Source: Burkholderia ambifaria AMMD (GTDB lineage: Bacteria; Pseudomonadota; Gammaproteobacteria; Burkholderiales; Burkholderiaceae). Taken from it: DNA of 64,000 bases. The position numbers were made by a program, and so were the translations under genes. The notes beneath the pieces were generated by a model that saw only the letters and a list, made by a program, of their open reading frames with translations, was not told where the DNA came from and did no database searches. The DNA is taken from contig NC_008391.1 in assembly GCF_000203915.1 (NCBI RefSeq), positions 310,001-374,000 of the forward strand, read 5' to 3'. Positions 1 through 64,000 of the stretch are shown here, piece by piece (position 1 is the first letter of the stretch; the number at the start of each line of letters is the position of its first letter).

Positions 1-256
1 CATGGCCCATCGGGATGCCGGCGAAGCGGATGCCCGCCGGCTTGCCGGGTTCGCCGATCGAGAACGACGGCTTGCGCTCGGCGTCGTCGCGGCGTTCGGT
101 CACGGTCACGCGCGACGTCAGCGAACCAATCTCGTTGAGCAGCGCAAGCAGTTCCTGCGACTTCGCGCTGTCGTCGAGCGACGCGACGAGTTCGATCGGG
201 CGCGTGATCTTTTCGAGGTACGCTTTCAGTTGATTCTTGAGATTGGCGTCGAGCAT
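1..256 (-). CDS. ahpF: Alkyl hydroperoxide reductase subunit F, N-terminal part
   Basis: This fragment encodes the first 85 residues, beginning [17 protein letters not shown], and runs off the left edge. The sequence matches the N-terminal thioredoxin-fold domain of AhpF, the FAD/disulfide reductase that takes electrons from NADH to re-reduce AhpC in the cytoplasm. The redox CxxC motifs and the FAD/NADH domains lie outside the window. It is 122 nt downstream of ahpC on the same strand, the usual ahpC-ahpF order, so the two are probably co-transcribed. A perfect 10-bp GC stem at 349-370 lies in the gap and may stabilise or attenuate the distal message. Confidence 0.9.
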
Positions 257-348
257 GGCGTTTCGGATTCCGTATTGATAATTCTGGTCGGGCACGTCGT
301 GCCGGAGGAGGGTGCGGGCCGCACGCGGCGGCCCGCGGCGCGTCGCTC

Positions 349-370
349 GCGCGCCTCGTGCGAGGCGCGC
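349..370 (-). other. Perfect GC hairpin between ahpC and ahpF
   Basis: GCGCGCCTCG and its exact complement are separated by two bases, just after the ahpC stop. There is no T-run, so it is more likely an mRNA-stabilising or partial attenuating structure than a full terminator. Confidence 0.4.
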
Positions 371-378
371 AGCGAGCG

Positions 379-942
379 TCAGATCTTGCCGATCAGGTCG
401 AGCGACGGGGTCAGCGTTTCCGCACCCGGCGTCCACTTGGCCGGGCACACTTCACCCGGGTGCGCCGCGATGTATTGCGCGGCCTGCACCTTGCGCAGCA
501 GTTCGCCTGCGTCGCGGCCGATGCCGTTGTCGTGGATTTCGCACAGCTTGATCTCGCCTTCCGGGTTGATCACGAACGTGCCGCGCAGGGCCATCCCTTC
601 TTCCTCGATCAGCACGTCGAAGTTGCGCGACAGCGTGAGCGTCGGGTCGCCGATCATCGGGTACTTGATCTTGCCGATCGTGTCCGACGTGTCGTGCCAT
701 GCCTTGTGCGTGAAGTGCGTATCGGTCGACACGCCGTAGATTTCGACACCCAGCTTCTGGAATTCCGCGTAGCGGTCGGCGAGGTCGCCCAGCTCGGTCG
801 GGCAGACGAACGTGAAGTCGGCCGGGTAGAACACGACGACGGACCACTTGCCCTTGAAGTTCTCTTCGGTCACGGGCACGAATTCGCCGTTGTGGTATGC
901 GGTTGCCTTGAACGGCTTGATTTGGGTGTTGATGATCGGCAT
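379..942 (-). CDS. ahpC: Alkyl hydroperoxide reductase subunit C (peroxiredoxin)
   Basis: The 187-aa product has the exact length of typical bacterial AhpC (2-Cys peroxiredoxin). It carries the peroxidatic motif [13 protein letters not shown] and, near the C-terminus, the resolving-Cys motif GEVCPAKW. It reduces H2O2, alkyl hydroperoxides and peroxynitrite in the cytoplasm and is recycled by AhpF, encoded just downstream. The start [11 protein letters not shown] was chosen over in-frame upstream codons because it matches the family N-terminus and has AAAGGAAC ahead of it. An OxyR-like site lies 70-106 nt upstream, so peroxide induction is expected. Confidence 0.97.
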
Positions 943-1011
943 CTTGCGAGTTCCTTTGGGGTGGTGTTGATGAAGTGTTCCCAGTATCCGGGTTGACCCC
1001 GAGTTTGTGAA

Positions 1012-1048
1012 ATTGCTTGTTTCAATCCTCTGCATCGGGAATTCCTAT
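1012..1048 (-). promoter_or_regulatory. OxyR binding site upstream of ahpC
   Basis: Read on the minus strand the sequence is ATAG-N7-CGAT-N7-ATTG-N7-CAAT. It has four tetranucleotides spaced exactly as in the OxyR consensus ATAG-N7-CTAT-N7-ATAG-N7-CTAT, and it lies just upstream of ahpC, a classical OxyR target. No regulator gene is adjacent. Confidence 0.7.
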
Positions 1049-1262
1049 CTGCTTCCGGCCCCCGTTGCGGCGGGCCGTCCGGACGGCCCGTGACATCCGG
1101 GCCGGGCCTTCCGGCGGATTTCGGCCGGGCGGCGCTTCTGACACATTGGTCGGGCGGGAGCGTGCGGCGCCGAACCACGGCCACGCGCTTCGCGCCAGGG
1201 CCCGGCACCCGTTCGGCACGAACGGCTGCGCGGTCGTTCGACACTCGCCGTCAATCACCGCC

Positions 1263-2270
1263 ATGAACCTCTTTTCCGGACGCGCCGCGCGCGTGCTGCT
1301 TGCGTGGTGCCGCGACATCTTCCTCGAGCGCCGATGCGTGCTTCGGCACGTGCGCGGCGCGGCCTGCGCATTCATCGCCGTGTCGTGCAGCGCACCGGCG
1401 CTGGCCCTCGATGCGACCGCCCCGGCGACGACGGCCCCGAAGGCGGTGACGGCTGCGGCGGCCACGCCCGCCACCACGACCGCGCCCGCCACCACCGTCA
1501 CCGCCACCGGCCTCGTGCCGCTCCCCGACGGCCGGCTGCTCGCGCCCGAGTTCGCGCGCATCGTCACGCGCGGCACGCTCGTCGTCGCGGTGCTCGGCGT
1601 CGACCAGCCGCCGTTCTTCTGGTCGCGCAACGGGGCATTGGCGGGCGTCGACATCGACCTCGCCGACGAGCTCGCGAAAAAGCTCGGCGTGGCCGTGCAG
1701 TTCGACCGCGACGCGCGCACCTTCGACGACGTCGTTCACCTGCTCGCGACCGGGCAGGCCGACGTCGCGATCAGCAAGCTGTCGCGCACGTTGCCGCGGG
1801 CGCAGGTGGTCAGCTTCAGCACGCCATACATCAGCCTGCGGCGCGCGCTGCTGATCAACCGCGTCAGCTTCGCGGAACTCGCGAAAGGGCGGCCGCTGCC
1901 GGAAGTCGTGCGCGACTACCGCGGCACGATCGGCGTCGTCGCGCGCTCGGCCTACGCCGAATACGTGCGCAACGACTTCCCGGCCGCGCAGGTGCGCACC
2001 TATCCGAGCTGGCCGGCGACGCTCGACGCGCTGAACGCCGGCGCGGTCACGGCCGTGTATCGCGACGAGCTCGCGATCAAGCTCGTGATGCAGGACGACC
2101 CGAGCGCGCCGATCCGGCTGCGCGTCGCGACCTTCGACGACCTGACCGACGCGCTCGCCGTCGGCGTGCCGGTGTCCGCGCCGACGCTGCTCGCGTTCGT
2201 CAACCAGTTCCTGGCCGAGCGCCACACGCGGCTCGACGTGAAATCCCTGCTCGATGCGATGGGCCACTGA
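1263..2270 (+). CDS. Periplasmic amino-acid-type substrate-binding protein
   Basis: The 335-aa product has an N-terminal export region with a hydrophobic stretch ending CSAPALA near residue 49, then an Ala/Thr/Pro-rich linker of about 35 residues. From about residue 95 (GTLVVAVLGVDQPPFFW) it has the two-lobed bac_3 solute-binding fold. The long Ala/Thr linker between signal and domain is unusual. The next gene begins two bases after the stop and encodes a secondary symporter rather than ABC permeases, so the binding protein may feed or sense for that symporter. No ABC permease or ATPase genes are nearby. The start is the ATG at 1263; the frame is open upstream to 1017, so an earlier start is possible but unlikely. 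Confidence 0.8.
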   Translation: MNLFSGRAARVLLAWCRDIFLERRCVLRHVRGAACAFIAVSCSAPALALDATAPATTAPKAVTAAAATPATTTAPATTVTATGLVPLPDGRLLAPEFARIVTRGTLVVAVLGVDQPPFFWSRNGALAGVDIDLADELAKKLGVAVQFDRDARTFDDVVHLLATGQADVAISKLSRTLPRAQVVSFSTPYISLRRALLINRVSFAELAKGRPLPEVVRDYRGTIGVVARSAYAEYVRNDFPAAQVRTYPSWPATLDALNAGAVTAVYRDELAIKLVMQDDPSAPIRLRVATFDDLTDALAVGVPVSAPTLLAFVNQFLAERHTRLDVKSLLDAMGH

Positions 2271-2271
2271 T

Positions 2272-3576
2272 ATGAACATGAACGAGACCCGCGGGATCAA
2301 GCCACGCATCGAGCGGCTGCATGCGTTCGCGATTCATCCGCTGACGGTGTTCGGCAGCCTCGCGCTCGGGATCGTGGCGGGCATGCTGTGGCCGGCCGCC
2401 GCGCCGCAGTTCGACTACGTGGGCGAGGTGTACGTCGGCCTGCTCAAGATGACGGCGCTGCCGTTCATGACGGCCGCCGTGATCTTCAGCCTGCAGCGGT
2501 TGCTGCGCGAGGGCAGCGCATCGGATCTCGTGATGCGCGTGATCGCGATCTTCGGCTGCGTGTCGGTGTTCGTCGTGGTGGTCGGCGCGGTCGTGCTGGT
2601 CGCGATGCGCCCGGGCGAGCACCTGTCGAACGCGACGCTGAAGGCGTTCGGCGCGCTGGTCGGCAGCGACGGCGCGGCGAGCGACACCGTGATGACGCTG
2701 TACGGCACCGATCCCGCGGAGAAGTCGTCGGGCCTCGCCGACATGCTGATCGCGCTGGTGCCCGGCAACTTCTTCGCGGCGCTCGCGAGCGGCGACACGC
2801 TGAAGGCGCTGGTGTTCTCGTTGTTCTTCGGCTTCGCGTCGGGGCGCGTGCCGGCGAGCATCTCGGCGGCGCTGAGCCAGACGCTGGAGACCGTGTATTT
2901 CACGTGCCAGAAGATCATGCACTGGCTCGCGTATCCGACGCCGATCGTGCTGTTCTGCGGCGGCGCCGCGCAGATCGGCACGTCCGGGTTCGGGCCGCTC
3001 GAGGCGATGTTCCGCTTCGTGATGGCGTTCGTCGTCGTCACCGTCGTGCTGATCGCGGCGGCGATCGCCGTGATCTGGAAGCGCTCGGGTGCGACGCTGG
3101 CCGACACGCTGGCCGGCTTGCGCACGCCGTTCGCGATGGCGCTCGCCACGCGCAGCAGCGTGGCCTGCATGCCGAGCATGATCGAGTGCCTGGCCGACGG
3201 CTTCGGCTTCGCACGCGCGCGCGTCGAGCTGGTCGTGCCGCTCGCCGTGTCGCTGCTGCGCGTCGGGCCGATGGTCTATTACGCGAGCGCGACGCTGTTC
3301 GTCGCGCAACTCTACGAACGCGCGCTCGGCCCCGGCGAGCTGTGCGTCGTGCTGGTCGCGTCGGTGCTGGCCGGATTCGCGTCGACGGGCACGTCGGGGG
3401 TCGTGACGGTGTCGCTCGCCGGCATGGTCTGCGCGGCGCTGCATCTGCCGTTCGAGGCCGCGTTCGTGCTGTTCGCGGCGGTCGATCCGTTCTGCGAGAT
3501 ATTGCGCACGCTGTTGCTGGTGATCGGCAACTCGGCCGTCGTATCCGCGATCTGCGCGCGGCCGCCGCGCGCGTGA
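2272..3576 (+). CDS. Dicarboxylate/amino acid:cation symporter (SDF family)
   Basis: The 434-aa inner-membrane protein has about eight hydrophobic segments and the two hairpin-loop regions of the DAACS/SDF (GltP/DctA) family. These symporters take up glutamate, aspartate or C4-dicarboxylates with H+ or Na+. The serine-rich HP1 loop (ATRSSVACMPSM) and the HP2-like stretch (GFASTGTSGVV) are visible. The gene starts two bases after the binding-protein stop and is followed 10 nt later by an Asp/Glu-family racemase, so the three are probably translated from one message. The substrate is likely an amino acid whose stereochemistry is adjusted by the racemase. ATG codons at 2272 and 2278 are both plausible starts. 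Confidence 0.85.
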   Translation: MNMNETRGIKPRIERLHAFAIHPLTVFGSLALGIVAGMLWPAAAPQFDYVGEVYVGLLKMTALPFMTAAVIFSLQRLLREGSASDLVMRVIAIFGCVSVFVVVVGAVVLVAMRPGEHLSNATLKAFGALVGSDGAASDTVMTLYGTDPAEKSSGLADMLIALVPGNFFAALASGDTLKALVFSLFFGFASGRVPASISAALSQTLETVYFTCQKIMHWLAYPTPIVLFCGGAAQIGTSGFGPLEAMFRFVMAFVVVTVVLIAAAIAVIWKRSGATLADTLAGLRTPFAMALATRSSVACMPSMIECLADGFGFARARVELVVPLAVSLLRVGPMVYYASATLFVAQLYERALGPGELCVVLVASVLAGFASTGTSGVVTVSLAGMVCAALHLPFEAAFVLFAAVDPFCEILRTLLLVIGNSAVVSAICARPPRA

Positions 3577-3586
3577 AGGAGACATC

Positions 3587-4288
3587 ATGGCGCTTGTCGG
3601 GGTATTGGGCGGAATGGGGCCGCTGGCCACGGTCGACTTCATGCATCGCGTGATTCGCCTGACGCGCGCGCGCTGCGACCAGGAGCATCTGCCGATGATC
3701 GTCGCGAACCTGACGCGGACGCCCGATCGCTCGCGCGCGATCCTCGACGGCGGCGCCGATCCGTTGCCGGCACTGCTCGACGGCGTCGCGCTGCTGAACC
3801 GCTGCGGTGTCGACGTGATCGCGATCCCGTGCAATTCGGCGCATCACTGGTATGCGCCGCTGCGCGAGCGCAGCGCGGCGCCGGTGCTGCATATCGTCGA
3901 TGCGTCGGTGGCCGCGGTGCCGGCCGGCGTGCGGCGCGTCGCAGTGCTCGCCACGGGCGGCACGCTGGTGTCGGGCTTCTACCAGGCGGCGCTGCGTGCG
4001 CGCGGCTTCGAGCCGGTGATGCCGGCCGTGGCCGCGCAGCGCGATATCGCCGCGTGCATCGCGGCCGTCAAGGCGGGGAAGATCGATGCGTCGGTGCGGC
4101 GCCTGTCGCGCGCGCTCGCGACGCTCGCGCGGCGGGACGTGGGCGTCGCGGTGATGGGTTGCACGGAAATTCCGATCGCCGCGCGTGCATTGCGCGATGC
4201 GCCGTTCGCGTTGATCGACAGCACGCAGGAGCTGGCGCGGGCGACGGTCGCTTATGCGGCCGAGCGCGGCTGGGGGCGGGCAGTGTGA
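3587..4288 (+). CDS. Asp/Glu-family amino acid racemase
   Basis: The 233-aa cytoplasmic protein belongs to the aspartate/glutamate racemase superfamily, which uses two cysteines as cofactor-independent acid/base. Both are present in family motifs: Cys82 in IPCNSAHHW and Cys192 in GCTEIP. The N-terminus GVLGGMGPLATVDF is typical of the aspartate racemase (YgeA/RacD) branch. It ends an apparent operon with a binding protein and an SDF symporter. The genes beyond the convergent LysR gene encode aminothiazoline-carboxylate hydrolysis, so it may racemise D/L-2-aminothiazoline-4-carboxylate instead of aspartate or glutamate. That alternative rests on context only. Confidence 0.85.
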   Translation: MALVGVLGGMGPLATVDFMHRVIRLTRARCDQEHLPMIVANLTRTPDRSRAILDGGADPLPALLDGVALLNRCGVDVIAIPCNSAHHWYAPLRERSAAPVLHIVDASVAAVPAGVRRVAVLATGGTLVSGFYQAALRARGFEPVMPAVAAQRDIAACIAAVKAGKIDASVRRLSRALATLARRDVGVAVMGCTEIPIAARALRDAPFALIDSTQELARATVAYAAERGWGRAV

Positions 4289-4372
4289 CGCGCGGCTCTC
4301 CGGCATGACGGACGCCGCTCGCGCAGGCCACGCGTGCGGCGCCGCTCGGCCGGCCGGCGGCGGACCGGCCGC

Positions 4373-5266
4373 TCAGGCGGCGATCTTCCTCAGCCAGTCG
4401 GCAAGCCGTCTCGCGCCGTCCGGCATGTCCGCATCCTCGCGCGTGCACAGGTAGTAGTCGCGCCCGTCGTCGAGCGCGTGGTCGAACAGCTGCACGAGTT
4501 CGCCGCTCGCCAGTTCGCGCTCGACCAGCGGCGCGCGCAGCAGCGCCGCGCCGAGATCCGCGCGCGCCGCGCTCAGCGTCAGTTGCCCGTCCTCGAACAT
4601 CGGCCCCACCGCGTGCGACACGTGCCGCACGCCGGCGCCCTGCAGCCAGTTGACCCAGGTGCTGCGATCCTCGTCGTGCACGAGCGGCGCCCGCGCGAGA
4701 TCGGCCGGCGTGCGGAACGGCCCGTGGCGCTTCAGGAACGACGGGCTGCACATCGGCACCATCGCGCCCGGCAGCAGCCGCTCGCAGCGGTAGCCGGGCC
4801 AGTCGCCGGTGCCGAAGCGGATCGACAGGTCCGACGCGTCGCTTCGATAGTTGCGGTGATGCGCGTACAGCACGGTCACGTCGACGTCGGTGTTGTCGGC
4901 GAGGAATGCATGCAGCCGCGGAATGAACCAGCCGATGCCGAGCAGCGGAATCAGGCTGATCGTGATCTGCCGCAGCGACGAGCGGTCGCGCACGAAGCGC
5001 GTCGCGCTGCGCAGCACCGAGAACGCGGCGCTGATCGAGCGGTAATAGTCGCGCCCCTCGTCGGTGAGCGCGAGCAGCCTGCCTTCGCGCACGGTCAGCG
5101 GCGTCTGGATGAACGCTTCGAGCAGTTGCAACTGATGGCTGACCGCGGACGGCGTGATGTCGAGCTCGTGCGCGGCCGCGGTGACCGAGCCGAGACGCGC
5201 GAATGCCTCGAACGCGCGGACGGCGCGCAACGGCGGATCATGCGGCAATTGTTCGATATTTTTCAT
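4373..5266 (-). CDS. LysR-type regulator (GcvA-like)
   Basis: The 297-aa product has the LysR winged HTH at residues 12-72 (FEAFARLGSVTAAAHELDIT, then PSAVSHQLQLLE) and a periplasmic-binding-like effector domain after residue 95. The sequence is closest to the GcvA/AmpR branch. It is transcribed divergently from the binding protein/ATC hydrolase/carbamoylase operon across a 177-nt AT-rich gap, which is the standard LysR arrangement. The operon at 5444-8415 is therefore the likely target. The racemase gene converges on it from the other side. The start is the ATG at 5266. Confidence 0.93.
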   Translation of the reverse strand: MKNIEQLPHDPPLRAVRAFEAFARLGSVTAAAHELDITPSAVSHQLQLLEAFIQTPLTVREGRLLALTDEGRDYYRSISAAFSVLRSATRFVRDRSSLRQITISLIPLLGIGWFIPRLHAFLADNTDVDVTVLYAHHRNYRSDASDLSIRFGTGDWPGYRCERLLPGAMVPMCSPSFLKRHGPFRTPADLARAPLVHDEDRSTWVNWLQGAGVRHVSHAVGPMFEDGQLTLSAARADLGAALLRAPLVERELASGELVQLFDHALDDGRDYYLCTREDADMPDGARRLADWLRKIAA

Positions 5267-5308
5267 GTGTCGAATTTTATCGAAAAATCAGGGTAAGCGA
5301 CAATCTTA

Positions 5309-5323
5309 AAATACGCTGTATTT
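5309..5323. promoter_or_regulatory. Palindrome in the LysR/operon divergent promoter
   Basis: AAATAC-GCT-GTATTT is a perfect 6-bp inverted repeat in the AT-rich divergent region between the LysR gene and the binding-protein gene. It is a candidate operator for that regulator; a TAATAT -10-like hexamer is at 5401-5406. Confidence 0.4.
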
Positions 5324-5443
5324 ACAGGTGTTTACGCTATTGTGTCGGGAATGGCATAAGCATCCAACAATTGAGTATTTGGGGTGTCGGTGTCGAATCT
5401 TTAATATTTTTCATGTTTTGATCCGAATCACTGGTCCCCGCAC

Positions 5444-6610
5444 ATGAAAATCGCCTTTCTTCCCGCCCGTCTTGCCTTCTCCGCGGCCGCGCTGATCGCG
5501 GCCGTTCCCGCCTTCGCGCAATCCGCGCCGCAGACGATCCTGATCGGCCTCGCCGCACCGCTCACCGGCCCGTCCGCGCGCATCGGCAAGGATCTCCAGA
5601 ACGGCGCGCAACTCGCGATCGACGACGCGAACGCGGAGCATCCGAGCATCGGCGGCAAGCCGGTCGTCTACAAGCTCGTCGCGGCCGATGACCAATCCGA
5701 CCCGCGCACGGCCGTCGCGGTCGCGCAGCAGCTGGTCGACCAGCACGTGATCGGCGTCGTCGGTCACTGGAACACGGGCTGCAGCGTGCCGGCGTCGCGC
5801 GTCTATCGCGATGCGGGCATTGCGCAGATCGCGCCGGCCTCCACCGGCCACCAATACACGCAGCAGGGCTACGCAACCGCGTTCCGCATCATGGGTCACG
5901 ACGATGCGGGCGGCAATTTCACCGGCGCCTATGCGGTGAAGACCCTGAAGGCGAAGCGCATCGCGGTGATCGACGATCGCACGTCGTTCGGCGCGGGGCT
6001 GGCCGACCAGTTCATCAAGGGCGTGCAGGCGAATGGCGGCACGATCGTCGATCGCCAGTACGTGAACGACAAGACGACCGACTTCAGCGGCGTGCTGACC
6101 GCGATCAAGGGCAAGCGCGCGGATCTCGTGTTCTTCGGCGGCCTCGACGCGCAGGCCGCGCCGATCGCGCGCCGGATGCGCCAGCTCGGCGTGAACGCGC
6201 CGCTGCTCGGCGCCGGCGGTTTCGTGAGCCAGACCTTCCTGTCGCTCGCGGGCAAGGACGGCGAAGGCGTGACGGCGCTGGAGCCGGGCCTGCCGCTCGA
6301 CCGGATGCCGGGCGGCAACGCGTTCGACGCGCAATATCGCGCACGCTGGCACGCGCCGATCGAGCTGCACGCGCCGTTCGCGTACGACGCGGCCGCCACG
6401 CTGATCGCGGCCGTCCAGAAGGCCGGCTCGACGCAGCCCGCGAAGGTGGTCGCGGCCGTGCGCGCGATCGACCGGCCCGGCGTGACCGGCCGGGTCGCGT
6501 TCGATCAGCAAGGCAACCTGAAGGACCCGGCGTTCACGATCTACCAGGTGCGCGGCGGCAAGTGGACCGTCGTCGACGTGCTCGGCGGCGGGCGCCCCGC
6601 AACGAAATAA
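5444..6610 (+). CDS. Branched-chain-amino-acid-type ABC substrate-binding protein
   Basis: The 388-aa periplasmic protein has a Sec signal peptide (MKIAFLPARLAFSAAALIAA, cleavage after AFA near residue 25). A Peripla_BP_6/LivJ fold follows: the start IGLAAPLTGPSARIGKDLQNGAQ, a GHWNTGCS segment where LivJ has G-H-x-x-S, and a two-lobe pattern. It binds a small amphoteric compound. No permease or ATPase genes follow; instead two catabolic hydrolases do, so the transporter must be elsewhere. It is the first gene of the operon divergent from the LysR gene, and the ATC hydrolase follows after 16 nt. Confidence 0.9.
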   Translation: MKIAFLPARLAFSAAALIAAVPAFAQSAPQTILIGLAAPLTGPSARIGKDLQNGAQLAIDDANAEHPSIGGKPVVYKLVAADDQSDPRTAVAVAQQLVDQHVIGVVGHWNTGCSVPASRVYRDAGIAQIAPASTGHQYTQQGYATAFRIMGHDDAGGNFTGAYAVKTLKAKRIAVIDDRTSFGAGLADQFIKGVQANGGTIVDRQYVNDKTTDFSGVLTAIKGKRADLVFFGGLDAQAAPIARRMRQLGVNAPLLGAGGFVSQTFLSLAGKDGEGVTALEPGLPLDRMPGGNAFDAQYRARWHAPIELHAPFAYDAAATLIAAVQKAGSTQPAKVVAAVRAIDRPGVTGRVAFDQQGNLKDPAFTIYQVRGGKWTVVDVLGGGRPATK

Positions 6611-6626
6611 CGACGGAGACGTTCCC

Positions 6627-7166
6627 ATGACCGACCAGACCCACGCAGCCGCGCCGGCACCCGAGGACACGCGCCTCGGCATCCTCGCGCGGCGCCGCAT
6701 CGAAGCGGAAATCATCAAGCCGATCTACGAGATCATGAAGCGCGAATTCGGCACCGAGCGCGCGCAGGCCGTGATCGCGGAAGCCGTGCGCGGCGCGGCC
6801 GTCGACGCGGGCCGCACGTTCGCCGCGCAGGAGCCCGACGGCACGAGCGTGCAGTCGTTCATCGCGCTGCAGGTGCTGTGGGAGAAGGACGACGCGCTCG
6901 ACGTCGAGGTGCGCCGCGCGGACGACGCGCACTACGATTACGACGTTCATCGCTGCAGCTACGCGGAGATGTATCACGCGATGGGGCTCGGCGAGATCGG
7001 CCACCTGCTGAGCTGCGCGCGCGACAGCTACTTCATCGAGGGTTACGACCCGCGCATCGCGCTCACGCGCACGAGCACGATCATGCAGGGCGGCAAGCGC
7101 TGCGATTTCCGCTATGCGTTGCAGGCCGCACCGCGCGACGACGCAGCGGAGGCCGGCAATGCATGA
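6627..7166 (+). CDS. L-2-amino-thiazoline-4-carboxylic acid hydrolase family protein
   Basis: The 179-aa cytoplasmic protein matches the ATC hydrolase family in length and motifs. It has RRRIEAEIIKPIYE near the N-terminus, a central HRCSYAEMYHAMGLGEIG, then LLSCARD and a C-terminal TIMQGGKRCDFRY with conserved Cys residues. The characterised Pseudomonas enzyme opens L-2-aminothiazoline-4-carboxylate to N- or S-carbamoyl-L-cysteine. The next gene, overlapping by 8 nt, is a carbamoyl-amino acid hydrolase that could release L-cysteine, so the pair forms a coherent pathway. Members of this family also occur in other contexts, so the exact substrate is unproven. Confidence 0.8.
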   Translation: MTDQTHAAAPAPEDTRLGILARRRIEAEIIKPIYEIMKREFGTERAQAVIAEAVRGAAVDAGRTFAAQEPDGTSVQSFIALQVLWEKDDALDVEVRRADDAHYDYDVHRCSYAEMYHAMGLGEIGHLLSCARDSYFIEGYDPRIALTRTSTIMQGGKRCDFRYALQAAPRDDAAEAGNA

Positions 7167-8415
7167 CGACTTCGCACGCGCACCGCGGGTCGACGGCACG
7201 CGGCTGTGGGCATCGCTCGAACGGATGGCGCAGATCGGCGCGACCCCGAAGGGCGGCGTCTGCCGTCTCGCGCTGACCGATCTCGACCGCGAGTCGCGCG
7301 ACCTGTTCGTGGAGTGGGCGCGCGACGCCGGCTGCACGGTGCGGGTCGATCGGATGGGCAACGTGTTCGCGCGCCGCGCGGGCCGCAATCCCGACGCCGC
7401 GCCCGTGATGACGGGCTCGCACGCCGATTCGCAGCCGACCGGCGGCCGCTACGACGGCATCTACGGCGTGCTCGGCGGCCTCGAGGTCGTGCGCGCGCTG
7501 AACGATGCGGGCATCGAGACCGAGCGCCCGATCGACGTCGTGATCTGGACCAACGAGGAAGGCTCGCGCTTCGCGCCGGCGATGATCTCGGCCGGCGTGT
7601 TCTCGGGCGTCTATCCGCTCGAATACGGGCTGTCGCGCACCGACGGCGCCGGCAAGACGATTGGCGAGGAGCTCGCGCGTATCGGCTATGCGGGCACCGA
7701 GCCCGTCGGCGGTTATCCGGTGCATGCCGCGTACGAACTGCATATCGAACAGGGCGCGATTCTCGAGCGCGCGGGCAAGACGATCGGCGTCGTGACGGCC
7801 GGGCAGGGACAGCGCTGGTACGAGGTGACGCTGACGGGCGTCGACGCGCACGCGGGCACGACGCCGATGGAATTCCGGCGCGACACGCTGGTGGGCGCCG
7901 CGCGGATGATCGCATTCGTCGATGCGCTCGGCCGGCGCCATGCGCCGCACGCGCGCGCGACGGTCGGGATGATCGAGGCGCGGCCGAATTCGCGCAACAC
8001 GGTGCCGGGCAACTGCTTCTTCACGGTCGAGTTTCGCCATCCCGACGATGCGGTGCTCGACGAGCTCGATGCGGCGCTGCGTGCGGAACTGGCGCGGGTG
8101 GCAGCCGACGCCGGGCTCGGTGCGCAGATCGAGCAGATCTTCACGTATCCGCCGGTGCCGTTCGCGCCGCGCTGCATCGATGCGGTGCGCGACGCGGCGC
8201 AGGCGCTCGGGCTGTCGCACATGGACATCGTGTCCGGCGCGGGCCACGACGCGTGCTATGTCGCGCGCGTCGCGCCGACCGGCATGATCTTCGTGCCGTG
8301 CGTCGACGGGCTGAGCCACAACGAGGCCGAGGCGATCACGCCGGAATGGTCGACGGCGGGGGCCGACGTGCTGCTGCGCGCGGTGCTGCAGAGCGCGCAG
8401 GAAGCGGGCGCTTGA
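7159..8415 (+). CDS. Zn-dependent N-carbamoyl-L-amino acid hydrolase (M20 family)
   Basis: The 418-aa protein is an M20/hydantoinase-carbamoylase family amidohydrolase. Metal-ligand motifs are in order: GSHADSQPTGGRYDG, WTNEEGSRFAP, ELHIEQG and a C-terminal SGAGHDACYVAR. It hydrolyses N-carbamoyl amino acids (or ureidopropionate-type substrates) to the amino acid, CO2 and NH3 in the cytoplasm. Context suggests N-carbamoyl-L-cysteine. The start MHDDFARAP overlaps the hydrolase stop by 8 nt, consistent with translational coupling; an upstream in-frame ATG at 7114 lies deep inside the previous gene and is rejected. Confidence 0.9.
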   Translation: MHDDFARAPRVDGTRLWASLERMAQIGATPKGGVCRLALTDLDRESRDLFVEWARDAGCTVRVDRMGNVFARRAGRNPDAAPVMTGSHADSQPTGGRYDGIYGVLGGLEVVRALNDAGIETERPIDVVIWTNEEGSRFAPAMISAGVFSGVYPLEYGLSRTDGAGKTIGEELARIGYAGTEPVGGYPVHAAYELHIEQGAILERAGKTIGVVTAGQGQRWYEVTLTGVDAHAGTTPMEFRRDTLVGAARMIAFVDALGRRHAPHARATVGMIEARPNSRNTVPGNCFFTVEFRHPDDAVLDELDAALRAELARVAADAGLGAQIEQIFTYPPVPFAPRCIDAVRDAAQALGLSHMDIVSGAGHDACYVARVAPTGMIFVPCVDGLSHNEAEAITPEWSTAGADVLLRAVLQSAQEAGA

Positions 8416-8425
8416 CCGGCGCGGC

Positions 8426-9262
8426 TTACTTGCCGGCCTTGCGCCGCGCCATGTACGCGAGGTAGGCGACGATCTGGTCGAGTTCCCGGTCGCTCAGTTG
8501 CTCGGGCGGGAACGCCGGCATCACGCGGCCCGGCCAGTCGCGCACCGATGCCGGGTTGCGGATGTAGCGGCGCAGCGCGGCCGGCTGGAAGTAGTCGACG
8601 GGATTCATCGGCGCGTTCAGGTCGGGGCCGGCGTGGCTGCTGCCCGCGCCGTCGAGGCGGTGGCACGCGAGGCATTGCGTGACGAACAGCCGCTGGCCCG
8701 CACGGGCCGGATCGTTCGCCGGCAGCGCCGAATCGACGGCGAGCGACGGCCAGCGCGCGAGCGGTGACGATTCGACCGTGATGCGCACGATCTGATACGG
8801 CCACTGCTCGCCGCGCACCGACGACGCGTCCGGCCCTAGCCACACCAGATAGAACGGCCCCGCGCTGACTTGCTTGCCCGGCAGCTTCGGCCACGGGTGC
8901 GCGGGATCCTCGATCGCGAGCCACGCGATGGCGCCGGCCGGCGCACGGCGGCGCGCGAGATCCAGCGGTAATTGCGCGGCGAAACCGTCGGCCGCGCGCG
9001 TTTCGAGCACGCCGTCGGCGGCTGGCGGCGTGTCGCCGAGCAGCGCGGCGAACGGCACCGCGCGGAACGTCATCGGCCGGCCGTACGCAATGTCGCGCGG
9101 CACGTGGATGTCCGTCGCGTCGGCGCGCGCGAGCAGCGCCTCGCGCGTCAGGACGCGCGGCGTGCCGTCGGTGTCGAGTTCGAGCGCGCCCTGCGCGGAC
9201 GCGCGCGTGGCGATCAGGCACACCATCAGCAGCAACAGCGAAAACCACCGGCACTTCAGCAT
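8426..9262 (-). CDS. Exported mono-heme cytochrome c with an N-terminal extra domain
   Basis: The 278-aa product has a signal peptide (residues 1-23, ending ASA) and one heme c site CLACH at 197-201, with a likely distal Met in PGRVMPAFP. The about 160 residues between signal and heme domain (PFAALLG, then WLAIEDPAHPWPKLPGK and QWPYQIVRI) resemble the molybdopterin-oxidoreductase-like periplasmic domain found in some cytochrome c fusions, though no cofactor Cys was identified. It would shuttle electrons in the periplasm. It converges on the carbamoylase gene with 10 nt between stops. The partner enzyme is unknown. Confidence 0.85.
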   Translation of the reverse strand: MLKCRWFSLLLLMVCLIATRASAQGALELDTDGTPRVLTREALLARADATDIHVPRDIAYGRPMTFRAVPFAALLGDTPPAADGVLETRAADGFAAQLPLDLARRRAPAGAIAWLAIEDPAHPWPKLPGKQVSAGPFYLVWLGPDASSVRGEQWPYQIVRITVESSPLARWPSLAVDSALPANDPARAGQRLFVTQCLACHRLDGAGSSHAGPDLNAPMNPVDYFQPAALRRYIRNPASVRDWPGRVMPAFPPEQLSDRELDQIVAYLAYMARRKAGK

Positions 9263-9614
9263 TCGTACTCCGTGGAAGGGGCGTTGCGGCGGCGGAAGGG
9301 GCGAGTGCCGCGGCCGATGGAAGGAATCGGGCGACAGTCTAGCCGGTAAGGGCGGCGCTGGCGACTGCGGCGCGGGAGCCGGGGAGCGCGGGAGCCGGGA
9401 TCGAACCGGCGACGGCAGCGTGTCCGGCTACCCGATCGCCGGATGCATGTGCAGGGATCGCGCCGCGCTATTCGCGCAGCGGTGCATCGGGCCGACGTGC
9501 CGCAGCACGCGCATCATTACGCGACCAACGGCGTGCCGACGACGCACAAGGAAGCGGCCGACTCAAAAGGCATCGGTGAATCGCGTCGATCCGGATGATC
9601 GATGCGCGGCGTCG
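9263..9614. other. Intergenic region without a gene
   Basis: No plausible coding frame is seen between the cytochrome c start and the stop of the exported protein. A 14-bp direct repeat (CGCGGGAGCCGGG units, about 9371-9399) is present. The second copy runs into a tRNA T-arm-like stem-loop on the minus strand, but no complete tRNA can be folded by eye. Confidence 0.5.
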
Positions 9615-10916
9615 TCAACGCGTCGGACACTGCGCGTCGGCCTTCGGCAACGGCGTGTCCCGCGCCGTGTCGAAATCGGCTTCGCGCGCGCCGGATGGTG
9701 TCAGCGACACGAAATGCATCGCCCCGCCGCGCGCCGGGAATCCCGCGATGCCGGTCGAGCCCCACGGAATCGGTGAACGCTGTACGCCGCTCACCGACAT
9801 GCCCGTTGGCGAAAGCGCCAGCGCCAGCAGCCGCCCGTCGCGGGTCGGCACGTACGCATGCGTGCCGTCGACGCCGATCCCGGACTCCCGCACCGACGCA
9901 GGCAGGCAGTCGAGCGTCGCGACGCGACGGCCGTCCGGGTCGATCAGCATCGCGACGCCGCGATTGTCCGCGGTGGTCGTGACGACGACGAAGCGGTCGA
10001 CCGCCGGCACGTAGGCCGACGAATACACGTAGTACTGGATCGCGTCGTTCAGCGCGCCGAGCTTGTCGAGCTTGGCCGTGACCGGATCGAACATCGCGTA
10101 TTCGAGCGTCGCGTCCGTGCTGCCTTCGATGTATTTCTGCCAGAGCAGCAGCGCGCGGCGCGACGAGCCCGCGACCATGGGCCACCACTCGCGGCGGCGC
10201 GGCGCGACCGACACATGGTTCAGCACGCGTCCTTCGGCATCGTAGGTTTTCACGTAGACGCCGTTGCCGGTGCCGAGATTGTCGACGCCGCCGCCGTCGA
10301 TCCAGTCGGCGGAATAGAACACGACGAAGCGTTCGCCCACCGCGGCGACGTGCCCCGAGTGGCCGCCCGCTTCGACGTCGTTCGGGTAGGGCTTGACCGG
10401 CTTCAGGTCGCGCCGATAGATGCCGTATCGCTGGCTGACCGTCTCCGGCGTGTCCCAGCCGTCCTCGAACGTGACGAAGATGTCGCCGCGCGGGTTCTGC
10501 GCGATCGATACCGGTTCCTGCGCTTCCGGACGGCTGATGAACGTATGGACGCGCAGCAGGCCCGGCTTGCCCGGCAGCCATTCGCCGACATACACGTCAT
10601 GCGGCCAGTTGCCGTTGCGCAGCGCGCCGCGCGGCGCGATGCCCGAGCTGCTGAAGAACACCCAGCGCCGGCCGTCGCCGGCATCGGCCACGCCGATCCC
10701 GTGCATGAAGCGCCGCGCGTCACCGCGTTCCTGCGGCGCCGCGGGCGGCTGCACGGTGACTGTATGCACGACCGGCGCGCCGGCGCACGTGTACGTCGGC
10801 GCCGCAACGGCAACGCACGCGCCGCACAGAACGGCCGCGACGCGCCACGCGGCCGCACGCCGGGCCGCGCGTGCGCGCAGGGCGAACGCGTGCGCCACGT
10901 CCTGCCGCTCCGTCAT
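9615..10916 (-). CDS. Exported protein of unknown function at the end of the pga operon
   Basis: The 433-aa product has a hydrophobic export segment at about residues 20-46 ([19 protein letters not shown], ending TCAGA). The rest is rich in beta-strand patterns with repeated [19 protein letters not shown] and [12 protein letters not shown] motifs, suggesting a beta-propeller. No enzyme family is recognised. The start ATG overlaps the glmS stop by 4 nt (ATGA), so it is the last gene of the exopolysaccharide operon. A role in binding or processing the secreted polymer is a guess from position. A later start near residue 18 would also leave a signal peptide. Confidence 0.75.
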
Positions 10917-12736
10917 TCGACGGTGACCGATTTCGCGAGGTTGCGCGGCTTGTCGACGTCGGCGCCGCGCGCGCAGCCGACGTGATACGCGAGCAGCTGC
11001 AACGGAATCACGTTGACGATCGGCGACAGCGCATCGCCCGATTCGCGCACGCGGATCAGGTGCGTATCACGATCGGCCTCGATCTCGAGTTGATGACCCG
11101 CGAGCACGTACAGCCGTCCGCCGCGGGCGCGCACTTCGGCCATGTTGGACTTCAGCTTCTGGAACAGGCGGTCGTCCGGCGCGATCGTGACGACCGGCAT
11201 CGCGCTCGTGACGAGCGCGAGCGGGCCATGCTTCAGCTCGCCGGCCGGATAGCCTTCCGCATGGATGTACGACACTTCCTTGAGCTTCAGCGCACCTTCC
11301 AGCGCGATCGGATAGTGAATGCCGCGCCCGAGGAACAGCGCGTTCTCGGTGCGCGCGAACTTCGCGGCCCAGCCCATGATCTGCGTTTCCAGCGCGAGTG
11401 CGTGGGCGATGCGCTCGGGCAGTTCGTGCAGCTTCTTCAGGTGCATCGCGACCTGCTCGGCGTCGAGCCGGCCGCGCTGCTGCGCGAGCGTCAGCGTCAG
11501 CAGGAACAGCGCGACGAGCTGCGTCGTGAACGCCTTGGTCGACGCGACGCCGAGCTCGATGCCGGCACGCGTCAGGAAGCAGAGCGGCGCGCTGCGCGCG
11601 ATCGAGCTGGTCGCCACGTTGCAGATCGCCATCGACATGTCCTGACCCATCTCGCGCGCGCGTTCGAGCGCGCCGATCGTGTCGGCGGTCTCGCCGGACT
11701 GCGAGATGCCGACGACCAGCGTGCGCGGATCGGGCACGGTATCGCGATAGCGGTATTCGCTCGCGATCTCGACCTGGGCCGGGATGCCCGCGATGCTCTC
11801 GAGCCAGTATTTCGCGGTCAGGCCCGCGTAGTAGCTGGTGCCGCAGCCGAGCAGCAGCACGCTGCGGGCCTTCGACAACAACGCGCGCGCGCTTGCTTCG
11901 CCGCCGAACAGCGCGGGCGAGATTGCGTCGATGCCGTCGATCGTGCTGGCGATCGCCTTCGGCTGCTCGAAGATCTCCTTCTGCATGAAGTGCTGGTAGG
12001 GCCCAAGCGCGGCGTCGTCGTCGCGCGCCTTGACCTCGCACAGCGGACGCCTGGCTTCGGCCCCGACCGAATCGACGACGTCGATGCGCTCCGGCGTGAT
12101 CAGCGCGACGTCGCCGTCTTCCAGGTAGACGAAGCGATCGGTCAGATCGCCGAGCGCCGCGCAGTCGGACGCCAGATAGTTCTGGTCCGCGCCGATGCCG
12201 ATCACGAGCGGCGAGCCGGCGCGCGCGGCGACGAGCCGCTGCGGTTCGCGCGCGCTCAGCACGGCGATCGCATACGCGCCGTGCAGCCGCTTGACCGCGC
12301 GGATCACGGCATCGAACAGGTTGTCGCGATAGACGCTGTGGATCAGATGCGCGATCACCTCCGTGTCGGTTTCGCCGCGAAACGTATAGCCGCGCTGCCG
12401 CAGTTCGGCGCGCAGCGCGTCATGGTTTTCGATGATCCCGTTGTGCACGACCGCGATCGTGTCGCCCGACATGATCGGATGCGCATTGACTTCCGACGGC
12501 GCACCGTGGGTCGCCCAGCGCGTGTGCGCGATGCAGGTCTGCGCTTCGAGACCGAGCGTCAGCACGCGCTGCTGCAGGTCCGCCACGCGCCGCAGCGTGC
12601 GTTCGCTGCACAAATGGCCGTCGCGCAGCACGGCGATGCCGCACGAATCGTAGCCGCGATACTCGAGCCGGCTCAGCGCATTGACCAGTTGCGGCACCTG
12701 ATTCTTCAGGCCGCTTGCTCCGACGATTCCGCACAT
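10913..12736 (-). CDS. glmS: Glutamine--fructose-6-phosphate aminotransferase (GlmS paralogue)
   Basis: The 607-aa protein has the usual GlmS length. The N-terminal Ntn glutaminase domain starts MCGIVG with catalytic Cys2 and has RWATHG and the NGIIEN loop. Two SIS isomerase domains follow ([18 protein letters not shown]), and the C-terminus ends KSVTVE. It makes glucosamine-6-phosphate from fructose-6-phosphate and glutamine, the first committed step to UDP-GlcNAc. It lies 122 nt after pgaD and is coupled to the next gene. A biosynthetic GlmS in the exopolysaccharide operon would raise precursor supply when the operon is on. A separate housekeeping glmS is expected elsewhere in the genome. 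Confidence 0.95.
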
Positions 12737-12858
12737 GATTCACCTCGTCTAACAGGGAAGTTGCCGGCTGGCGCGCGCGACGCGCGGCAGCACGCTATCA
12801 GGAGCGGTGTCGCGCCGCGCGGCATGCGTCGCGCGCGGCGCGGCACGTCTGCCCGGAC

Positions 12859-13347
12859 CTATTCGCGCGGTTGGGCCCCTGCATGCGCGACCCATTCGAT
12901 GCCCGAGATCGAGCCGTTCGCGTCGTGCGACGCGACGAGAATGCGCGTCGTGCGTCGTGCGCCGCGCCGGCGGGCGCCCGCGAACGCGGTCGGCGCGACC
13001 GAGCGCACCTTCACGCTGGCCGAGCGCCGCAACATCTTCGACACGCGCCACCGGTACGCGAGCGGATGCACGACGCGCCCCGCGATCAGCCACATGACGA
13101 TCGTGCCCGCGATCAGCGCGATGCTCGTCACGTAGAACACGATCTGTTCGATCGGCATCTCGGCCTCGTTGAACGGCAACAGGTAGCGGTAGGTATAGAT
13201 GCAGATCGATGCCCAGACCCCACCGACCAGCGCGGGCCGCATCAGGCGGAACCACGCGACGAGCACGGGTCCGACGATGCCGCCGCGCTCGGCGATCAGC
13301 TCGCGCGGGGCGCGCAGGGAAAGGTCAATAATCGGCGCGTTCTTCAT
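12859..13347 (-). CDS. pgaD: Poly-beta-1,6-GlcNAc synthesis membrane protein PgaD
   Basis: The 162-aa inner-membrane protein has two transmembrane segments (about residues 35-53 and 67-90) followed by a basic cytoplasmic tail. It overlaps the 3' end of pgaC by 23 nt. PgaD is poorly conserved but always small, two-helix and adjacent to pgaC. It binds PgaC and is needed for polymerisation, in E. coli under c-di-GMP control. The extended Arg-rich tail (RRSASVKVRS, GARRRGARRTTR) is longer than in E. coli PgaD (137 aa). The assignment rests mainly on topology and position. Confidence 0.85.
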   Translation of the reverse strand: MKNAPIIDLSLRAPRELIAERGGIVGPVLVAWFRLMRPALVGGVWASICIYTYRYLLPFNEAEMPIEQIVFYVTSIALIAGTIVMWLIAGRVVHPLAYRWRVSKMLRRSASVKVRSVAPTAFAGARRRGARRTTRILVASHDANGSISGIEWVAHAGAQPRE

Positions 13348-14596
13348 GTTGAATGCCTCGGTCGGGACTGACCCAAACGGCGCGCTTGCCGCGGCCCCGC
13401 AATACGACGGCGGGCAGGGCGACGACGGTGGTGATCATGCTGATCAACCAGAACGCGACGGGGTACCAGATGGTGTCAAGGAAGTACATCAGGAGTTTTT
13501 CGTCGTAACGACGATCGATCATGCTGCCGATAATCAGCTGCAGGATGCAGGTCGCCACCAGCAGCATCCCGTGCCAGTGCGGCACCACGGACACATGCCA
13601 GCTCGGCGGAAGCGGGTAGACCACGTCGATCAGCGCGAGCAGCAGGATGAACGACATCGAGTACGCCCACGCGATGCCGATCAGGTACTCGATGAACAGC
13701 GGCCACATCATCATCTGCGTCGGCCGCGCGAGCGTGCCCGCGTACTTCATCAGCACCTGGATGCCTCCCTTCGCCCAGCGCAGCCGCTGCCGGTAGAGCC
13801 CCCGGACCGTCTCGGGCATCAGGATCCAGCTGAGCGCGTGCGGCTCGTACACGACGCGCCAGTCGCGGCATTGCAGCTTCCAGCTGATGTCGATGTCCTC
13901 GGTCAGCATGTCCGAGCTCCAGTAGCCGACATCGGCGAGCGCGGTCTTGCGGAACATCGTGATCACGCCCGACACCGTGAAGATGCGGCCGTACACCTGC
14001 TGCGTGCGCTTGATCAGCCCGACGATCGACGAGAATTCGCCGACCTGCATGCGCCCGAGCAGCGACGTGCGCGTGCGGATGCGCGGGTTGCCGGTCACCG
14101 CGCCGACACCCGGATCGGTCAGGAAATGCTCGAGCATCCAGCCGATCGCGTCGTGCGCGAGCAGCGCGTCGCCGTCGATGCAGAGCAGGTATTCGGCGTT
14201 CGATACCGCGGCCGCGGTCGTGAGCCCGACCGCCTTGCCCTCGTTGCGCGCGTGATGGATCACGAGCAGCCGCGGGATCTCGACGGCCAGCTCGTTGAGG
14301 ATCTCGCCCGTGCGGTCCTGGCTGCCGTCGTTGACCGCGATGATGTCGTAGTTCGGGTAGTCCATCGCGTTCAGATGCCGGATCACGCTGCGCGCGTTCG
14401 CCGCTTCGTTGAAGCACGGCACGACGATCGAGATCTTCGGGATGCCGCTCGACGCGATCGTGCGCATCGACAGCTCGCGGCCCTCCTCGAGCAGGAAGTA
14501 GTGAACGACGCCGCCGATCATCCACAGATACGACATGAAGAACGGATAGTAGAAGACGAAGTCCTGCAAGCGCTGGATGATGCTGTGGGAGTTCAT
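13325..14596 (-). CDS. pgaC: Poly-beta-1,6-N-acetyl-D-glucosamine synthase PgaC
   Basis: The 423-aa inner-membrane GT2 glycosyltransferase polymerises UDP-GlcNAc. An N-terminal TM segment (FFMSYLWMIGGVVHYFLL) precedes the catalytic domain with ISIVVPCFNEA, the LLCIDGDA DxD region, the MLTEDIDISW acceptor motif and the QRLRWAKGG product motif (QxxRW). Several TM segments follow at the C-terminus. The start MNSHSIIQRLQD overlaps the pgaB stop by 4 nt (ATGA). The frame is open far upstream but that is shadow of pgaB. It works with PgaD and the exporter PgaA. Confidence 0.97.
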   Translation of the reverse strand: MNSHSIIQRLQDFVFYYPFFMSYLWMIGGVVHYFLLEEGRELSMRTIASSGIPKISIVVPCFNEAANARSVIRHLNAMDYPNYDIIAVNDGSQDRTGEILNELAVEIPRLLVIHHARNEGKAVGLTTAAAVSNAEYLLCIDGDALLAHDAIGWMLEHFLTDPGVGAVTGNPRIRTRTSLLGRMQVGEFSSIVGLIKRTQQVYGRIFTVSGVITMFRKTALADVGYWSSDMLTEDIDISWKLQCRDWRVVYEPHALSWILMPETVRGLYRQRLRWAKGGIQVLMKYAGTLARPTQMMMWPLFIEYLIGIAWAYSMSFILLLALIDVVYPLPPSWHVSVVPHWHGMLLVATCILQLIIGSMIDRRYDEKLLMYFLDTIWYPVAFWLISMITTVVALPAVVLRGRGKRAVWVSPDRGIQHEERADY

Positions 14597-16686
14597 GGCG
14601 TCTTGGTTCCGGGCGTGTGCTGCATCTGCATCAGCGCGTTGATCGAGTTCTGGTCGAGGCGGGACTTCAACGACATCACGTCGCGCATCGCTTCGAGCTG
14701 CGGCTGGCCGTTCAGGAAGTTGTCCGGGTAGTAGCCGAAATTCACCGCGCCCTTGCTGCGCAGCCGCCGCATCTGCGCGAGCAGCGTGTTGGCCGGTACC
14801 TCTTTGCGCGCGCGCCAGTCGTACGACTGCAGTTCGAACACGGTGCGCTCCAGGCCGCGCGGCTTCGCATGGACGGCCTGCACGAGCTGGTCGAGCCAGC
14901 TTTCGGGATCCTTCGCCTGTTCCATGTACGGCATCGCCATCAGCGCGACGTAGTCGTAGGTCGCGAGGAAATCGTCGTAGTTCTGCGCGTACCACGCTTC
15001 CGATTCGGGCTTGAGCACCGGCATCGCGAAGATGTTGCGTGCGGTCAGCACATCGCCCGCATTCTGGTGGGCCAGCACGATCTGCGAGAGCTGGCGGGTC
15101 AGGTCGACGAGATAGCGCGACTTCTGGCGCGTCCAGCGCTTCATCAGGTCGGGGTTCTCGCGGATCTTGCCGATATCGGCCGGCAACCCCCACTGCGAAT
15201 AGGTGCGCAGCGCATGCTTGCCCGCATCCTCGTAGTCGTCGAGCACGGCGTCGTCGCCGAACAGGATGCCGCTGAACGATGCGTGCTTGGTGAGATCCTC
15301 GTAGATCTGCTGGATCATCAGCCGCGCTTCCGGATCGAACGGGCTCAGCCGGAACACGCGCGTGCCGTTCTCGCGCGCCGGCGCGCCGCCGTAGGCGCTC
15401 ACGGCCTCGAGCCCGCGCTGCTTGTCCGCCGGCGGCCGGAACGCGAGCACCGGCATCCATGCGTACACCTGCACGTTGGCGCGCGTGTTGAGCTGCCACG
15501 CGGCGCGCGAGAACAGGTCGGAGCGCATCGGCAGGTGCCGGTTCGGGAAATACACGGCTTCGGCCACACCGGTGCCTTTCGGATCCGCATACGCCTGCAG
15601 GTACACCGATTTCGGCTGCATCCGGTAGATGCGTTCGATCAGCTTGCCGAGATTCGCTTCCTGCCGCGCGGGATCCGGATCGTAGACCTGGTCGAGATCG
15701 ACCTGCACGGTGCGCTCGGGCACGTCGACGTCACCGCGGTTGGATGCCGGCTCGCGCATCGAGCGTTCGAACCCGCCGATGTCGACGTCGTACATCATCA
15801 GGATCCGTCTCAAGCGGTCCAGCGGCACGTCCGGCGTGTTCGGGCCGGCGTCGAGGCTGAACTGGATGTCCATGCCGAGCGACGTCGATATCTTGCGCAC
15901 GGGCTGGTTTTCCGCGCCGTATGGCCACACCATCGAGCGTGCGACGATGCCGGTGTGTTCGCGGATCTGCCGCACGCAGGTCTGCAGGTCGTTGTGCACG
16001 CGCGCTTCGAATTCGGCGTCGGTTTCATAGCGCTTCTGGTCCTGCAGGTAGAGGTGCGAGGTGGTCGCCGGCAACTCGTTGCCTTGCGGGTTCGCGATCG
16101 CGCCGTGATGGAGGTTGTGGGTGTGGCAGCCGAGCTCGACGAGATGCGACTGGCCGAGCTTCTTCACCTCGTCCCACGACAGGAAGTAGTCGCGCGGCAC
16201 CTGCACCTTGTCGCTGATGCGGATCGGCGCATTCGGCGGTGTATCGATCCACGCGGTGACGATGCCCATCACGGCCGGATACTTGAAGCGCTCGAGCAGC
16301 GGCAGCACCTTCGTGTAGTGGCTGCGAAAGCCGTCGTCGAACGTGAGCAGCACCGAGCGCGGCGGCAGCGGCTTGCCGCCGTGCCGCGACTCCTCGATCT
16401 GCTTGACCGTGATGGTGTGGTAGTTGTTGGTCTGCAGCCACGAGAAGATGGCGGTCAGCGTGCCGGTATCGACGGCGAACGGGTCGACCATCGCCGACGG
16501 GGAGGTGAACGACGCCATCAGATTGTCACGCACGTCATGCAGGCAGATCACGCGAAACGTCTTGCCGTCGGCCGGATCGGACGGCGGCAGCAGGTCGATC
16601 ATCTTGGCATTGCTCACGCCCGGGAACAGCGAACAGGCGGCAAATGCGCCCATGCATCCGCACATGAAGGTCCGTCTGGATTGCAT
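14593..16686 (-). CDS. pgaB: Poly-beta-1,6-GlcNAc N-deacetylase PgaB
   Basis: The 697-aa exported protein has an N-terminal signal with Cys residues at 9, 11 and 18 (CGCMGAFAACS), a possible lipobox. The CE4 polysaccharide deacetylase domain spans about residues 40-300, with LTFDDGF at 114-120 (Asp117/Asp118) and metal His residues in ELGCHTHNLHH. A C-terminal (beta/alpha)8 glycoside-hydrolase domain follows (FSGILFGDDAVLDDYE, YDYVALMAMPYME). It partially deacetylates PNAG in the periplasm before export and can cleave it. It starts 15 nt after pgaA and couples to pgaC. Confidence 0.96.
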   Translation of the reverse strand: MQSRRTFMCGCMGAFAACSLFPGVSNAKMIDLLPPSDPADGKTFRVICLHDVRDNLMASFTSPSAMVDPFAVDTGTLTAIFSWLQTNNYHTITVKQIEESRHGGKPLPPRSVLLTFDDGFRSHYTKVLPLLERFKYPAVMGIVTAWIDTPPNAPIRISDKVQVPRDYFLSWDEVKKLGQSHLVELGCHTHNLHHGAIANPQGNELPATTSHLYLQDQKRYETDAEFEARVHNDLQTCVRQIREHTGIVARSMVWPYGAENQPVRKISTSLGMDIQFSLDAGPNTPDVPLDRLRRILMMYDVDIGGFERSMREPASNRGDVDVPERTVQVDLDQVYDPDPARQEANLGKLIERIYRMQPKSVYLQAYADPKGTGVAEAVYFPNRHLPMRSDLFSRAAWQLNTRANVQVYAWMPVLAFRPPADKQRGLEAVSAYGGAPARENGTRVFRLSPFDPEARLMIQQIYEDLTKHASFSGILFGDDAVLDDYEDAGKHALRTYSQWGLPADIGKIRENPDLMKRWTRQKSRYLVDLTRQLSQIVLAHQNAGDVLTARNIFAMPVLKPESEAWYAQNYDDFLATYDYVALMAMPYMEQAKDPESWLDQLVQAVHAKPRGLERTVFELQSYDWRARKEVPANTLLAQMRRLRSKGAVNFGYYPDNFLNGQPQLEAMRDVMSLKSRLDQNSINALMQMQHTPGTKTP

Positions 16687-16701
16687 CGTACGATCTCCTT
16701 G

Positions 16702-19566
16702 CTAGAACGGCAGGTTGAGCGACAGGAAGCCGGTTTCGGAGCGCTCGCGCTCGCCGTCGTACGCGTGGCTGCTGACCTCGATGCCGTAACTCAGCGTGAT
16801 GTCGTGCTTGAATGTCCACGCGTGCTCGAGCCGCGCGCTCCACAGCGCGCTGGTGCCGAATCCGCGCTCGTTGTAAGCGCCGCCCGACACCGAGATGCGC
16901 TGCTGCAGCCCCATGTCGCCCTTCTTCCACAACGTCAGCTGGTGCATCACGGTCGCCGCGGCCGCGTAGTCGCGGCCCGGGCTGAAGTACGGTGCGTCCC
17001 GGCGCGTGTTGCTGTCGGTGCCGAGATCCAGCGATACGTTGACGAGCTGGTTGGCGGACGTGTACACGCGCTGCGTGGCGGTCGCCGTGATTTCCTGATG
17101 CAGGTTCGAATCGCTGTAGCGGCTCACGCCGTAGTTCAGCTTGACTTCGCGACGGTCGTTCTGGCGATACACCACCGACACGTTCGCGGAGCGGCCCCAG
17201 ATGTGCGCCGCATACGCCTTCCACGGCAGCGAGTTGTCGTTGCTGTCGAGCCCGCCGGAGACGGTCCAGTAGTCGTTCAGCGCGTAGGCGATCGTCCCGC
17301 GGCCGCCGGTTCGGCCGTCGCCGCCGAACGAGCGCGTGACTTCGCCGAGCACCGTGAGCGGCCCGTGCCGGTAGTCGCCGCCGATGCCCGTGCGGGTGCG
17401 GCTGATGCTGCCGCTGTCGGTTTGCGCGTGGCCGAAGAACGTGTGCGAGAACACCCGCCAGTTGTCGCCGAACGGTTGCGAATAGATGTAGCTGTCGGAC
17501 GTGAAGCTGTTGTCGGCCAGCGCGCTGTTGCCGTGCTCGAAGCTCAGGTCGGTCGTGAAGATGGGGCTGCGGTAGGCCTTGTAGTCGCGCTTGAAGCTGC
17601 GCACGGCGCCGCTGTCCGGGAACGTGTTGTCGAGGGTCTGGTCGACGGTCTTCGCAGTTGCGTAGTCGTCCGCCGTGAGCGACGCGCGGCCCAGGCCCGC
17701 GAGCATCTCGACGCTGTCCGGGTGGTCGGCCAGCGACGCGCGATACATCGAGATCGCCTGGCGTGGATGCGCCTGGCCCGACACCGCATCGGCATGCGCG
17801 GCGCGCACCTCGCCGTTGAACGGCACCTCCTTCTCGAGTTGCTCGAGCGCGGCGATCCCTTCGTCGGGTCGACCCGTGAAGATCAGGTATTGCGCGCGCA
17901 GCCGGTAGTAGCGCAGATAGTCGCTTTCGCCCGGGCCGTAATTGCGCACCTCCGTGGCCGGCGGCAGCGACTTGTTCATGTCGTCGAGCACCTGCTTCGC
18001 GTCCGCCGCGCGGGCGCGGTCGACGTACGACCAGAACAGCCCTTCGCGCAGTTCGATCGCGCGCGTGCGCGCACCGTACTGGAAGCCGCGGGTCGCGCGG
18101 TCCGTCGGCGACGCGGTCGCCTGATTCAGCGCACGCTGGTACACGACATTCGCCTTGCCCGGTTCGCTCAGGTACAGATACGCGTCGCCGACGGCCGCCA
18201 GCGCGTCGATCGAGATCTCCGCGTCGGGCGGGATCGTCTCGAACGTCTTGACGGCCTTCGTCATGTCGCCGCGTGCCGCGAGGGCGATCGTGCGGTCGCC
18301 CGCGAGCGCCGTCCTGACGGGCGTGTATTCGGGGGTGGCCGGCATCCGCTGGTCGAGGTCGTCGGCCGCGCGCAGCGCGTTGTCGAGGCCGTCGAAGCGG
18401 TCCGAACTCGTCATCGCGCGCGACTTGTCGCGCCCGCCGCGCACCTGCTGGCGAATCGACAGTTCTTCCAGTTGCGCGATGTCGACGGCGGAGAACGCAT
18501 CGGGCCGCATTTTCGCTTCGTCGATCGCCTTGACCGCGCCACCGCTCGCCGCGAGGCCGAACACGTCCTTGCGCACGGTCTCGACGTCGGCGGTACGGAG
18601 ATCCGGCGCCTCGGCGTTCGGCGTTTCGACGTCAGGGCCTTGCGAGCGTTGCATGGATTCGCCGGGTAGCTGGGCGCCGGGCGTCTGTGAACTGGGCCCT
18701 TGGGACGACGGCGGTTGCGCGCCCGGCATCTGCGTCACGGGCGCGGGCGAGTTCGGCATCGGCGTACCGGATGCCTGAGCGGTTTGCGTCGGTGAATTCG
18801 GTGGCGTGGTGGTGGCTGGTGCGGGCTGCGGCGCGGTGGATGCGGAGGGTTCGGATGTCGTCGCGGCGGTAGGCGCCGGTGTATCGGGCGGTTGGGTGCT
18901 GGTGGCCTGTGCAGGCGGCATTTGTGTGTCCTGCGTCTGTGCGATCGGTGCAGGTGTATTTGGCGGGGCGATGTCGGACGCCTGGGCCAGTTGCGCCGGC
19001 GCGTCTTGCGTCTGTGCGACCGGTGCAGGCGTATTCGGCGGTGCGGTGTCGGATGCCTGCGTCAGTTGCACCGGCGCGTCCTGCGTCTGCGCGATCGATA
19101 CAGGCGTACTTGGCAGCGCGCTGTCGGACGCCCCCGCCAGTTGCTTCGGCCCGTCGGGCGTCGGCGCGACAGGTGTCGGCGGATCGGGCGGCTGCGCGCC
19201 CGGCGCCGGCTCGCCCGATTGCGGCGCTTCCGGCTCCACCACCACCGAGATCGGCATAGGCGATGCCTGAGCGATCTGCAGCGACGCATCGGACGCCAGC
19301 GCGATCGGTGTCGGCGCATGAGGAGGCAGCGTGCCCGAACCCTGGGCGGCCTGCATCGGCGCCCCCGTCGGCTGCAAGTCGGGCGGCAGCGCATCCCGCG
19401 CGCCGTGGGCCTTGGCGATTTCGCGCGCGCTGCCCGGTTCCGCATCGCCTTCGGCGGCGAAGCAGGGGCCGGACGCGACGAGCAGCAACAGCAATGGCGC
19501 ATGCAGGAGGATCCGCCGGTTGGACGGAGCGACGGTGGTGCATTGTTGTTTACGATTGTTAGCCAC
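16702..19566 (-). CDS. pgaA: Poly-beta-1,6-GlcNAc export porin PgaA with long repeat-rich N-terminus
   Basis: The 954-aa outer-membrane exporter begins with a signal peptide (residues about 18-38, LLHAPLLLLLVASGPCFA). About 280 residues of Pro/Ala/Gln/Thr-rich low-complexity sequence follow, with imperfect repeats such as PPNTPAPVAQTQDAPAQL. Then come TPR-type helices (about 330-640) and a C-terminal beta-barrel (from about 660) ending SLNLPF. E. coli PgaA is 807 aa and lacks the Pro-rich block. The barrel exports de-N-acetylated PNAG; the TPR region contacts PgaB. It is the first pga structural gene, with two small genes upstream on the same strand. Confidence 0.93.
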   Translation of the reverse strand: MANNRKQQCTTVAPSNRRILLHAPLLLLLVASGPCFAAEGDAEPGSAREIAKAHGARDALPPDLQPTGAPMQAAQGSGTLPPHAPTPIALASDASLQIAQASPMPISVVVEPEAPQSGEPAPGAQPPDPPTPVAPTPDGPKQLAGASDSALPSTPVSIAQTQDAPVQLTQASDTAPPNTPAPVAQTQDAPAQLAQASDIAPPNTPAPIAQTQDTQMPPAQATSTQPPDTPAPTAATTSEPSASTAPQPAPATTTPPNSPTQTAQASGTPMPNSPAPVTQMPGAQPPSSQGPSSQTPGAQLPGESMQRSQGPDVETPNAEAPDLRTADVETVRKDVFGLAASGGAVKAIDEAKMRPDAFSAVDIAQLEELSIRQQVRGGRDKSRAMTSSDRFDGLDNALRAADDLDQRMPATPEYTPVRTALAGDRTIALAARGDMTKAVKTFETIPPDAEISIDALAAVGDAYLYLSEPGKANVVYQRALNQATASPTDRATRGFQYGARTRAIELREGLFWSYVDRARAADAKQVLDDMNKSLPPATEVRNYGPGESDYLRYYRLRAQYLIFTGRPDEGIAALEQLEKEVPFNGEVRAAHADAVSGQAHPRQAISMYRASLADHPDSVEMLAGLGRASLTADDYATAKTVDQTLDNTFPDSGAVRSFKRDYKAYRSPIFTTDLSFEHGNSALADNSFTSDSYIYSQPFGDNWRVFSHTFFGHAQTDSGSISRTRTGIGGDYRHGPLTVLGEVTRSFGGDGRTGGRGTIAYALNDYWTVSGGLDSNDNSLPWKAYAAHIWGRSANVSVVYRQNDRREVKLNYGVSRYSDSNLHQEITATATQRVYTSANQLVNVSLDLGTDSNTRRDAPYFSPGRDYAAAATVMHQLTLWKKGDMGLQQRISVSGGAYNERGFGTSALWSARLEHAWTFKHDITLSYGIEVSSHAYDGERERSETGFLSLNLPF

Positions 19567-19670
19567 GGTATGTCCTCACTTCTTATTGATCACATCGGTT
19601 GCATGCCCGATGACGCTCGTCGCCCGCCATCACGCTGCCGGGTGGCGAGGCCCGGCGGCATCCGGCCGGC

Positions 19671-20441
19671 TCACAGGCGGTTACGGATCGCTTGTCCAAG
19701 CAGCGCGCGCGATTCGCTGTTCTTCGGGTCGATCGCGAGTGCCCGGCTCGCGTTTTGCTCCACGCAGTTCCATTGATCCCTCTGTGCGCACGAGCGCGCC
19801 TTGGCCAGCGCGCGGGCGCCTTCCACCTCCGCGCGCGTGACGCTCGCGGCCTGCATGTGCGCCGAGTCCGCTGTATACGAATGCGGCTGCACGCTCGGCT
19901 CGGAGTCGGTCGGTTTTTTCGTGCGCGCCAGCGCCTGCGAACGTGACGTCCGGTGCGCTTCGGATGAGCGAGTGGTGCGCGCGCCGGCGGATGCGGCAGA
20001 CGCGTTCGCCGCGAGCGTCGTGGATGACCCATGCGCACGGCGCGTATGTTTCGGGTGGGACCGGGCCGTCATTGGCGGCGCCACGGTGGGTTCGGCCGCC
20101 GCCGACATCACGGGCGCGGCCTCCGCCGCCGACGATTTACCCGGCGCGGCCTGTGCGACGGTCGATGCGGCGCCGGCGGATGCGGACGGGCCGGACGCGT
20201 TGTCCGTTACGGCCACGATGGCGTCGCGAGACTTCTGGACGGCGGTGCCGACCACGCCGGCGATGTCGCGCGTCACGGTCGTGTGGGCTGCGTTGCCCAT
20301 CCCGACGTCGCGCTCGACATACGCGAACGCACCGAAGATCGCGGCAAACGCGACGATGCTGAGGGCCGCATTCTTGCCCGGGCCCCAGGAGGGTTTCGGC
20401 TGACGGACCGGCGCGTCGTCCGGTCGCTCTGCGCGAGTCAT
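19671..20441 (-). CDS. Single-pass membrane protein with a C-terminal TPR-like helix pair
   Basis: The 256-aa protein has a short cytoplasmic N-terminus (MTRAERPDDAPVRQPKPS) and one TM segment (about residues 27-42, ALSIVAFAAIFGAFAYV). A low-complexity Ala/Ser/Thr linker follows, and residues about 205-255 look like a TPR unit (ARALAKARSC, WNCVEQNASRALAIDP). No family is recognised. It lies between the small exported gene and pgaA on the same strand, so it may be an accessory of the exopolysaccharide machine, perhaps linking the inner-membrane synthase to the periplasmic parts. That is inference from topology and operon position. Confidence 0.8.
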   Translation of the reverse strand: MTRAERPDDAPVRQPKPSWGPGKNAALSIVAFAAIFGAFAYVERDVGMGNAAHTTVTRDIAGVVGTAVQKSRDAIVAVTDNASGPSASAGAASTVAQAAPGKSSAAEAAPVMSAAAEPTVAPPMTARSHPKHTRRAHGSSTTLAANASAASAGARTTRSSEAHRTSRSQALARTKKPTDSEPSVQPHSYTADSAHMQAASVTRAEVEGARALAKARSCAQRDQWNCVEQNASRALAIDPKNSESRALLGQAIRNRL

Positions 20442-20526
20442 TCCATGCTCCTCGTTTCGGTGGATAGTGGTGGATCGCGGTAAATGGCGCGATCGCGCGC
20501 TGTCGGCACGCGGATTCGGCCGGGGC

Positions 20527-20967
20527 TCACCATTTCAACTGCGTGGTGAGCGCGCCCGTTTCGACGATCGCGAACTGCGTCGCCCCCTGATAGGTCCCTT
20601 CGACCCGGTAACTGGCCTCGGGCACGCTGAACAGACAGCGCGGCCCCGTGGCCTTGAATTCCAGCAGCACGCGGCCGTGTCGCCGCAGTCGGACCTGCAC
20701 GTTGGATAGCGGCTGACCGGTGCTGCCCGCCACGAACGACACACCGAGGTTGTACGGACGGCCGTCGGGGGGAAGCGGCGCCGTACCGTCGATGCGTGCA
20801 TCACCGCAGATGTACGAAATCACGTATCGCTCCGGGCCCGCGCCGGACGCTGGCGTCTCGGTTTGGGTTTGGGTCTGGCCCTGGGCCACGGCATCGATGC
20901 AGAGCGCGAATACGACGACGAGGCCGACCAAAGGCCGAGCATGCTGTTTGAACGACGAGGAAGACAT
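20527..20967 (-). CDS. Small exported protein with a beta-sandwich-like domain
   Basis: The 146-aa protein has a signal peptide (LVGLVVVFALCIDAVAQG) and a short Gln/Thr repeat (QGQTQTQTET). It ends in a domain of about 100 residues (VISYICGDARIDG, GQPLSNVQVRLRRHGR, YRVEGTYQG) resembling carboxypeptidase-regulatory-like beta-sandwich folds. The start was set at 20967, not 20979, because GGAGG lies 5 nt upstream of that ATG. It appears to be the first gene of the pga transcript, with a TATAAT about 50 nt upstream. No function is known; a periplasmic polysaccharide accessory role is possible. Confidence 0.75.
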   Translation of the reverse strand: MSSSSFKQHARPLVGLVVVFALCIDAVAQGQTQTQTETPASGAGPERYVISYICGDARIDGTAPLPPDGRPYNLGVSFVAGSTGQPLSNVQVRLRRHGRVLLEFKATGPRCLFSVPEASYRVEGTYQGATQFAIVETGALTTQLKW

Positions 20968-21016
20968 TGCCACCTCCATCCGGAATCAATGACAACGCAT
21001 TTATTCCGAGTCGAAA

Positions 21017-21022
21017 TTATAT
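21017..21022 (-). promoter_or_regulatory. Candidate -10 element for the pga operon
   Basis: A perfect TATAAT on the minus strand lies about 50 nt upstream of the first gene of the exopolysaccharide operon, in the AT-rich region. No good -35 hexamer is found at 16-18 nt, so the promoter probably needs an activator. Confidence 0.4.
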
Positions 21023-21648
21023 GCGTGCTTTTACGACATGCTATTGATACACGATGGGTTTTCAACAAACAATTGTGTGTAGCCCGCACGACACACCGTT
21101 TAAAATGTCTTATTTAAATAGGATTGGCATTTATTCGACGAATCTTTAAAATCATAATAAAGTCGATGTTGCCGGACATGAAATTTGCTCGGCGGTAGCG
21201 ATGACCCATACGGAAACTTACGACGTAAGAGGTACCGGAATTTGTACCGAAAAATAACGACTGATAAAAGAACGTTTTGCCTCTGTATTCGAGGTATTTC
21301 CGTGATATTGGTGCACAGAGCGTGAAAATAAAAAAAGAGGGTGCGACGGTTTTGGTGGGAATCGTCGTTCCACGCAAATCGAAACTTTTATTGTGATCTG
21401 TAACAGGTTATTTCCGCTGTTGAAATCGGAAAGTTATTCAGGATCAAGTATTTCTGATAGAAAGAAATACAGCTCGGACTCGCAAACGTTTGGCTGTTTT
21501 ACTCGCTTGATCAAGCGTGCGATATTCGCATCGACACCCCGTGCAGGAGCGGAAAATGCGGGCGGCCGCCGTTGGAATGACGGCGCGACGCGCGGTTAAC
21601 TGCGCGTCGTGCGCCGGCAAGTCAGGCGATGAAGGACGAGGAAGGACG
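21023..21648. other. AT-rich intergenic region upstream of the pga operon
   Basis: About 600 nt are strikingly AT-rich compared with the rest of the window, especially 21100-21500. Two short low-GC open frames (21114-21377 minus, 21393-21599 plus) have no recognisable product and no ribosome binding site of note, so they are not called. The stretch is most likely an extended regulatory region for the exopolysaccharide operon, or a relic of an insertion. Confidence 0.5.
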
Positions 21649-22641
21649 TTATCGGCTGCCGCCGACGCTGCGGCGAGCGATGCGCACGGCGGGTGCTCCC
21701 GGCTCGGCCGCGACCAGGCCGTCGGCCGCGGTGCGCGGCCGGTTCATGATGTAGGTCCACAGCTGTTCAGCCGCGAGCCCGCGCTTGCGCGCGGAACGGT
21801 ACAGGCGGATTTCGAGCTCGGTGATCCAGTCCGCCGAGCCCGCCCGCACGAGCGAGCCTTCCGCGAGTTCCTTCGCCACGCAGCTTTCGGGCAGCCAGCC
21901 GATCCCGTGCCCGGCCACGACCATCCCCTTGAGCGCTTCGGACATGTGCGTCTCGAAGCAGCGGTGCAGCGCATACGATTCTGACGCGTTCAGCAGCAGC
22001 ATCTCGACGACGTTCCCGAGGAACGCCCCCGACGAATACGCGAGCAGCGGCAGCGGCGCGTCCGGCGCGCCCGGCAGTTCGAAGACCGGCCGGCCGTGCG
22101 CGTCGGGCGTCGACACCGGCAGGATCCGCTCGACGCCGAGCGTGACGAACGGGAAGTGGTTCGGATCGAGCACGATCGGCAGTTGCGGATGGTGATAGCC
22201 GAGCAGCAGGTCGCACTCACCTTCGACCAGTTGCTGCACGCCTTCGGGCACGTTCACCGCATTCACGCGCGCGGTCACGTGGCCGACTTCGCCGTTCAAC
22301 TGCTTGAGCCATTCGGGGAACAGCGTGAACACGAGCGTATGCGCGACCGCGAAGCGCACGACCTGGTCGCTCGCCGCGAACTGGTCGTACCCGTTCACGA
22401 GGTTGCGTGCCGCATACATGCTGCGCAGGATGTCCGCGGCCAGCCCGCGGAACATCTGCCCGGCCGGCGTCAGCGTGATGGGGTTGATGCTGCGGTCGAC
22501 CAGCTTCGCGTCCATCCACGTTTCGAGCGCGGCGATTCGTCTGCTGAACGCCGACTGCGTGAGGTGCCGATGACGCGCGGCCCGGGAAAAGCTCTTGGTA
22601 TCCGCAAGGCTCAGGAAATCTTCCAGCCACTTCGCTTCCAT
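21649..22641 (-). CDS. LysR-type regulator, HypT-like
   Basis: The 330-aa protein starts MEAKWLEDFLSLADTKSFSR with the LysR winged HTH (SFSRAARHRHLTQSAFSRRI) at residues 18-40. The effector domain follows. The N-terminus resembles HypT/YjiE, the hypochlorite-responsive LysR of E. coli, in its exKWLxDFLxL pattern. Its long C-terminal tail (from about 300) is rich in Ala and Arg. It lies beyond the AT-rich region upstream of the pga operon on the same strand and about 650 nt from the ATP-grasp locus. Either could be a target, but nothing in the sequence decides. Confidence 0.88.
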   Translation of the reverse strand: MEAKWLEDFLSLADTKSFSRAARHRHLTQSAFSRRIAALETWMDAKLVDRSINPITLTPAGQMFRGLAADILRSMYAARNLVNGYDQFAASDQVVRFAVAHTLVFTLFPEWLKQLNGEVGHVTARVNAVNVPEGVQQLVEGECDLLLGYHHPQLPIVLDPNHFPFVTLGVERILPVSTPDAHGRPVFELPGAPDAPLPLLAYSSGAFLGNVVEMLLLNASESYALHRCFETHMSEALKGMVVAGHGIGWLPESCVAKELAEGSLVRAGSADWITELEIRLYRSARKRGLAAEQLWTYIMNRPRTAADGLVAAEPGAPAVRIARRSVGGSR

Positions 22642-23286
22642 TTCGATCTTCGCTTGTTATGGTCGGGCGCCCACGGGGACGGCGGCGCCGTTTCGCTGCA
22701 CGAACCTTCTAGCCTACCGCGCCTCGCGCGCCGGCAGCCGATGTTTTTTTTCGATCGGTGTCAGTCGAAATATGCATGAGCATTGTCGGCGGCATTACGG
22801 CTGCATAAGTTTGAGGCGCCGGACCCGGCTAACCAGTTAGTTCACCGCGTCGAACGCTGGTGCGGCCGCAGACGGTACTTCCCCAGGGCCGGCCTGCGCA
22901 GGTTGCGTGGCCGGCCCGCTTTCCCGGCGAGCGGTTGCGCCGCGCCATCCTGCTCGGCGAACAGGGGCGGGAATCGAGGCGCCCAAGGCATGGCGAGCGC
23001 TGCGGGGCACCATTCACCACGACGGGCACAACCGGCACCGGCGCCCATTTGGTGCAGTGCAGATTGCGCATTCGTGACACGCGGGGGAACTATGTTCGAC
23101 TGGCGCGCGCGATCGCGGCGCGTCGATGCGGCGGAGAGAGCCGTCGCTGCACCGTCGTGGTGCGTCATGGCGCACGAGCGTGCGCGCGGCGGCGCCAAAA
23201 GGGGGGAATCGAGCGGATAGCGCAAGGCACGTTCCTTGCAAAGAAGTGAGTACGCCGGTCCGGCATGCGCAATGCCGGGGAGAACG
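22642..23286. other. Intergenic region between LysR gene and ATP-grasp locus
   Basis: No supported gene is seen in these 645 nt. The reading frames present are short, compositionally biased and lack ribosome binding sites. It should contain the divergent promoters of the LysR gene and of the downstream six-gene locus. Confidence 0.5.
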
Positions 23287-24717
23287 ATGGAGAACAATTC
23301 GATGAAACCGTTCGATGAAATGCTGCAATCCGGCGACATGGTGAGACCGCCTTACGCGCGCCTCAAGCAGTGGCTCGACACGCAGAACCCAGCAAGCCTC
23401 GCCCAGAAGGCCCACGACGCCGAAGGCGTATTCCGCAGGACGGGCATCACGTTCGCCGTGTACGGCGACGCGCAGGCCGCCGAGCGGCTGATTCCGTTCG
23501 ACATCGTGCCGCGCATCATCTCGGGCGCGGAATGGAGCCGCCTGTCGCTCGGCATCGAGCAGCGCGTGATGGCGCTCAACGCATTCCTCGACGATATCTA
23601 CCACCGCCAGGAAATCGTCCGCGCGGGCATCGTGCCGAAGCATCTGATCGCGCACAACGAGGCGTTCATCCCGGAGATGATCGATTTCCGGCCGCCCGGG
23701 AACGTTTACACGCACATCATCGGCGTCGACATCGTGCGCACCAGCGAGAACGAATTCTATGTGCTGGAGGACAACGCGCGCACGCCGTCGGGCGTGTCGT
23801 ACATGCTGGAAAACCGTGAAACGATGATGCAGCTCTTCCCGGAGCTGTTCCAGCAGGTCAAGGTGCGCCCGGTCGAGACCTATCCGCAGATGCTGCGGCA
23901 ATCGCTCGCGGCCGTATGCCCGCCGGGTGGCAACGCCGACAACCCGACCATCGCCGTGCTCACGCCCGGCATCCACAATTCCGCGTACTACGAACATTCG
24001 TTCCTCGCCGACCAGATGGGCGTGCACCTCGTCGAGGGCAGCGACCTGCAGGTGGTCGACGGCCGCGTCGCGATGCGCACGACCGAAGGCTTCCGGCAGA
24101 TCGACGTGCTGTATCGCCGCGTCGACGACGCGTTCCTCGATCCGCTCACGTTCCGCCCCGACTCGGTGCTCGGCGTGGCCGGGATCATGGATGTCTACCG
24201 CGCCGGCAACATCACGATCGCGAACGCGCCGGGCACCGGCATCGCCGACGACAAGGCGATCTACTCGTACATGCCGGAGATCGTCGAGTTCTACACCGGC
24301 CGCAAGGCGTTGCTGGAGAACGTGCCGACCTGGCGCTGCGGCGAGGCCGACAGCCTGAAATACGTGCTCGACCATCTCGACGAACTGGTCGTGAAGGAAG
24401 TGCACGGCTCGGGCGGGTACGGGATGCTGGTGGGGCCGTGCGCGTCGAAGGCCGAACTCGAGGCGTTCGCCGCGAAGCTGCGCGCGCGACCCGCGAACTA
24501 CATCGCGCAACCCACGCTGGCGTTGTCCACGACGCCGATCCTGACCGAAGCCGGCCTCGCGCCGCGCCACGTCGACCTGCGGCCGTTCGTGCTGGTGTCG
24601 GACCGGATCCGCATCACGCCGGGCGGGCTCACGCGCGTCGCGCTGCAGGAAGGATCGCTTGTCGTCAACTCGAGCCAGGGCGGCGGCACCAAGGACACCT
24701 GGGTGCTGGCCGACTGA
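23287..24717 (+). CDS. Circularly permuted ATP-grasp protein
   Basis: The 476-aa protein belongs to the circularly permuted ATP-grasp family (formerly DUF404/DUF407). Typical motifs are FDIVPRIISGAEWS, YVLEDNARTPSGVSYMLENR, a PHS-like GIHNSAYYEHSFLADQMG, and VVKEVHGSGGYGMLVGP. These proteins are predicted amide or peptide ligases that use ATP to activate a carboxylate. It heads a co-directional cluster with alpha-E and transglutaminase proteins, the known association for this family. No substrate is established. The start MENNSMKPF was chosen with GGGGAG just upstream; ATG 23302 is an alternative. Confidence 0.92.
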   Translation: MENNSMKPFDEMLQSGDMVRPPYARLKQWLDTQNPASLAQKAHDAEGVFRRTGITFAVYGDAQAAERLIPFDIVPRIISGAEWSRLSLGIEQRVMALNAFLDDIYHRQEIVRAGIVPKHLIAHNEAFIPEMIDFRPPGNVYTHIIGVDIVRTSENEFYVLEDNARTPSGVSYMLENRETMMQLFPELFQQVKVRPVETYPQMLRQSLAAVCPPGGNADNPTIAVLTPGIHNSAYYEHSFLADQMGVHLVEGSDLQVVDGRVAMRTTEGFRQIDVLYRRVDDAFLDPLTFRPDSVLGVAGIMDVYRAGNITIANAPGTGIADDKAIYSYMPEIVEFYTGRKALLENVPTWRCGEADSLKYVLDHLDELVVKEVHGSGGYGMLVGPCASKAELEAFAAKLRARPANYIAQPTLALSTTPILTEAGLAPRHVDLRPFVLVSDRIRITPGGLTRVALQEGSLVVNSSQGGGTKDTWVLAD

Positions 24718-24781
24718 GCCGGGCACGACCGCGCGCGCCGCAGCGGGCGCGCGAACCGAACGAAGACGGAGTGGACACGAG

Positions 24782-25723
24782 ATGCTTCTGGGACGAACTG
24801 CGAGCGGGCTCTACTGGATGTACCGCTATATCGAGCGCGCGGAGAACATCGCGCGCATCGTGGATGCCGGGCTGCGGATGGCGCTCACGCGCACGGCCGA
24901 CGCGCCGGCCGAATGGTCGTCGGTGCTGGTCAGCTCGGGCGCGGACGACGGCTATCGTCAGAAGTACGACGCATATGCCGCCGATACCGTGACCGACTAC
25001 CTGCTGCGCGATCGCGACAACCCGTCGAGCGTGCTGTCGTGCATCGAGGCCGCGCGCTCGAACGCGCGCATGGTGCGCACGGCACTCACGCGCGAGGCGT
25101 GGGAAAGCGTGAACGGCGCGTGGCTGGCGCTGCGCCGCGCGCTCGCGGAGCCGGTGCCGGAGAGCGGGCTGCCGGCGGTGCTCGACGAAGTGAAGCGCGA
25201 AACCGCGCTGATCCTCGGCAGCTTCTACAGCACGATGCTGCGCAACGAGATCTTCGATTTCGCGCAGATCGGCGCGTTCGTCGAGCGCGCGGACAACACC
25301 GCGCGGATCATCGACGTGAAATATCACCTGCTGCTGCCGTCGGTGTCGCACGTCGGCACGATCCTCGACAACTACCAGTGGGAGACGATCCTGCGCTGCG
25401 TGGCCGCGCACCGGTCGTATCGCTGGGTGTACGACGTGCAGTACAAGCCGATGAACATCGCCGACTATCTGATCCTGAACGGCCGCATGCCGCGTTCGCT
25501 GCGCTATTGCTACGGGCGCGTCGTGTCGAGCCTGAACCTGCTCGCGAAGGATTACGGCGTGACACACCCGTGTCACGACACGGCCGCGAAGATCCTGCAG
25601 ATGCTGTCCGACACCTCGGTCGAGCGGATCTTCAAGAGCGGCCTGCACGAGTTCCTGACCGACTTCATCGGCCGCAACAACAGCCTCGGCGCCGATATCG
25701 CCCAGGCCTACAACTTCGACTGA
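24782..25723 (+). CDS. Alpha-E domain-containing protein
   Basis: The 313-aa, largely alpha-helical protein belongs to the alpha-E family (DUF403). It starts MLLGRTASGLYWMYRYIERAENIARIVDAG, split here as MLLGRTASGLYW plus MYRYIERAENIAR, the defining N-terminal signature. A second conserved stretch is FVERADNTARIIDVKYH. The family is found almost only beside circularly permuted ATP-grasp genes and is thought to be part of the same ligase system; its biochemical role is unknown. It begins 64 nt after the ATP-grasp stop, and the transglutaminase gene follows after 8 nt. Confidence 0.93.
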   Translation: MLLGRTASGLYWMYRYIERAENIARIVDAGLRMALTRTADAPAEWSSVLVSSGADDGYRQKYDAYAADTVTDYLLRDRDNPSSVLSCIEAARSNARMVRTALTREAWESVNGAWLALRRALAEPVPESGLPAVLDEVKRETALILGSFYSTMLRNEIFDFAQIGAFVERADNTARIIDVKYHLLLPSVSHVGTILDNYQWETILRCVAAHRSYRWVYDVQYKPMNIADYLILNGRMPRSLRYCYGRVVSSLNLLAKDYGVTHPCHDTAAKILQMLSDTSVERIFKSGLHEFLTDFIGRNNSLGADIAQAYNFD

Positions 25724-25731
25724 GACTTGCC

Positions 25732-26748
25732 ATGCGACTCGCCATCCGACACATCTCGCGTTATAAGTTCGACGATCAAGCCACCCACGCGCTGCAACGG
25801 CTGCGGCTGCGCCCGCAATCGGGGCCCGGGCAGACGGTGCGCGCGTGGCAGGTCACGATCGACGGCGTCGAGCCGACGCTGTCCTATGCGGACGGCTTCG
25901 GCAACCGGATCGATCTCGTGCGCCACGACCCCGGCGCGAAGAACGAGATCGTCGTGGTCGCGGCCGGCGTCGTCGAGACGCAGGACCGCGCGGGCATTCT
26001 CGGCAACTCCGAGGGCTATGCGCCGCCGTGGATTTTCGAGCGCGAGACCGCGCTCACGAAGGCCGGCGACACCGTGCGCGAGCTCGCGCACGCGCTGCCG
26101 ATCGAGCCGCACAGCCTCGATGCGCTGCACTGGCTGATGACGGAAGTGCACGATCGCATCGCGTACGCGCCGACCCTGGCCGACGCGCCGGTCGACGCCG
26201 AAACCGCGCTGCAAAACGGCGAGGGCACGAGCCGCGACCATGCGCATGCGTTCATCGCGGCCGCGCGCGTGCTGAAGATTCCCGCGCGCTATATCTCGGG
26301 CTACGTGCTCGCCGACAGCGCGATGCAGCGCATCGCCGACGCGAAGCAGAGCGTCGCCGACGAAGACGAGGAGGAAGCGCTTGCGCTGCAGAGCGGCGAG
26401 GGCATGGAGCAGGCGCTCGGCGCGTCGCATGCCGCACAGTCGCAGTCGCAGTCGCAATCCCAGTCGCAATCGCAATCGCAGTCGCAGGGACTGCAGCAGC
26501 CGGCGCTCGGCGCGCAGCCGCGGGCCGCCGCGCTGATGCAGCAGCCGGCAGGGCACGCGTGGGCCGAGGCCTATGTCGAAGGGCTCGGCTGGGTCGGCTT
26601 CGATCCGTTCATGAACCGCTGCCCGGACGAGCGCTACGTGCGCATCGCGGTCGGCCTCGACCATCGCGACGCGCAGCCGGTGACAGGAGTCGGCGCGCGC
26701 GCCGTCGGCGTCGAGATAAGCGTCGTTCAGTCGCCGGAACTGGTCTGA
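25732..26748 (+). CDS. Transglutaminase-fold protein with Ser at the catalytic Cys position
   Basis: The 338-aa protein has the N-terminal beta domain common to bacterial transglutaminase-like proteins (RHISRYKFDDQATHALQRL) and a transglutaminase core. The expected nucleophile motif G-x-C-Q/R-D reads GTSRDHAHAF, with Ser167 (AGC codon 26230-26232) in place of Cys. The His and Asp positions remain (HAWAEAYVEGLGWVGFDP). A Gln-Ser repeat of 17 residues (236-252) sits between the two parts. It may be a non-thiol hydrolase, a binding or scaffold subunit, or inactive. It is the third gene of the ATP-grasp/alpha-E locus. Confidence 0.88.
   Translation: MRLAIRHISRYKFDDQATHALQRLRLRPQSGPGQTVRAWQVTIDGVEPTLSYADGFGNRIDLVRHDPGAKNEIVVVAAGVVETQDRAGILGNSEGYAPPWIFERETALTKAGDTVRELAHALPIEPHSLDALHWLMTEVHDRIAYAPTLADAPVDAETALQNGEGTSRDHAHAFIAAARVLKIPARYISGYVLADSAMQRIADAKQSVADEDEEEALALQSGEGMEQALGASHAAQSQSQSQSQSQSQSQSQGLQQPALGAQPRAAALMQQPAGHAWAEAYVEGLGWVGFDPFMNRCPDERYVRIAVGLDHRDAQPVTGVGARAVGVEISVVQSPELV
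26437..26487 (+). repeat. CAGTCG hexanucleotide repeat inside the transglutaminase-like gene
   Basis: Seventeen codons alternate Gln (CAG/CAA) and Ser (TCG, one TCC), forming about 8.5 units of a 6-bp repeat. Because the unit is 6 bp, expansion or contraction keeps the frame. Confidence 0.9.
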
Positions 26749-26841
26749 CGCGCCCCTTCGCCGAATTCGCCGTGCCGTGCCGCCGCAGCGACGGCGACGC
26801 GGCGTGCGCGGCCGGCCCAACCCGAACCGAGCGGCTCCCCC

Positions 26842-29800
26842 ATGCCCATCCACGTCGCGCTGCATCACACCACCCGCTACCGTTACGACCGGCCCGTCAA
26901 CCTCGGGCCGCAGATCGTGCGGCTGCGGCCCGTGCCGCACTGCCGGACGCCGATCATCGCGTATTCGATGACGGTCGAGCCCGCCGAGCACTTCATCAAC
27001 TGGCAGCAGGACCCGTTTTCGAACTATCTCGCGCGGCTCGTGTTTCCGGAACGCACCGAGCACTTCGAGATCACCATCGATCTCGTCGCCGAAATGTCGG
27101 TGTACAACCCGTTCGACTTCTTTCTCGAAGCGAGCGCGGAGCAATACCCGTTCAGCTATGACGATGCACTGAAGACCGAACTCGCGCCGTACCTCGCGTG
27201 CGATCCGGCGACGAGCGAGGCACCGCGGTTCCGCGCGTATCTCGACAGCGTCGACCGCACGCCGGCCGGCACCACGAACTTCCTCGTCGCGCTGAACCAG
27301 CAGCTGCAGCGCGACATCGGCTATCTCGTGCGCCTGGAGCCGGGCGTGCAGACGCCCGAGCAGACGCTCGAGCTCGCGTCCGGGTCGTGCCGCGACAGCG
27401 CATGGCTGCTCGTGCAGCTGTGCCGGCATCTCGGCATCGCCGCGCGCTTCGCGTCCGGCTACCTGATCCAGCTCACGCCCGACGTGAAGGCGCTCGACGG
27501 CCCGAGCGGCACGTCGGTCGACTTCACCGATCTGCACGCCTGGTGCGAGGTCTATCTGCCGGGCGCCGGCTGGATCGGCTTCGATCCGACGTCGGGCCTG
27601 CTCGCCGGCGAAGGGCATATTCCGCTCGCCTGCACGCCGCAGCCGACCAGCGCCGCACCGGTCGAAGGGCTGATCGACGAATGCGAGGTGTCGTTCGAGC
27701 ACGAGATGGCGGTGACGCGCGTGTACGAATCGCCGCGCGTGACGAAGCCGTACACCGAGTCGCAATGGGAGGCCGTGCGCACGCTCGGCACGCAGGTCGA
27801 CGGCGCGCTGACGGCCGGCGACGTGCGGCTGACGCAAGGCGGCGAGCCGACCTTCGTGTCGGTCGACGATCGCGATGGCGCCGAGTGGAACACCGATGCG
27901 CTCGGCCCGACTAAGCGCGGCTACGCAACCGAACTCGTGCAGCGGCTGCGCGCCGAATACGGCGAAGGCGGCTTCCTGCATTTCGGGCAGGGCAAGTGGT
28001 ATCCGGGCGAGCAACTGCCGCGCTGGGCGCTGTCGATCTTCTGGCGGGCCGACCGTCAGCCCGTGTGGCAGGATCCGTCGCTGTTCGCCGACGAGCGCGA
28101 GCCGTCCGCGCTGACGACCGACGACGCGAAGCGCTTCATCGACGCGCTGGCCGCGCGCCTCGGCCTGACCGACGAATTCGTGCAGCCCGGCTACGAGGAT
28201 GTCTGGTACTACCTGTGGCGCGAGCGCCGGCTGCCCGTCAACGTCGATCCGTTCGATTCGCGGCTCGACGACGAGCTTGAACGCGCGCGGCTGCGCAAGG
28301 TGTTCGACCAGAAGCTCGACAGCGTGGTCGGCTACGTGCTGCCGCTCAAGTGTGCGGATGATGAGCCGGGCCGCGATCGGGCGGGCCGCGAACGGTCGGG
28401 TCTCGATGGTCCGCGCTGGCAGACGGGCCCGTGGTTCTTCCGCGACGAGCGGATGTATCTCGTGCCCGGCGATTCGCCGATGGGCTATCGGCTGCCGCTC
28501 GATTCGCTGCCGTGGGTCACCGGCGCCGATTATCCGTACCTGGTCGAACGCGATCCGTTCGCGCCGCGCGCCGCGCTGCCGGAGGCCGCCGCGTTCCGTG
28601 CGCGTCACGTGAGCACGGCCGACGCGCCGCGCTATCTCGCCGGCGCGCATCGCGAAGCGCCCACGCAAACGGTCATGCAGTGGCGCGGCGACGGCACCGA
28701 CGCAGCCGGACGGCACGCGCCCGGCCAGCAGGACCCGCAGCGCCGCCCCGAGCGCTTCGAATCGGCCGGGTGGATCACGCGTAGCGCGCTGTGCGCCGAA
28801 GTGCGCAAAGGCATCCTGTACGTGTTCATGCCGCCGCTCGCCGCGCTCGAGGATTATCTCGACCTGCTCGCGGCGATCGAGCTGACCGCGCACGCAATCG
28901 GCGTGAAGCTCGTGCTCGAAGGCTATCCGCCGCCGCGCGATGCGCGGCTCAAGCTGCTGCAGGTCACGCCCGATCCCGGCGTGATCGAGGTGAACATCCA
29001 TCCGGCCCGGAGCTTCGACGAACTCGTCGAGCAGACCGAATTCCTGTACGACGCCGCGTGGCAGTCGCGCCTGTCCAGCGAGAAGTTCATGGTCGACGGC
29101 CGGCACGTCGGCACGGGCGGCGGCAACCACTTCGTGCTCGGCGGCGCGACGCCGGCCGACAGCCCGTTCCTGCGCCGCCCGGACCTGCTCGCGAGCCTGA
29201 TCGCTTACTGGCACAACCATCCGTCGCTGTCGTACCTGTTCTCGGGGTTGTTCATCGGCCCGACGAGCCAGGCGCCGCGCGTCGACGAGGCGCGCAACGA
29301 CCAGCTCTACGAGCTCGACATCGCGTTCGCGGAAATCCAGCGCAACAAGCTGCTGTACGGGCAGGACATGCCGCCGTGGCTCGTCGACCGCGTGCTGCGC
29401 AACCTGCTGATCGACGTGACCGGCAACACGCACCGCAGCGAGTTCTGCATCGACAAGCTGTATTCGCCCGATTCGTCGACCGGCCGGCTCGGCCTGCTCG
29501 AACTGCGCGCGTTCGAGATGCCGCCGCATGCGCGGATGAGCATCGTGCAGCAACTGCTGCTGCGCGCGCTGGTCGCGCGTTTCTGGGCCGCGCCGTACAC
29601 GACGCCGCTCACGCGCTGGGGCACCGCGCTGCACGATCGCTTCATGTTGCCCGCGTTCCTGAAAATGGATTTCGACGACGTGCTGGCCGAGCTGCGCGAC
29701 GCCGGCTTCGGGTTCGATCCGGCGTGGTTCGCGCCGCACTTCGAGTTCCGCTTCCCGCTGTTCGGCCAGATCGCGGTGAACGGGATGGAACTGTCGCTGC

Positions 29801-30291
29801 GCGGCGCGCTGGAGCCGTGGCACGTGATGGGCGAGGAGGGCGCGCCCGGCGGCACGGTGCGCTACGTCGATTCGTCGGTCGAACGGCTCGAAGTGCGCGT
29901 GACGGGGCTGAACGACAACCGGCACGTCGTGACCGTCAACGGCCGCCCGCTGCCGCTGCAGCCGACCGGCACCGTCGGCGAATATGTCGCGGGCGTGCGC
30001 TACAAGGCGTGGGCGCCGCCGTCGGCGCTGCATCCGACCATCGGCGTGCACGCGCCGCTCACGTTCGACATCGTCGACACGTGGCTGCAGCGCTCGCTCG
30101 GCGGCTGCCGGTATCACGTCACGCATCCGGGCGGGCGCAACTATGCGACGTTCCCGGTCAATGCGTACGAGGCCGAAAGCCGCCGGCTCACGCGTTTCGT
30201 CGAGATGGGACACACGCCGGGACGGATGACGGCATCGGCCGCCGCGCCGAGCCGCGAATTCCCGTTCACGCTCGACCTGCGGCGGCCCTGA
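26842..30291 (+). CDS. Large transglutaminase/DUF2126 protein
   Basis: The 1149-aa protein has an N-terminal transglutaminase region. It contains HTTRYRYDRPVNLGPQIVRL, catalytic Cys183 in GSCRDSAW, His232 in DLHAWCEVY and Asp248 in GFDP. From about residue 320 a DUF2126 region of about 800 residues follows (TQGGEPTFVSVDDRDGAEWN, GGGNHFVLGGATPADSPFLRR). The DUF2126 part is related to a glutamine-synthetase-like/COOH-NH2 ligase fold in published family analyses. It would modify or cleave peptide bonds in the same pathway as the neighbouring ATP-grasp proteins. The gene starts 93 nt after the preceding transglutaminase-like gene; the ATG at 26842 is the first in frame and matches the family N-terminus. 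Confidence 0.92.
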   Translation: MPIHVALHHTTRYRYDRPVNLGPQIVRLRPVPHCRTPIIAYSMTVEPAEHFINWQQDPFSNYLARLVFPERTEHFEITIDLVAEMSVYNPFDFFLEASAEQYPFSYDDALKTELAPYLACDPATSEAPRFRAYLDSVDRTPAGTTNFLVALNQQLQRDIGYLVRLEPGVQTPEQTLELASGSCRDSAWLLVQLCRHLGIAARFASGYLIQLTPDVKALDGPSGTSVDFTDLHAWCEVYLPGAGWIGFDPTSGLLAGEGHIPLACTPQPTSAAPVEGLIDECEVSFEHEMAVTRVYESPRVTKPYTESQWEAVRTLGTQVDGALTAGDVRLTQGGEPTFVSVDDRDGAEWNTDALGPTKRGYATELVQRLRAEYGEGGFLHFGQGKWYPGEQLPRWALSIFWRADRQPVWQDPSLFADEREPSALTTDDAKRFIDALAARLGLTDEFVQPGYEDVWYYLWRERRLPVNVDPFDSRLDDELERARLRKVFDQKLDSVVGYVLPLKCADDEPGRDRAGRERSGLDGPRWQTGPWFFRDERMYLVPGDSPMGYRLPLDSLPWVTGADYPYLVERDPFAPRAALPEAAAFRARHVSTADAPRYLAGAHREAPTQTVMQWRGDGTDAAGRHAPGQQDPQRRPERFESAGWITRSALCAEVRKGILYVFMPPLAALEDYLDLLAAIELTAHAIGVKLVLEGYPPPRDARLKLLQVTPDPGVIEVNIHPARSFDELVEQTEFLYDAAWQSRLSSEKFMVDGRHVGTGGGNHFVLGGATPADSPFLRRPDLLASLIAYWHNHPSLSYLFSGLFIGPTSQAPRVDEARNDQLYELDIAFAEIQRNKLLYGQDMPPWLVDRVLRNLLIDVTGNTHRSEFCIDKLYSPDSSTGRLGLLELRAFEMPPHARMSIVQQLLLRALVARFWAAPYTTPLTRWGTALHDRFMLPAFLKMDFDDVLAELRDAGFGFDPAWFAPHFEFRFPLFGQIAVNGMELSLRGALEPWHVMGEEGAPGGTVRYVDSSVERLEVRVTGLNDNRHVVTVNGRPLPLQPTGTVGEYVAGVRYKAWAPPSALHPTIGVHAPLTFDIVDTWLQRSLGGCRYHVTHPGGRNYATFPVNAYEAESRRLTRFVEMGHTPGRMTASAAAPSREFPFTLDLRRP

Positions 30292-30461
30292 GCGCCGGAT
30301 GAACGGACGGACGACGATGCGCGGTTCGCGACCTCCCGGCGCGCCGGCCGGAGTGCTAGGATGCGGGCAGGCCGCGGCTGCCCGCCGCGTCCGCCGTGCC
30401 CGGCCGCCGCTGCGGCGGCGCGCGGGCACGGCCGCACCCTGACGACGGAACGATACCGACC

Positions 30462-33110
30462 GTGCCGCTCATTCACCCCGACAATCTCGCCGACGCCGAC
30501 GCGATGCCCACGCTTTTCGATACCGGCGCGCAGCCGGACGCCGCGGAACTGGCCGCCGCGCTTGCGGCGCCGGCCGCGGCCGGCCGCTACGACGAACTGC
30601 GCGGCAGCGCCGCCGGCCTCACCGCGCCGCTGCTTGCCCCCGCATGGCGCAGCTTCTTCACGTCGATCGGCAGCGACGGCGTGGCCGACCTCGACCGCCG
30701 CGCCGACGCGCTGCAGCGACGCATGCGCGAGAACGGCCTGTTCTACCAGCTCCACGAGCAACGCGCGGGCGACGGCGCGGCCGGCCCGTGGTCGCTCGAC
30801 CTGCTGCCGCTGATCGTCACGCCCGAGGACTGGGTCGCGATCGAGCGCGGCGTGCTGCAGCGCGTGCGGCTGCTGAACGCGACCATGGCCGACCTGTACG
30901 GTCCGCAGACGATCCTGGAGCGCGGGCTGCTGCCGCCCGCGCTCGTCACCGGCCACCCGGGCTACCTGCGCGCGATGCGCGGCGCGCGGGTGCCGGGCGA
31001 CACATGGCTGCACATCGTTGCGTTCGATCTCGCGCGCGGCCCCGACGGGCAATGGCGGATCGTCGCGCAGCACACGCAGGGCCCGTCCGGGCTCGGTTAT
31101 CTGCTCGAAAACCGCCTGATCGTGTCACGGCTCTTTCCGCGCGGCTTTCGCGGGCTGCGCGTGCAGCGGCTCGCGTCCGCGTACCGGTCGCTGCTGCAGA
31201 GCATGCAGACGCTCAGCCCGGCCAGCAAGAATTCGCGGATCGTGCTGCTGACGCCGGGGCCGCACAGCGCGACCTACTTCGAACATGCGTATCTCGCGCG
31301 CTATCTCGGTCTCACGCTCGTCGAGGGCGGCGACCTGACCGCGCGCGACAACCACGTGTTCCTGAAGACGCTGCGCGGGCTCGAGCCCGTGCACGGGATC
31401 CTGCGGCGCGTCGACGACGCGTGGCTCGATCCGCTCGAACTGCGGCCCGATTCGATGCTCGGCGTGCCGGGGCTGCTGCAGGCCGTGCGCGCGGGCAACG
31501 TGCTGCTCGCGAATGCGCCGGGTTCGGGCTTCCTCGAATCGCCGGGCATGCTCGGCTTCATGCCGCGCCTCGCGGAAGCGCTGCTCGGCGAAACGCTGAC
31601 GCTGCCCGCCGTGCATTCGTGGTGGTGCGGCGAGGCGGCCGCGTGCAACGACGCGCTGCCGCAGCTCGCGCGCGGCATCGTCAAACCGTCGTATCCGCCC
31701 GACGCACAGGACGGCGGCGGGTTCGATCCGGTGATCGGCGCGCGGCTCACGCCGGCGCAGCTGGCCGAGTGGCGTGCGCGGATTCTCGCGCGGCCCGAGC
31801 ATTACACGGTGCAGGCCGACCTGCCGCTGTCGCAGGCGCCGACCTGGCCGGGGCGCGACGCGCCTGAAGGTAACGGCGGCGCGCGCATCGTGCCGAAACC
31901 GCTGCTGCTGCGCGTGTTCGCGCTCGCCGACGGCGCGCAGCGCTGGCGGCTCCTGCCGGGCGGCCTGTCGCGGGTCGGCACGCGCGATACGCTGTTCAAC
32001 GCGCCGATGCCGCGCGGCGGCAGCACCGTCGATACGTGGGTGATGACCGAAGGCATCGTCGATTCGACGACGCTGCTGCAGACTCGTCTCGGCCCCGACG
32101 ATCTCGTCGAGCACCCGCGCGCGATCGCGAGCCGCGCGGCCGAGAACCTGTTCTGGCTCGGCCGCTACACCGAGCGCGCGACCAGCCTGATGCGTCTCGC
32201 GCGCGCCGCGCTGGAGCGGCTGCGCGGCGAGGACGACGTCGACAGCCCCGCGCATCTGGAGCTGATCGACACGCTGTGCCGCGACACCGGGCTGATCGCG
32301 TCCGACGCGCCGAACGCCGTCGATGCGCCGCGTGCGTTCCAGCACGCGCTCGCGACGTCGCTCACGCGCGGCGCGGACCGCACGTCCGGCATCGCGTCCT
32401 GCCTGTTCGGGATGCGCGGCGCCGCCGCCGCGATCCGCGAGCGGCTGTCGAGCGATCAGTGGCGGCTGATCGACGACGCGACGCAATTGTTCGCCGACAG
32501 CGCCGATCATCCGGAAGCCGAAGAACAGATCGGCAACGAGGCGCTGCAACTGCTGGAGCGGCTGGGGCTGCTGCTCGGCGCGATCACCGGCGCGCAGACC
32601 GACAACATGACGCGCGACGACGGCTGGCGGCTGCTGTCGATCGGCCGGCAGATCGAGCGGCTGGACTTCCTGTGCAGCGTGCTGAAGTTCGCGTTCGACG
32701 AGGGCGCCGTGCACCGGCAGGACGGCTTCGAGCTCGTGCTCGAACTGTTCGACAGCACGATCACGTTTCGCTCGCGGTTCCAGCGCGGCTTCGACGTCGC
32801 GCCGCTCCTGTCGCTCGTCGTGCTCGACACCGACAATCCGCGCTCGCTCGGCTGGGTCGTGCAGGCGCTGCGCGGCCGGCTGACGAAGGTCGAGCGCAGC
32901 GAAGGCTATGCGCTGTCCGAACTCGCCGAGACGATTCCGGACGTGCCCGCGTGGTCGCTGCACGAATTGTGCGAAACCGGCGACGACGGCCGGCACGACA
33001 AGCTGCTCGACGCGCTCGACACGACCGTGAAGGCGGTGTGGGAATTGTCGAACCGGATCGGCGAGCGCTATTTCAGTCATGTGCGCGACGCGGGCAGGAC
33101 GCTATGGTGA
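30462..33110 (+). CDS. Fused circularly permuted ATP-grasp and alpha-E protein
   Basis: The protein has about 882 aa. Residues about 60-530 are a second circularly permuted ATP-grasp (EDWVAIERGVLQRVRLLNA, GPSGLGYLLENR, GPHSATYFEHAYLARYLG). Residues from about 550 form an alpha-E domain (ASRAAENLFWLGRYTERA). It joins in one chain what genes 1 and 2 of the locus encode separately. The GTG at 30462 was chosen, with GGAA 11 nt upstream; ATG 30396 (longer) and ATG 30504 are alternatives. The next gene overlaps its end by 7 nt. Confidence 0.88.
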   Translation: MPLIHPDNLADADAMPTLFDTGAQPDAAELAAALAAPAAAGRYDELRGSAAGLTAPLLAPAWRSFFTSIGSDGVADLDRRADALQRRMRENGLFYQLHEQRAGDGAAGPWSLDLLPLIVTPEDWVAIERGVLQRVRLLNATMADLYGPQTILERGLLPPALVTGHPGYLRAMRGARVPGDTWLHIVAFDLARGPDGQWRIVAQHTQGPSGLGYLLENRLIVSRLFPRGFRGLRVQRLASAYRSLLQSMQTLSPASKNSRIVLLTPGPHSATYFEHAYLARYLGLTLVEGGDLTARDNHVFLKTLRGLEPVHGILRRVDDAWLDPLELRPDSMLGVPGLLQAVRAGNVLLANAPGSGFLESPGMLGFMPRLAEALLGETLTLPAVHSWWCGEAAACNDALPQLARGIVKPSYPPDAQDGGGFDPVIGARLTPAQLAEWRARILARPEHYTVQADLPLSQAPTWPGRDAPEGNGGARIVPKPLLLRVFALADGAQRWRLLPGGLSRVGTRDTLFNAPMPRGGSTVDTWVMTEGIVDSTTLLQTRLGPDDLVEHPRAIASRAAENLFWLGRYTERATSLMRLARAALERLRGEDDVDSPAHLELIDTLCRDTGLIASDAPNAVDAPRAFQHALATSLTRGADRTSGIASCLFGMRGAAAAIRERLSSDQWRLIDDATQLFADSADHPEAEEQIGNEALQLLERLGLLLGAITGAQTDNMTRDDGWRLLSIGRQIERLDFLCSVLKFAFDEGAVHRQDGFELVLELFDSTITFRSRFQRGFDVAPLLSLVVLDTDNPRSLGWVVQALRGRLTKVERSEGYALSELAETIPDVPAWSLHELCETGDDGRHDKLLDALDTTVKAVWELSNRIGERYFSHVRDAGRTLW

Positions 33111-34162
33111 CGACGAAACACGCGGCGAAGATGTCGCCCGCGCCGGGTTCCGGCAGCGCGAAGGACGCGCCGGCGACGACGCCTGCAACACCCGCCACGC
33201 CGACCACCGTCGCGCCCGGTCGCGTGCTGCGGGTGACGCACGACACCGAATACCGCTACGCGGCGCGCGTCGAATCCGCGCAGCACCAGGCGCGGCTGCA
33301 GCCGCTCGCGACGCCGCGCCAACAGGTGCAGTCGTTCGCGCTCGACATCGAGCCCGCCCCGGAGTCGGTCTGCACCGAGATCGACGCGTTCGGCAACGCG
33401 CGCGCGTCGTTCGCGCTGAACCAGCCTCACGATGCGCTGCTCGTGCGTAGCCGCAGCACGGTGCGCGTGAGCGCGCCCGTCTGGTCGCTGGGTGCGCGGG
33501 GCGCACCGCCGCCCGCGATCGCGAACCCCGACGCCGAGCATGCGATGGCGTGGGAAGCCGTGCGCGAGCGCTTGCAGTTTCGCGCGGGGCAGCCGTATGA
33601 CGCGGCGAGCGAGTTCGTGTTCGCGTCGCCGCATGTCGCGTGCGATCCGGAACTGGCCGCGTACGCGGCCGCGAGCTTCACGCCGGGGCGGCCGCTCGTG
33701 CAGGCCGCGTGGGACCTGATGCGGCGAGTTCACGCGGATTTCGCGTACACGCCGAACAGCACCGACATCACGACGACCGCGCTCGATGCGTTGCGATTGC
33801 GCAAGGGCGTGTGCCAGGATTTCGCGCATGTGATGATCGGCGCGCTGCGCTCGCTCGGGCTCGCCGCGCGCTACGTGAGCGGGTATCTGCTGACCCAGCC
33901 GCCGCCCGGGCAGCCGCGGCTGATCGGCGCGGATGCGTCGCATGCATGGATCGACGTGTACGACCCGGCATGGCCCGAAGATGGCGGCTGGCTGCAACTC
34001 GACCCCACCAACGACCGTGCGCCGGGTGACGACTACGTGATGCTGTCGATCGGCCGCGACTATGCGGACGTGACGCCGTTGCGCGGTGTGATTCGCGGCG
34101 GCGGCGCGGATCAGGAGCTGAAGGTCGGCGTGACGGTCGAGCCGCTCGACGAAGCTTCGTGA
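33104..34162 (+). CDS. Transglutaminase-like cysteine protease family protein
   Basis: The 352-aa protein has an intact catalytic set: Cys237 in KGVCQDFAHVM, then HAWIDVYD and LQLDPTND. An N-terminal beta domain (RVLRVTHDTEYRY) and an Ala/Pro/Thr-rich leader of about 35 residues precede it. ATG 33131 is a possible later start. It ends the six-gene locus and is the orthodox member of three transglutaminase-fold proteins here. In such clusters it is predicted to act as a peptidase or amidase on the ligated product. Its start overlaps the fusion gene by 7 nt, so the two are translationally coupled. Confidence 0.9.
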   Translation: MVTTKHAAKMSPAPGSGSAKDAPATTPATPATPTTVAPGRVLRVTHDTEYRYAARVESAQHQARLQPLATPRQQVQSFALDIEPAPESVCTEIDAFGNARASFALNQPHDALLVRSRSTVRVSAPVWSLGARGAPPPAIANPDAEHAMAWEAVRERLQFRAGQPYDAASEFVFASPHVACDPELAAYAAASFTPGRPLVQAAWDLMRRVHADFAYTPNSTDITTTALDALRLRKGVCQDFAHVMIGALRSLGLAARYVSGYLLTQPPPGQPRLIGADASHAWIDVYDPAWPEDGGWLQLDPTNDRAPGDDYVMLSIGRDYADVTPLRGVIRGGGADQELKVGVTVEPLDEAS

Positions 34163-34345
34163 GACGCGGCGATTGGCCTGATACACCGCTCGCCGGCCGT
34201 TTAAGTCGTCGTTAATACTGCCCGCCTAGCATGGTGGTGCCGGCGAACGGATCGGACCGGTCCGGCGCCGGCGGCACGCGCGGGTGCGTCGACGTCACGG
34301 CGCCGCGCCGTCGCGCGCAGCCATTCCCTTGCAACGGCGGCAGAC

Positions 34346-34618
34346 ATGATCAAGAACTTCGACTACCCGCTCGGCAACGAGACGATCGCGCTCTGCGCGA
34401 GCTTCGGTGCGGGCCCTGCGTTCCGCCGCGTGCTCGTGAGCCGCGCGGATTCGATGGAGACGCTGGTGGTGCTTGACGCGCGCGGGCTGTCCGGCCTGCT
34501 GAAGGTGGCGACCGAGGAGCCGGAAGGGTTGCTCGACGATGCGATCCGCAAGGTCGGGGACGAACAGCTCGTCGAGCGGGCGATCAGCGGCAAGGCGATC
34601 GTCGAAGCCGCGTTGTGA
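34346..34618 (+). CDS. Small conserved hypothetical protein
   Basis: The 90-aa soluble protein (MIKNFDYPLGNETIALCASF, then AGPAFRRVLVSRADSMETL) has no signal peptide, TM segment or recognised domain. Alternating hydrophobic and acidic residues and a C-terminal helix (EQLVERAISGKAIVEAAL) suggest a folded protein. A Shine-Dalgarno-like element is not obvious, but codon use is typical of the neighbours. It stands alone between the transglutaminase locus and a convergent aminopeptidase gene. Confidence 0.65.
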   Translation: MIKNFDYPLGNETIALCASFGAGPAFRRVLVSRADSMETLVVLDARGLSGLLKVATEEPEGLLDDAIRKVGDEQLVERAISGKAIVEAAL

Positions 34619-34623
34619 GCGGG

Positions 34624-34670
34624 GCGGCGCGGCGCGTGCAGGCCGGTCCTGATGCAGCGCGCCGCGCCGC
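34624..34670. terminator. Strong GC stem-loop between convergent genes
   Basis: A 17-nt arm at 34624-34640 pairs with 34653-34670 with a single bulge; the loop is 12 nt. It lies between the stops of the small hypothetical gene and pip and is followed by TTT. It is a likely bidirectional terminator without a long U-tract. Confidence 0.5.
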
Positions 34671-34685
34671 TTTGCGTGGAGTCGC

Positions 34686-35780
<1,095 letters not shown>

Positions 35781-35813
35781 TCATTCGGGCCGCTGCGCGG
35801 CGGCCCGCGCCCC

Positions 35814-35838
35814 GGAATTTTTGAAATAATTTCATTCC
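35814..35838. promoter_or_regulatory. Palindrome in the pip/acyltransferase divergent region
   Basis: A perfect TGAAAT-A-ATTTCA core (35822-35834) is flanked by GGAAT (35814-35818) and ATTCC (35834-35838). The 323-nt gap has no gene, and this AT-rich palindrome is its only clear element. It is a candidate operator or overlapping promoter; the protein that binds it is unknown. Confidence 0.45.
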
Positions 35839-35941
35839 GATATTTTTCAGACAAAATCGCGGCGGCATGTCAGCGCTGGCTCGGAATCGGGAATTGCGCG
35901 CCGGCCTGCCTTCCCTCCACCGTGCCAACGGAAGCCATCCG

Positions 35942-37093
35942 ATGAACCATCGCGTCAAGCAGCTGACAGGGTTGCGCGCCGTCGCGGTCACGATGGTCGT
36001 CGTCGGCCACGCGGAGCACGTGCTGCCGGGCGGCTACACCGGCTGGCTCGCGCCGCTTCGGCTGATCGCCGATGGCCGGCTTGGCGTGCTGATCTTCTTC
36101 GTCCTGAGCGGGTTCCTGATCACCAACGTGCTGCGCGCGGAGTTCGCGCGCACCGGCGGGATTGCGCTGACGTCGTTCTACGTGCGCCGCGCGCTGCGGA
36201 TCTGGCCGGCCTGCTATGTGTATCTCGTGATCGTCGGCATCCTCGCCGTCGCCGGCTGGCTCGACGTCGATCGCCGCCAGTGGCTGTATGCGGCGTTGCA
36301 TCTGTGGAACTACTCGGCGTGGTTCGGCCTGGCCGGCGACAACGCGCTGCATCCGGACGGCGCGTGGTATCTCGGTCACTTCTGGTCGCTCGCGCTCGAG
36401 GAACAGTTCTACTGGTTCTGGCCGCTGCTGTTCGTGTACGGCACCCGCCACCGTGGCACGCGCTGGCTGGCTGTGCTGATCCTCGCCGTGCCGCTCGTGC
36501 GCACGCTGACATATTTCGTCGCGCCGGCGCTGCGCGGGCAGCTCGCGATGATGCTGCACACGGGCGTCGATCCGATCCTGATCGGCTGCTATGCGGCGCT
36601 CAACCGCGAACGGCTCGAAGCGTGGATCGGCTCGTGGCGCGGCGAGACGCGCATCGTGACGGCGATCGTCTTCATCGTGCTGTTCGGGATGCCGCTTGCC
36701 GAACGTCGGCTCGGCGGCTTCTGGAATGCAACCTACGGCGTGACGATCGAGGCCGCGCTGATCGCGATCGTGATCGTCGTGCTGAATTTCCGCAGCGAGT
36801 TCTGGTGCGCGCGTTGGCTGCGGGCTGGGCCGGTTGTGTTCGTCGGCACGATTTCGTTCAGCCTGTATCTGTGGCAGCAACCGTTCGCGAACCCGGGTCT
36901 GCCGGTCGCGCATGCGTTCCCGCTCGGCATCGTGTGGGCATTGCTCGCGGCGACGGCCAGCTACTTCCTCATTGAAAAACCGTTCCTGCGGCTGAAGGAT
37001 CGCTACACCGCGCGCGAGGCGCGACGCGTGCGCGACGACGCGCTGCGGATGCCGGCGCCGACCGATGCGATCGGGCCGAAGGTGGTGGAGTAG
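35942..37093 (+). CDS. Acyltransferase 3 family membrane protein
   Basis: The 383-aa protein has about ten TM segments and the family signature near the N-terminus (LTGLRAVAVTMVVVGHAEH, with the conserved R and H), then FVLSGFLITNVL and RRALRIWPAC. It would O-acetylate or otherwise acylate a cell-surface carbohydrate such as O-antigen or exopolysaccharide from the cytoplasmic side. The start MNHRVKQL has GGAAG upstream. It stands alone and no glycan cluster is adjacent, so its target is unknown. Confidence 0.9.
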   Translation: MNHRVKQLTGLRAVAVTMVVVGHAEHVLPGGYTGWLAPLRLIADGRLGVLIFFVLSGFLITNVLRAEFARTGGIALTSFYVRRALRIWPACYVYLVIVGILAVAGWLDVDRRQWLYAALHLWNYSAWFGLAGDNALHPDGAWYLGHFWSLALEEQFYWFWPLLFVYGTRHRGTRWLAVLILAVPLVRTLTYFVAPALRGQLAMMLHTGVDPILIGCYAALNRERLEAWIGSWRGETRIVTAIVFIVLFGMPLAERRLGGFWNATYGVTIEAALIAIVIVVLNFRSEFWCARWLRAGPVVFVGTISFSLYLWQQPFANPGLPVAHAFPLGIVWALLAATASYFLIEKPFLRLKDRYTAREARRVRDDALRMPAPTDAIGPKVVE

Positions 37094-37121
37094 GCGGGCA
37101 AGGTGGCAGTCTGCCGCCGTC

Positions 37122-37967
37122 TTACTTGAAGCGCTTGCGCGCGGCGGGCGAATACCAGAAGTCCCGGAACATATCGATACCGTACGATTGGCCGTCGTAT
37201 TTGACGACCGTGCGTGCGGTGCGTTTGCCCGTCTCCGAATAGTCGCCGTCCTTGCGTTGCGTCTTCGTGACGTGTGCCGTGATCGATAGGTCGGCGAAGC
37301 CGTGGCTCGACGTCTTTTCGACCGCGATCGTCATCCTCGCGTCCTCTGCGCGCGCGTCGCCGGCACCCGCGCCGCAAGCCTCGCCCTCGACACTGACCCA
37401 GCCGTACAGGTTCGTGCCGAACACCGGGCGGATACGATCGCCTTCGCGAACCCACAGCGTCAGTTCTTCGCTCGCATTCGCATCGGGACAGCTCGGCCCG
37501 CGCGCGCTGCTCAGGAACACGACACCGAATGCGCGCACGTCGGGCGACAGCCGATACGGCGCGGTGTCGATGCGATAGCTGTCCGGGCCGACTTCCGTCG
37601 TGGCATCTTCCTCGACGATCGAGCGCGCGGCCGCGACGATCTTGCCGCCCTCGACAAGCGCGACGACCTGCAGTTTGTTGTTGCCGCCCGGGTTCTCACT
37701 CTTCGGCAACGAATCGAACGCGACGGCTGCGATCGTTGTCTGCGGCGCGTTTGGCATCGCCTTGCACGCCGATGCGATGGCGAGCCGGTCCGCGTCGCGC
37801 GTGGCGATGCGTGCACTCGCGATGCCGGCCCAGCGGGCGACGGCCGTGATGGCTGCGTCGTCGCACGGCTGGTTGTCGGTGGCCTGAGCAGCGGGAGCGA
37901 GGACGAGTGCCAACAGCGGGATGAAGTGGGGGAGTCTCCTGGCGACAAGGGAAAAGGTATTTCGCAT
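37122..37967 (-). CDS. Exported protein of unknown function
   Basis: The 281-aa product begins with a signal peptide (MRNTFSLVARRLPHFIPLLA, then ALVLAPAAQA). The mature part contains three to four Cys and a beta-rich core (KLQVVALVEGGKIVAAARSI, GVVFLSSARGPSCPDAN) with no recognised family. The start at 37967 was chosen because it places the signal peptide at the N-terminus; the frame is open 90 nt further upstream. Its start lies 7 nt from the stop of the gene upstream on the same strand, so the two probably form a small operon. Confidence 0.8.
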   Translation of the reverse strand: MRNTFSLVARRLPHFIPLLALVLAPAAQATDNQPCDDAAITAVARWAGIASARIATRDADRLAIASACKAMPNAPQTTIAAVAFDSLPKSENPGGNNKLQVVALVEGGKIVAAARSIVEEDATTEVGPDSYRIDTAPYRLSPDVRAFGVVFLSSARGPSCPDANASEELTLWVREGDRIRPVFGTNLYGWVSVEGEACGAGAGDARAEDARMTIAVEKTSSHGFADLSITAHVTKTQRKDGDYSETGKRTARTVVKYDGQSYGIDMFRDFWYSPAARKRFK

Positions 37968-37974
37968 CTTTCGA

Positions 37975-38358
37975 TCAGAGATCTCCGCGCACTTCACCGG
38001 TTCCCAGCGCGCTCCGCTGCCGATTGACTTCCGCCCAAAGCTCATCGCTGTCGTCATCGCGCAGCACGATCATGCAGTCCAGTTGGTCGTCAGTCACGCC
38101 GAAGTATTCCAGGATTTCCCGGCGAACCGAATCGACGAACTGCGCGTATTCCGGGGTCGCCTGGGCCTGAGCGTGCAACGCGTCGTATGCTGCATCGTCC
38201 GCGTCGCCGCCGTGCTCGTCGATATAGCGCGAGATCCACTGGTCTCGTTCGTGGTCGTAATCGGCCTCGGCGCGCATCGCTTGCACTGCCGTGTAGAAAT
38301 CCAATTGGGCAAACGCGGCGATCGCCGCCGTTGTCGCCTCGTCGAATGTAGTCGTCAT
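37975..38358 (-). CDS. Small acidic cytoplasmic hypothetical protein
   Basis: The 127-aa, mostly alpha-helical acidic protein (TTTFDEATTAAIAAFAQLDF, then YTAVQAMRAEADYDHERDQW) has no signal peptide. No family is recognised. Two start codons are possible, ATG 38358 and ATG 38379; the first was preferred because a weak purine-rich GAGAAATGG precedes it. It is followed 7 nt later by the exported protein gene. Confidence 0.65.
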   Translation of the reverse strand: MTTTFDEATTAAIAAFAQLDFYTAVQAMRAEADYDHERDQWISRYIDEHGGDADDAAYDALHAQAQATPEYAQFVDSVRREILEYFGVTDDQLDCMIVLRDDDSDELWAEVNRQRSALGTGEVRGDL

Positions 38359-39060
38359 TCCATTTCTCATGTCTGTCATGGCACAACATTGCACGGGCCG
38401 TGCCCGGCTTGGTGCCGCGAATCCGGACGGCATAATACGCCGTTTCGTACTGATGTTTGGCTCGAGCAAAGGCACCATGCTCGGGAAGTTTACGCGTTCG
38501 AGTGCGCCAGTCATCGGGGCCGCGCGGGCAACGGGGCGCTCATTTTGCCGCACTGTAAGCACGGCGATCGCGATGAAAACAACCGGGTGCGGCAAATCGC
38601 GGAGCAAGTGTCGAGCGTATCATCGCGAGCGCCACTCCGGCACTTAAGCGCCAATGCGGGGCGTCGGTCGTGAAGGGCTCGTAATGGCCGAACCGAACTC
38701 CGACGGATACCTCGCTGGTGGTCCGTTACTGGCTCAGAACGACCCTAAGCAGCCTTATGGGCGCGCGGGTCGTTGACGGCAGCCTTGACCGGTCATCCGG
38801 ACGTTCAAAGACATGGAGGAGGCGCTTCAAAAGCAATTGTCGTTGGCGGCAGCACCGCGACTTGCCCGCATGCGCGCTTGCCCCGCTTGATCAGTGACGT
38901 TCAGCTTCGTGCGCGCGTAAGTGGCAATGCGGTAGGGACTCCAGCGAAAGCGCCCCCCGATTGCTGACAGCCGAGCGTCAGGCGCAGCAGCACCGGCTCC
39001 GCCGACGGTGTTCATTTCTTCAGTTTTACAGGAGGTTCCTGGGCGGCTAGCAATCAATCC
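38359..39060. other. Gene-free stretch at the edge of a lower-GC insert
   Basis: About 700 nt without a convincing gene. Short frames exist (for example 38827-39057 minus) but have no recognisable product. An 8-bp inverted repeat AACGACCC/GGGTCGTT (38738-38745, 38767-38774) is present. Composition shifts to lower GC here and stays low to about 42000, suggesting an insertion boundary with decayed sequence. Confidence 0.5.
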
Positions 39061-39969
39061 CTACAGCTTGAGCGAAGGAATATTTTTGTTGAAAGCTGAA
39101 ATCTTCGAAAATACGTCGGCAATGAATTCAATAAACACGATCGCCCGTGTTGGAAGAAGCCTGTTTGCAACGTAGACGATCTGAACAGGGACGGCCGGAT
39201 CAGCAAGTCCCGACAGTATTAACTGCAAGCGACCGCTTTCTAACCCTTCCTCAAACAGCCACGCCGGCCCATGCCCAACCCCTAAACCTGCGTTGACCGC
39301 CGCGCGAACGGCGTCGGGTGAGTTAACCCTCAGCCTGCCAGAAACGGGAATATCTGTGTCACGAAAGCGCCATGTTGCACCGGACGATAGCAAGGTATAG
39401 ATCACGCAGTCGTGGTCGCGCAGGTCATCAGGTGTATGCGGCACTCCGCGCTTAGCGAGGTACTCCTTACTGGCCACGACCACGCGCTCGAACATTCCTA
39501 TGCGCCGAGCGCGTAGCGCACTGTCCTCCAGATGTCCGATGCGAATTGCGAGTTCGATTCCCTCATCAACAAGGTTGACGTAGCGATCGCTGATCTGGAT
39601 ATCCAGCGTCAGTCTGGGATAGCGCTCCAAAAATGCAGGCACGTGTGGTAACACGAATGCATGTGCAAGCGAGGTGGGACAGGCCACGCGCAAGAGTCCC
39701 GATGGATCAACATTGTTCCTGAACGACGATTCAGATTCCTCTACAGCATCAAGAATTCGCCGAATGTCTGCGTAGTAGCGTTCGCCCTCCGGCGTCAACG
39801 CGAGCTTGCGTGTGGATCGGTGCAGCAGCCGAGTTTGGAGATGATCTTCCAGCGCCGCCACGTAGCGACTAACGTTGGGTTGTCCCAAGCCCAAATCTCG
39901 CCCAGCAGCAGAAAAACTTCCCATCTCTACGGCCCGTGCGAAGCATGTCATCAAGAGAAATCGGTCCAA
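39061..39969 (-). CDS. LysR-type regulator
   Basis: The 302-aa protein has the LysR HTH at residues 1-60 (FARAVEMGSFSAAGRDLGLG, then QPNVSRYVAALE) and a standard effector domain (LLRVACPTSLAHAFVLPHV). It belongs to the branch with MDRFLLMTCFARAVEMGSFS N-termini, which often sits beside SDR, quinone or glutathione-related genes. It is divergent from the SDR gene with a 126-nt AT-rich gap that contains a T-N11-A palindrome. Its GC content is lower than that of the surrounding window, as for the SDR and GST genes. Confidence 0.93.
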   Translation of the reverse strand: MDRFLLMTCFARAVEMGSFSAAGRDLGLGQPNVSRYVAALEDHLQTRLLHRSTRKLALTPEGERYYADIRRILDAVEESESSFRNNVDPSGLLRVACPTSLAHAFVLPHVPAFLERYPRLTLDIQISDRYVNLVDEGIELAIRIGHLEDSALRARRIGMFERVVVASKEYLAKRGVPHTPDDLRDHDCVIYTLLSSGATWRFRDTDIPVSGRLRVNSPDAVRAAVNAGLGVGHGPAWLFEEGLESGRLQLILSGLADPAVPVQIVYVANRLLPTRAIVFIEFIADVFSKISAFNKNIPSLKL

Positions 39970-39984
39970 GCTGCCTCCTTATTC

Positions 39985-39999
39985 ATGCAATGAAAGCAT
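39985..39999. promoter_or_regulatory. LysR-type box between LysR and SDR genes
   Basis: ATGC-N7-GCAT is an inverted repeat containing the T-N11-A pattern typical of LysR operators. It lies 16 nt from the LysR start and about 100 nt from the SDR start in the divergent gap. Confidence 0.45.
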
Positions 40000-40095
40000 G
40001 AAATATATGCAAATCGGACATCTTATCGCCAACAGAGCATGGATGCACACTTCTCCTTGTCGACCACTGTTGGTTGCCACTTACTGGAGAACTCA

Positions 40096-40848
40096 ATGTC
40101 GCGCTTGCAAGGGAAACGTACTCTCATCACTGGAGGCACCAGTGGCATCGGTCTGGAAACCGCAAAGCAGTTTCTGAATGAAGGCGCCCGCGTCGTCGTT
40201 ACTGGCGTCAATCCTGATTCGATCGCGAAAGCTAAAGCCGAACTTGGATCCGAGGTCTTGGTTTTACGCGCCGACTCGGCCAGCGTCGCCGCGCAAAGGG
40301 AACTGGCACAAGCCGTCAAGGACCACTACGGCCAACTTGACATCGCCTTCCTCAATGCCGGCGTATCCGTCTGGTTGCCGTTCGAGGAGTGGACCGAAGA
40401 GATGTTCGATCGGTCGTTCGATGTCAACGTCAAGGGGCCATACTTCCTGTTCCAGGCATTGCTTCCAGTGTTCGCTAGCCCTGCGTCCGTAGTGCTCAAC
40501 ACGTCCGTCAGTGCGCACGTCGGTGCGGAGCGCTCTTCCGTTTATGCCGCCACCAAGGCAGCGTTTCTGAACATGTCCAAGACGCTTTCGACCGAACTGC
40601 TTGGACGCGGGATTCGCGTCAACGCAGTCAGTCCCGGCCCGATCGACACTCCGCTGTACGACAAGCTCGGCATCCCCGACGCGTACCGCGAGCAAGCCAA
40701 CAAGGACATTGCCGCCACCATCCCGCTCGGCCGCTTCGGTACACCGGAGGAGGTGGCCAAGGCTGTGCTGTATCTAGCCTCCGACGAGTCCAGTTGGACG
40801 GTCGGATCGGAAATCGTCGTGGATGGCGGCCGCATGCTCAACCGCTGA
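40096..40848 (+). CDS. SDR-family oxidoreductase
   Basis: The 250-aa classical short-chain dehydrogenase/reductase has the Rossmann motif TGGTSGIG (residues about 11-18), LNAGVS, and the Ser-Tyr-Lys triad with YAATK at the catalytic Tyr/Lys. Its C-terminal end is VDGG. It oxidises or reduces an alcohol or carbonyl with NAD(P)H; the substrate is unknown. The start MSRLQGKRTLITGG has GGAGA 5 nt upstream. It is divergent from the LysR gene and followed by a GST gene 255 nt later, all in the lower-GC segment. Confidence 0.94.
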   Translation: MSRLQGKRTLITGGTSGIGLETAKQFLNEGARVVVTGVNPDSIAKAKAELGSEVLVLRADSASVAAQRELAQAVKDHYGQLDIAFLNAGVSVWLPFEEWTEEMFDRSFDVNVKGPYFLFQALLPVFASPASVVLNTSVSAHVGAERSSVYAATKAAFLNMSKTLSTELLGRGIRVNAVSPGPIDTPLYDKLGIPDAYREQANKDIAATIPLGRFGTPEEVAKAVLYLASDESSWTVGSEIVVDGGRMLNR

Positions 40849-41103
40849 TCGCGCAACGCTGGAGTCCGGTGAAAGCGTCTTGAAGTCGGCAGGAGTCCAG
40901 GGCGTCGCGTTCGCCACAGGTAGTCGGATCATTTGCTTCAAGGACACAACCGACTCATCAAGCCGTTGAAATCTTCTCCGGACAACCGGCGCTGAATGTG
41001 CCTTCGGCCCCAAGCTTTGAGACCTCCGGCGAAACCACGGAAACAGGGGGCACGGAAAACATCTCTGCGCCCCCTTCCTCTGGACAGGCCATTCGAGCCT
41101 CAC

Positions 41104-41826
41104 ATGACAATGCCCACGCTTACCCTGATTAGCCACCCGCTGTGCCCGTTCGTTCAACGGGCGGCCATCGTGCTGCTAGAGAAGCAAGTTCCTTTTCAGC
41201 GTATCAACGTTGATCTTAGTGACAAGCCCGCTTGGTTCTTGGAAATATCGCCGACGGGCAAGGTACCCGTGCTTCAAGTTCAAGAAGCTGGTGGTTCCAA
41301 TGAAGTACTGTTTGAAAGTGTGGCGATTTGTGAATACCTGCAGGAAACCCATTCTGGTCCGAGCCTGTATCCAGATGATCCACTGGAACGAGCCAAACAC
41401 CGCGCATGGATCGAGTTTGGCTCGGCGACGCTGGCAGAGGCGTGGGGATATTTGAACGCCAAGGACCATTTCACTGCCAACGTGAAAGCCACTTCGCTCA
41501 AGGACAAACTGGCCCAACTCGAAAAAGTTCTGGGCCTTGGTCCATACTTCGACGGAGAGACCTTTGGCATGGTGGATGCGGTCTTTGCCCCCGTCTTTCG
41601 CTACTTCGATGTTTTGCAAACAGATAGTGGCCCGTCGCCTTTCCCCGATTTTCCTAAGGTAGATGCCTGGCGTGAAAGGCTCAGGGTAAGAGCCAGCATT
41701 ATAGCTGCTGTTTCCGCCGATTATCCGGCGCTTTTTCGAGCGCACTTGCGGCGTCAGAAGGCCTTGCTGATGGAAGAAATTTACGGTGCGTCCCAACCGT
41801 ATCCGGCCACATCCCACAAGCTCTAG
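41104..41826 (+). CDS. Glutathione S-transferase family protein
   Basis: The 240-aa cytosolic protein has an N-terminal thioredoxin-fold GST domain (LTLISHPLCPFVQRAAIVLL, with a CPF motif, and VPVLQV then ESVAICEYL for glutathione binding). A helical C-terminal domain follows. The CPFVQRA motif is like that of omega/glutathionyl-hydroquinone-type GSTs. It likely conjugates or deglutathionylates an electrophile. ATG 41104 and ATG 41110 are both possible starts. It ends the LysR-SDR-GST group. Confidence 0.9.
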   Translation: MTMPTLTLISHPLCPFVQRAAIVLLEKQVPFQRINVDLSDKPAWFLEISPTGKVPVLQVQEAGGSNEVLFESVAICEYLQETHSGPSLYPDDPLERAKHRAWIEFGSATLAEAWGYLNAKDHFTANVKATSLKDKLAQLEKVLGLGPYFDGETFGMVDAVFAPVFRYFDVLQTDSGPSPFPDFPKVDAWRERLRVRASIIAAVSADYPALFRAHLRRQKALLMEEIYGASQPYPATSHKL

Positions 41827-42021
41827 CGCATACGGCCGCCACACCTCGGTCGTGAGCTTGGCATAAAATTTTGTTGTACCAGGCGATCGTACTGATGGCG
41901 GCGGGCAGCATTGAAGAGCAGGTCCGGCCACTCCAGCGCCCAGTTTTTCCGGGCGCCGAACGTCGCCTTCTGGCCAAATGCCGCCAGTCCTCCCGCGTTC
42001 CCCGCGATCCACGCGAACAAC

Positions 42022-42044
42022 AAAAAAGGCCCTTGCGGGCCTTT
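42022..42044 (-). terminator. Rho-independent terminator of the phosphonate operon
   Basis: On the minus strand AAAGGCCC-GCAA-GGGCCTTT is followed by a TTTTTT run, about 30 nt after the phnW stop. It is a textbook intrinsic terminator that ends the operon read from 49.3 kb. The about 200 nt to its left (41827-42021) hold no recognised gene. Confidence 0.9.
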
Positions 42045-42073
42045 CATGGACGAACGAACGAGCCTGGCAACGC

Positions 42074-43138
42074 CTACCGCGTCAACTCCGTAAACCCCTC
42101 CATCAACCGCTCGACGTCAGCCGCCTGAATCGCCCCCATCGTCGAGATCCGGAACAGTTCCTTCGACAACCCGCCTTGCCCCGCATAGATCACGAAGCCG
42201 CGTGCCTTCAACCCGTCATGCAGCGTCTCGTACGTGACACCTTGCGGCAGCCGATACGCACGCAGCACGACCGACGAAGCGCCTTCCGGCAGCACGAGCG
42301 ACATCCCGCGCGCCGCCAGCCCGGCCTGCGCCTGATCAGCGAGCGCCTTGTAGTGCGCATGCCGCGCACGCCAGCCACCGGCTTCGTCGAACTCGCGCAG
42401 TGCCTCGACGAGCGCATAGTAAGCATGCACGGAAGGCGTAAACGGCGTATTCCGCTGATCCTGCAGCTTCGCGAGACGACCGAGATCGAGGTAGTACGTA
42501 CGGCTCGCGGCCTTCGCGAGCGCGCTACGGCGCACGATCACGAACGCGGCCCCCGGCACACCGTGCAGGCACTTGTTCGCAGTAGCGGCAACAGCATCGA
42601 TCACACCGCCGGCAAAGTCGATCGCCTCAGCCCCAAAGCTGCTCACACCATCGACGAGCATCTTCACACCGCGCGCACGGCATACGTCGGCGATCTTACC
42701 GAGATCATTCAGCCGGCCCGTCGTCGTTTCATGATGAATCACCGCGACGTGCGAATACCCACCCGCATCGAGCTTGGCACCAATCTGCGCGGGATCAGGC
42801 GCCTGCATCCACTCATGCTTCAGCACATCATGCGCGATCCCGTACTGCGTCGCGATCTGCGCGATGCGCTCGCCGTACACGCCATTCTCGATCACGAGCA
42901 GCTTGCCGTCCTGCGGCACGAGCGCCGCGATCATGCTTTCGACGGCGGCGGTGCCCGAGCCCGTCATCAGCACGGCGGCCCATTCCGCCGGATCGAGCTC
43001 GTACGCGGCGACGAGGCGCGCACGCGCTTCATCCTGCAGATCGAAAAACTCGCTTTCGCGATGGCACAGGTCGGGTTGCAGCAGGCTGCGGCGCACGCGT
43101 TCGGTGAGCGTGACCGGGCCGGGGTTCAGCAGCAGCAT
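42074..43138 (-). CDS. phnW: 2-aminoethylphosphonate--pyruvate transaminase
   Basis: The 354-aa PLP enzyme of aminotransferase class V has the family start LLLNPGPVTLTERVRRSLLQ, LMTGSGTAAVES, DGVSSFGAEAIDF and the PLP lysine in ATANKCLHGVPG. It interconverts 2-aminoethylphosphonate and phosphonoacetaldehyde with pyruvate/alanine. Beside PEP mutase and phosphonopyruvate decarboxylase, and with no phosphonatase (phnX) nearby, it should run in the biosynthetic direction. Its start overlaps the decarboxylase stop by one base (TGATG). It is the last gene before the terminator. Confidence 0.94.
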   Translation of the reverse strand: MLLLNPGPVTLTERVRRSLLQPDLCHRESEFFDLQDEARARLVAAYELDPAEWAAVLMTGSGTAAVESMIAALVPQDGKLLVIENGVYGERIAQIATQYGIAHDVLKHEWMQAPDPAQIGAKLDAGGYSHVAVIHHETTTGRLNDLGKIADVCRARGVKMLVDGVSSFGAEAIDFAGGVIDAVAATANKCLHGVPGAAFVIVRRSALAKAASRTYYLDLGRLAKLQDQRNTPFTPSVHAYYALVEALREFDEAGGWRARHAHYKALADQAQAGLAARGMSLVLPEGASSVVLRAYRLPQGVTYETLHDGLKARGFVIYAGQGGLSKELFRISTMGAIQAADVERLMEGFTELTR

Positions 43139-44319
43139 CAATGAGCTCCTTCGGCGTGGGCTTCGGCCTGTGCGGCGCCGATATGCCGCATCAGGCGGGT
43201 CTTGACCTCGACCGGCGTGACGGTCGGGCGGGGCAGGCCGTCGGGCACGCCCGTGCGGATCGCAACGCGCACGAACTGCGTACCGTTGCTCTGCGCAGCG
43301 AGCGTTGCATCGAGCACGTCGAGCGTGTCGCCTTCGACGGCGGACGCGTAGCCGCACGCGGCCGCGACACCCGCGAACGACACATGCTGCGACACGGTCG
43401 CCTGGCCGCCCGTCGATTCGTGCGCGCCGTTGTCGAGCAGCACGTGCGTAAGGTTGGACGGCCCGTAGGTGCCGAGCGTCGCGAACACGCCCATGCGCAT
43501 CAGCGCAGCGCCGTCGCCGTCGATGGCCACCACGCGCAGGTCGGGACGCGCGAGCGCGAGCCCCAGCGCGAGCGGCGTCACGCAACCCATCGAGCCGACC
43601 ATGTACAACTGGTTCGGACGATCGTCGATCGCATAGAGTTCGCGGCCGCAGAAGCCGGTCGACGCGAGCACGACGGTCGAATCGACCGGCGTGTGCGCGA
43701 TTACGCGTTGCAGCGCGTCGTGGCGGGTCGGCCACGCGGCGGGTGATTCAGCACGTGCCGCGGACTGGGCGGCGACATGCGCGCGCGGCGTCGCCGCCGG
43801 GTTCGCCTTCAGTTCATACGGCGCGACGCTGCCTTTCTGCATCACGAGCGCATACGGGCGGCCGGTTGCGTCCATGTGCGCGATCGCGCGGTCGAGCGCC
43901 GGGCCGACCTGTTCGGGGTCGGTCGGGAACGTCTCCCACGGGATCTCCATCGTGTCGAGCATGGCGGGCGTAATCGGCCCCATCAGCGCGTGCTGCGGCT
44001 CGTCGGACACGCCCGGCTGGCCGCGCCACGTGACGATCAGCAACTGCGGCAGCCGGAACGTCCAGGTCAGCGACGTGAGCGGGCTCACCGCATTGCCGAG
44101 CCCGGAGTTCTGCATCATCGCGATCCCGCGCTTGCCGCCAAGCGTGGCGCCAGCGATCAGCGCGACCGCGTCGCCTTCGTTCGCGGCCGACAGGTAGTGC
44201 AGCGTCGGGTCCTGCAGCACGTAATTGATGAACGGCGTCAGGTACGAGCAGGGCACGCCCGCGTACCAGTCGAAACCGCGCTCGCGCGCGGCCTCGACGA
44301 ACTGGGCCGCTTCGATCAT
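43138..44319 (-). CDS. ppd: Phosphonopyruvate decarboxylase
   Basis: The 393-aa thiamine-diphosphate enzyme has the pyrimidine-side region [20 protein letters not shown] and the [15 protein letters not shown] substrate motif of this family. The ThDP/Mg motif is [16 protein letters not shown] followed by [11 protein letters not shown]. It decarboxylates phosphonopyruvate to phosphonoacetaldehyde, the step that drives PEP mutase forward. The stop of the PEP mutase fusion overlaps its start by 4 nt, so the first three biosynthetic steps are translationally linked. Confidence 0.95.
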
Positions 44320-46001
44320 TGCGCGCCCCCGTTGCCGGTGCTCGGCTCGGACAGCGGCGTCTGGCCGTGCGCGAAGTCGCCCGCGCGGCGGAAGTCTTCG
44401 AGATCGTTGACGCCGCGCCAGTGGCCGTGCACGTACTGCACCTCGATCTTCTCGCCGGCGGCGATCAGTTCGTTGAGCAGCGACGGGATATCGAGCGTGT
44501 CGAAATCAGGACGTGCCTGCAGCGTCGCGAGCATCGCCTTCAGGCGGTCGACGCCTGCGCCGCGCACGTTCAACAGACCGATCCAGCGGCCGTGCGGCGT
44601 GCCTGCGGCGACGTCGCTCGATACGCGTTGCAGGTAGGTTTTCTGGCCGAACAGGCCGCGGTCGTCGGCGGCCGAGCAAAGCGCGAAATCGCGCACGCTC
44701 TGGTTGGTCTCCGTGAGCGACGAGTCGACGACGACGCTGAACTCGGCCTCGCTCTCCGCGAGGTCGCGCACGATGTAGCTGCGGAACAGCAGGTCACCGT
44801 ACGAGATCACGGTGTCGCCGGTCAGACGTTCGGCCGCGCACGCGAGCGATGCGAGCTCGCCCGTCTGCGCGTGACGCTCGTTGACGACGAGCTTGATGCC
44901 CGACGTGTCGATCGCGTCGGCGCGATAGCCGCCGACCACGGTGATGTCGTTCACGCCGTGCGTCTTGAAGCCGTCGACGAGCCAGCGCAGCAGCGGCTTG
45001 CCGGCGACCGGCAGCATGACCTTGGGCTTATCTTCGGTCACGGCCTCGAGTCCCTTGCCGCGGCTCGCGGCGAGCACGATCGCGGCGTTCGACGCGCGCG
45101 ACGACGACGACAGGTAGATACGCTCGGCTGCCGAGTATTCGTCGGCGTCCTGCAGGCGGAAGATCTCGTTGACGGACGCGACGCGGTCCTCGACGTTGAT
45201 CAGCGTCTCGTTTTCATGAATCTCGCGTGCGACGGCCTGCATCGCCGATGCCGATGCGCGGATCAGGTGGTTCGCCCAGATCACGGTGCTGATGCCGGCC
45301 TGGCGGAACACGTCGGTCGGCGTGCTGTAGTACTTGGTCGGCACGATCACGAGCGGCGCCTTGCCGCTCCATTCGCGTGCGAACTGGAGAATTTCGTCCG
45401 GGCGCGACAGCTTGCTGTGGATCAGGATCGCGTCCGCACCGGCTTCCGCATACGCGTTCGCGCGGCGCAGCGCCTCGTCCATCCCCCAGCCCGCGATCAG
45501 CGCCTCGACGCGCGCGACGATCGAGAAGTCGGAGTCGCTCTGCGAATCCTTGCCGGCCTTGATCTTGCCGCAGAACTCGTCGATTTCCGCGAGCGGCTGG
45601 CGTTCGCCGCCGATGAAGCTGTTCGTCTTCGGGAATTGTTTATCCTCGATGCACACGCCGGCGATGCCGCGCTGCTCGAGCTTCTTCACGAGGCGGCGCA
45701 CGTTGTTGAAGTTGCCGTAGCCGGTGTCGCCGTCGAGCAGGATCGGCAGGTCGCTTGCGTCAGCCATGAACTCGAGCACGTCGACGACCTGCGTCCAGCT
45801 CGCTTCGTTGTTGTCGCGCACGCCGAACTGCGCGGAGATCGCGAGGCCCGATGCCCAGATCCCCTTGAAGCCTGCTTCGCGGACGATCCGTGCGGACAGG
45901 CCGTTGTGCGCTTCCATCAGGAATTCGAGTTCGTTGCTGACGAGCATGCGGCGCAGGCGTGCGCTGCGCGATTCGGAGAAGTTGGGTTCGCGAGCGTTCA
46001 T
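44316..46001 (-). CDS. PEP mutase fused to a phosphonate nucleotidyltransferase
   Basis: The protein has 561 aa. Residues 1 to about 290 are phosphoenolpyruvate mutase (PepM/AepX): [11 protein letters not shown] (88-98) and the diagnostic [11 protein letters not shown] at 119-129, where EDKxxxKxNS marks true PEP mutase. Residues about 305-561 are a nucleotidyltransferase ([20 protein letters not shown], then [12 protein letters not shown]), the PntC-type module that loads aminoethylphosphonate with CTP. The first part makes phosphonopyruvate from PEP; the second likely makes CMP-aminoethylphosphonate. The start [11 protein letters not shown] overlaps the separate nucleotidyltransferase stop by 4 nt. 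The in-frame upstream ATG is inside that gene. Confidence 0.94.
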
Positions 46002-46765
46002 CGTGCGGCTCCTGCCGTGGTGCGTTGAATCAGGGGAAGAATGTCTTGTGTCGCGCGTGCGACGTCGTTCGGGAAGTCGATCTCGATCCACGGCGAACCC
46101 GTGACGTCGGCGACGTCGAACGAATGGCCGCCTTCGAGCAGCAGGTCACGCACGGCTTCCTCGTGCGGCATGTTCGCGCGGCCGCTGTCGACGTAGCCGG
46201 CGACGATTTTCGCGAGGCGGCGCGCGGTGCCTTCGGTGAAGCGGAAGAAGCCGACCGATTCGCCGATCGTGTCGTAGTCGAGGTCGACCGCGAGCTGCTT
46301 GCGCAACTCGACGGGCACGCCGTTCTTCAGGCACAGCTTGACGGGCTCGTCGCCGGCTTCGAAGTCGCGATCGATCAGCAGGCGGTCGACCGCCTTGTCC
46401 GAGTCGGCCACCAGCGCGTGCAGGATGTTCTCGTCGTAGAGCACGTCGGCGTCCATCAGCAGCACGTCGCCGCCGCGCGTCATCGCATCGGCGACGGTGT
46501 GCACGGTCAGCACGCTGCCGAGGTCGTAGCGCTCGTTGATCACGATCTCGGCGGTGCGGCCGAGGCGCTTCAATTCCTGCTCGACCTTCTCGGACTGGAA
46601 GCCGAGCCCGAGCACGATTTCATCGACGCCCGCGGCGTCGAGTACGCGCAGATGGCGCTCGAGCAGCGACACGTCGTCGAAGCGTAGCAGGCACTTCGGG
46701 TATTGCGCCTCGGGCGGTTGTTGCAGGCGCAAGCCGAGGCCTGCCGCAAGAATGATGGCTCGCAT
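45998..46765 (-). CDS. NTP_transferase family sugar-phosphate or phosphocholine-type nucleotidyltransferase
   Basis: The 255-aa protein has a Rossmann-like NTP_transferase start ([32 protein letters not shown]) and [14 protein letters not shown] with the metal Asp. The sequence is closer to LicC/phosphocholine cytidylyltransferase-type enzymes than to sugar ones. It is the second nucleotidyltransferase in the operon, distinct from the PEP mutase fusion partner. It may activate the head group or a lipid or alcohol acceptor. The start at 46765 has GGAG upstream; it overlaps the fusion gene by 4 nt. Confidence 0.85.
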
Positions 46766-46801
46766 GGGTTCTCCAACCAAAAAGCCGGCGGATCTGAACG
46801 A

Positions 46802-47803
46802 TCAGTCGGCGAGAGGCTGCGGCGCATGGCGCCGCTGCCAGTTTCTTTCACTGAAATGCAGATAGAGCAGGCCGGGCAGGCCGAGCGCGAGTTCGCGCGC
46901 GCGCTTCGCGAGCGACAGCGCGAGCGCCGCGTCGGGCGGCAGGCCGACCAGCGGGGCGAGCAGCAGGTAACCGCCTTCCTGTGCCCCGAGCGAGCCCGGG
47001 ATCGCGAACGCCGCACCGCGAATCGCCTGGCCGACGCTCTCGAGCAGCAGCGCGTCGAGCCAGCTGACCGGGTGCCCGAGGAAGTGCAGCGCGAGCCACA
47101 CTTCCGCGGTGCCGGCGATCCAGCCGGCGAGGCTCAACGCGAAGGTCTTCGCGACCTTCGCACGATCGCGGTACAGCCCGGCGACCGCGTTGTCGATCGC
47201 ATCCGCGCGGGTCGCCAGCGACGACCAGTCGCGCGGGCCGAGCAGCTTCGACGCGAGACGCATCCCGCGGCCGAACAGCCCGCGCCGCTGCGCCGCGTAG
47301 AACGCGACGGCGAGGGCGCCGAGCACGCCGGTGGCGATCAGCGCCGGCGTGCGCAGGTGCGCGACTGAATCGTGGGTCGCATACAGGCTGAACGCGGCGA
47401 TGCCGATCAGCGCGAACGCCATCTGCGCGAGCGCCTGCATCGTCGTGCCGACGGTCATCGCGGCGGCCGCATCGGCCATCCGCGTGCCGCGCTGCGCGAG
47501 GTAGCGCACCATCAGCACCGGGCCGCCGATCTGCCCGGCGGGCAGCAGGCTGTTCACGGATTCGCCGACCCAGCGCGCACGCAGCGCATTGCCGAGCTCG
47601 GCGGCCGGTTGGCCGCGGCGGAACATCACGGACACCGCGAACGCGTCGATCACGAGCGGCACGACGTGGAACGCCGCGACGAGCGCGAGGCCCCAGCCGG
47701 CCGCGAGGAGCGTCGACGCGACCGCGCCGACGCCCTGCCACGCGAGCAGGGCGATGAAGAGTGCCGTTCCGAGGGACAGCAGGATCAGGCCGGCGCGTGT
47801 CAT
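46802..47803 (-). CDS. HpnL/LPG-synthase-type flippase-like membrane protein
   Basis: The 333-aa protein has about eight TM segments and the flippase-like/LPG synthase TM signature: ESVNSLLPAGQIGGPVLMVR (conserved PAGQ-G-P) and GQAIRGAAFAIPGSLGAQEG. Members include HpnL and MprF-like flippases that move lipids between leaflets. In this operon it could flip a phosphonolipid made by the neighbouring CDP-alcohol transferase. It overlaps the upstream oxygenase gene by 4 nt (ATGA). Transport of a phosphonolipid is inference from context. Confidence 0.87.
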   Translation of the reverse strand: MTRAGLILLSLGTALFIALLAWQGVGAVASTLLAAGWGLALVAAFHVVPLVIDAFAVSVMFRRGQPAAELGNALRARWVGESVNSLLPAGQIGGPVLMVRYLAQRGTRMADAAAAMTVGTTMQALAQMAFALIGIAAFSLYATHDSVAHLRTPALIATGVLGALAVAFYAAQRRGLFGRGMRLASKLLGPRDWSSLATRADAIDNAVAGLYRDRAKVAKTFALSLAGWIAGTAEVWLALHFLGHPVSWLDALLLESVGQAIRGAAFAIPGSLGAQEGGYLLLAPLVGLPPDAALALSLAKRARELALGLPGLLYLHFSERNWQRRHAPQPLAD

Positions 47804-48609
47804 GACCCGCTCGACCGTCGCGTGGCCAGCTGCTTGAACACCTGGCGGAAACCGAAATACGCGATCGCGTCCTTCATGTTCGAGATGAAGCGCTTCCACG
47901 GCCGCATGCCGGGGTTGGTCACGTATTCGAAAGTCAGCGACACGCGCGTCTCGTTCTGGCCGAGCGGCGTGATCCGGTGGCGCAGCTTGTCGCCGTCGAA
48001 CAGCACGATGCCGCCGTCGGCGATCTGCACGGAACCCGGTTCGTCGGGCACGTCCGGATTGCGCGTATGCAGTTCGTAGTCGAGCCGGCACGACGATTCG
48101 TCGATCACGCCGATCAGCAGCGTATAGCGGCGGCCGTCGTAGTACGACGTGTCGTAGTGCCAGCCGATGTGGTCGCCCGGCTTCGTGTAGTAATACAGCG
48201 CGTATGCGTGCGGATCGTTCTCCGGCGACACCATCAGCTTGTCGCCCGTGATCTTCTCGAGGAAGCCGATCAGCGCCTTCGAGCGGTACAGTTCCGCGAT
48301 GTACGGTGCCTTTTCGTCGATCGTGTGCCGGCTCACGCTGCCGCCCTGCTTGTGGCCGGGCAGGTAATTGCGGTTCAGGCCGGGCTGCAGCGCGCGGGCC
48401 GCGGCCGCGAGTTTCGCGTGCGCGTCGGGCGGCAGGAATGCGTCCAGATACAGGAACGACCCCTGGCGCGTGTAGTCGCTGCGCAGGCGGTCGAGGTCGA
48501 GTTGGCCGACACAGCCGGCCACGGTGCGATCGGGATCGGCCGCCGCCGCGCGCGCAGGCGCGGGGCGTGCCGGGCTCAGCACGGAGTCGTCGCGCGTGCT
48601 AGAAGTCAT
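47800..48609 (-). CDS. 2-oxoglutarate/Fe(II)-dependent oxygenase
   Basis: The 269-aa protein has the HxD Fe ligands in GWHYDTSYYDGRRYTLL and a distal His followed by an Arg-type ligand region (LRHRITPLGQNETRVSLTFEY). This is the pattern of the 2OG-Fe(II) oxygenase/HalD family (prolyl-4-hydroxylase-like). It hydroxylates or otherwise oxidises a substrate, probably the phosphonate head group or a lipid intermediate. The start MTSSTRDDSVL overlaps the CDP-alcohol transferase stop by 4 nt. A long shadow frame upstream is not used. Confidence 0.88.
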   Translation of the reverse strand: MTSSTRDDSVLSPARPAPARAAAADPDRTVAGCVGQLDLDRLRSDYTRQGSFLYLDAFLPPDAHAKLAAAARALQPGLNRNYLPGHKQGGSVSRHTIDEKAPYIAELYRSKALIGFLEKITGDKLMVSPENDPHAYALYYYTKPGDHIGWHYDTSYYDGRRYTLLIGVIDESSCRLDYELHTRNPDVPDEPGSVQIADGGIVLFDGDKLRHRITPLGQNETRVSLTFEYVTNPGMRPWKRFISNMKDAIAYFGFRQVFKQLATRRSSGS

Positions 48610-49286
48610 TTGGAAGCCTGGATTTCGGTTGAATTCTGCGGGGTGTTGCCGCGGCGCACGATGCGCCACCAGTCGATCACGACCCACGCGGCGAACAGCG
48701 GGGCGCCGATCGACGCCGCGAGCAGGAACGGCTGGACGCTGTCGGTGAGCGTCACGAGCGGCAGCAGGTAGAGCACGTCTTCCGTCTCGAAGCCGCCGGC
48801 GAACGCCTGCTTGGTGCCGGCCTTGCCGGCGACCGACTCGATCCGCATGCGCAGGAAGAAGATCAGCGCGACGGCACCGCCGGCCAGCGCACCGAGCAGC
48901 ACCGGCGACGCGGCCATCTGGCCGCCCTGGGCGACGATGCCGACGCCCATGCTGACGAACAGCGCGACCGTCACGAGCGCGTCGGCCGCGAGGTCGTAAA
49001 AGTGACCGATCTTGCTGGACTTGCCGCTGATGCGCGCGAGTTCGCCGTCGGTGTGGTCGACGAAGTTCGACAGCACGATCAGGAATGCGCCTGCGTTGCT
49101 CCAGCCGAAGCCGCCTTGCGCCAGGCACCAGGCGCCGGCGAGGCCGATCAGCAGACGAAGGGTAGTGAGGTGATTCGGGGTGACCGGCGTGTCGATCAGC
49201 GGCCGGACGAGCGCGCGCGCGAGCCGCGCATCCCAAGTGCGTGGCAGCGGCGGTTCCGGGTGTTTGGCGGTTTTTCTTTGGTCCAT
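48606..49286 (-). CDS. CDP-alcohol phosphatidyltransferase family protein
   Basis: The 226-aa inner-membrane enzyme has the complete CDP-alcohol phosphotransferase motif D-G-x2-A-R-x8-G-x3-D-x3-D, visible as DGELARISGKSSKIGHFYDL plus AAD, and about five TM segments. These enzymes transfer a phosphoalcohol, or here plausibly a phosphonate, from a CMP-activated donor to a lipid alcohol. With two nucleotidyltransferases and PEP mutase in the same operon, it suggests phosphonolipid formation. It is the first gene; an upstream in-frame ATG at 49373 is an alternative start, and the region ahead is AT-rich. Confidence 0.9.
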   Translation of the reverse strand: MDQRKTAKHPEPPLPRTWDARLARALVRPLIDTPVTPNHLTTLRLLIGLAGAWCLAQGGFGWSNAGAFLIVLSNFVDHTDGELARISGKSSKIGHFYDLAADALVTVALFVSMGVGIVAQGGQMAASPVLLGALAGGAVALIFFLRMRIESVAGKAGTKQAFAGGFETEDVLYLLPLVTLTDSVQPFLLAASIGAPLFAAWVVIDWWRIVRRGNTPQNSTEIQASK

Positions 49287-49925
49287 CGGCGAAATATATA
49301 CGGAATTGTAACTTGTTGCTTTTTCTTCGATCAATGTCCTGACATCCGGGAGTGTTAACGCGATTCCGCGCATCGGCCGGTTACGCGCCGGATGCGCGAA
49401 ACGGCGTTCGCGCACCCGGGCCATATGTAATCCAGTGTGGTTCGCATGGCGCGACTGTCAAGGGCCCCCGGGCCTCGCCTAGAGCGCTCCGCGGCGCGGG
49501 CGCGCGTCCCCGGGTTGATGTGCATCAGGCCCGAAAAAGCGGCGCCGGGCGACAATTGGCCGCGTTGATCTTTGATCGGCCGCGGCATATTGATTCCCTG
49601 CGTTCTGGCAGTCAATCCGGAAAGGTCACGGTCGACTGATGTTCGGTCGGTCGTAATCCGGAGGCGGCATGTTGGCGATTCGCTTTCGCGCACCTTTCGG
49701 GTGCATTCGGCAGATTGTTCCGCCTGTCACAGAACGGCCATTCGATACCCGGCGCATTCAGTAAGTATCTTTTGCATTCAGCGGACATTTCGCGGCGATG
49801 GCCTCTGCGATACTCCGACCGTGCCTGTGGTGCCGGCCGCCCCTCGCGGCCCCAAGGGCTTCGCGTCGCTCAGGAGACACCCCCCGCGACGTCAACGACA
49901 GACCAAAAGCGTCAGATATATAGCC
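49287..49925. other. Divergent intergenic region without a gene
   Basis: About 640 nt between the phosphonate operon and the CoA-transferase gene. The left end (49287-49345) is AT-rich with a TATATA and likely holds the phosphonate operon promoter. The rest has no supported gene, RNA or clear operator. Confidence 0.5.
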
Positions 49926-51440
49926 ATGTCTTCATCACGCATCCTCGCTCCCGCCCTGCGTTCGCTCGTCCGCACCGCCGACGAAGCCGCCGCGCTGATC
50001 CGTCCCGGCATGACCGTCGCGATGAGCGGCTTCACCGGCTCGGGTTATCCGAAGGCCGTGCCGGCCGCGCTCGCCGCCCACATCGAGGCCGCCCACGCGC
50101 GCGGCGAGGACTTCCGGATCAACGTGCTGACGGGCGCGTCGACCGCGCCGGAACTCGACGGCGCGCTCGCCCGCACCAACGGCATCTCGATGCGCCTGCC
50201 GTACCAGTCCGACCCGACGCTGCGCGACAAGATCAATAGCGGCGAAGTCGACTACCAGGACGTCCACCTGAGCCACGTCGCGCAATACGCGTGGTTCGGG
50301 CTGTACGGCGACCTCGACGTCGCGATCGTCGAAGTCGCGGGCATCCGCGAGGACGGGCTGCTGATTCCGTCCGCATCGATCGGCAACAACAAGACGTGGC
50401 TCGAGCAGGCGAAGCACGTGATCCTCGAAGTCAACTCGCGCCAGCCGCTCGGCCTCGACGGGATGCACGACGTCTATTACGGCACCGCGCTGCCGCCGCA
50501 CCGCAAGCCGATTCCGCTGACCAAAAGCGACGACCGGATCGGCGAGCCGTACCTGCGCTGCCCGGCCGACAAGATCGTCGCGATCGTCGAGACCGACGCG
50601 CCGGACCGCAGCAACGCGTTCTCCGCGCCGGACGCCACGTCCAAGCAGATCGCGCTGCAACTGATCGATTTCCTGCGCCACGAAGTGAAGCGCGGCCGTC
50701 TGCCGGAAAACCTGCTGCCGCTGCAGTCGGGGGTCGGCAACATCACGAACGCGGTGCTCGCGGAACTGAGCTCGGCCGGCTTCTCGAACCTGACCGCGTA
50801 CACCGAGGTGATCCAGGACGGCATGCTCGACCTGCTCGACGACGGCACGCTGAGCTTCGCGTCGGCCACCGCGCTGTCGCTGAGCCCGGCCGCCGTACAG
50901 CGCTTCGCCGACGAGATCGCGACGTTCCGCGAAAAAATCCTGCTGCGCCCTCAGGAGATCAGCAACCATCCGGAACTCGTGCGCCGCCTCGGCTGCATCG
51001 CGATGAACGGGATGATCGAGGCCGACATCTACGGCAACGTGAACTCGACGCACGTGATGGGCACGAAGATCCAGAACGGCATCGGCGGCTCGGGCGACTT
51101 CGCGCGCAACGGCTACCTGTCGTGCTTCATGTCGGCCAGCACCGCGAAGGGCGGCGCGATCTCGCGGATCGTGCCGATGGCGAGCCACGTCGACCATACC
51201 GAGCACGACGTCGCGGTGGTCGTCACCGAGCAGGGGCTCGCCGATCTGCGCGGCCTGTCGCCGAAGCAGCGGGCGCGCAAGATCATCGCGACCTGCGCGC
51301 ATCCCGATTACCGTCCGATGCTCGAGGACTACTTCGAGCGCGCGTCGCGCGAGAGCTTCGGCAAGCACACGCCGCACCTGCTCGCCGAGGCGCTGTCGTG
51401 GCACGAACGCTATGTGCGCACCGGGACGATGAAGGCCTGA
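49926..51440 (+). CDS. Succinyl-CoA:acetate CoA-transferase (acetyl-CoA hydrolase family)
   Basis: The 504-aa class I CoA-transferase of the AarC/Cat1 type has Glu294 in AYTEVIQDG, the position of the catalytic Glu in Acetobacter AarC. It also has the family motifs SGVGNITNAVLAEL and NGIGGSGDFARNG. It moves CoA between succinyl-CoA and acetate, bypassing succinyl-CoA synthetase or detoxifying acetate. The start MSSSRILAPALRSLVR was chosen because it matches family length. It stands alone, divergent from the phosphonate operon and followed by a MerR gene 200 nt later. No AarC-type operon partners are visible. Confidence 0.93.
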   Translation: MSSSRILAPALRSLVRTADEAAALIRPGMTVAMSGFTGSGYPKAVPAALAAHIEAAHARGEDFRINVLTGASTAPELDGALARTNGISMRLPYQSDPTLRDKINSGEVDYQDVHLSHVAQYAWFGLYGDLDVAIVEVAGIREDGLLIPSASIGNNKTWLEQAKHVILEVNSRQPLGLDGMHDVYYGTALPPHRKPIPLTKSDDRIGEPYLRCPADKIVAIVETDAPDRSNAFSAPDATSKQIALQLIDFLRHEVKRGRLPENLLPLQSGVGNITNAVLAELSSAGFSNLTAYTEVIQDGMLDLLDDGTLSFASATALSLSPAAVQRFADEIATFREKILLRPQEISNHPELVRRLGCIAMNGMIEADIYGNVNSTHVMGTKIQNGIGGSGDFARNGYLSCFMSASTAKGGAISRIVPMASHVDHTEHDVAVVVTEQGLADLRGLSPKQRARKIIATCAHPDYRPMLEDYFERASRESFGKHTPHLLAEALSWHERYVRTGTMKA

Positions 51441-51616
51441 GGTGGCCGGGCGCGGGCGGCGGCGCGCATGTCGTCTCGTCAGCCCATCGCCGCGTGCGCG
51501 ACGTCGATGCTCGCCGTTTTCCGCGGCGGGCGGGGGCGCGACCGGAGAGGAGTCGGTTTCGGCGGGTTCATGGCGGTCCAGCCTTGTGTCGAAGGAGTCG
51601 AGCGGCTATCTTGCAA

Positions 51617-51634
51617 CTTCAAGTTCACTTGAGG
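51617..51634 (+). promoter_or_regulatory. MerR-type dyad directly ahead of the MerR gene
   Basis: CTTCAAGTTCACTTGAGG is close to the SoxR/MerR dyad CCTCAAGTTAACTTGAGG. It ends 6 nt before the ATG of the MerR gene, with TTGCAA (51611-51616) as a -35-like hexamer. It suggests autoregulation from a nearly leaderless promoter. Confidence 0.55.
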
Positions 51635-51640
51635 TCAAGC

Positions 51641-52066
51641 ATGAGCCGCCTGGATATCGCCGATGTCGCGCGTCGCTCGGGATTGCCCGCGTCGACGCTG
51701 CGCTACTACGAGGAAAAGGGATTGATCGTGCCGAACGGCCGTCACGGGCTGCGGCGCCAGTACGACGAGTCGGTGCTGGAGCGCCTTGCGCTCATCGCGC
51801 TTGGCCGGGAGGCCGGTTTCGCGCTCGACGACATCCTCGCGATGTTCGGCGCGGATGGCCGACCGGCGATCGATCGCGCGAAGCTCGACGACAAGGCCGA
51901 CGAGCTCGACCGTACGATCCGCCGTCTCGGTGCGGTGCGCGATGCGCTGCGGCATGCGGCCGTGTGCCCGGCGCCGAGTCATCTCGAGTGTCCGTCGTTC
52001 CGCAAGCTGCTGCGCGTCGCCGCGCACCGTCATCCGGCGCGTCGCACGAAGGCGGAAGGCGCGTAG
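51641..52066 (+). CDS. MerR-family transcriptional regulator
   Basis: The 141-aa protein has a MerR-type winged HTH at residues 1-70 (MSRLDIADVARRSGLPASTL, then RYYEEKGLIVPNGR) and a short dimerisation helix. It ends in a C-terminal segment with two Cys (AAVCPAPSHLECPSFRKLLR). The Cys pair is unlike the SoxR 2Fe-2S cluster motif, so it may bind a metal or sense thiols, but this is not shown. A SoxR-box-like dyad lies immediately upstream. It is downstream of a CoA-transferase and convergent with the helix-hairpin-helix gene; no obvious efflux or detox target is adjacent. Confidence 0.9.
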   Translation: MSRLDIADVARRSGLPASTLRYYEEKGLIVPNGRHGLRRQYDESVLERLALIALGREAGFALDDILAMFGADGRPAIDRAKLDDKADELDRTIRRLGAVRDALRHAAVCPAPSHLECPSFRKLLRVAAHRHPARRTKAEGA

Positions 52067-52144
52067 GCGGTTCGGCTTGCCGGAGTGAGGCGCGCGAGCG
52101 TGCGACGGGGCAGGCAAGCTGCGGCGGCTAACGCCTCGCGCGCG

Positions 52145-53023
52145 TCATCCCGCGTAATAGACGCGGCATTCCATCTCGCGTCCGCGCACGATGCGCTTGC
52201 CGACGAGCGAACCGAACGTTTCGGTGACGACCGTCCGCTGGTGCTCGCATTGCAACGCATCGTAGAAGTAGAGCGCGACCCAGTCCGCGGTGCGGCCGGC
52301 TTCATGCGGGCGGGCGGGATACGGGCACAGTGCGGTGAAATGCCAGCCGCCTTTCGTCATGTGCATCACGGGCGGCGACACGCTGACGTCCGCGTTCACG
52401 CGGCGCGTCACGAGCATCGGCAGGATGCCGGCGGCGGCCTTGTTGCGGTACAGGCGGTCGATGTAAAGCAGCAGTTCGACAGGCGGCTCGGTGCCGAGGT
52501 CGGCGTCCTGCGCGTGGCCTTGCCAGCGCCGGCGCCGGCTCAGCACGTCGTCGAGCGCCGCGCGGATGCCGGCCGCGCGACGCGGGCCGACGCCCGAAAT
52601 CGCGTCGAGCTGGCCGCTGAGGGCCGCGCGTTCGAGCTCCTCGAGCGTATCGATGTGCAACTGGTCGTGAATCCGCAGCGCGAGCGCATGCCCGATGCCC
52701 GGCACGGCTTCGAACGCGGACACGCGTTCGGCATCGCCGCGCAGCCGATCGAGCAGGCGCCAGCGCCCGGTCACCAGCCATTCGGCGATCGCCTGCGCGA
52801 CGCCCGTGCCGACCTCCGGCAGCGCGCCGAGCGCATCGACACCGCCCGCGTTGAAGCGCGTACGGATGCCGTCGTCGAGCGACTCGATCGTATCGGCCGA
52901 CGCGCGGTAGGCGGCAACCCGGTAAGGATTCGCGCCCTGATCGGCAAGCAGCTGCGCGGCTTCGCGCAGGCAAGCCGCGATTTGCCGGTTTTCCTCGTGC
53001 GTCTGGCTGATGGTCGTCTGCAT
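52145..53023 (-). CDS. Helix-hairpin-helix protein related to the N-terminus of PolX
   Basis: The 292-aa protein resembles the N-terminal 8-kDa and HhH part of family X DNA polymerases. NRQIAACLREAAQLLADQGA and NPYRVAAYRASADTIES match the PolX start, followed by HhH motifs LPEVGTGVAQAIAEWL, VPGIGHALALRIHD and ISGVGPRRAAGIRAAL. No polymerase catalytic Asp triad or PHP domain follows; residues about 190-290 are a distinct domain (LLLYIDRLYRNKAAAGILPM, WVALYFYDAL). A DNA-binding or repair role is plausible. The start MQTTISQTHEEN was chosen over the in-frame ATG at 53047. Confidence 0.82.
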   Translation of the reverse strand: MQTTISQTHEENRQIAACLREAAQLLADQGANPYRVAAYRASADTIESLDDGIRTRFNAGGVDALGALPEVGTGVAQAIAEWLVTGRWRLLDRLRGDAERVSAFEAVPGIGHALALRIHDQLHIDTLEELERAALSGQLDAISGVGPRRAAGIRAALDDVLSRRRRWQGHAQDADLGTEPPVELLLYIDRLYRNKAAAGILPMLVTRRVNADVSVSPPVMHMTKGGWHFTALCPYPARPHEAGRTADWVALYFYDALQCEHQRTVVTETFGSLVGKRIVRGREMECRVYYAG

Positions 53024-53211
53024 GGTGCGGGACCTGGGGAAGCGCAAACGGAAAGAACGGCGCGCGCAACGCGCGGGCCGCCGTTCATTTCAGCACATTG
53101 TCACGGGAAGCGACGAACAAAAATTGATGCGTGTCAATAGCAAACGTTGCACAGGCGGGAACCGCGCCGCGCGCGCGTTCGTGCCGGGATAGGGCACGAA
53201 CGCGTGACCGG

Positions 53212-54762
53212 TTACGCGTCGAGGAACGACTCCGCGCCCTCGGCTTCCGCAGCCGTGCGCAGCGTGGCGAGCGCGCGCTTCTCGATCTGCCGCACGCGTT
53301 CGCGCGACATGCCCGCGTCCTGCGCGATCGCGTCGTAGGTGTCGGGCTCGGCGCCACCGAGGCCGAACCGCCGACGCAGCACGTCGGCTTCGGCCGGCGT
53401 GACCGAGCGCAGCAGCGACGTCACGCATTCGCGCATGCGCGTGTCCGCGAGGCGCTCGAACGGGCTCGCCGACGCCTGGTCCTCGATCAGGTCGACGAGG
53501 CCCGTCTCCGCGTCGGGCAGCGGCGTGTCGAGCGACAGCGGCTCGGCAGGCAGCGCGAGCACCGCACGCAGCTTGCCCTCGGGGAGCCCGGATTCGGCGG
53601 CCAGTTCGGCCGGCGTCGCGCGGCGGCCCGTGCGTTGGCGAAAGCGCAGCGCATGCCGCTGCACGCGCTGGTACTGGTCGCCGACGTGCACGGGCACGCG
53701 GATCGTGCGCGAACGGTCGGCTACCGCGCGTGCGACCGCCTGCCGGATCCACCAGGTCGCATAGGTCGAGAACTTGAAGCCGCGCCGGTATTCGAACTTC
53801 TCGATCGCCCGCATCAGGCCGAGGCAGCCGTCCTGCACGAGGTCGGGCAGGTCAACGCCGCGGTTCATGTACTTGCGCGCGATCGACAGCACGAGCCGCA
53901 GGTTCGCCTCCAGCATCGCGCGGGTACCGTCGCGTACCTTTTGCTGACCGTCGCTCAGCGCGGCGCCGAGCGCACGGCGCGCGACTGCGTCGAAGCATGC
54001 GGCGTCGCTGTCGGCGGCGGCATTGGCCGGCGCGGTGGCAAGCGCGCGCACGATGCGGCTCGCATCGTCGACGGCCGGCGCAACCCACGCGAGCGAACCG
54101 AGCAGTGCGGCGAGGCGGTTGCGCGCGTCGCGGTATTCGGCTGAGCGGCAGCCTTGCGCGTGCAATGCGGCGCGCAGGGCCGTGATGGCGGCCTGCAGCG
54201 TGTCGTAGCGCGCGGGTGCCGGCGTGTCGCCTTCGCCGTCGCGGCTGTCATCGGCTTCGTCTCCGGCCGCGACGCTTCCACCCGTTGCACCATGGCGCGC
54301 GAGCAGCGCATCGACCGCCGCCGGATAGCCGGCGAGCGCGTGCAGGATCTGATGGCGGCCCGTTTCGATCTCGCGGGCGAGCACGATTTCGTCCTCGCGC
54401 TTGAGCAGCGGCACCGCATGAATGCGTCGCATATAGAGCGCGAGCGGATCGGTCGACGCGCTCGTGCCGCGGGCGAGATCGCCGAGCAGCGCGCGGCCCT
54501 CGTCGAGCGCATCGCGATCGACGTCGACCGGTGCCGCGCCCGCGAACGGCGCCGGCGAGGCCGGCTCGTCGAGGACGGCGATGCCGATGTCCGCGAGCGC
54601 GGCGCGCACGACGTCCAGCGCGTCGGGGCTGTCGCTTTCCGGCGGCAGCGCGTCGACGAGGTCGGCGTGCGTCAGATAACCCTGTTCGCCGGCGAGCGCC
54701 AGCAGCTGGATGATCGGATCGAGGGGCGTGTCCGCCCGAAGCGTGGGGCGTGGCGTAGTCAT
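53212..54762 (-). CDS. RpoD-like group 2 sigma-70 factor
   Basis: The protein has about 516 aa and the full order of sigma-70 regions. A region 1.1-like N-terminus ([20 protein letters not shown]) is followed by region 1.2 ([20 protein letters not shown]). Region 2 contains [20 protein letters not shown], close to RpoD -10 recognition, and region 4 contains [16 protein letters not shown]. It is shorter than housekeeping RpoD (the non-conserved region is reduced). The region 2.4 and 4.2 residues resemble RpoD, so overlapping promoter recognition is expected. No anti-sigma gene is adjacent. The frame is open 78 nt further upstream; ATG 54762 was chosen. Confidence 0.92.
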
Positions 54763-55069
54763 GTCGATGGCGGTGTGAGCCGCGTTCCTGTTGGGCGGGC
54801 CGAAGTCCGCTGGTTTCAGGCCGCCGGGGGCCGCGAACACCCGTCCGCGCCGGCCAGCCTGACTGAATATCCAAGTGAGGGCATTTGCGCCAACTTCAAC
54901 GCCGGCGCGCCAGACGCGCGAGCACGCAGCGTACCCGCGCGGTGCGACCCCTTCAATTGTGATGGCGAAACAAAAAGTAACCGATCAAACCCGCAGAAAT
55001 ATGCAGGGGACGTAAGCTAGAGTCAGGCGCGCGCCACGCGGCGACGCACGAATTCCTGCGGAGCTTCAC
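54763..55069. other. Intergenic region between sigma factor and lipoprotein genes
   Basis: About 300 nt with no supported gene. It lies between divergent starts and should hold both promoters; no convincing consensus was identified. Confidence 0.45.
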
Positions 55070-55534
55070 ATGAACCCGATCCACGCCGCGAGGCCAGCCG
55101 TCATCGTGCTGGCGATCCTCGCGCTGAGTGGCTGCTATTACACGAGCCCTTACGGATATGCACCGTATTACGCACCCGCGCCCGCCGTGGTATCGCAGCG
55201 CGAGATGCCGGTGACGTCGGCAAATACGGGCCCGGCTGCATCGTCCACACCCGCTGTGCCGGCCGTGCCGCCGCCAGCGGACGATTATGCCTACGCGTAC
55301 CCGCCGGCTCCCGTCTATGCGGCGCCGGCCTATGTGCCTTATCCGGCCTACTACCCCGCGTACTACCCGGGCTGGTACGGGCCGCCCGTCACGATCGGCT
55401 TCGGCTTCCGCGGGTATTGGGGCGGCGGCTACCGCGGCTGGCACCGTCCGTGGGGCGGCGGCCACTGGGGTGGCGGACATTGGGGCGGGGGACACTGGGG
55501 CGGGGGACACTGGGGCGGCGGCCATCGACACTGA
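55070..55534 (+). CDS. Tyr/Pro-rich lipoprotein with WGGGH repeats
   Basis: The 154-aa protein has a type II signal with lipobox LSGC near residue 22 (VLAILALSGCYYTSP). A Tyr/Pro/Ala-rich middle follows (YYAPAPAVV, YAYAYPPAPVYAAPAYVPYP). The C-terminus holds five near-identical WGGGH units (WGGGHWGGGHWGGGHWGGGH), encoded by 15-bp tandem units at 55451-55527. His/Trp/Gly repeats may bind metal ions, by analogy with other His-rich bacterial proteins. It is 33 nt ahead of the SH3-domain gene and probably co-transcribed. The exact function is unknown. Confidence 0.85.
   Translation: MNPIHAARPAVIVLAILALSGCYYTSPYGYAPYYAPAPAVVSQREMPVTSANTGPAASSTPAVPAVPPPADDYAYAYPPAPVYAAPAYVPYPAYYPAYYPGWYGPPVTIGFGFRGYWGGGYRGWHRPWGGGHWGGGHWGGGHWGGGHWGGGHRH
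55451..55527 (+). repeat. 15-bp tandem repeat encoding WGGGH units
   Basis: Five copies of a TGGGGxGGxGGxCAx-type 15-bp unit with few differences. The repeat is in frame within the lipoprotein gene, so changes in copy number would alter repeat number only. Confidence 0.8.
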
Positions 55535-55567
55535 CCGACGCGCGGCGGCACCGCGCGGGAGAGCAAC

Positions 55568-56419
55568 ATGAGCAACACCATCATTAGAAGTCTGTGCGTC
55601 GTCCTGTTCGGCATCGCGGCCGTGCCGGGGATCGCCGACGCGCAAAGCAGCGCCTACACGAACTCGGGCGCCGAACTCTTTGCGGGGCCGGCGCCCGATT
55701 ATCCGGTCGTCGCGCAACTTCCGCCCGGCACCGCGGTGGACGTGTTCGGCTGCCTGAGCGACTACTCGTGGTGCGACGTCGCGCTGCCGGGCGTGCGCGG
55801 CTGGATCGACGCGCAGCAGCTCGACTACCCGTACCAGGGCAATTACGTGCCGCTGCTCGAATACGGCGCGATCATCGGCGTGCCGGTGACCGGGTTCGCG
55901 ATCGGCACGTACTGGGACCGCTATTACCGCCACCGGCCGTGGTTTCACGATCGCGATCGCTGGGAGCATCGTGCCGAGCCTCGCGTTGGCCCCGGCGGGA
56001 TGCCGCCCGCCTACTACGGCCGTCCGCAGCCGGGCTGGCCGGCCCAGCGCGAGCCGCGCGGCGCGCCGCCGGTGCAGCATGATGCGCGGCCGTCGGCCAC
56101 GCGCGGCGGCTGGAATGGCCCGAACCGCGCGCCGGCGCCGCAGGTCGCACCCGCGCCCGCACGCGCGCCCGCGCCGATGCCTGCACCCGCACCGATGCCC
56201 GCACCCGCGCCGATACCCGGCGCGGCCGGTGTCCGTCAGCCGGCGCCGCCGCCCGCCCAACCCGCGCAGCCCGCACCGAGCGGTGGCGCGGTCCAGATGA
56301 TGCCGCCGGCACATCAGGGCGGCGGCGGTTACGGCGGTCGGCCGCAAGGCGGCGGGGACGGGGGCGGAAACCACGGCGGTGGTGGAGGCCGGGGCCGCAG
56401 CGACGAGTTCCGTCGTTGA
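55568..56419 (+). CDS. Exported SH3-domain protein with Pro-rich tail
   Basis: The 283-aa protein has a signal peptide (MSNTIIRSLCVVLFGIAA, ending IADA). A bacterial SH3 domain occupies about residues 30-90 (YTNSGAELFAGPAPDYPVVA, WCDVALPGVRGWIDAQQLDY), a fold that binds peptidoglycan or other ligands. The middle part (YWDRYYRHRPWFHDRDRWEH) and the low-complexity Pro/Ala/Gly tail (APAPARAPAPMPAPAP) are typical of cell-envelope proteins. It follows the WGGGH lipoprotein by 33 nt and is likely in the same operon. Confidence 0.87.
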   Translation: MSNTIIRSLCVVLFGIAAVPGIADAQSSAYTNSGAELFAGPAPDYPVVAQLPPGTAVDVFGCLSDYSWCDVALPGVRGWIDAQQLDYPYQGNYVPLLEYGAIIGVPVTGFAIGTYWDRYYRHRPWFHDRDRWEHRAEPRVGPGGMPPAYYGRPQPGWPAQREPRGAPPVQHDARPSATRGGWNGPNRAPAPQVAPAPARAPAPMPAPAPMPAPAPIPGAAGVRQPAPPPAQPAQPAPSGGAVQMMPPAHQGGGGYGGRPQGGGDGGGNHGGGGGRGRSDEFRR

Positions 56420-56464
56420 TCGACTGAAGGCTCAGATGTCGCAGCCGCCAGCCGGCGCCGGATG

Positions 56465-56490
56465 AAAAAAAGCCGCTCCGGAGAGCGGCT
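56465..56490 (-). terminator. Rho-independent terminator of ilvD
   Basis: On the minus strand AGCCGCTC-TCCG-GAGCGGCT is followed by a TTTTTT run, 46 nt after the ilvD stop. It also lies after the convergent SH3-protein gene and may serve both. Confidence 0.9.
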
Positions 56491-56535
56491 TCTGAGTCAG
56501 GCGGGCGGGCCGTTCGTGCGGCCCGCTGCCTGGCA

Positions 56536-58395
56536 TCAGTCGTCCAGCAGCGACAGGTCGCGCACGGCACCCTTGTCGGCCGACATCACCAGCTTCGCAT
56601 AGGCCTTCAGCGCCGCGGACACCTTGCGCGGACGCGGTTGCGCCGGCTTCCAGCCCTTCGCGTTCTGCTCTTCGCGGCGACGTGCGAGTTCCTCGTCCGA
56701 CACCAGCACGTCGATCGTGCGGTTCGGGATGTCGATGCGGATCTTGTCGCCGTCGCGCACGAGGCCGATCGCGCCGCCCGCTGCCGCTTCCGGCGAGCAG
56801 TGACCGATCGACAGGCCCGACGTGCCGCCCGAGAAGCGGCCGTCCGTCAGCAGCGCGCATGCCTTGCCGAGGCCCTTCGACTTGATGTAGCTCGTCGGGT
56901 ACAGCATTTCCTGCATGCCGGGGCCCCCCTTCGGGCCTTCGTAGCGCACGATCACCACGTCGCCGGCCTTGACCTTGTCGTTCAGGATGTTCTCGACCGC
57001 TTCGTCCTGCGATTCGGTGACGTGGGCCGAGCCCTCGAACACGAGGATGCTTTCGTCGACGCCGGCCGTCTTCACCACGCAGCCGTCGAGCGCGATGTTG
57101 CCGGTCAGCACGGCCAGGCCGCCTTCCTTCGAGAACGCATGCTCGTACGAGCGGATGCAGCCTTCGGCGCGGTCGAGGTCGAGGCTCGGCCAGCGCGTGT
57201 CCTGGCTGAACGCGACTTGCGTCGGGATCCCGGCCGGGCCGGCCTGGTAGAAGGTGCGCACTGCCGGGTCGTCGGTGCGGACGATATCCCACTGGTCGAG
57301 CGCATCCTTCAGCGTCGGCGCGTGCACGGTCGGCACGTCGGTGTGCAGCTTGCCGGCGCGGTCGAGCTCGCCGAGGATCGCCATGATGCCGCCCGCGCGG
57401 TGCACGTCCTCGATGTGGTACTTGTTCGTGTTCGGCGCGACCTTGCACAGCTGCGGCACGCTGCGCGACAGGCGATCGATGTCCTTCATCGTGAAGTCGA
57501 TGCCGGCTTCCTGCGCGATCGCCAGCAGGTGCAGGATCGTGTTGGTCGAACCGCCCATCGCGATGTCGAGCGTCATCGCGTTCTCGAACGCCTTGAAGCC
57601 GACCGAGCGCGGCAGCGCGCGCATGTCGTCCTGCTCGTAGTGCTGGCGGGTCAGCTCGACGATGCGGCGGCCGGCGCGCTTGAACAGCTGCTCGCGATCG
57701 GCGTGCGTCGCGACGACCGTGCCGTTGCCGGGCAGCGACAGGCCGAGCGCTTCGGTCAGGCAGTTCATCGAGTTCGCGGTGAACATGCCCGAGCACGAGC
57801 CGCAGGTCGGGCAGGCCGAGCGTTCGACTTCGGCGACGTCGGCATCCGAATACGCCGGGTCGGCCGCGATCACCATCGCGTCGACGAGGTCGAGCTTCTT
57901 CAGTTCGACGGTCTTGGTGACCGGGTTCGCGAGACGCGTCTTGCCGGCTTCCATCGGGCCGCCCGACACGAAGATCACCGGAATGTTGAGGCGCATCGCG
58001 GCCATCAGCATCCCCGGCGTGATCTTGTCGCAGTTCGAGATGCACACCATCGCGTCCGCGCAGTGCGCGTTCACCATGTATTCGACGGAGTCGGCGATGA
58101 TGTCGCGGCTCGGCAGCGAATAGAGCATGCCGTCGTGGCCCATCGCGATGCCGTCGTCGACCGCGATCGTGTTGAATTCCTTCGCGACGCCGCCGGCGGC
58201 CTCGATCTCGCGCGCGACCAACTGGCCGAGATCCTTCAGGTGCACGTGCCCGGGCACGAACTGCGTGAACGAGTTGACGACCGCGATGATCGGCTTCGAG
58301 AAATCGTCGTCTTTCATGCCGGTGGCGCGCCACAGCGAGCGCGCGCCTGCCATGTTGCGGCCGGCGGTGGAGGTTTTGGAACGGTATGTGGGCAT
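56536..58395 (-). CDS. ilvD: Dihydroxy-acid dehydratase
   Basis: The 619-aa protein matches the IlvD length (E. coli 616 aa). Fe-S cluster Cys motifs are visible: [11 protein letters not shown] (Cys122) and [18 protein letters not shown], together with the Mg site [12 protein letters not shown]. It makes the alpha-keto acid precursors of Val, Leu and Ile. The start [20 protein letters not shown] matches the family; the frame is open another 200 nt upstream but that is rejected. It is a single gene with its own terminator and no BCAA operon partners nearby. Confidence 0.97.
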
Positions 58396-58748
58396 TGTGA
58401 TGGCTGAAGAAATATCGCGGAAAAGGGTGGAGGCACGGGATTGAAGGCCTCTCGCGCGCCCGTGCGAACAACCTCTTGAGCTGCGCCCTGGGCAAACTGG
58501 GCGATTATCCCACAGGCGCCGGGCGGGCGGCGCGGGCGGCGCGGGCGGGAGTGGGCGAGGGGCGCGGGCGGGTGCGCCGGGCAGGGGGCGCACCAGGGGC
58601 GCGGGGCCTTGCCGGCGGAACCGGGCGACGGAATCGGCAGCGGAATCGTGCGGTGGACTCGTGCGGTGGACTCGGGCGGTGGAATCGGCAGCGGAATCGG
58701 CAGCGAACCAGGCGGCGGATCCGTGCAGCGGAACCGGGCGGACGAATC
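58396..58748. other. Intergenic region with degenerate 12-13-bp repeats
   Basis: No supported gene. Between about 58610 and 58740 it holds imperfect repeats (GGAATCGGCAGC twice in a row, CGTGCGGTGGACT twice). The rest is GC-rich without clear elements. Confidence 0.5.
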
Positions 58749-58793
58749 GGCGGCGGCTTCATCCCCCGTTCTACCGGCGATGAAGCCGCCGCC
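58749..58793 (-). terminator. Perfect 15-bp stem-loop after the hydroxyproline operon
   Basis: GGCGGCGGCTTCATC (58749-58763) and its exact complement (58779-58793) flank a 15-nt loop. It lies 17 nt after the stop of the Ldh-family gene on the minus strand. There is no T-run, so termination may be Rho-assisted, or the structure may protect the mRNA end. Confidence 0.5.
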
Positions 58794-58809
58794 GCGCAAC
58801 GCGATCACG

Positions 58810-59832
58810 TCAATCGAGCAGCGTGAGGATTTCGTCGTACAGCGCCTTCGGAATCCGCACGCCGTGCGCGATGCTGCGCGCGCGGGCATCGAAGCGCCGC
58901 TGCGACGGCAGCCGCGCGCCTTGCCCCGTGATCGACGCGAACATCCGCTCGCCGCGCGCGAGGCCCGCGTCGAGTTCGTCGCCGAGGAACACCTTCGGGT
59001 CGAACGCGATCACGAGCTCTCCATGGCACGGCGTCGCGCCGACGCCTTCGTCGAAGGCCATCGACTCGCGGCTCGTCATGTCGCCGATCAGCGCGCCGCC
59101 GAGCAGCTCGACCATGGCTGCCAGCGCCGAGCCCTTGTGGCCGCCGAAGGTGCGCATCGCGCCCTGCAGCGCGGCCTTCGGATCGGTGGTCGGCTGGCCG
59201 TCGGCATCGATCGCCCAGTGCGGCGGGATCGCCTTGCCCTGTTTTGCGTGCAGCTCGATGTCGCCGCGCGCGATCGCGCTGGTCGCGAAGTCGAACACGA
59301 ACGGCACGCCGTCCGGGCGCGGCCACGCGAACGCGATCGGGTTCGTGCCGAACACCGGTTCGCGGCCGCCCTCCGGCGCGACCCAGCTGTGGCTCGGGTT
59401 CATCGCGATGCCGACCAGCCCCTCGGCGGCGATCGCCTCGACCTCGGGCCACAGCGCCGAGAAGTGGTAGCAATGGTTGATCGCCATCGCCGCGATCCCG
59501 TGCTGCTTCGCCATCTCGACGAGCACCGGCAGGCCGGTTTCGAAGCTGAGCAGCGAGAAGCCGCGATGCGCGTCGACCGCGACGATCGACGACGACAGCC
59601 GGCGCAGCGTCGGCACGGCCTGCGGATCGACCTTGCCCTTCTTCAGCGAGCGCACGCAGACGAGCAGCCGGTACACGCCGTGCGAGTGGCATTCGTCGCG
59701 CTGGCCCTGCGTGATCACGTTCGCGATCGCCTGCGCGTGCGCGGCGGACATCCCGTTGTGCGTCAGCACCCGCAGCGCGAGTGCGTGGACCTCATCGAGC
59801 GACAGGACGACTTCGGCGAGCGACTCAGACAT
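58810..59832 (-). CDS. Ldh-family NAD(P)H-dependent imino acid reductase/2-hydroxyacid dehydrogenase
   Basis: The 340-aa protein belongs to the malate/L-lactate dehydrogenase (Ldh) family: [58 protein letters not shown] and [15 protein letters not shown]. Characterised relatives reduce delta1-piperideine-2-carboxylate or delta1-pyrroline-2-carboxylate (DpkA type). Beside a hydroxyproline epimerase, a semialdehyde-type dehydrogenase and an amino acid permease, it probably acts in proline/hydroxyproline or D-amino acid catabolism. Its start overlaps the dehydrogenase stop by 8 nt. Confidence 0.88.
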
Positions 59833-61417
59833 CGCGCGCGTCCCGCGGCGCGGGCACGCCGTCGATGCGTTGCGGCACGTTCAGCGGGTTGCCGTTGCGG
59901 ATGGCGTCGGGCAGCAGCGCGTCCGGCACGTCCTGGTACGACACGGGGCGCAGGAACCGCTCGATCGCGCGTGCACCGACCGACGTGGTGCGCGTGTCGG
60001 ACGTGGCCGGGAACGGGCCGCCGTGCACCATCGCGTGACCGACCTCGACACCCGTGCCGAAGCCGTTGACGAGAATGCGGCCGGCCTTGCGCTCCAGCGT
60101 CGGGCGTAGCGCGGCAAACAGCGCGGCGTCGTCGTCGGCGAGATGCGCGGCGATCGTCAACTGGCCTTCGAGCGACTTCAGCACGCGATGCAGCGTGTCG
60201 GCATCCGGGCAGCGCACGATCAGCGATGCGGGGCCGAACACTTCGTCACGCAGTTCGGGGTGCGCGATGAACGCGTCAGCCGACGTCGCGAACAGCGCCG
60301 CGCGTGCCTGGTAGCGGCCGCCTTCCACACCTTCCGCCAGCAGCTCGACCGCGTCGTGCGCGCGCAGGGCGGCCACGCCTTGCGCATAGCTTGCGTGGAT
60401 GTGCGGCGTGAGCATCGTCTGCGCGGTGGTCGCTTGCACGGCGGAGGCCGCCGCGGCTTCGAACGCGCGCAGCGCGGGGCCGTCGACCGCGAGCACGAGG
60501 CCCGGGTTCGTGCAGAACTGGCCGGCGCCGAGCGCGAGCGACGCGGCGAATTGCGGCGCGATCGTGTCGTGGCGCGCGTCGAGCGCGGCCGGGAACAGCA
60601 GCACCGGATTGATCGAGCTCATTTCCGCATAGACCGGAATCGGCTCGTGGCGCGCGGCCGCGATGTTCATCAGCGCGACGCCGCCGCGGCGTGAGCCGGT
60701 GAAACCGACGGCCTTGATGCGCGGATCGGCGACGAGCGCCTGGCCGATCTCGCGCGACGCGTCGAACAGCAGCGAGAACACGCCGGCCGGCAGCCCGCAT
60801 TCGCGCACGGCTTGCTGGATCGCGCGGCCGACGAGCTCGGACGTGCCCGGATGCGCGGAGTGCGCCTTGACGATCACCGGGCAGCCGGCCGCGAGTGCCG
60901 ACGCGGTATCGCCGCCCGCGACCGAGAACGCGAGCGGGAAGTTCGACGCGCCGAACACGGCGACCGGCCCGATCGCGACGTTGCGCAGGCGCAGGTCGAC
61001 CCGCGGCAGCGGCTTGCGCTCCGGCCGGGCCGGGTCGATGCGTGCGTCGACGTAACCGCCGTCGCGCACGAGCGACGCGAACAGCGCGAGCTGGCCGACC
61101 GTGCGGCCGCGTTCGCCTTCGATGCGTGCGCGCGGCAGGCCCGTTTCGGTGACGCAGCGCTCGATCAGGTCGTCGCCGAGCGCCATGATGTTGCGGCCGA
61201 TCGCGTCGAGAAACGCGGCGCGTTGCTCGGGAGGCGTTTCGCGGTATGTGTCGAATGCGTCGTCGGCGAGCGTGCAGGCCGTCTCCAGGTCGTGCAGGCT
61301 CGCGCCGCCGAACGCGGGGTCGAGCGGTTCGCCGGTGGCGGCGGCGATCGCGTGGAGGGTGCCGTTCTGTCCGGCGATGGCCGACTGGCCGATCAGGAGC
61401 TGACCTGTGAGTTGCAT
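59825..61417 (-). CDS. Aldehyde dehydrogenase, likely 2,5-dioxovalerate (alpha-ketoglutarate semialdehyde) type
   Basis: The 530-aa protein is an aldehyde dehydrogenase with motifs of the long ketoglutarate semialdehyde dehydrogenase branch: [43 protein letters not shown] with the catalytic Glu in AEMSS, and the nucleophile in [10 protein letters not shown]. It would oxidise 2,5-dioxopentanoate to 2-oxoglutarate, the last step of hydroxyproline or sugar-acid catabolism. It overlaps the Ldh gene by 8 nt, and the permease gene ends 70 nt upstream of its start, so the three are likely one operon. Confidence 0.92.
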
Positions 61418-61487
61418 GGTTTTTCCTCGGAAAATGCGGGGCCGGGCGTGATGCGCCCGGCCGGAGTGGAAAGGGGAAAGCGGGGCG

Positions 61488-63113
61488 TCAGTCTTCGTCG
61501 TCTTCGAGCTGCAGCTTGTCGGAACGGATGCCGGTGTTGGCGCCCCAGTAGAAGATGACGAGCGCGACGGCCGCGACGACGACCGTGTCGTACGGATGCG
61601 CGAGCTGGCCCGTGCCGCCGAAGCCGCCGAAGTACGACAGCACGATCATGGCCGCGTAGAACGCGATCAGCCACGCGGACGAACGCACCTGCTCGGCGAT
61701 GCTCAGATGCGCGGTGGGCACCCAGCGGCGGCATGCGAGATAGATCACGAACATCACGATCTGCAGGCCGAGCAGCCAGGACACCGTGCCCCAGCCCGAC
61801 CAGTAGACGATCAGCGCGGCGATCACGAACGACGCGGGGCCGGTGATGCCGAACGCCACCGCGCGGAACGGCCGCGGCAGGTCGGGCGCGGTGCGCCGCA
61901 GCGCGGCGACCGACACGGGCGCGACCGCATAGCTCAGCACGAGCGCGGCCGACACGATGTTGATCAGCGCTTCCCACGACGGGAACGGCATCGTCCAGAA
62001 GATCGAGAGGCCGAACGTGAGCCACAGGCCCGCGCGCGGGATGCCCGACGCTTCGTCGACGCGCGTGAACACCTTGAAGAACGTGCCCGTCTTCGCCCAG
62101 CCGTAGACGACGCGCGGCGTCGCGTTCATGTAGATGTTGCCGCAGCCGCTCGGCGAGATCATCGCGTCGGCGACGACCATCACCGCGAGCCAGCCCACGC
62201 CGAGCGCGAGCGCGATGTCGCGGTACGGCAGCGAGAACGCCTTGCTCACGTCGTGCCAGCCGGCGGCGAGCATGTCGGTCGGGATGCTGCCGATGAACGC
62301 GAGCTGCAGCAGCACGTAGATCAGCGTCGACAGCAGGATCGACAGGATCAGCGCGATCGGAATCGTGCGCTGCGGATTGCGCACTTCGCTCGCGACCGAC
62401 ACGATCGGCGTGAGGCCCAGGTACGCGAAGATGATCCCGCCGGCCGACACGGCCATCTCGATGCCCGGCATGCCGAACGGCGCGAAGCCGTGCAGGGTCA
62501 GGTTGGCGGGCTTGAAGAACGTGAACAGCACCGCGATCACCGACAGCGGCACGATGAACTTGAAGATGCTGATGACGTTGTTCGCCTTCGCGAACGTCTT
62601 CACGCTCGAATAGTTCAGGTAAAAGAAGAAGCACAGCAGCCCGGCCTGCACGAGCCAGCCGAGCGTCGTCGGGTCGCTCGAGCCGGCCTTGGTGAGGCCG
62701 GGGAACCACGCGGCCGCATACTGGCGCGCGGCGACCACTTCGATCGCGATCAGGCTCGAGAACGCGATCAGCGTGATGAAGCCCATCAGGTAGCCGAGCA
62801 GCGGGCCGTGCGAGAACACCGGGTAGCGGACCACGCCGCCCGCGCGCGGCAGCGCGGCGCCGAGCTCGCAGTAGACGATGCCCAGCAGCAGCACCGAGAA
62901 GCCGCCGAGCAGCCACGAGAAGATGCCGGCCGGGCCGGCGATCGTCGACACGTGACTCGCGGCGAACAGCCACCCCGAACCGAAGATCGCGCCGAGACCG
63001 ATGAACGTCAGGTCGGTCAGCGACAGCTGTTTCTTGAACTTGCCGTGACCGCCGTCGGCGGGCACGGAACGGGAAAGCGGGACGGAAGGGTGTGTGTTGC
63101 CTTGGCCTGGCAT
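61488..63113 (-). CDS. APC-family amino acid permease
   Basis: The 541-aa inner-membrane protein has about 12-14 TM segments and APC signatures near the N-terminus ([20 protein letters not shown], with the GSGWLF loop). It would import an amino acid; with an epimerase, a dehydrogenase and an Ldh-type reductase in the locus, hydroxyproline is likely. The start at 63113 was chosen because AGGAG lies 8 nt upstream; the frame is open to 63392. It is the first gene of the minus-strand operon and divergent from the epimerase. Confidence 0.92.
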
Positions 63114-63740
63114 GGGTTTGTCTCCTGGGAAATATCGGGGCAGGTGGAGTTGCGCCGCGCTCCGACGGAGCAGCGGCGCACACCTGCCGGCCGGCATGCG
63201 ACCGGTTCGAACGACCGGGCGGCCCGACGGCCGTTCATCCGCGGCGCCGGCTGGCGACGCGGCGAACGGACCTGTGCGGGCCATGCCGGACGGGAAGTGG
63301 CGATGCGACGGGGGAAGCCGTTGCACCGCCGGGGGAAGTCGCTTAGCGGTTCGCCCGGTTCTGTTCGGCGCGGTGCGCGGCGTCGAATGCAATGGAAGCG
63401 GCCGGTGCGAACCGGCTGCTGAGGGCGGGGGAAACTTCGGTCCGCGGGATGGCGTTTCGGCTCACTGCAATCTCCTGCTTCGTATTGCTTCCTGTTGCTA
63501 CGTATCGCTTCATCTCGGCCGGCGACAGGCGCGTCGACGTGCAACCAGTATCGCCGTGCGAACACCCATCACGCTTGAGTCGTATCGCGGAGCAGAATGA
63601 CGAAATCGGCACAGTGGCCGCAAGGGCTGCAAAAGGCGTTTCGCACTGTGCCGATTTCGTCGCCGTCCTCATCGAAAAGCCACAAGCGGACGGACGCGCG
63701 ACGGAGGAAGCTATGCTCCTTTCCCCACTTCGGACGGCTC
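63114..63740. other. Divergent control region of the hydroxyproline locus
   Basis: About 630 nt without a supported gene, between the permease and epimerase starts. It holds a large perfect inverted repeat (63599-63661) and two related 14-nt direct repeats (63478-63491 and 63498-63511), 20 nt apart centre to centre. Both look like operator elements. Confidence 0.55.
63599..63661. promoter_or_regulatory. 18-bp perfect inverted repeat with 27-nt spacer
   Basis: GACGAAATCGGCACAGTG (63599-63616) is matched exactly by its reverse complement at 63644-63661. The left arm lies about 125-142 nt upstream of the epimerase start. It could be two regulator half-sites or an mRNA stem-loop; no T-run follows. 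Confidence 0.6.
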
Positions 63741-64000
63741 ATGATGAAGCGCATTCAGATCATCGATTCGCACACGGGCGGCGAACCCACGCGGCTCGTC
63801 GTGTCCGGCTTCCCCTCGCTCGGCAACGGCACGATGGCCGAGCGCCGCGACGTGCTCGCGCGCGAGCACAATCGCTACCGCACCGCGTGCATTCTCGAGC
63901 CGCGCGGTAGCGATGTGATGGTCGGCGCGCTGCTGTGCGAACCCGTGTCGCCGGAGGCTGCGGCCGGCGTGATCTTCTTCAACAACAGCGGCTACCTCGG
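63741..64000 (+). CDS. 4-hydroxyproline 2-epimerase (proline racemase family), N-terminal part
   Basis: The fragment encodes 86 residues and runs off the right edge. It begins [20 protein letters not shown], the proline racemase family start, and contains [16 protein letters not shown] and FNNSGYLG, just ahead of the first catalytic Cys. The sequence fits the 4-hydroxyproline epimerase branch rather than the T3LHyp dehydratase branch. It converts trans-4-hydroxy-L-proline to cis-4-hydroxy-D-proline, the first step of the pathway. ATG 63744 is an alternative start. It is divergent from the permease operon, and other pathway genes probably lie to the right. Confidence 0.9.

Follow-up and report, generated by a model that had tools for sequence, protein, structure and literature searches.

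A conserved seven-gene phosphonate operon of Burkholderia ambifaria and its possible link to hopanoids

A phosphonate operon lying within the 64,000-nucleotide stretch of DNA analysed here (the window) raises the question of which molecule would carry the phosphonate, a rare kind of carbon-phosphorus compound, that its enzymes are predicted to make. We lean slightly towards hopanoids, which are to bacteria what cholesterol is to other cells, as the lipids that receive this head group, in preference to an ordinary membrane lipid.

Layout and conservation of the operon

The operon is real and comprises seven genes, all on the minus strand, running from 49286 to 42074, the same span that an earlier note on this DNA had given. 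Four of the gene junctions are 4-nt overlaps and one is a 1-nt overlap; the sole gap, of 36 nt, separates the HpnL gene from the stand-alone nucleotidyltransferase gene, so the chain of 1-4-nt overlaps described in the note holds for five junctions and is broken after HpnL. Directly past the transaminase gene, a terminator-like hairpin with a T tail (42024..42045, minus strand; 9 pairs, loop of 4) corresponds to the "one strong terminator" proposed earlier, but such sites are as a class not above chance in the window (5, against a mean of 4.2 and an sd of 2.1 in shuffles). The earlier gene list was incomplete, as it overlooked the oxygenase at 48609-47800, between the transferase and HpnL.

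Conservation was assessed in named loci, which are the best 80 of 511 relatives. The complete seven-gene set is found with its order unchanged in 34 of these 80 loci, and the 2-aminoethylphosphonate (AEP) half occurs without the transferase, oxygenase and HpnL in 45; 6 of these 45 retain the stand-alone nucleotidyltransferase and 1 has no transaminase match. The remaining locus is a 3.4-kb contig. Cupriavidus metallidurans and Paraburkholderia xenovorans LB400 are among the species in which both the transferase and the AEP half were seen. The recurrence of the seven-gene order is beyond chance, and the operon is conserved in Burkholderia.

Predicted activities of the encoded proteins

Three enzymes account for the AEP synthesis claimed by the earlier note, each of them above its curated profile cut-off. 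PEP mutase (44316..46001, 561 aa), which carries a fused C-terminal NTP_transf_3 domain, reaches 407 bits against a cut-off of 320 for TIGR02320, has 1m1b as its nearest PDB entry (E 3e-128) and keeps the EDKxxxxxNS motif in 104 of 104 loci. The phosphonopyruvate decarboxylase (43138..44319, 393 aa; TIGR03297, 484 bits vs 312) and the AEP transaminase (42074..43138, 354 aa; TIGR03301, 396 bits vs 361) lie in one cluster with it, the arrangement of a Pnt-type AEP pathway; the transaminase falls below the TIGR02326 PhnW cut-off (266 vs 401 bits). AEP breakdown was considered as the purpose of the operon and rejected, because PEP mutase, the decarboxylase and a PhnW-AepZ-type transaminase make AEP. 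Burkholderiaceae constitute almost half of the genomes that PMC8931226 describes as holding both phosphonate production and consumption genes.

Both nucleotidyltransferases of the earlier note were found as domains, one of them part of the PEP mutase protein and the other stand-alone (45998..46765, 255 aa). The best solved relative of the stand-alone protein, a proposed CTP:phosphonate cytidylyltransferase, is Treponema PntC 6pd1 (E 1e-11). With the PntC consensus GXG(T/S)RX4-8PK as reference, the stand-alone enzyme retains both Gly residues, the Arg (77 of 79 loci) and the PK pair, with Lys in 79/79, and has Leu at the T/S position in 75/79. The fused domain keeps PK in 103/103 loci and reads SRGKG, with Arg at the consensus position in 0/103, and hence departs from the PntC consensus. 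The missing Arg lowers its standing as a PntC and leaves its possible CTP binding unaffected. It is doubtful that the operon encodes two functional cytidylyltransferases. Against PHROGs, the PEP mutase fusion produced only a weak match, of unknown function.

The CDP-alcohol phosphotransferase (48606..49286, 226 aa) scores 54 bits against a PF01066 cut-off of 22; the named models that fit it best, those of archaetidylinositol phosphate synthase and PIP synthase, both stay far under their cut-offs. Its DxxDGxxAR...GxxxDxxxD motif, already recognized as intact, is invariant in 71/71 covering loci (some genomes being counted twice). We propose that this protein transfers the phosphonate head group onto an alcohol of a hopanoid. 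The membrane protein (46802..47803, 333 aa) passes TIGR03476, the HpnL model (373 bits vs 196), consistent with its earlier assignment, and a second HpnL in the genome comes after hpnI-hpnJ-hpnK. The function of HpnL is described as not established in PMC12583986; here it may be a flippase.

The oxygenase (47800..48609, 269 aa), a 2OG-Fe(II) enzyme, reaches 52 bits against a cut-off of 26 for PF23169 (HalD), and public names read "HalD/BesD family halogenase". In the BesD/HalD halogenases the iron-binding Asp is replaced by Gly or Ala, whereas the operon protein has HYD with Asp, its GWHYD aligning to the GWHWG of the halogenases 7u6h and 9oev; a halogenase identity was rejected on this ground. 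H151, D153, H211 and R222 do not vary among 39 aligned sequences chosen from the 120 listed, and the Asp of HxD is retained in all 39 and in 73/73 loci. In the HalD/BesD superfamily, the hydroxylase form is marked by an HxD...H facial triad within a HalD-type domain. Since the iron-binding HxD is retained, the enzyme should hydroxylate rather than halogenate. Outside the family, 6 oxygenase matches were found in 369 class genomes, 4 of which (49-52% identity) sit with PEP mutase and a PntC-like gene; no other operon gene was found in the vicinity of the two at about 34% (G390, G585).

Hopanoid genes beside and together with the operon

Hopanoid genes (among shc, hpnA, hpnB, hpnH and hpnN) share a stretch with operon genes in three of four relatives from other families. 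Within Burkholderiaceae, such linkage is seen in fetched genomes of 5 of the 11 genera carrying operon genes: genera g7 and g15 show HpnN only, and genera g8, g11 and g16 have dxs, hpnH, hpnA, hpnB and shc alongside. HpnN was confirmed in four genomes of linked genera. In Mycetohabitans rhizoxinica HKI 454 (NC_014718.1), about 23 kb holds hpnD, shc, hpnA, hpnH and dxs together with the complete set of seven genes. Among the proteins tested at loci L163 and L164, HpnB, HpnH, HpnA (twice) and HpnN (TIGR03480) scored above their cut-offs; HpnG and the L164 HpnL (142 bits) fell under theirs, and the L164 HpnN was under that of NF052374. At L164, the HpnN, transferase and HpnA genes overlap by 4 nt each. 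HpnB, a hopanoid-associated glycosyltransferase, neighbours operon genes in some relatives.

Hopanoid genes were not seen in the stretches fetched for genera g1 (Burkholderia), g3, g10, g17, g20 and g25, nor beside the operon in any of the 80 named loci (the best 80 of 511 relatives). In the B. ambifaria genome, shc lies about 1.6 Mb from the operon on the same contig, and HpnN is likewise encoded away from it. The linkage of operon and hopanoid genes may represent one inherited arrangement, with only one change on the tree.

Co-occurrence was counted in 299 Burkholderiaceae genomes, 179 with the transferase and 120 without it. Squalene-hopene cyclase is present in 178/179 and 36/120 of these, respectively, an association inflated by relatedness and small genomes; the single exception (G040) has the transferase and no cyclase match. 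All 174 genomes with the PEP mutase fusion hold the transferase, and 5 of the 179 transferase genomes are without the fusion. Three genomes (G125, G258 and G277) have a four-gene transferase module without a PEP mutase above cut-off.

A transferase search of 339 phylum genomes gave matches in 11, 5 of them Burkholderiaceae. Remote transferase relatives (31-40% identity) had no phosphonate genes on the stretches seen. They include two 40% copies in one genome (G957), lying on one contig of 7.4 kb and one of 12.5 kb that show no operon or hopanoid matches, and, at 31-33%, those of five genomes from family f202. In one f202 genome (G798, locus L190), shc, HpnN, HpnA and HpnL adjoin the transferase relative, and no PEP mutase match was found.

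Proposed product, alternatives and known systems

In the proposed pathway, PEP mutase would form phosphonopyruvate, which the decarboxylase would convert into phosphonoacetaldehyde; the transaminase would then yield AEP. The stand-alone PntC-like enzyme would form CMP-AEP, and the CDP-alcohol phosphotransferase would move the head group from it to the free alcohol of an extended hopanoid, the simplest acceptor being the terminal OH of bacteriohopanetetrol. For the HalD/BesD-type hydroxylase, the substrate would be either AEP, yielding 1-hydroxy-AEP, or the side chain of the hopanoid. HpnL would then bring the product across the inner membrane and HpnN would carry it onward.

The three AEP-forming enzymes, the cytidylyltransferase-like enzyme and the transferase and oxygenase motifs are supported by sequence, and the hopanoid link is supported by neighbourhood and co-occurrence; we infer the acceptor, the hydroxylation target, the order of the steps and the flippase role of HpnL. 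Predicted AEP synthesis, CMP activation, a CDP-alcohol phosphotransferase and a flippase-like protein together support the earlier note's phosphonolipid moved between leaflets in its broad sense, but AEP-diacylglycerol is not favoured, as neighbourhoods and co-occurrence indicate hopanoids. That the operon supplies a phosphonate head group to hopanoids seems to us somewhat probable, a reading weakened by the three genomes that have the transferase module and no PEP mutase above cut-off and by the distance of the Burkholderia operon from hopanoid genes. Our fuller proposal is tentative and on the whole rather doubtful: an undescribed lipid class of AEP- or 1-hydroxy-AEP-headed bacteriohopanetetrol in over half of the 299 sampled genomes, with HpnL as the flippase for head-group-tailored hopanoids, one paralogue per head-group operon here.

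Alternatively, the transferase might act like an ethanolamine phosphotransferase on CMP-AEP and diacylglycerol, with HpnL flipping an AEP- or hydroxy-AEP-glycerolipid and the hopanoid neighbours reflecting a shared membrane programme. CDP-alcohol phosphotransferases commonly use glycerolipids, and the PIP synthase, PgsA and PssA models match the operon protein weakly. A homologous Burkholderia cluster is also presented as phosphonolipid synthesis in PMC5987646. However, hopanoid neighbours in five genera and in three relatives of other families are not what a diacylglycerol product predicts, nor are the HpnL identity and the 178/179 cyclase co-occurrence, and we regard this product as unlikely. 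It is quite improbable that what the four-gene module places on a hopanoid is a different alcohol or phosphonate, activated with CDP or CMP (phosphoethanolamine, for instance, or a phosphonate obtained by scavenging), with the AEP genes as one of several suppliers: the three genomes without PEP mutase and the separate AEP half in 45 of the best 80 loci are in keeping with it, but the transferase accompanies the PEP mutase fusion in 174/174 genomes and is without it in only 5/179. Least probable of all is a surface polysaccharide as the destination, since profile searches of the seven genes did not reveal a glycosyltransferase, a LicD or a polymerase, although AEP is known on cell-surface glycans of other bacteria (PMC6697681).

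A phosphonolipid from such a Burkholderia cluster is already a published prediction, and the hopanoid as the likely lipid is new here. The Fig. 7 legend of PMC5987646, after Yu et al. 2013, describes predicted phosphonolipid clusters of Burkholderia and a lichen Nostoc under the same labels as the operon (CDP-alcohol phosphatidyltransferase, 2OG-Fe(II) oxidase, NTP transferase, pepM, ppd, AEPT and hpnL); they are given as phosphonolipid synthesis, and the stem "hopan" is absent from its main text. Hydroxylated head groups have been proposed for Burkholderia phosphonolipids, as cited from Yu et al. 2013 in the available text of PMC12723261. The earlier note remarked that this is not an established Burkholderia lipid; no structure of a Burkholderia phosphonolipid was found in the literature, nor any chemistry for an AEP-hopanoid or AEP-diacylglycerol, but the prediction is in print.

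If the lipid is a hopanoid, it would constitute a new hopanoid class, common across a large family whose bacteria live in soil, on plants and as opportunists, and its head group would escape phosphate-based methods. CMP-phosphonates would gain a defined fate and HpnL a suggested role, and the result would matter for hopanoids both as lipids that order membranes and as molecular fossils.

Among known systems, the Pnt pathway of PMC6697681 shares PEP mutase, decarboxylase, transaminase and a PntC-like cytidylyltransferase with the operon, and the PEP mutase-NTP_transf_3 fusion is common there; unlike the operon, the clusters studied in that work have LicD-like proteins or glycosyltransferases, and the stem "hopan" is absent from the paper. 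In Roseomonas, as described in the available text of PMC8776678, shc is linked to PEP mutase in hybrid clusters for which the authors suggest an undiscovered terpene-phosphonate; compared by description, these belong to another family, and the transferase, oxygenase and HpnL are not named in that text. As an independent report, this linkage favours the hopanoid reading of the operon. The hpnI-hpnJ-hpnK-hpnL operon for bacteriohopanetetrol cyclitol ether, present in this genome too, is a head-group tailoring set that also includes an HpnL, but it uses glycosyl and radical-SAM chemistry, as outlined in PMC12583986, and no phosphonate. Ceramide aminoethylphosphonate of invertebrates, as described, is an AEP-headed membrane lipid, built on a ceramide rather than a triterpenoid backbone.

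Operon layout and the aminoethylphosphonate enzymes

The operon lies in a 7.5 Mb genome of 4 contigs (window, G000:C3:310001-374000), with Burkholderia proteins as the nearest named relatives, and runs on the minus strand from 49286 to 42074 in the order CDP-alcohol phosphotransferase, 2OG-Fe(II) oxygenase, HpnL, stand-alone nucleotidyltransferase, PEP mutase fused to a nucleotidyltransferase domain, phosphonopyruvate decarboxylase, and 2-aminoethylphosphonate (AEP) transaminase. The gene list of the earlier note was incomplete, as the oxygenase gene (window 47800-48609), a Pfam HalD match, had been overlooked. In operon order, the junctions are overlaps of 4 and 4 nt, a gap of 36 nt, and overlaps of 4, 4, and 1 nt, so the chain of 1-4-nt overlaps described there holds for five junctions and breaks at one. 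A hairpin with a T tail sits at 42045-42024, just beyond the operon end; terminator-like sites in the window are no commoner than chance (5 vs 4.2 expected). The number of promoter-like sites is likewise not above chance (1 vs 0.6 expected). The operon is flanked by a divergent succinyl-CoA:acetate CoA-transferase gene (window 49572-51440; NF053853 score over cut-off) and by a glutathione S-transferase gene facing the operon end. The CoA-transferase, which is outside the proposed pathway, adjoins the operon in 33/34 of the named seven-gene loci, less the ones from Trinickia, Cupriavidus, and a small number of others.

The PEP mutase, the decarboxylase, and the transaminase all score over curated NCBIfam cut-offs (the transaminase passed the PhnW-AepZ model and failed TIGR02326), and the operon very likely synthesizes AEP. 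The best solved relative of the stand-alone nucleotidyltransferase is Treponema PntC (E 1e-11), for which PMC6697681 describes less than 10% activity upon replacement of Arg15, Lys25, or Lys153 by alanine. The Arg15 equivalent is kept in 77/79 loci and that of Lys25 in 79/79 (some genomes fetched twice), and Lys153 aligns with a lysine when the alignment is read by eye. This enzyme is predicted, and likely, to activate AEP as CMP-AEP. In the domain fused to the PEP mutase (window 44316-45100), the PK is conserved in 103/103 loci, again with some genomes entered twice, while the consensus Arg position holds Gly in 100, Asn in 3, and Arg in none; an invariant Arg sits three residues before it. 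The fused domain may thus have a shifted active site, another substrate, or a structural role.

Among 299 family genomes, the phosphotransferase (E up to 1e-30) and the oxygenase (E up to 1e-40) each occur in 179 and the PEP mutase fusion (E up to 1e-100) in 174, and all 174 of the latter carry the phosphotransferase; within the genus, the oxygenase was found in 64/65 genomes. Five of the 179 phosphotransferase genomes have no fusion. Three of these (G125, G258, and G277; loci L119, L120, and L121) hold the phosphotransferase, oxygenase, HpnL, and stand-alone nucleotidyltransferase as a full four-gene module, with a squalene-hopene cyclase match, and lack a PEP mutase that scores above the TIGR02320 cut-off. 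The other two, G220 and G302, seem to be disrupted, and so does G194, whose oxygenase is incomplete. Among the named loci (best 80 of 511), 34 contain all seven genes in order, 45 contain the AEP half only (6 with a nucleotidyltransferase also, and one, L090, without a transaminase match), and one is a short contig. Twelve genomes of one genus (g20), fetched around the phosphotransferase, carry the four-gene module at a separate place in the order phosphotransferase, oxygenase, HpnL, nucleotidyltransferase; three of them are the genomes without PEP mutase. The co-occurrence of the separate halves across genomes suggests that they belong to one pathway.

The HalD-family oxygenase

Relatives of the oxygenase act on free amino acids, and lysine appears in the PDB names of such relatives. 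The oxygenase GWHYD aligns on the GWHWG of halogenases in PDB alignments, and H151, D153, H211, and R222 do not vary across 39 sequences hand-picked from 120 listed. Because of this motif and these residues, the enzyme is, judged by its sequence, the hydroxylase form. Many of the 120 relatives (P0001-P0120) bear the public name 'HalD/BesD family halogenase' despite an iron-binding Asp; the conservation of this residue argues against a halogenase identity, and the name looks wrong for the group. The favored substrate would be AEP, since relatives use free amino acids and the oxygenase comes first in a run of oxygenase, nucleotidyltransferase, and PEP mutase in two loci outside the family (L164 and L165). 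Alternatively, the hopanoid side chain would be the target.

Association with hopanoid genes

Squalene-hopene cyclase matches were found in 214/299 family genomes (213 over cut-off), namely in 178/179 with the phosphotransferase vs 36/120 without it; the Fisher's test value of 6e-44 is far too strong given shared ancestry and reduced genomes. The sole phosphotransferase genome without a cyclase match, G040, is a draft assembly in roughly 140 contigs. The B. ambifaria genome itself has two cyclase matches, one of them at C3:1966333 near HpnN.

Hopanoid genes lie in the same stretch in five loci of an initial set of 20 (G079, G108, G165, G150, and G241). Among later picks, they are linked in G156 and G114, chosen since the cyclase gene (shc) is on the same contig, and in G078, G070, and G113, taken as new genera; linkage was not seen in the stretches fetched from three extra checks (G154, G140, and G284). 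The linked genes are HpnN only in genera g7 and g15, and HpnN plus dxs, hpnH, hpnA, hpnB, and shc in g8, g11, and g16. No linkage was found in loci examined from g1, g3, g10, g17, g20, and g25, or in the best 80 of 511 named loci (0/80). Two models confirmed HpnN in four linked genomes and in B. ambifaria, and shc and HpnA were confirmed in locus L196. In Mycetohabitans rhizoxinica HKI 454 (NC_014718.1), which is probably not evidence independent of G156, the record's own annotation places hpnD, shc, a glycosyltransferase, hpnA, hpnH, ispH, an MMPL transporter, and dxs before all seven genes within about 23 kb.

Oxygenase relatives were found in six further genomes among 369 of the class. Four, from three families and at 49-52% identity, adjoin PEP mutase and nucleotidyltransferase genes, and three of these four have hopanoid genes in the same stretch; the two at about 34% identity have neither a PEP mutase nor a nucleotidyltransferase alongside. 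Among proteins tested from L163 and L164, HpnB, HpnH, HpnA, and HpnN exceed TIGR cut-offs, and HpnG, the L164 HpnL, and the L164 HpnN on NF052374 fall below. L162 matches HpnB, HpnH, dxs, HpnA, HpnN, and shc by tblastn, and the fourth sequence, L165, ends after 9 kb with only an HpnL-like gene seen. In L164, 4-nt overlaps join HpnN, the phosphotransferase, and HpnA. L162 (genome G664) has two phosphotransferase copies in a single cluster (about 9929 and 13743), one next to the oxygenase, the other flanked by HpnA and HpnN. In L190 (genome G798), shc, HpnG, HpnN, HpnA, and HpnL come before a distantly related CDP-alcohol phosphotransferase (31%), close to genes judged by eye to be inositol phosphate synthase-like and nucleotidyltransferase-like, perhaps another head-group set adjoining hopanoid genes.

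A rapid phylogeny built from 46 oxygenase segments was rooted on the four class relatives, with linked and unlinked labels assigned by us. A single change suffices between the two states, so the linkage looks ancestral and lost once on this tree, whose decisive branch has a support of 83 and whose long branches meet at the root.

The proposed product and known systems

The product is likely a lipid, as others had predicted. A hopanoid is the acceptor that we favor, at slightly better than even chances, with the linked loci and cyclase co-occurrence pointing to it. Diacylglycerol as the acceptor of the head group would also give a lipid, and is less probable at about half that weight; transfer of a different activated substrate and a glycan product share what remains. 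Both HpnL proteins of the B. ambifaria genome are over cut-off, one in the operon and the other directly after HpnI, HpnJ, and HpnK, the enzymes for the bacteriohopanetetrol cyclitol ether according to PMC12583986, where the functions of hpnA, hpnB, and hpnL are given as not established. The presence of an HpnL beside both head-group sets suggests that these proteins serve in transport linked to the head group.

A hopanoid-phosphonate link was found in one relevant paper of the open-licence literature, and a report elsewhere may exist: in Roseomonas, shc is linked to PEP mutase, and its authors suggest an 'undiscovered terpene-phosphonate' (PMC8776678). Neither the operon nor its reading as a phosphonolipid cluster is new, because a figure in PMC5987646, after Yu et al. 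2013, draws a homologous Burkholderia cluster as phosphonolipid genes, with labels as in the operon (CDP-alcohol phosphatidyltransferase, 2OG-Fe(II) oxidase, NTP transferase, pepM, ppd, AEPT, and hpnL). A hydroxylated phosphonate head group of Burkholderia phosphonolipids has also been proposed after Yu et al. (PMC12723261); it is given there as 2-hydroxy-phosphonoacetate and in connection with TauD/TfdA enzymes. The flavophos cluster of Burkholderia, as outlined in PMC12871164, represents a different phosphonate pathway from that of the operon.
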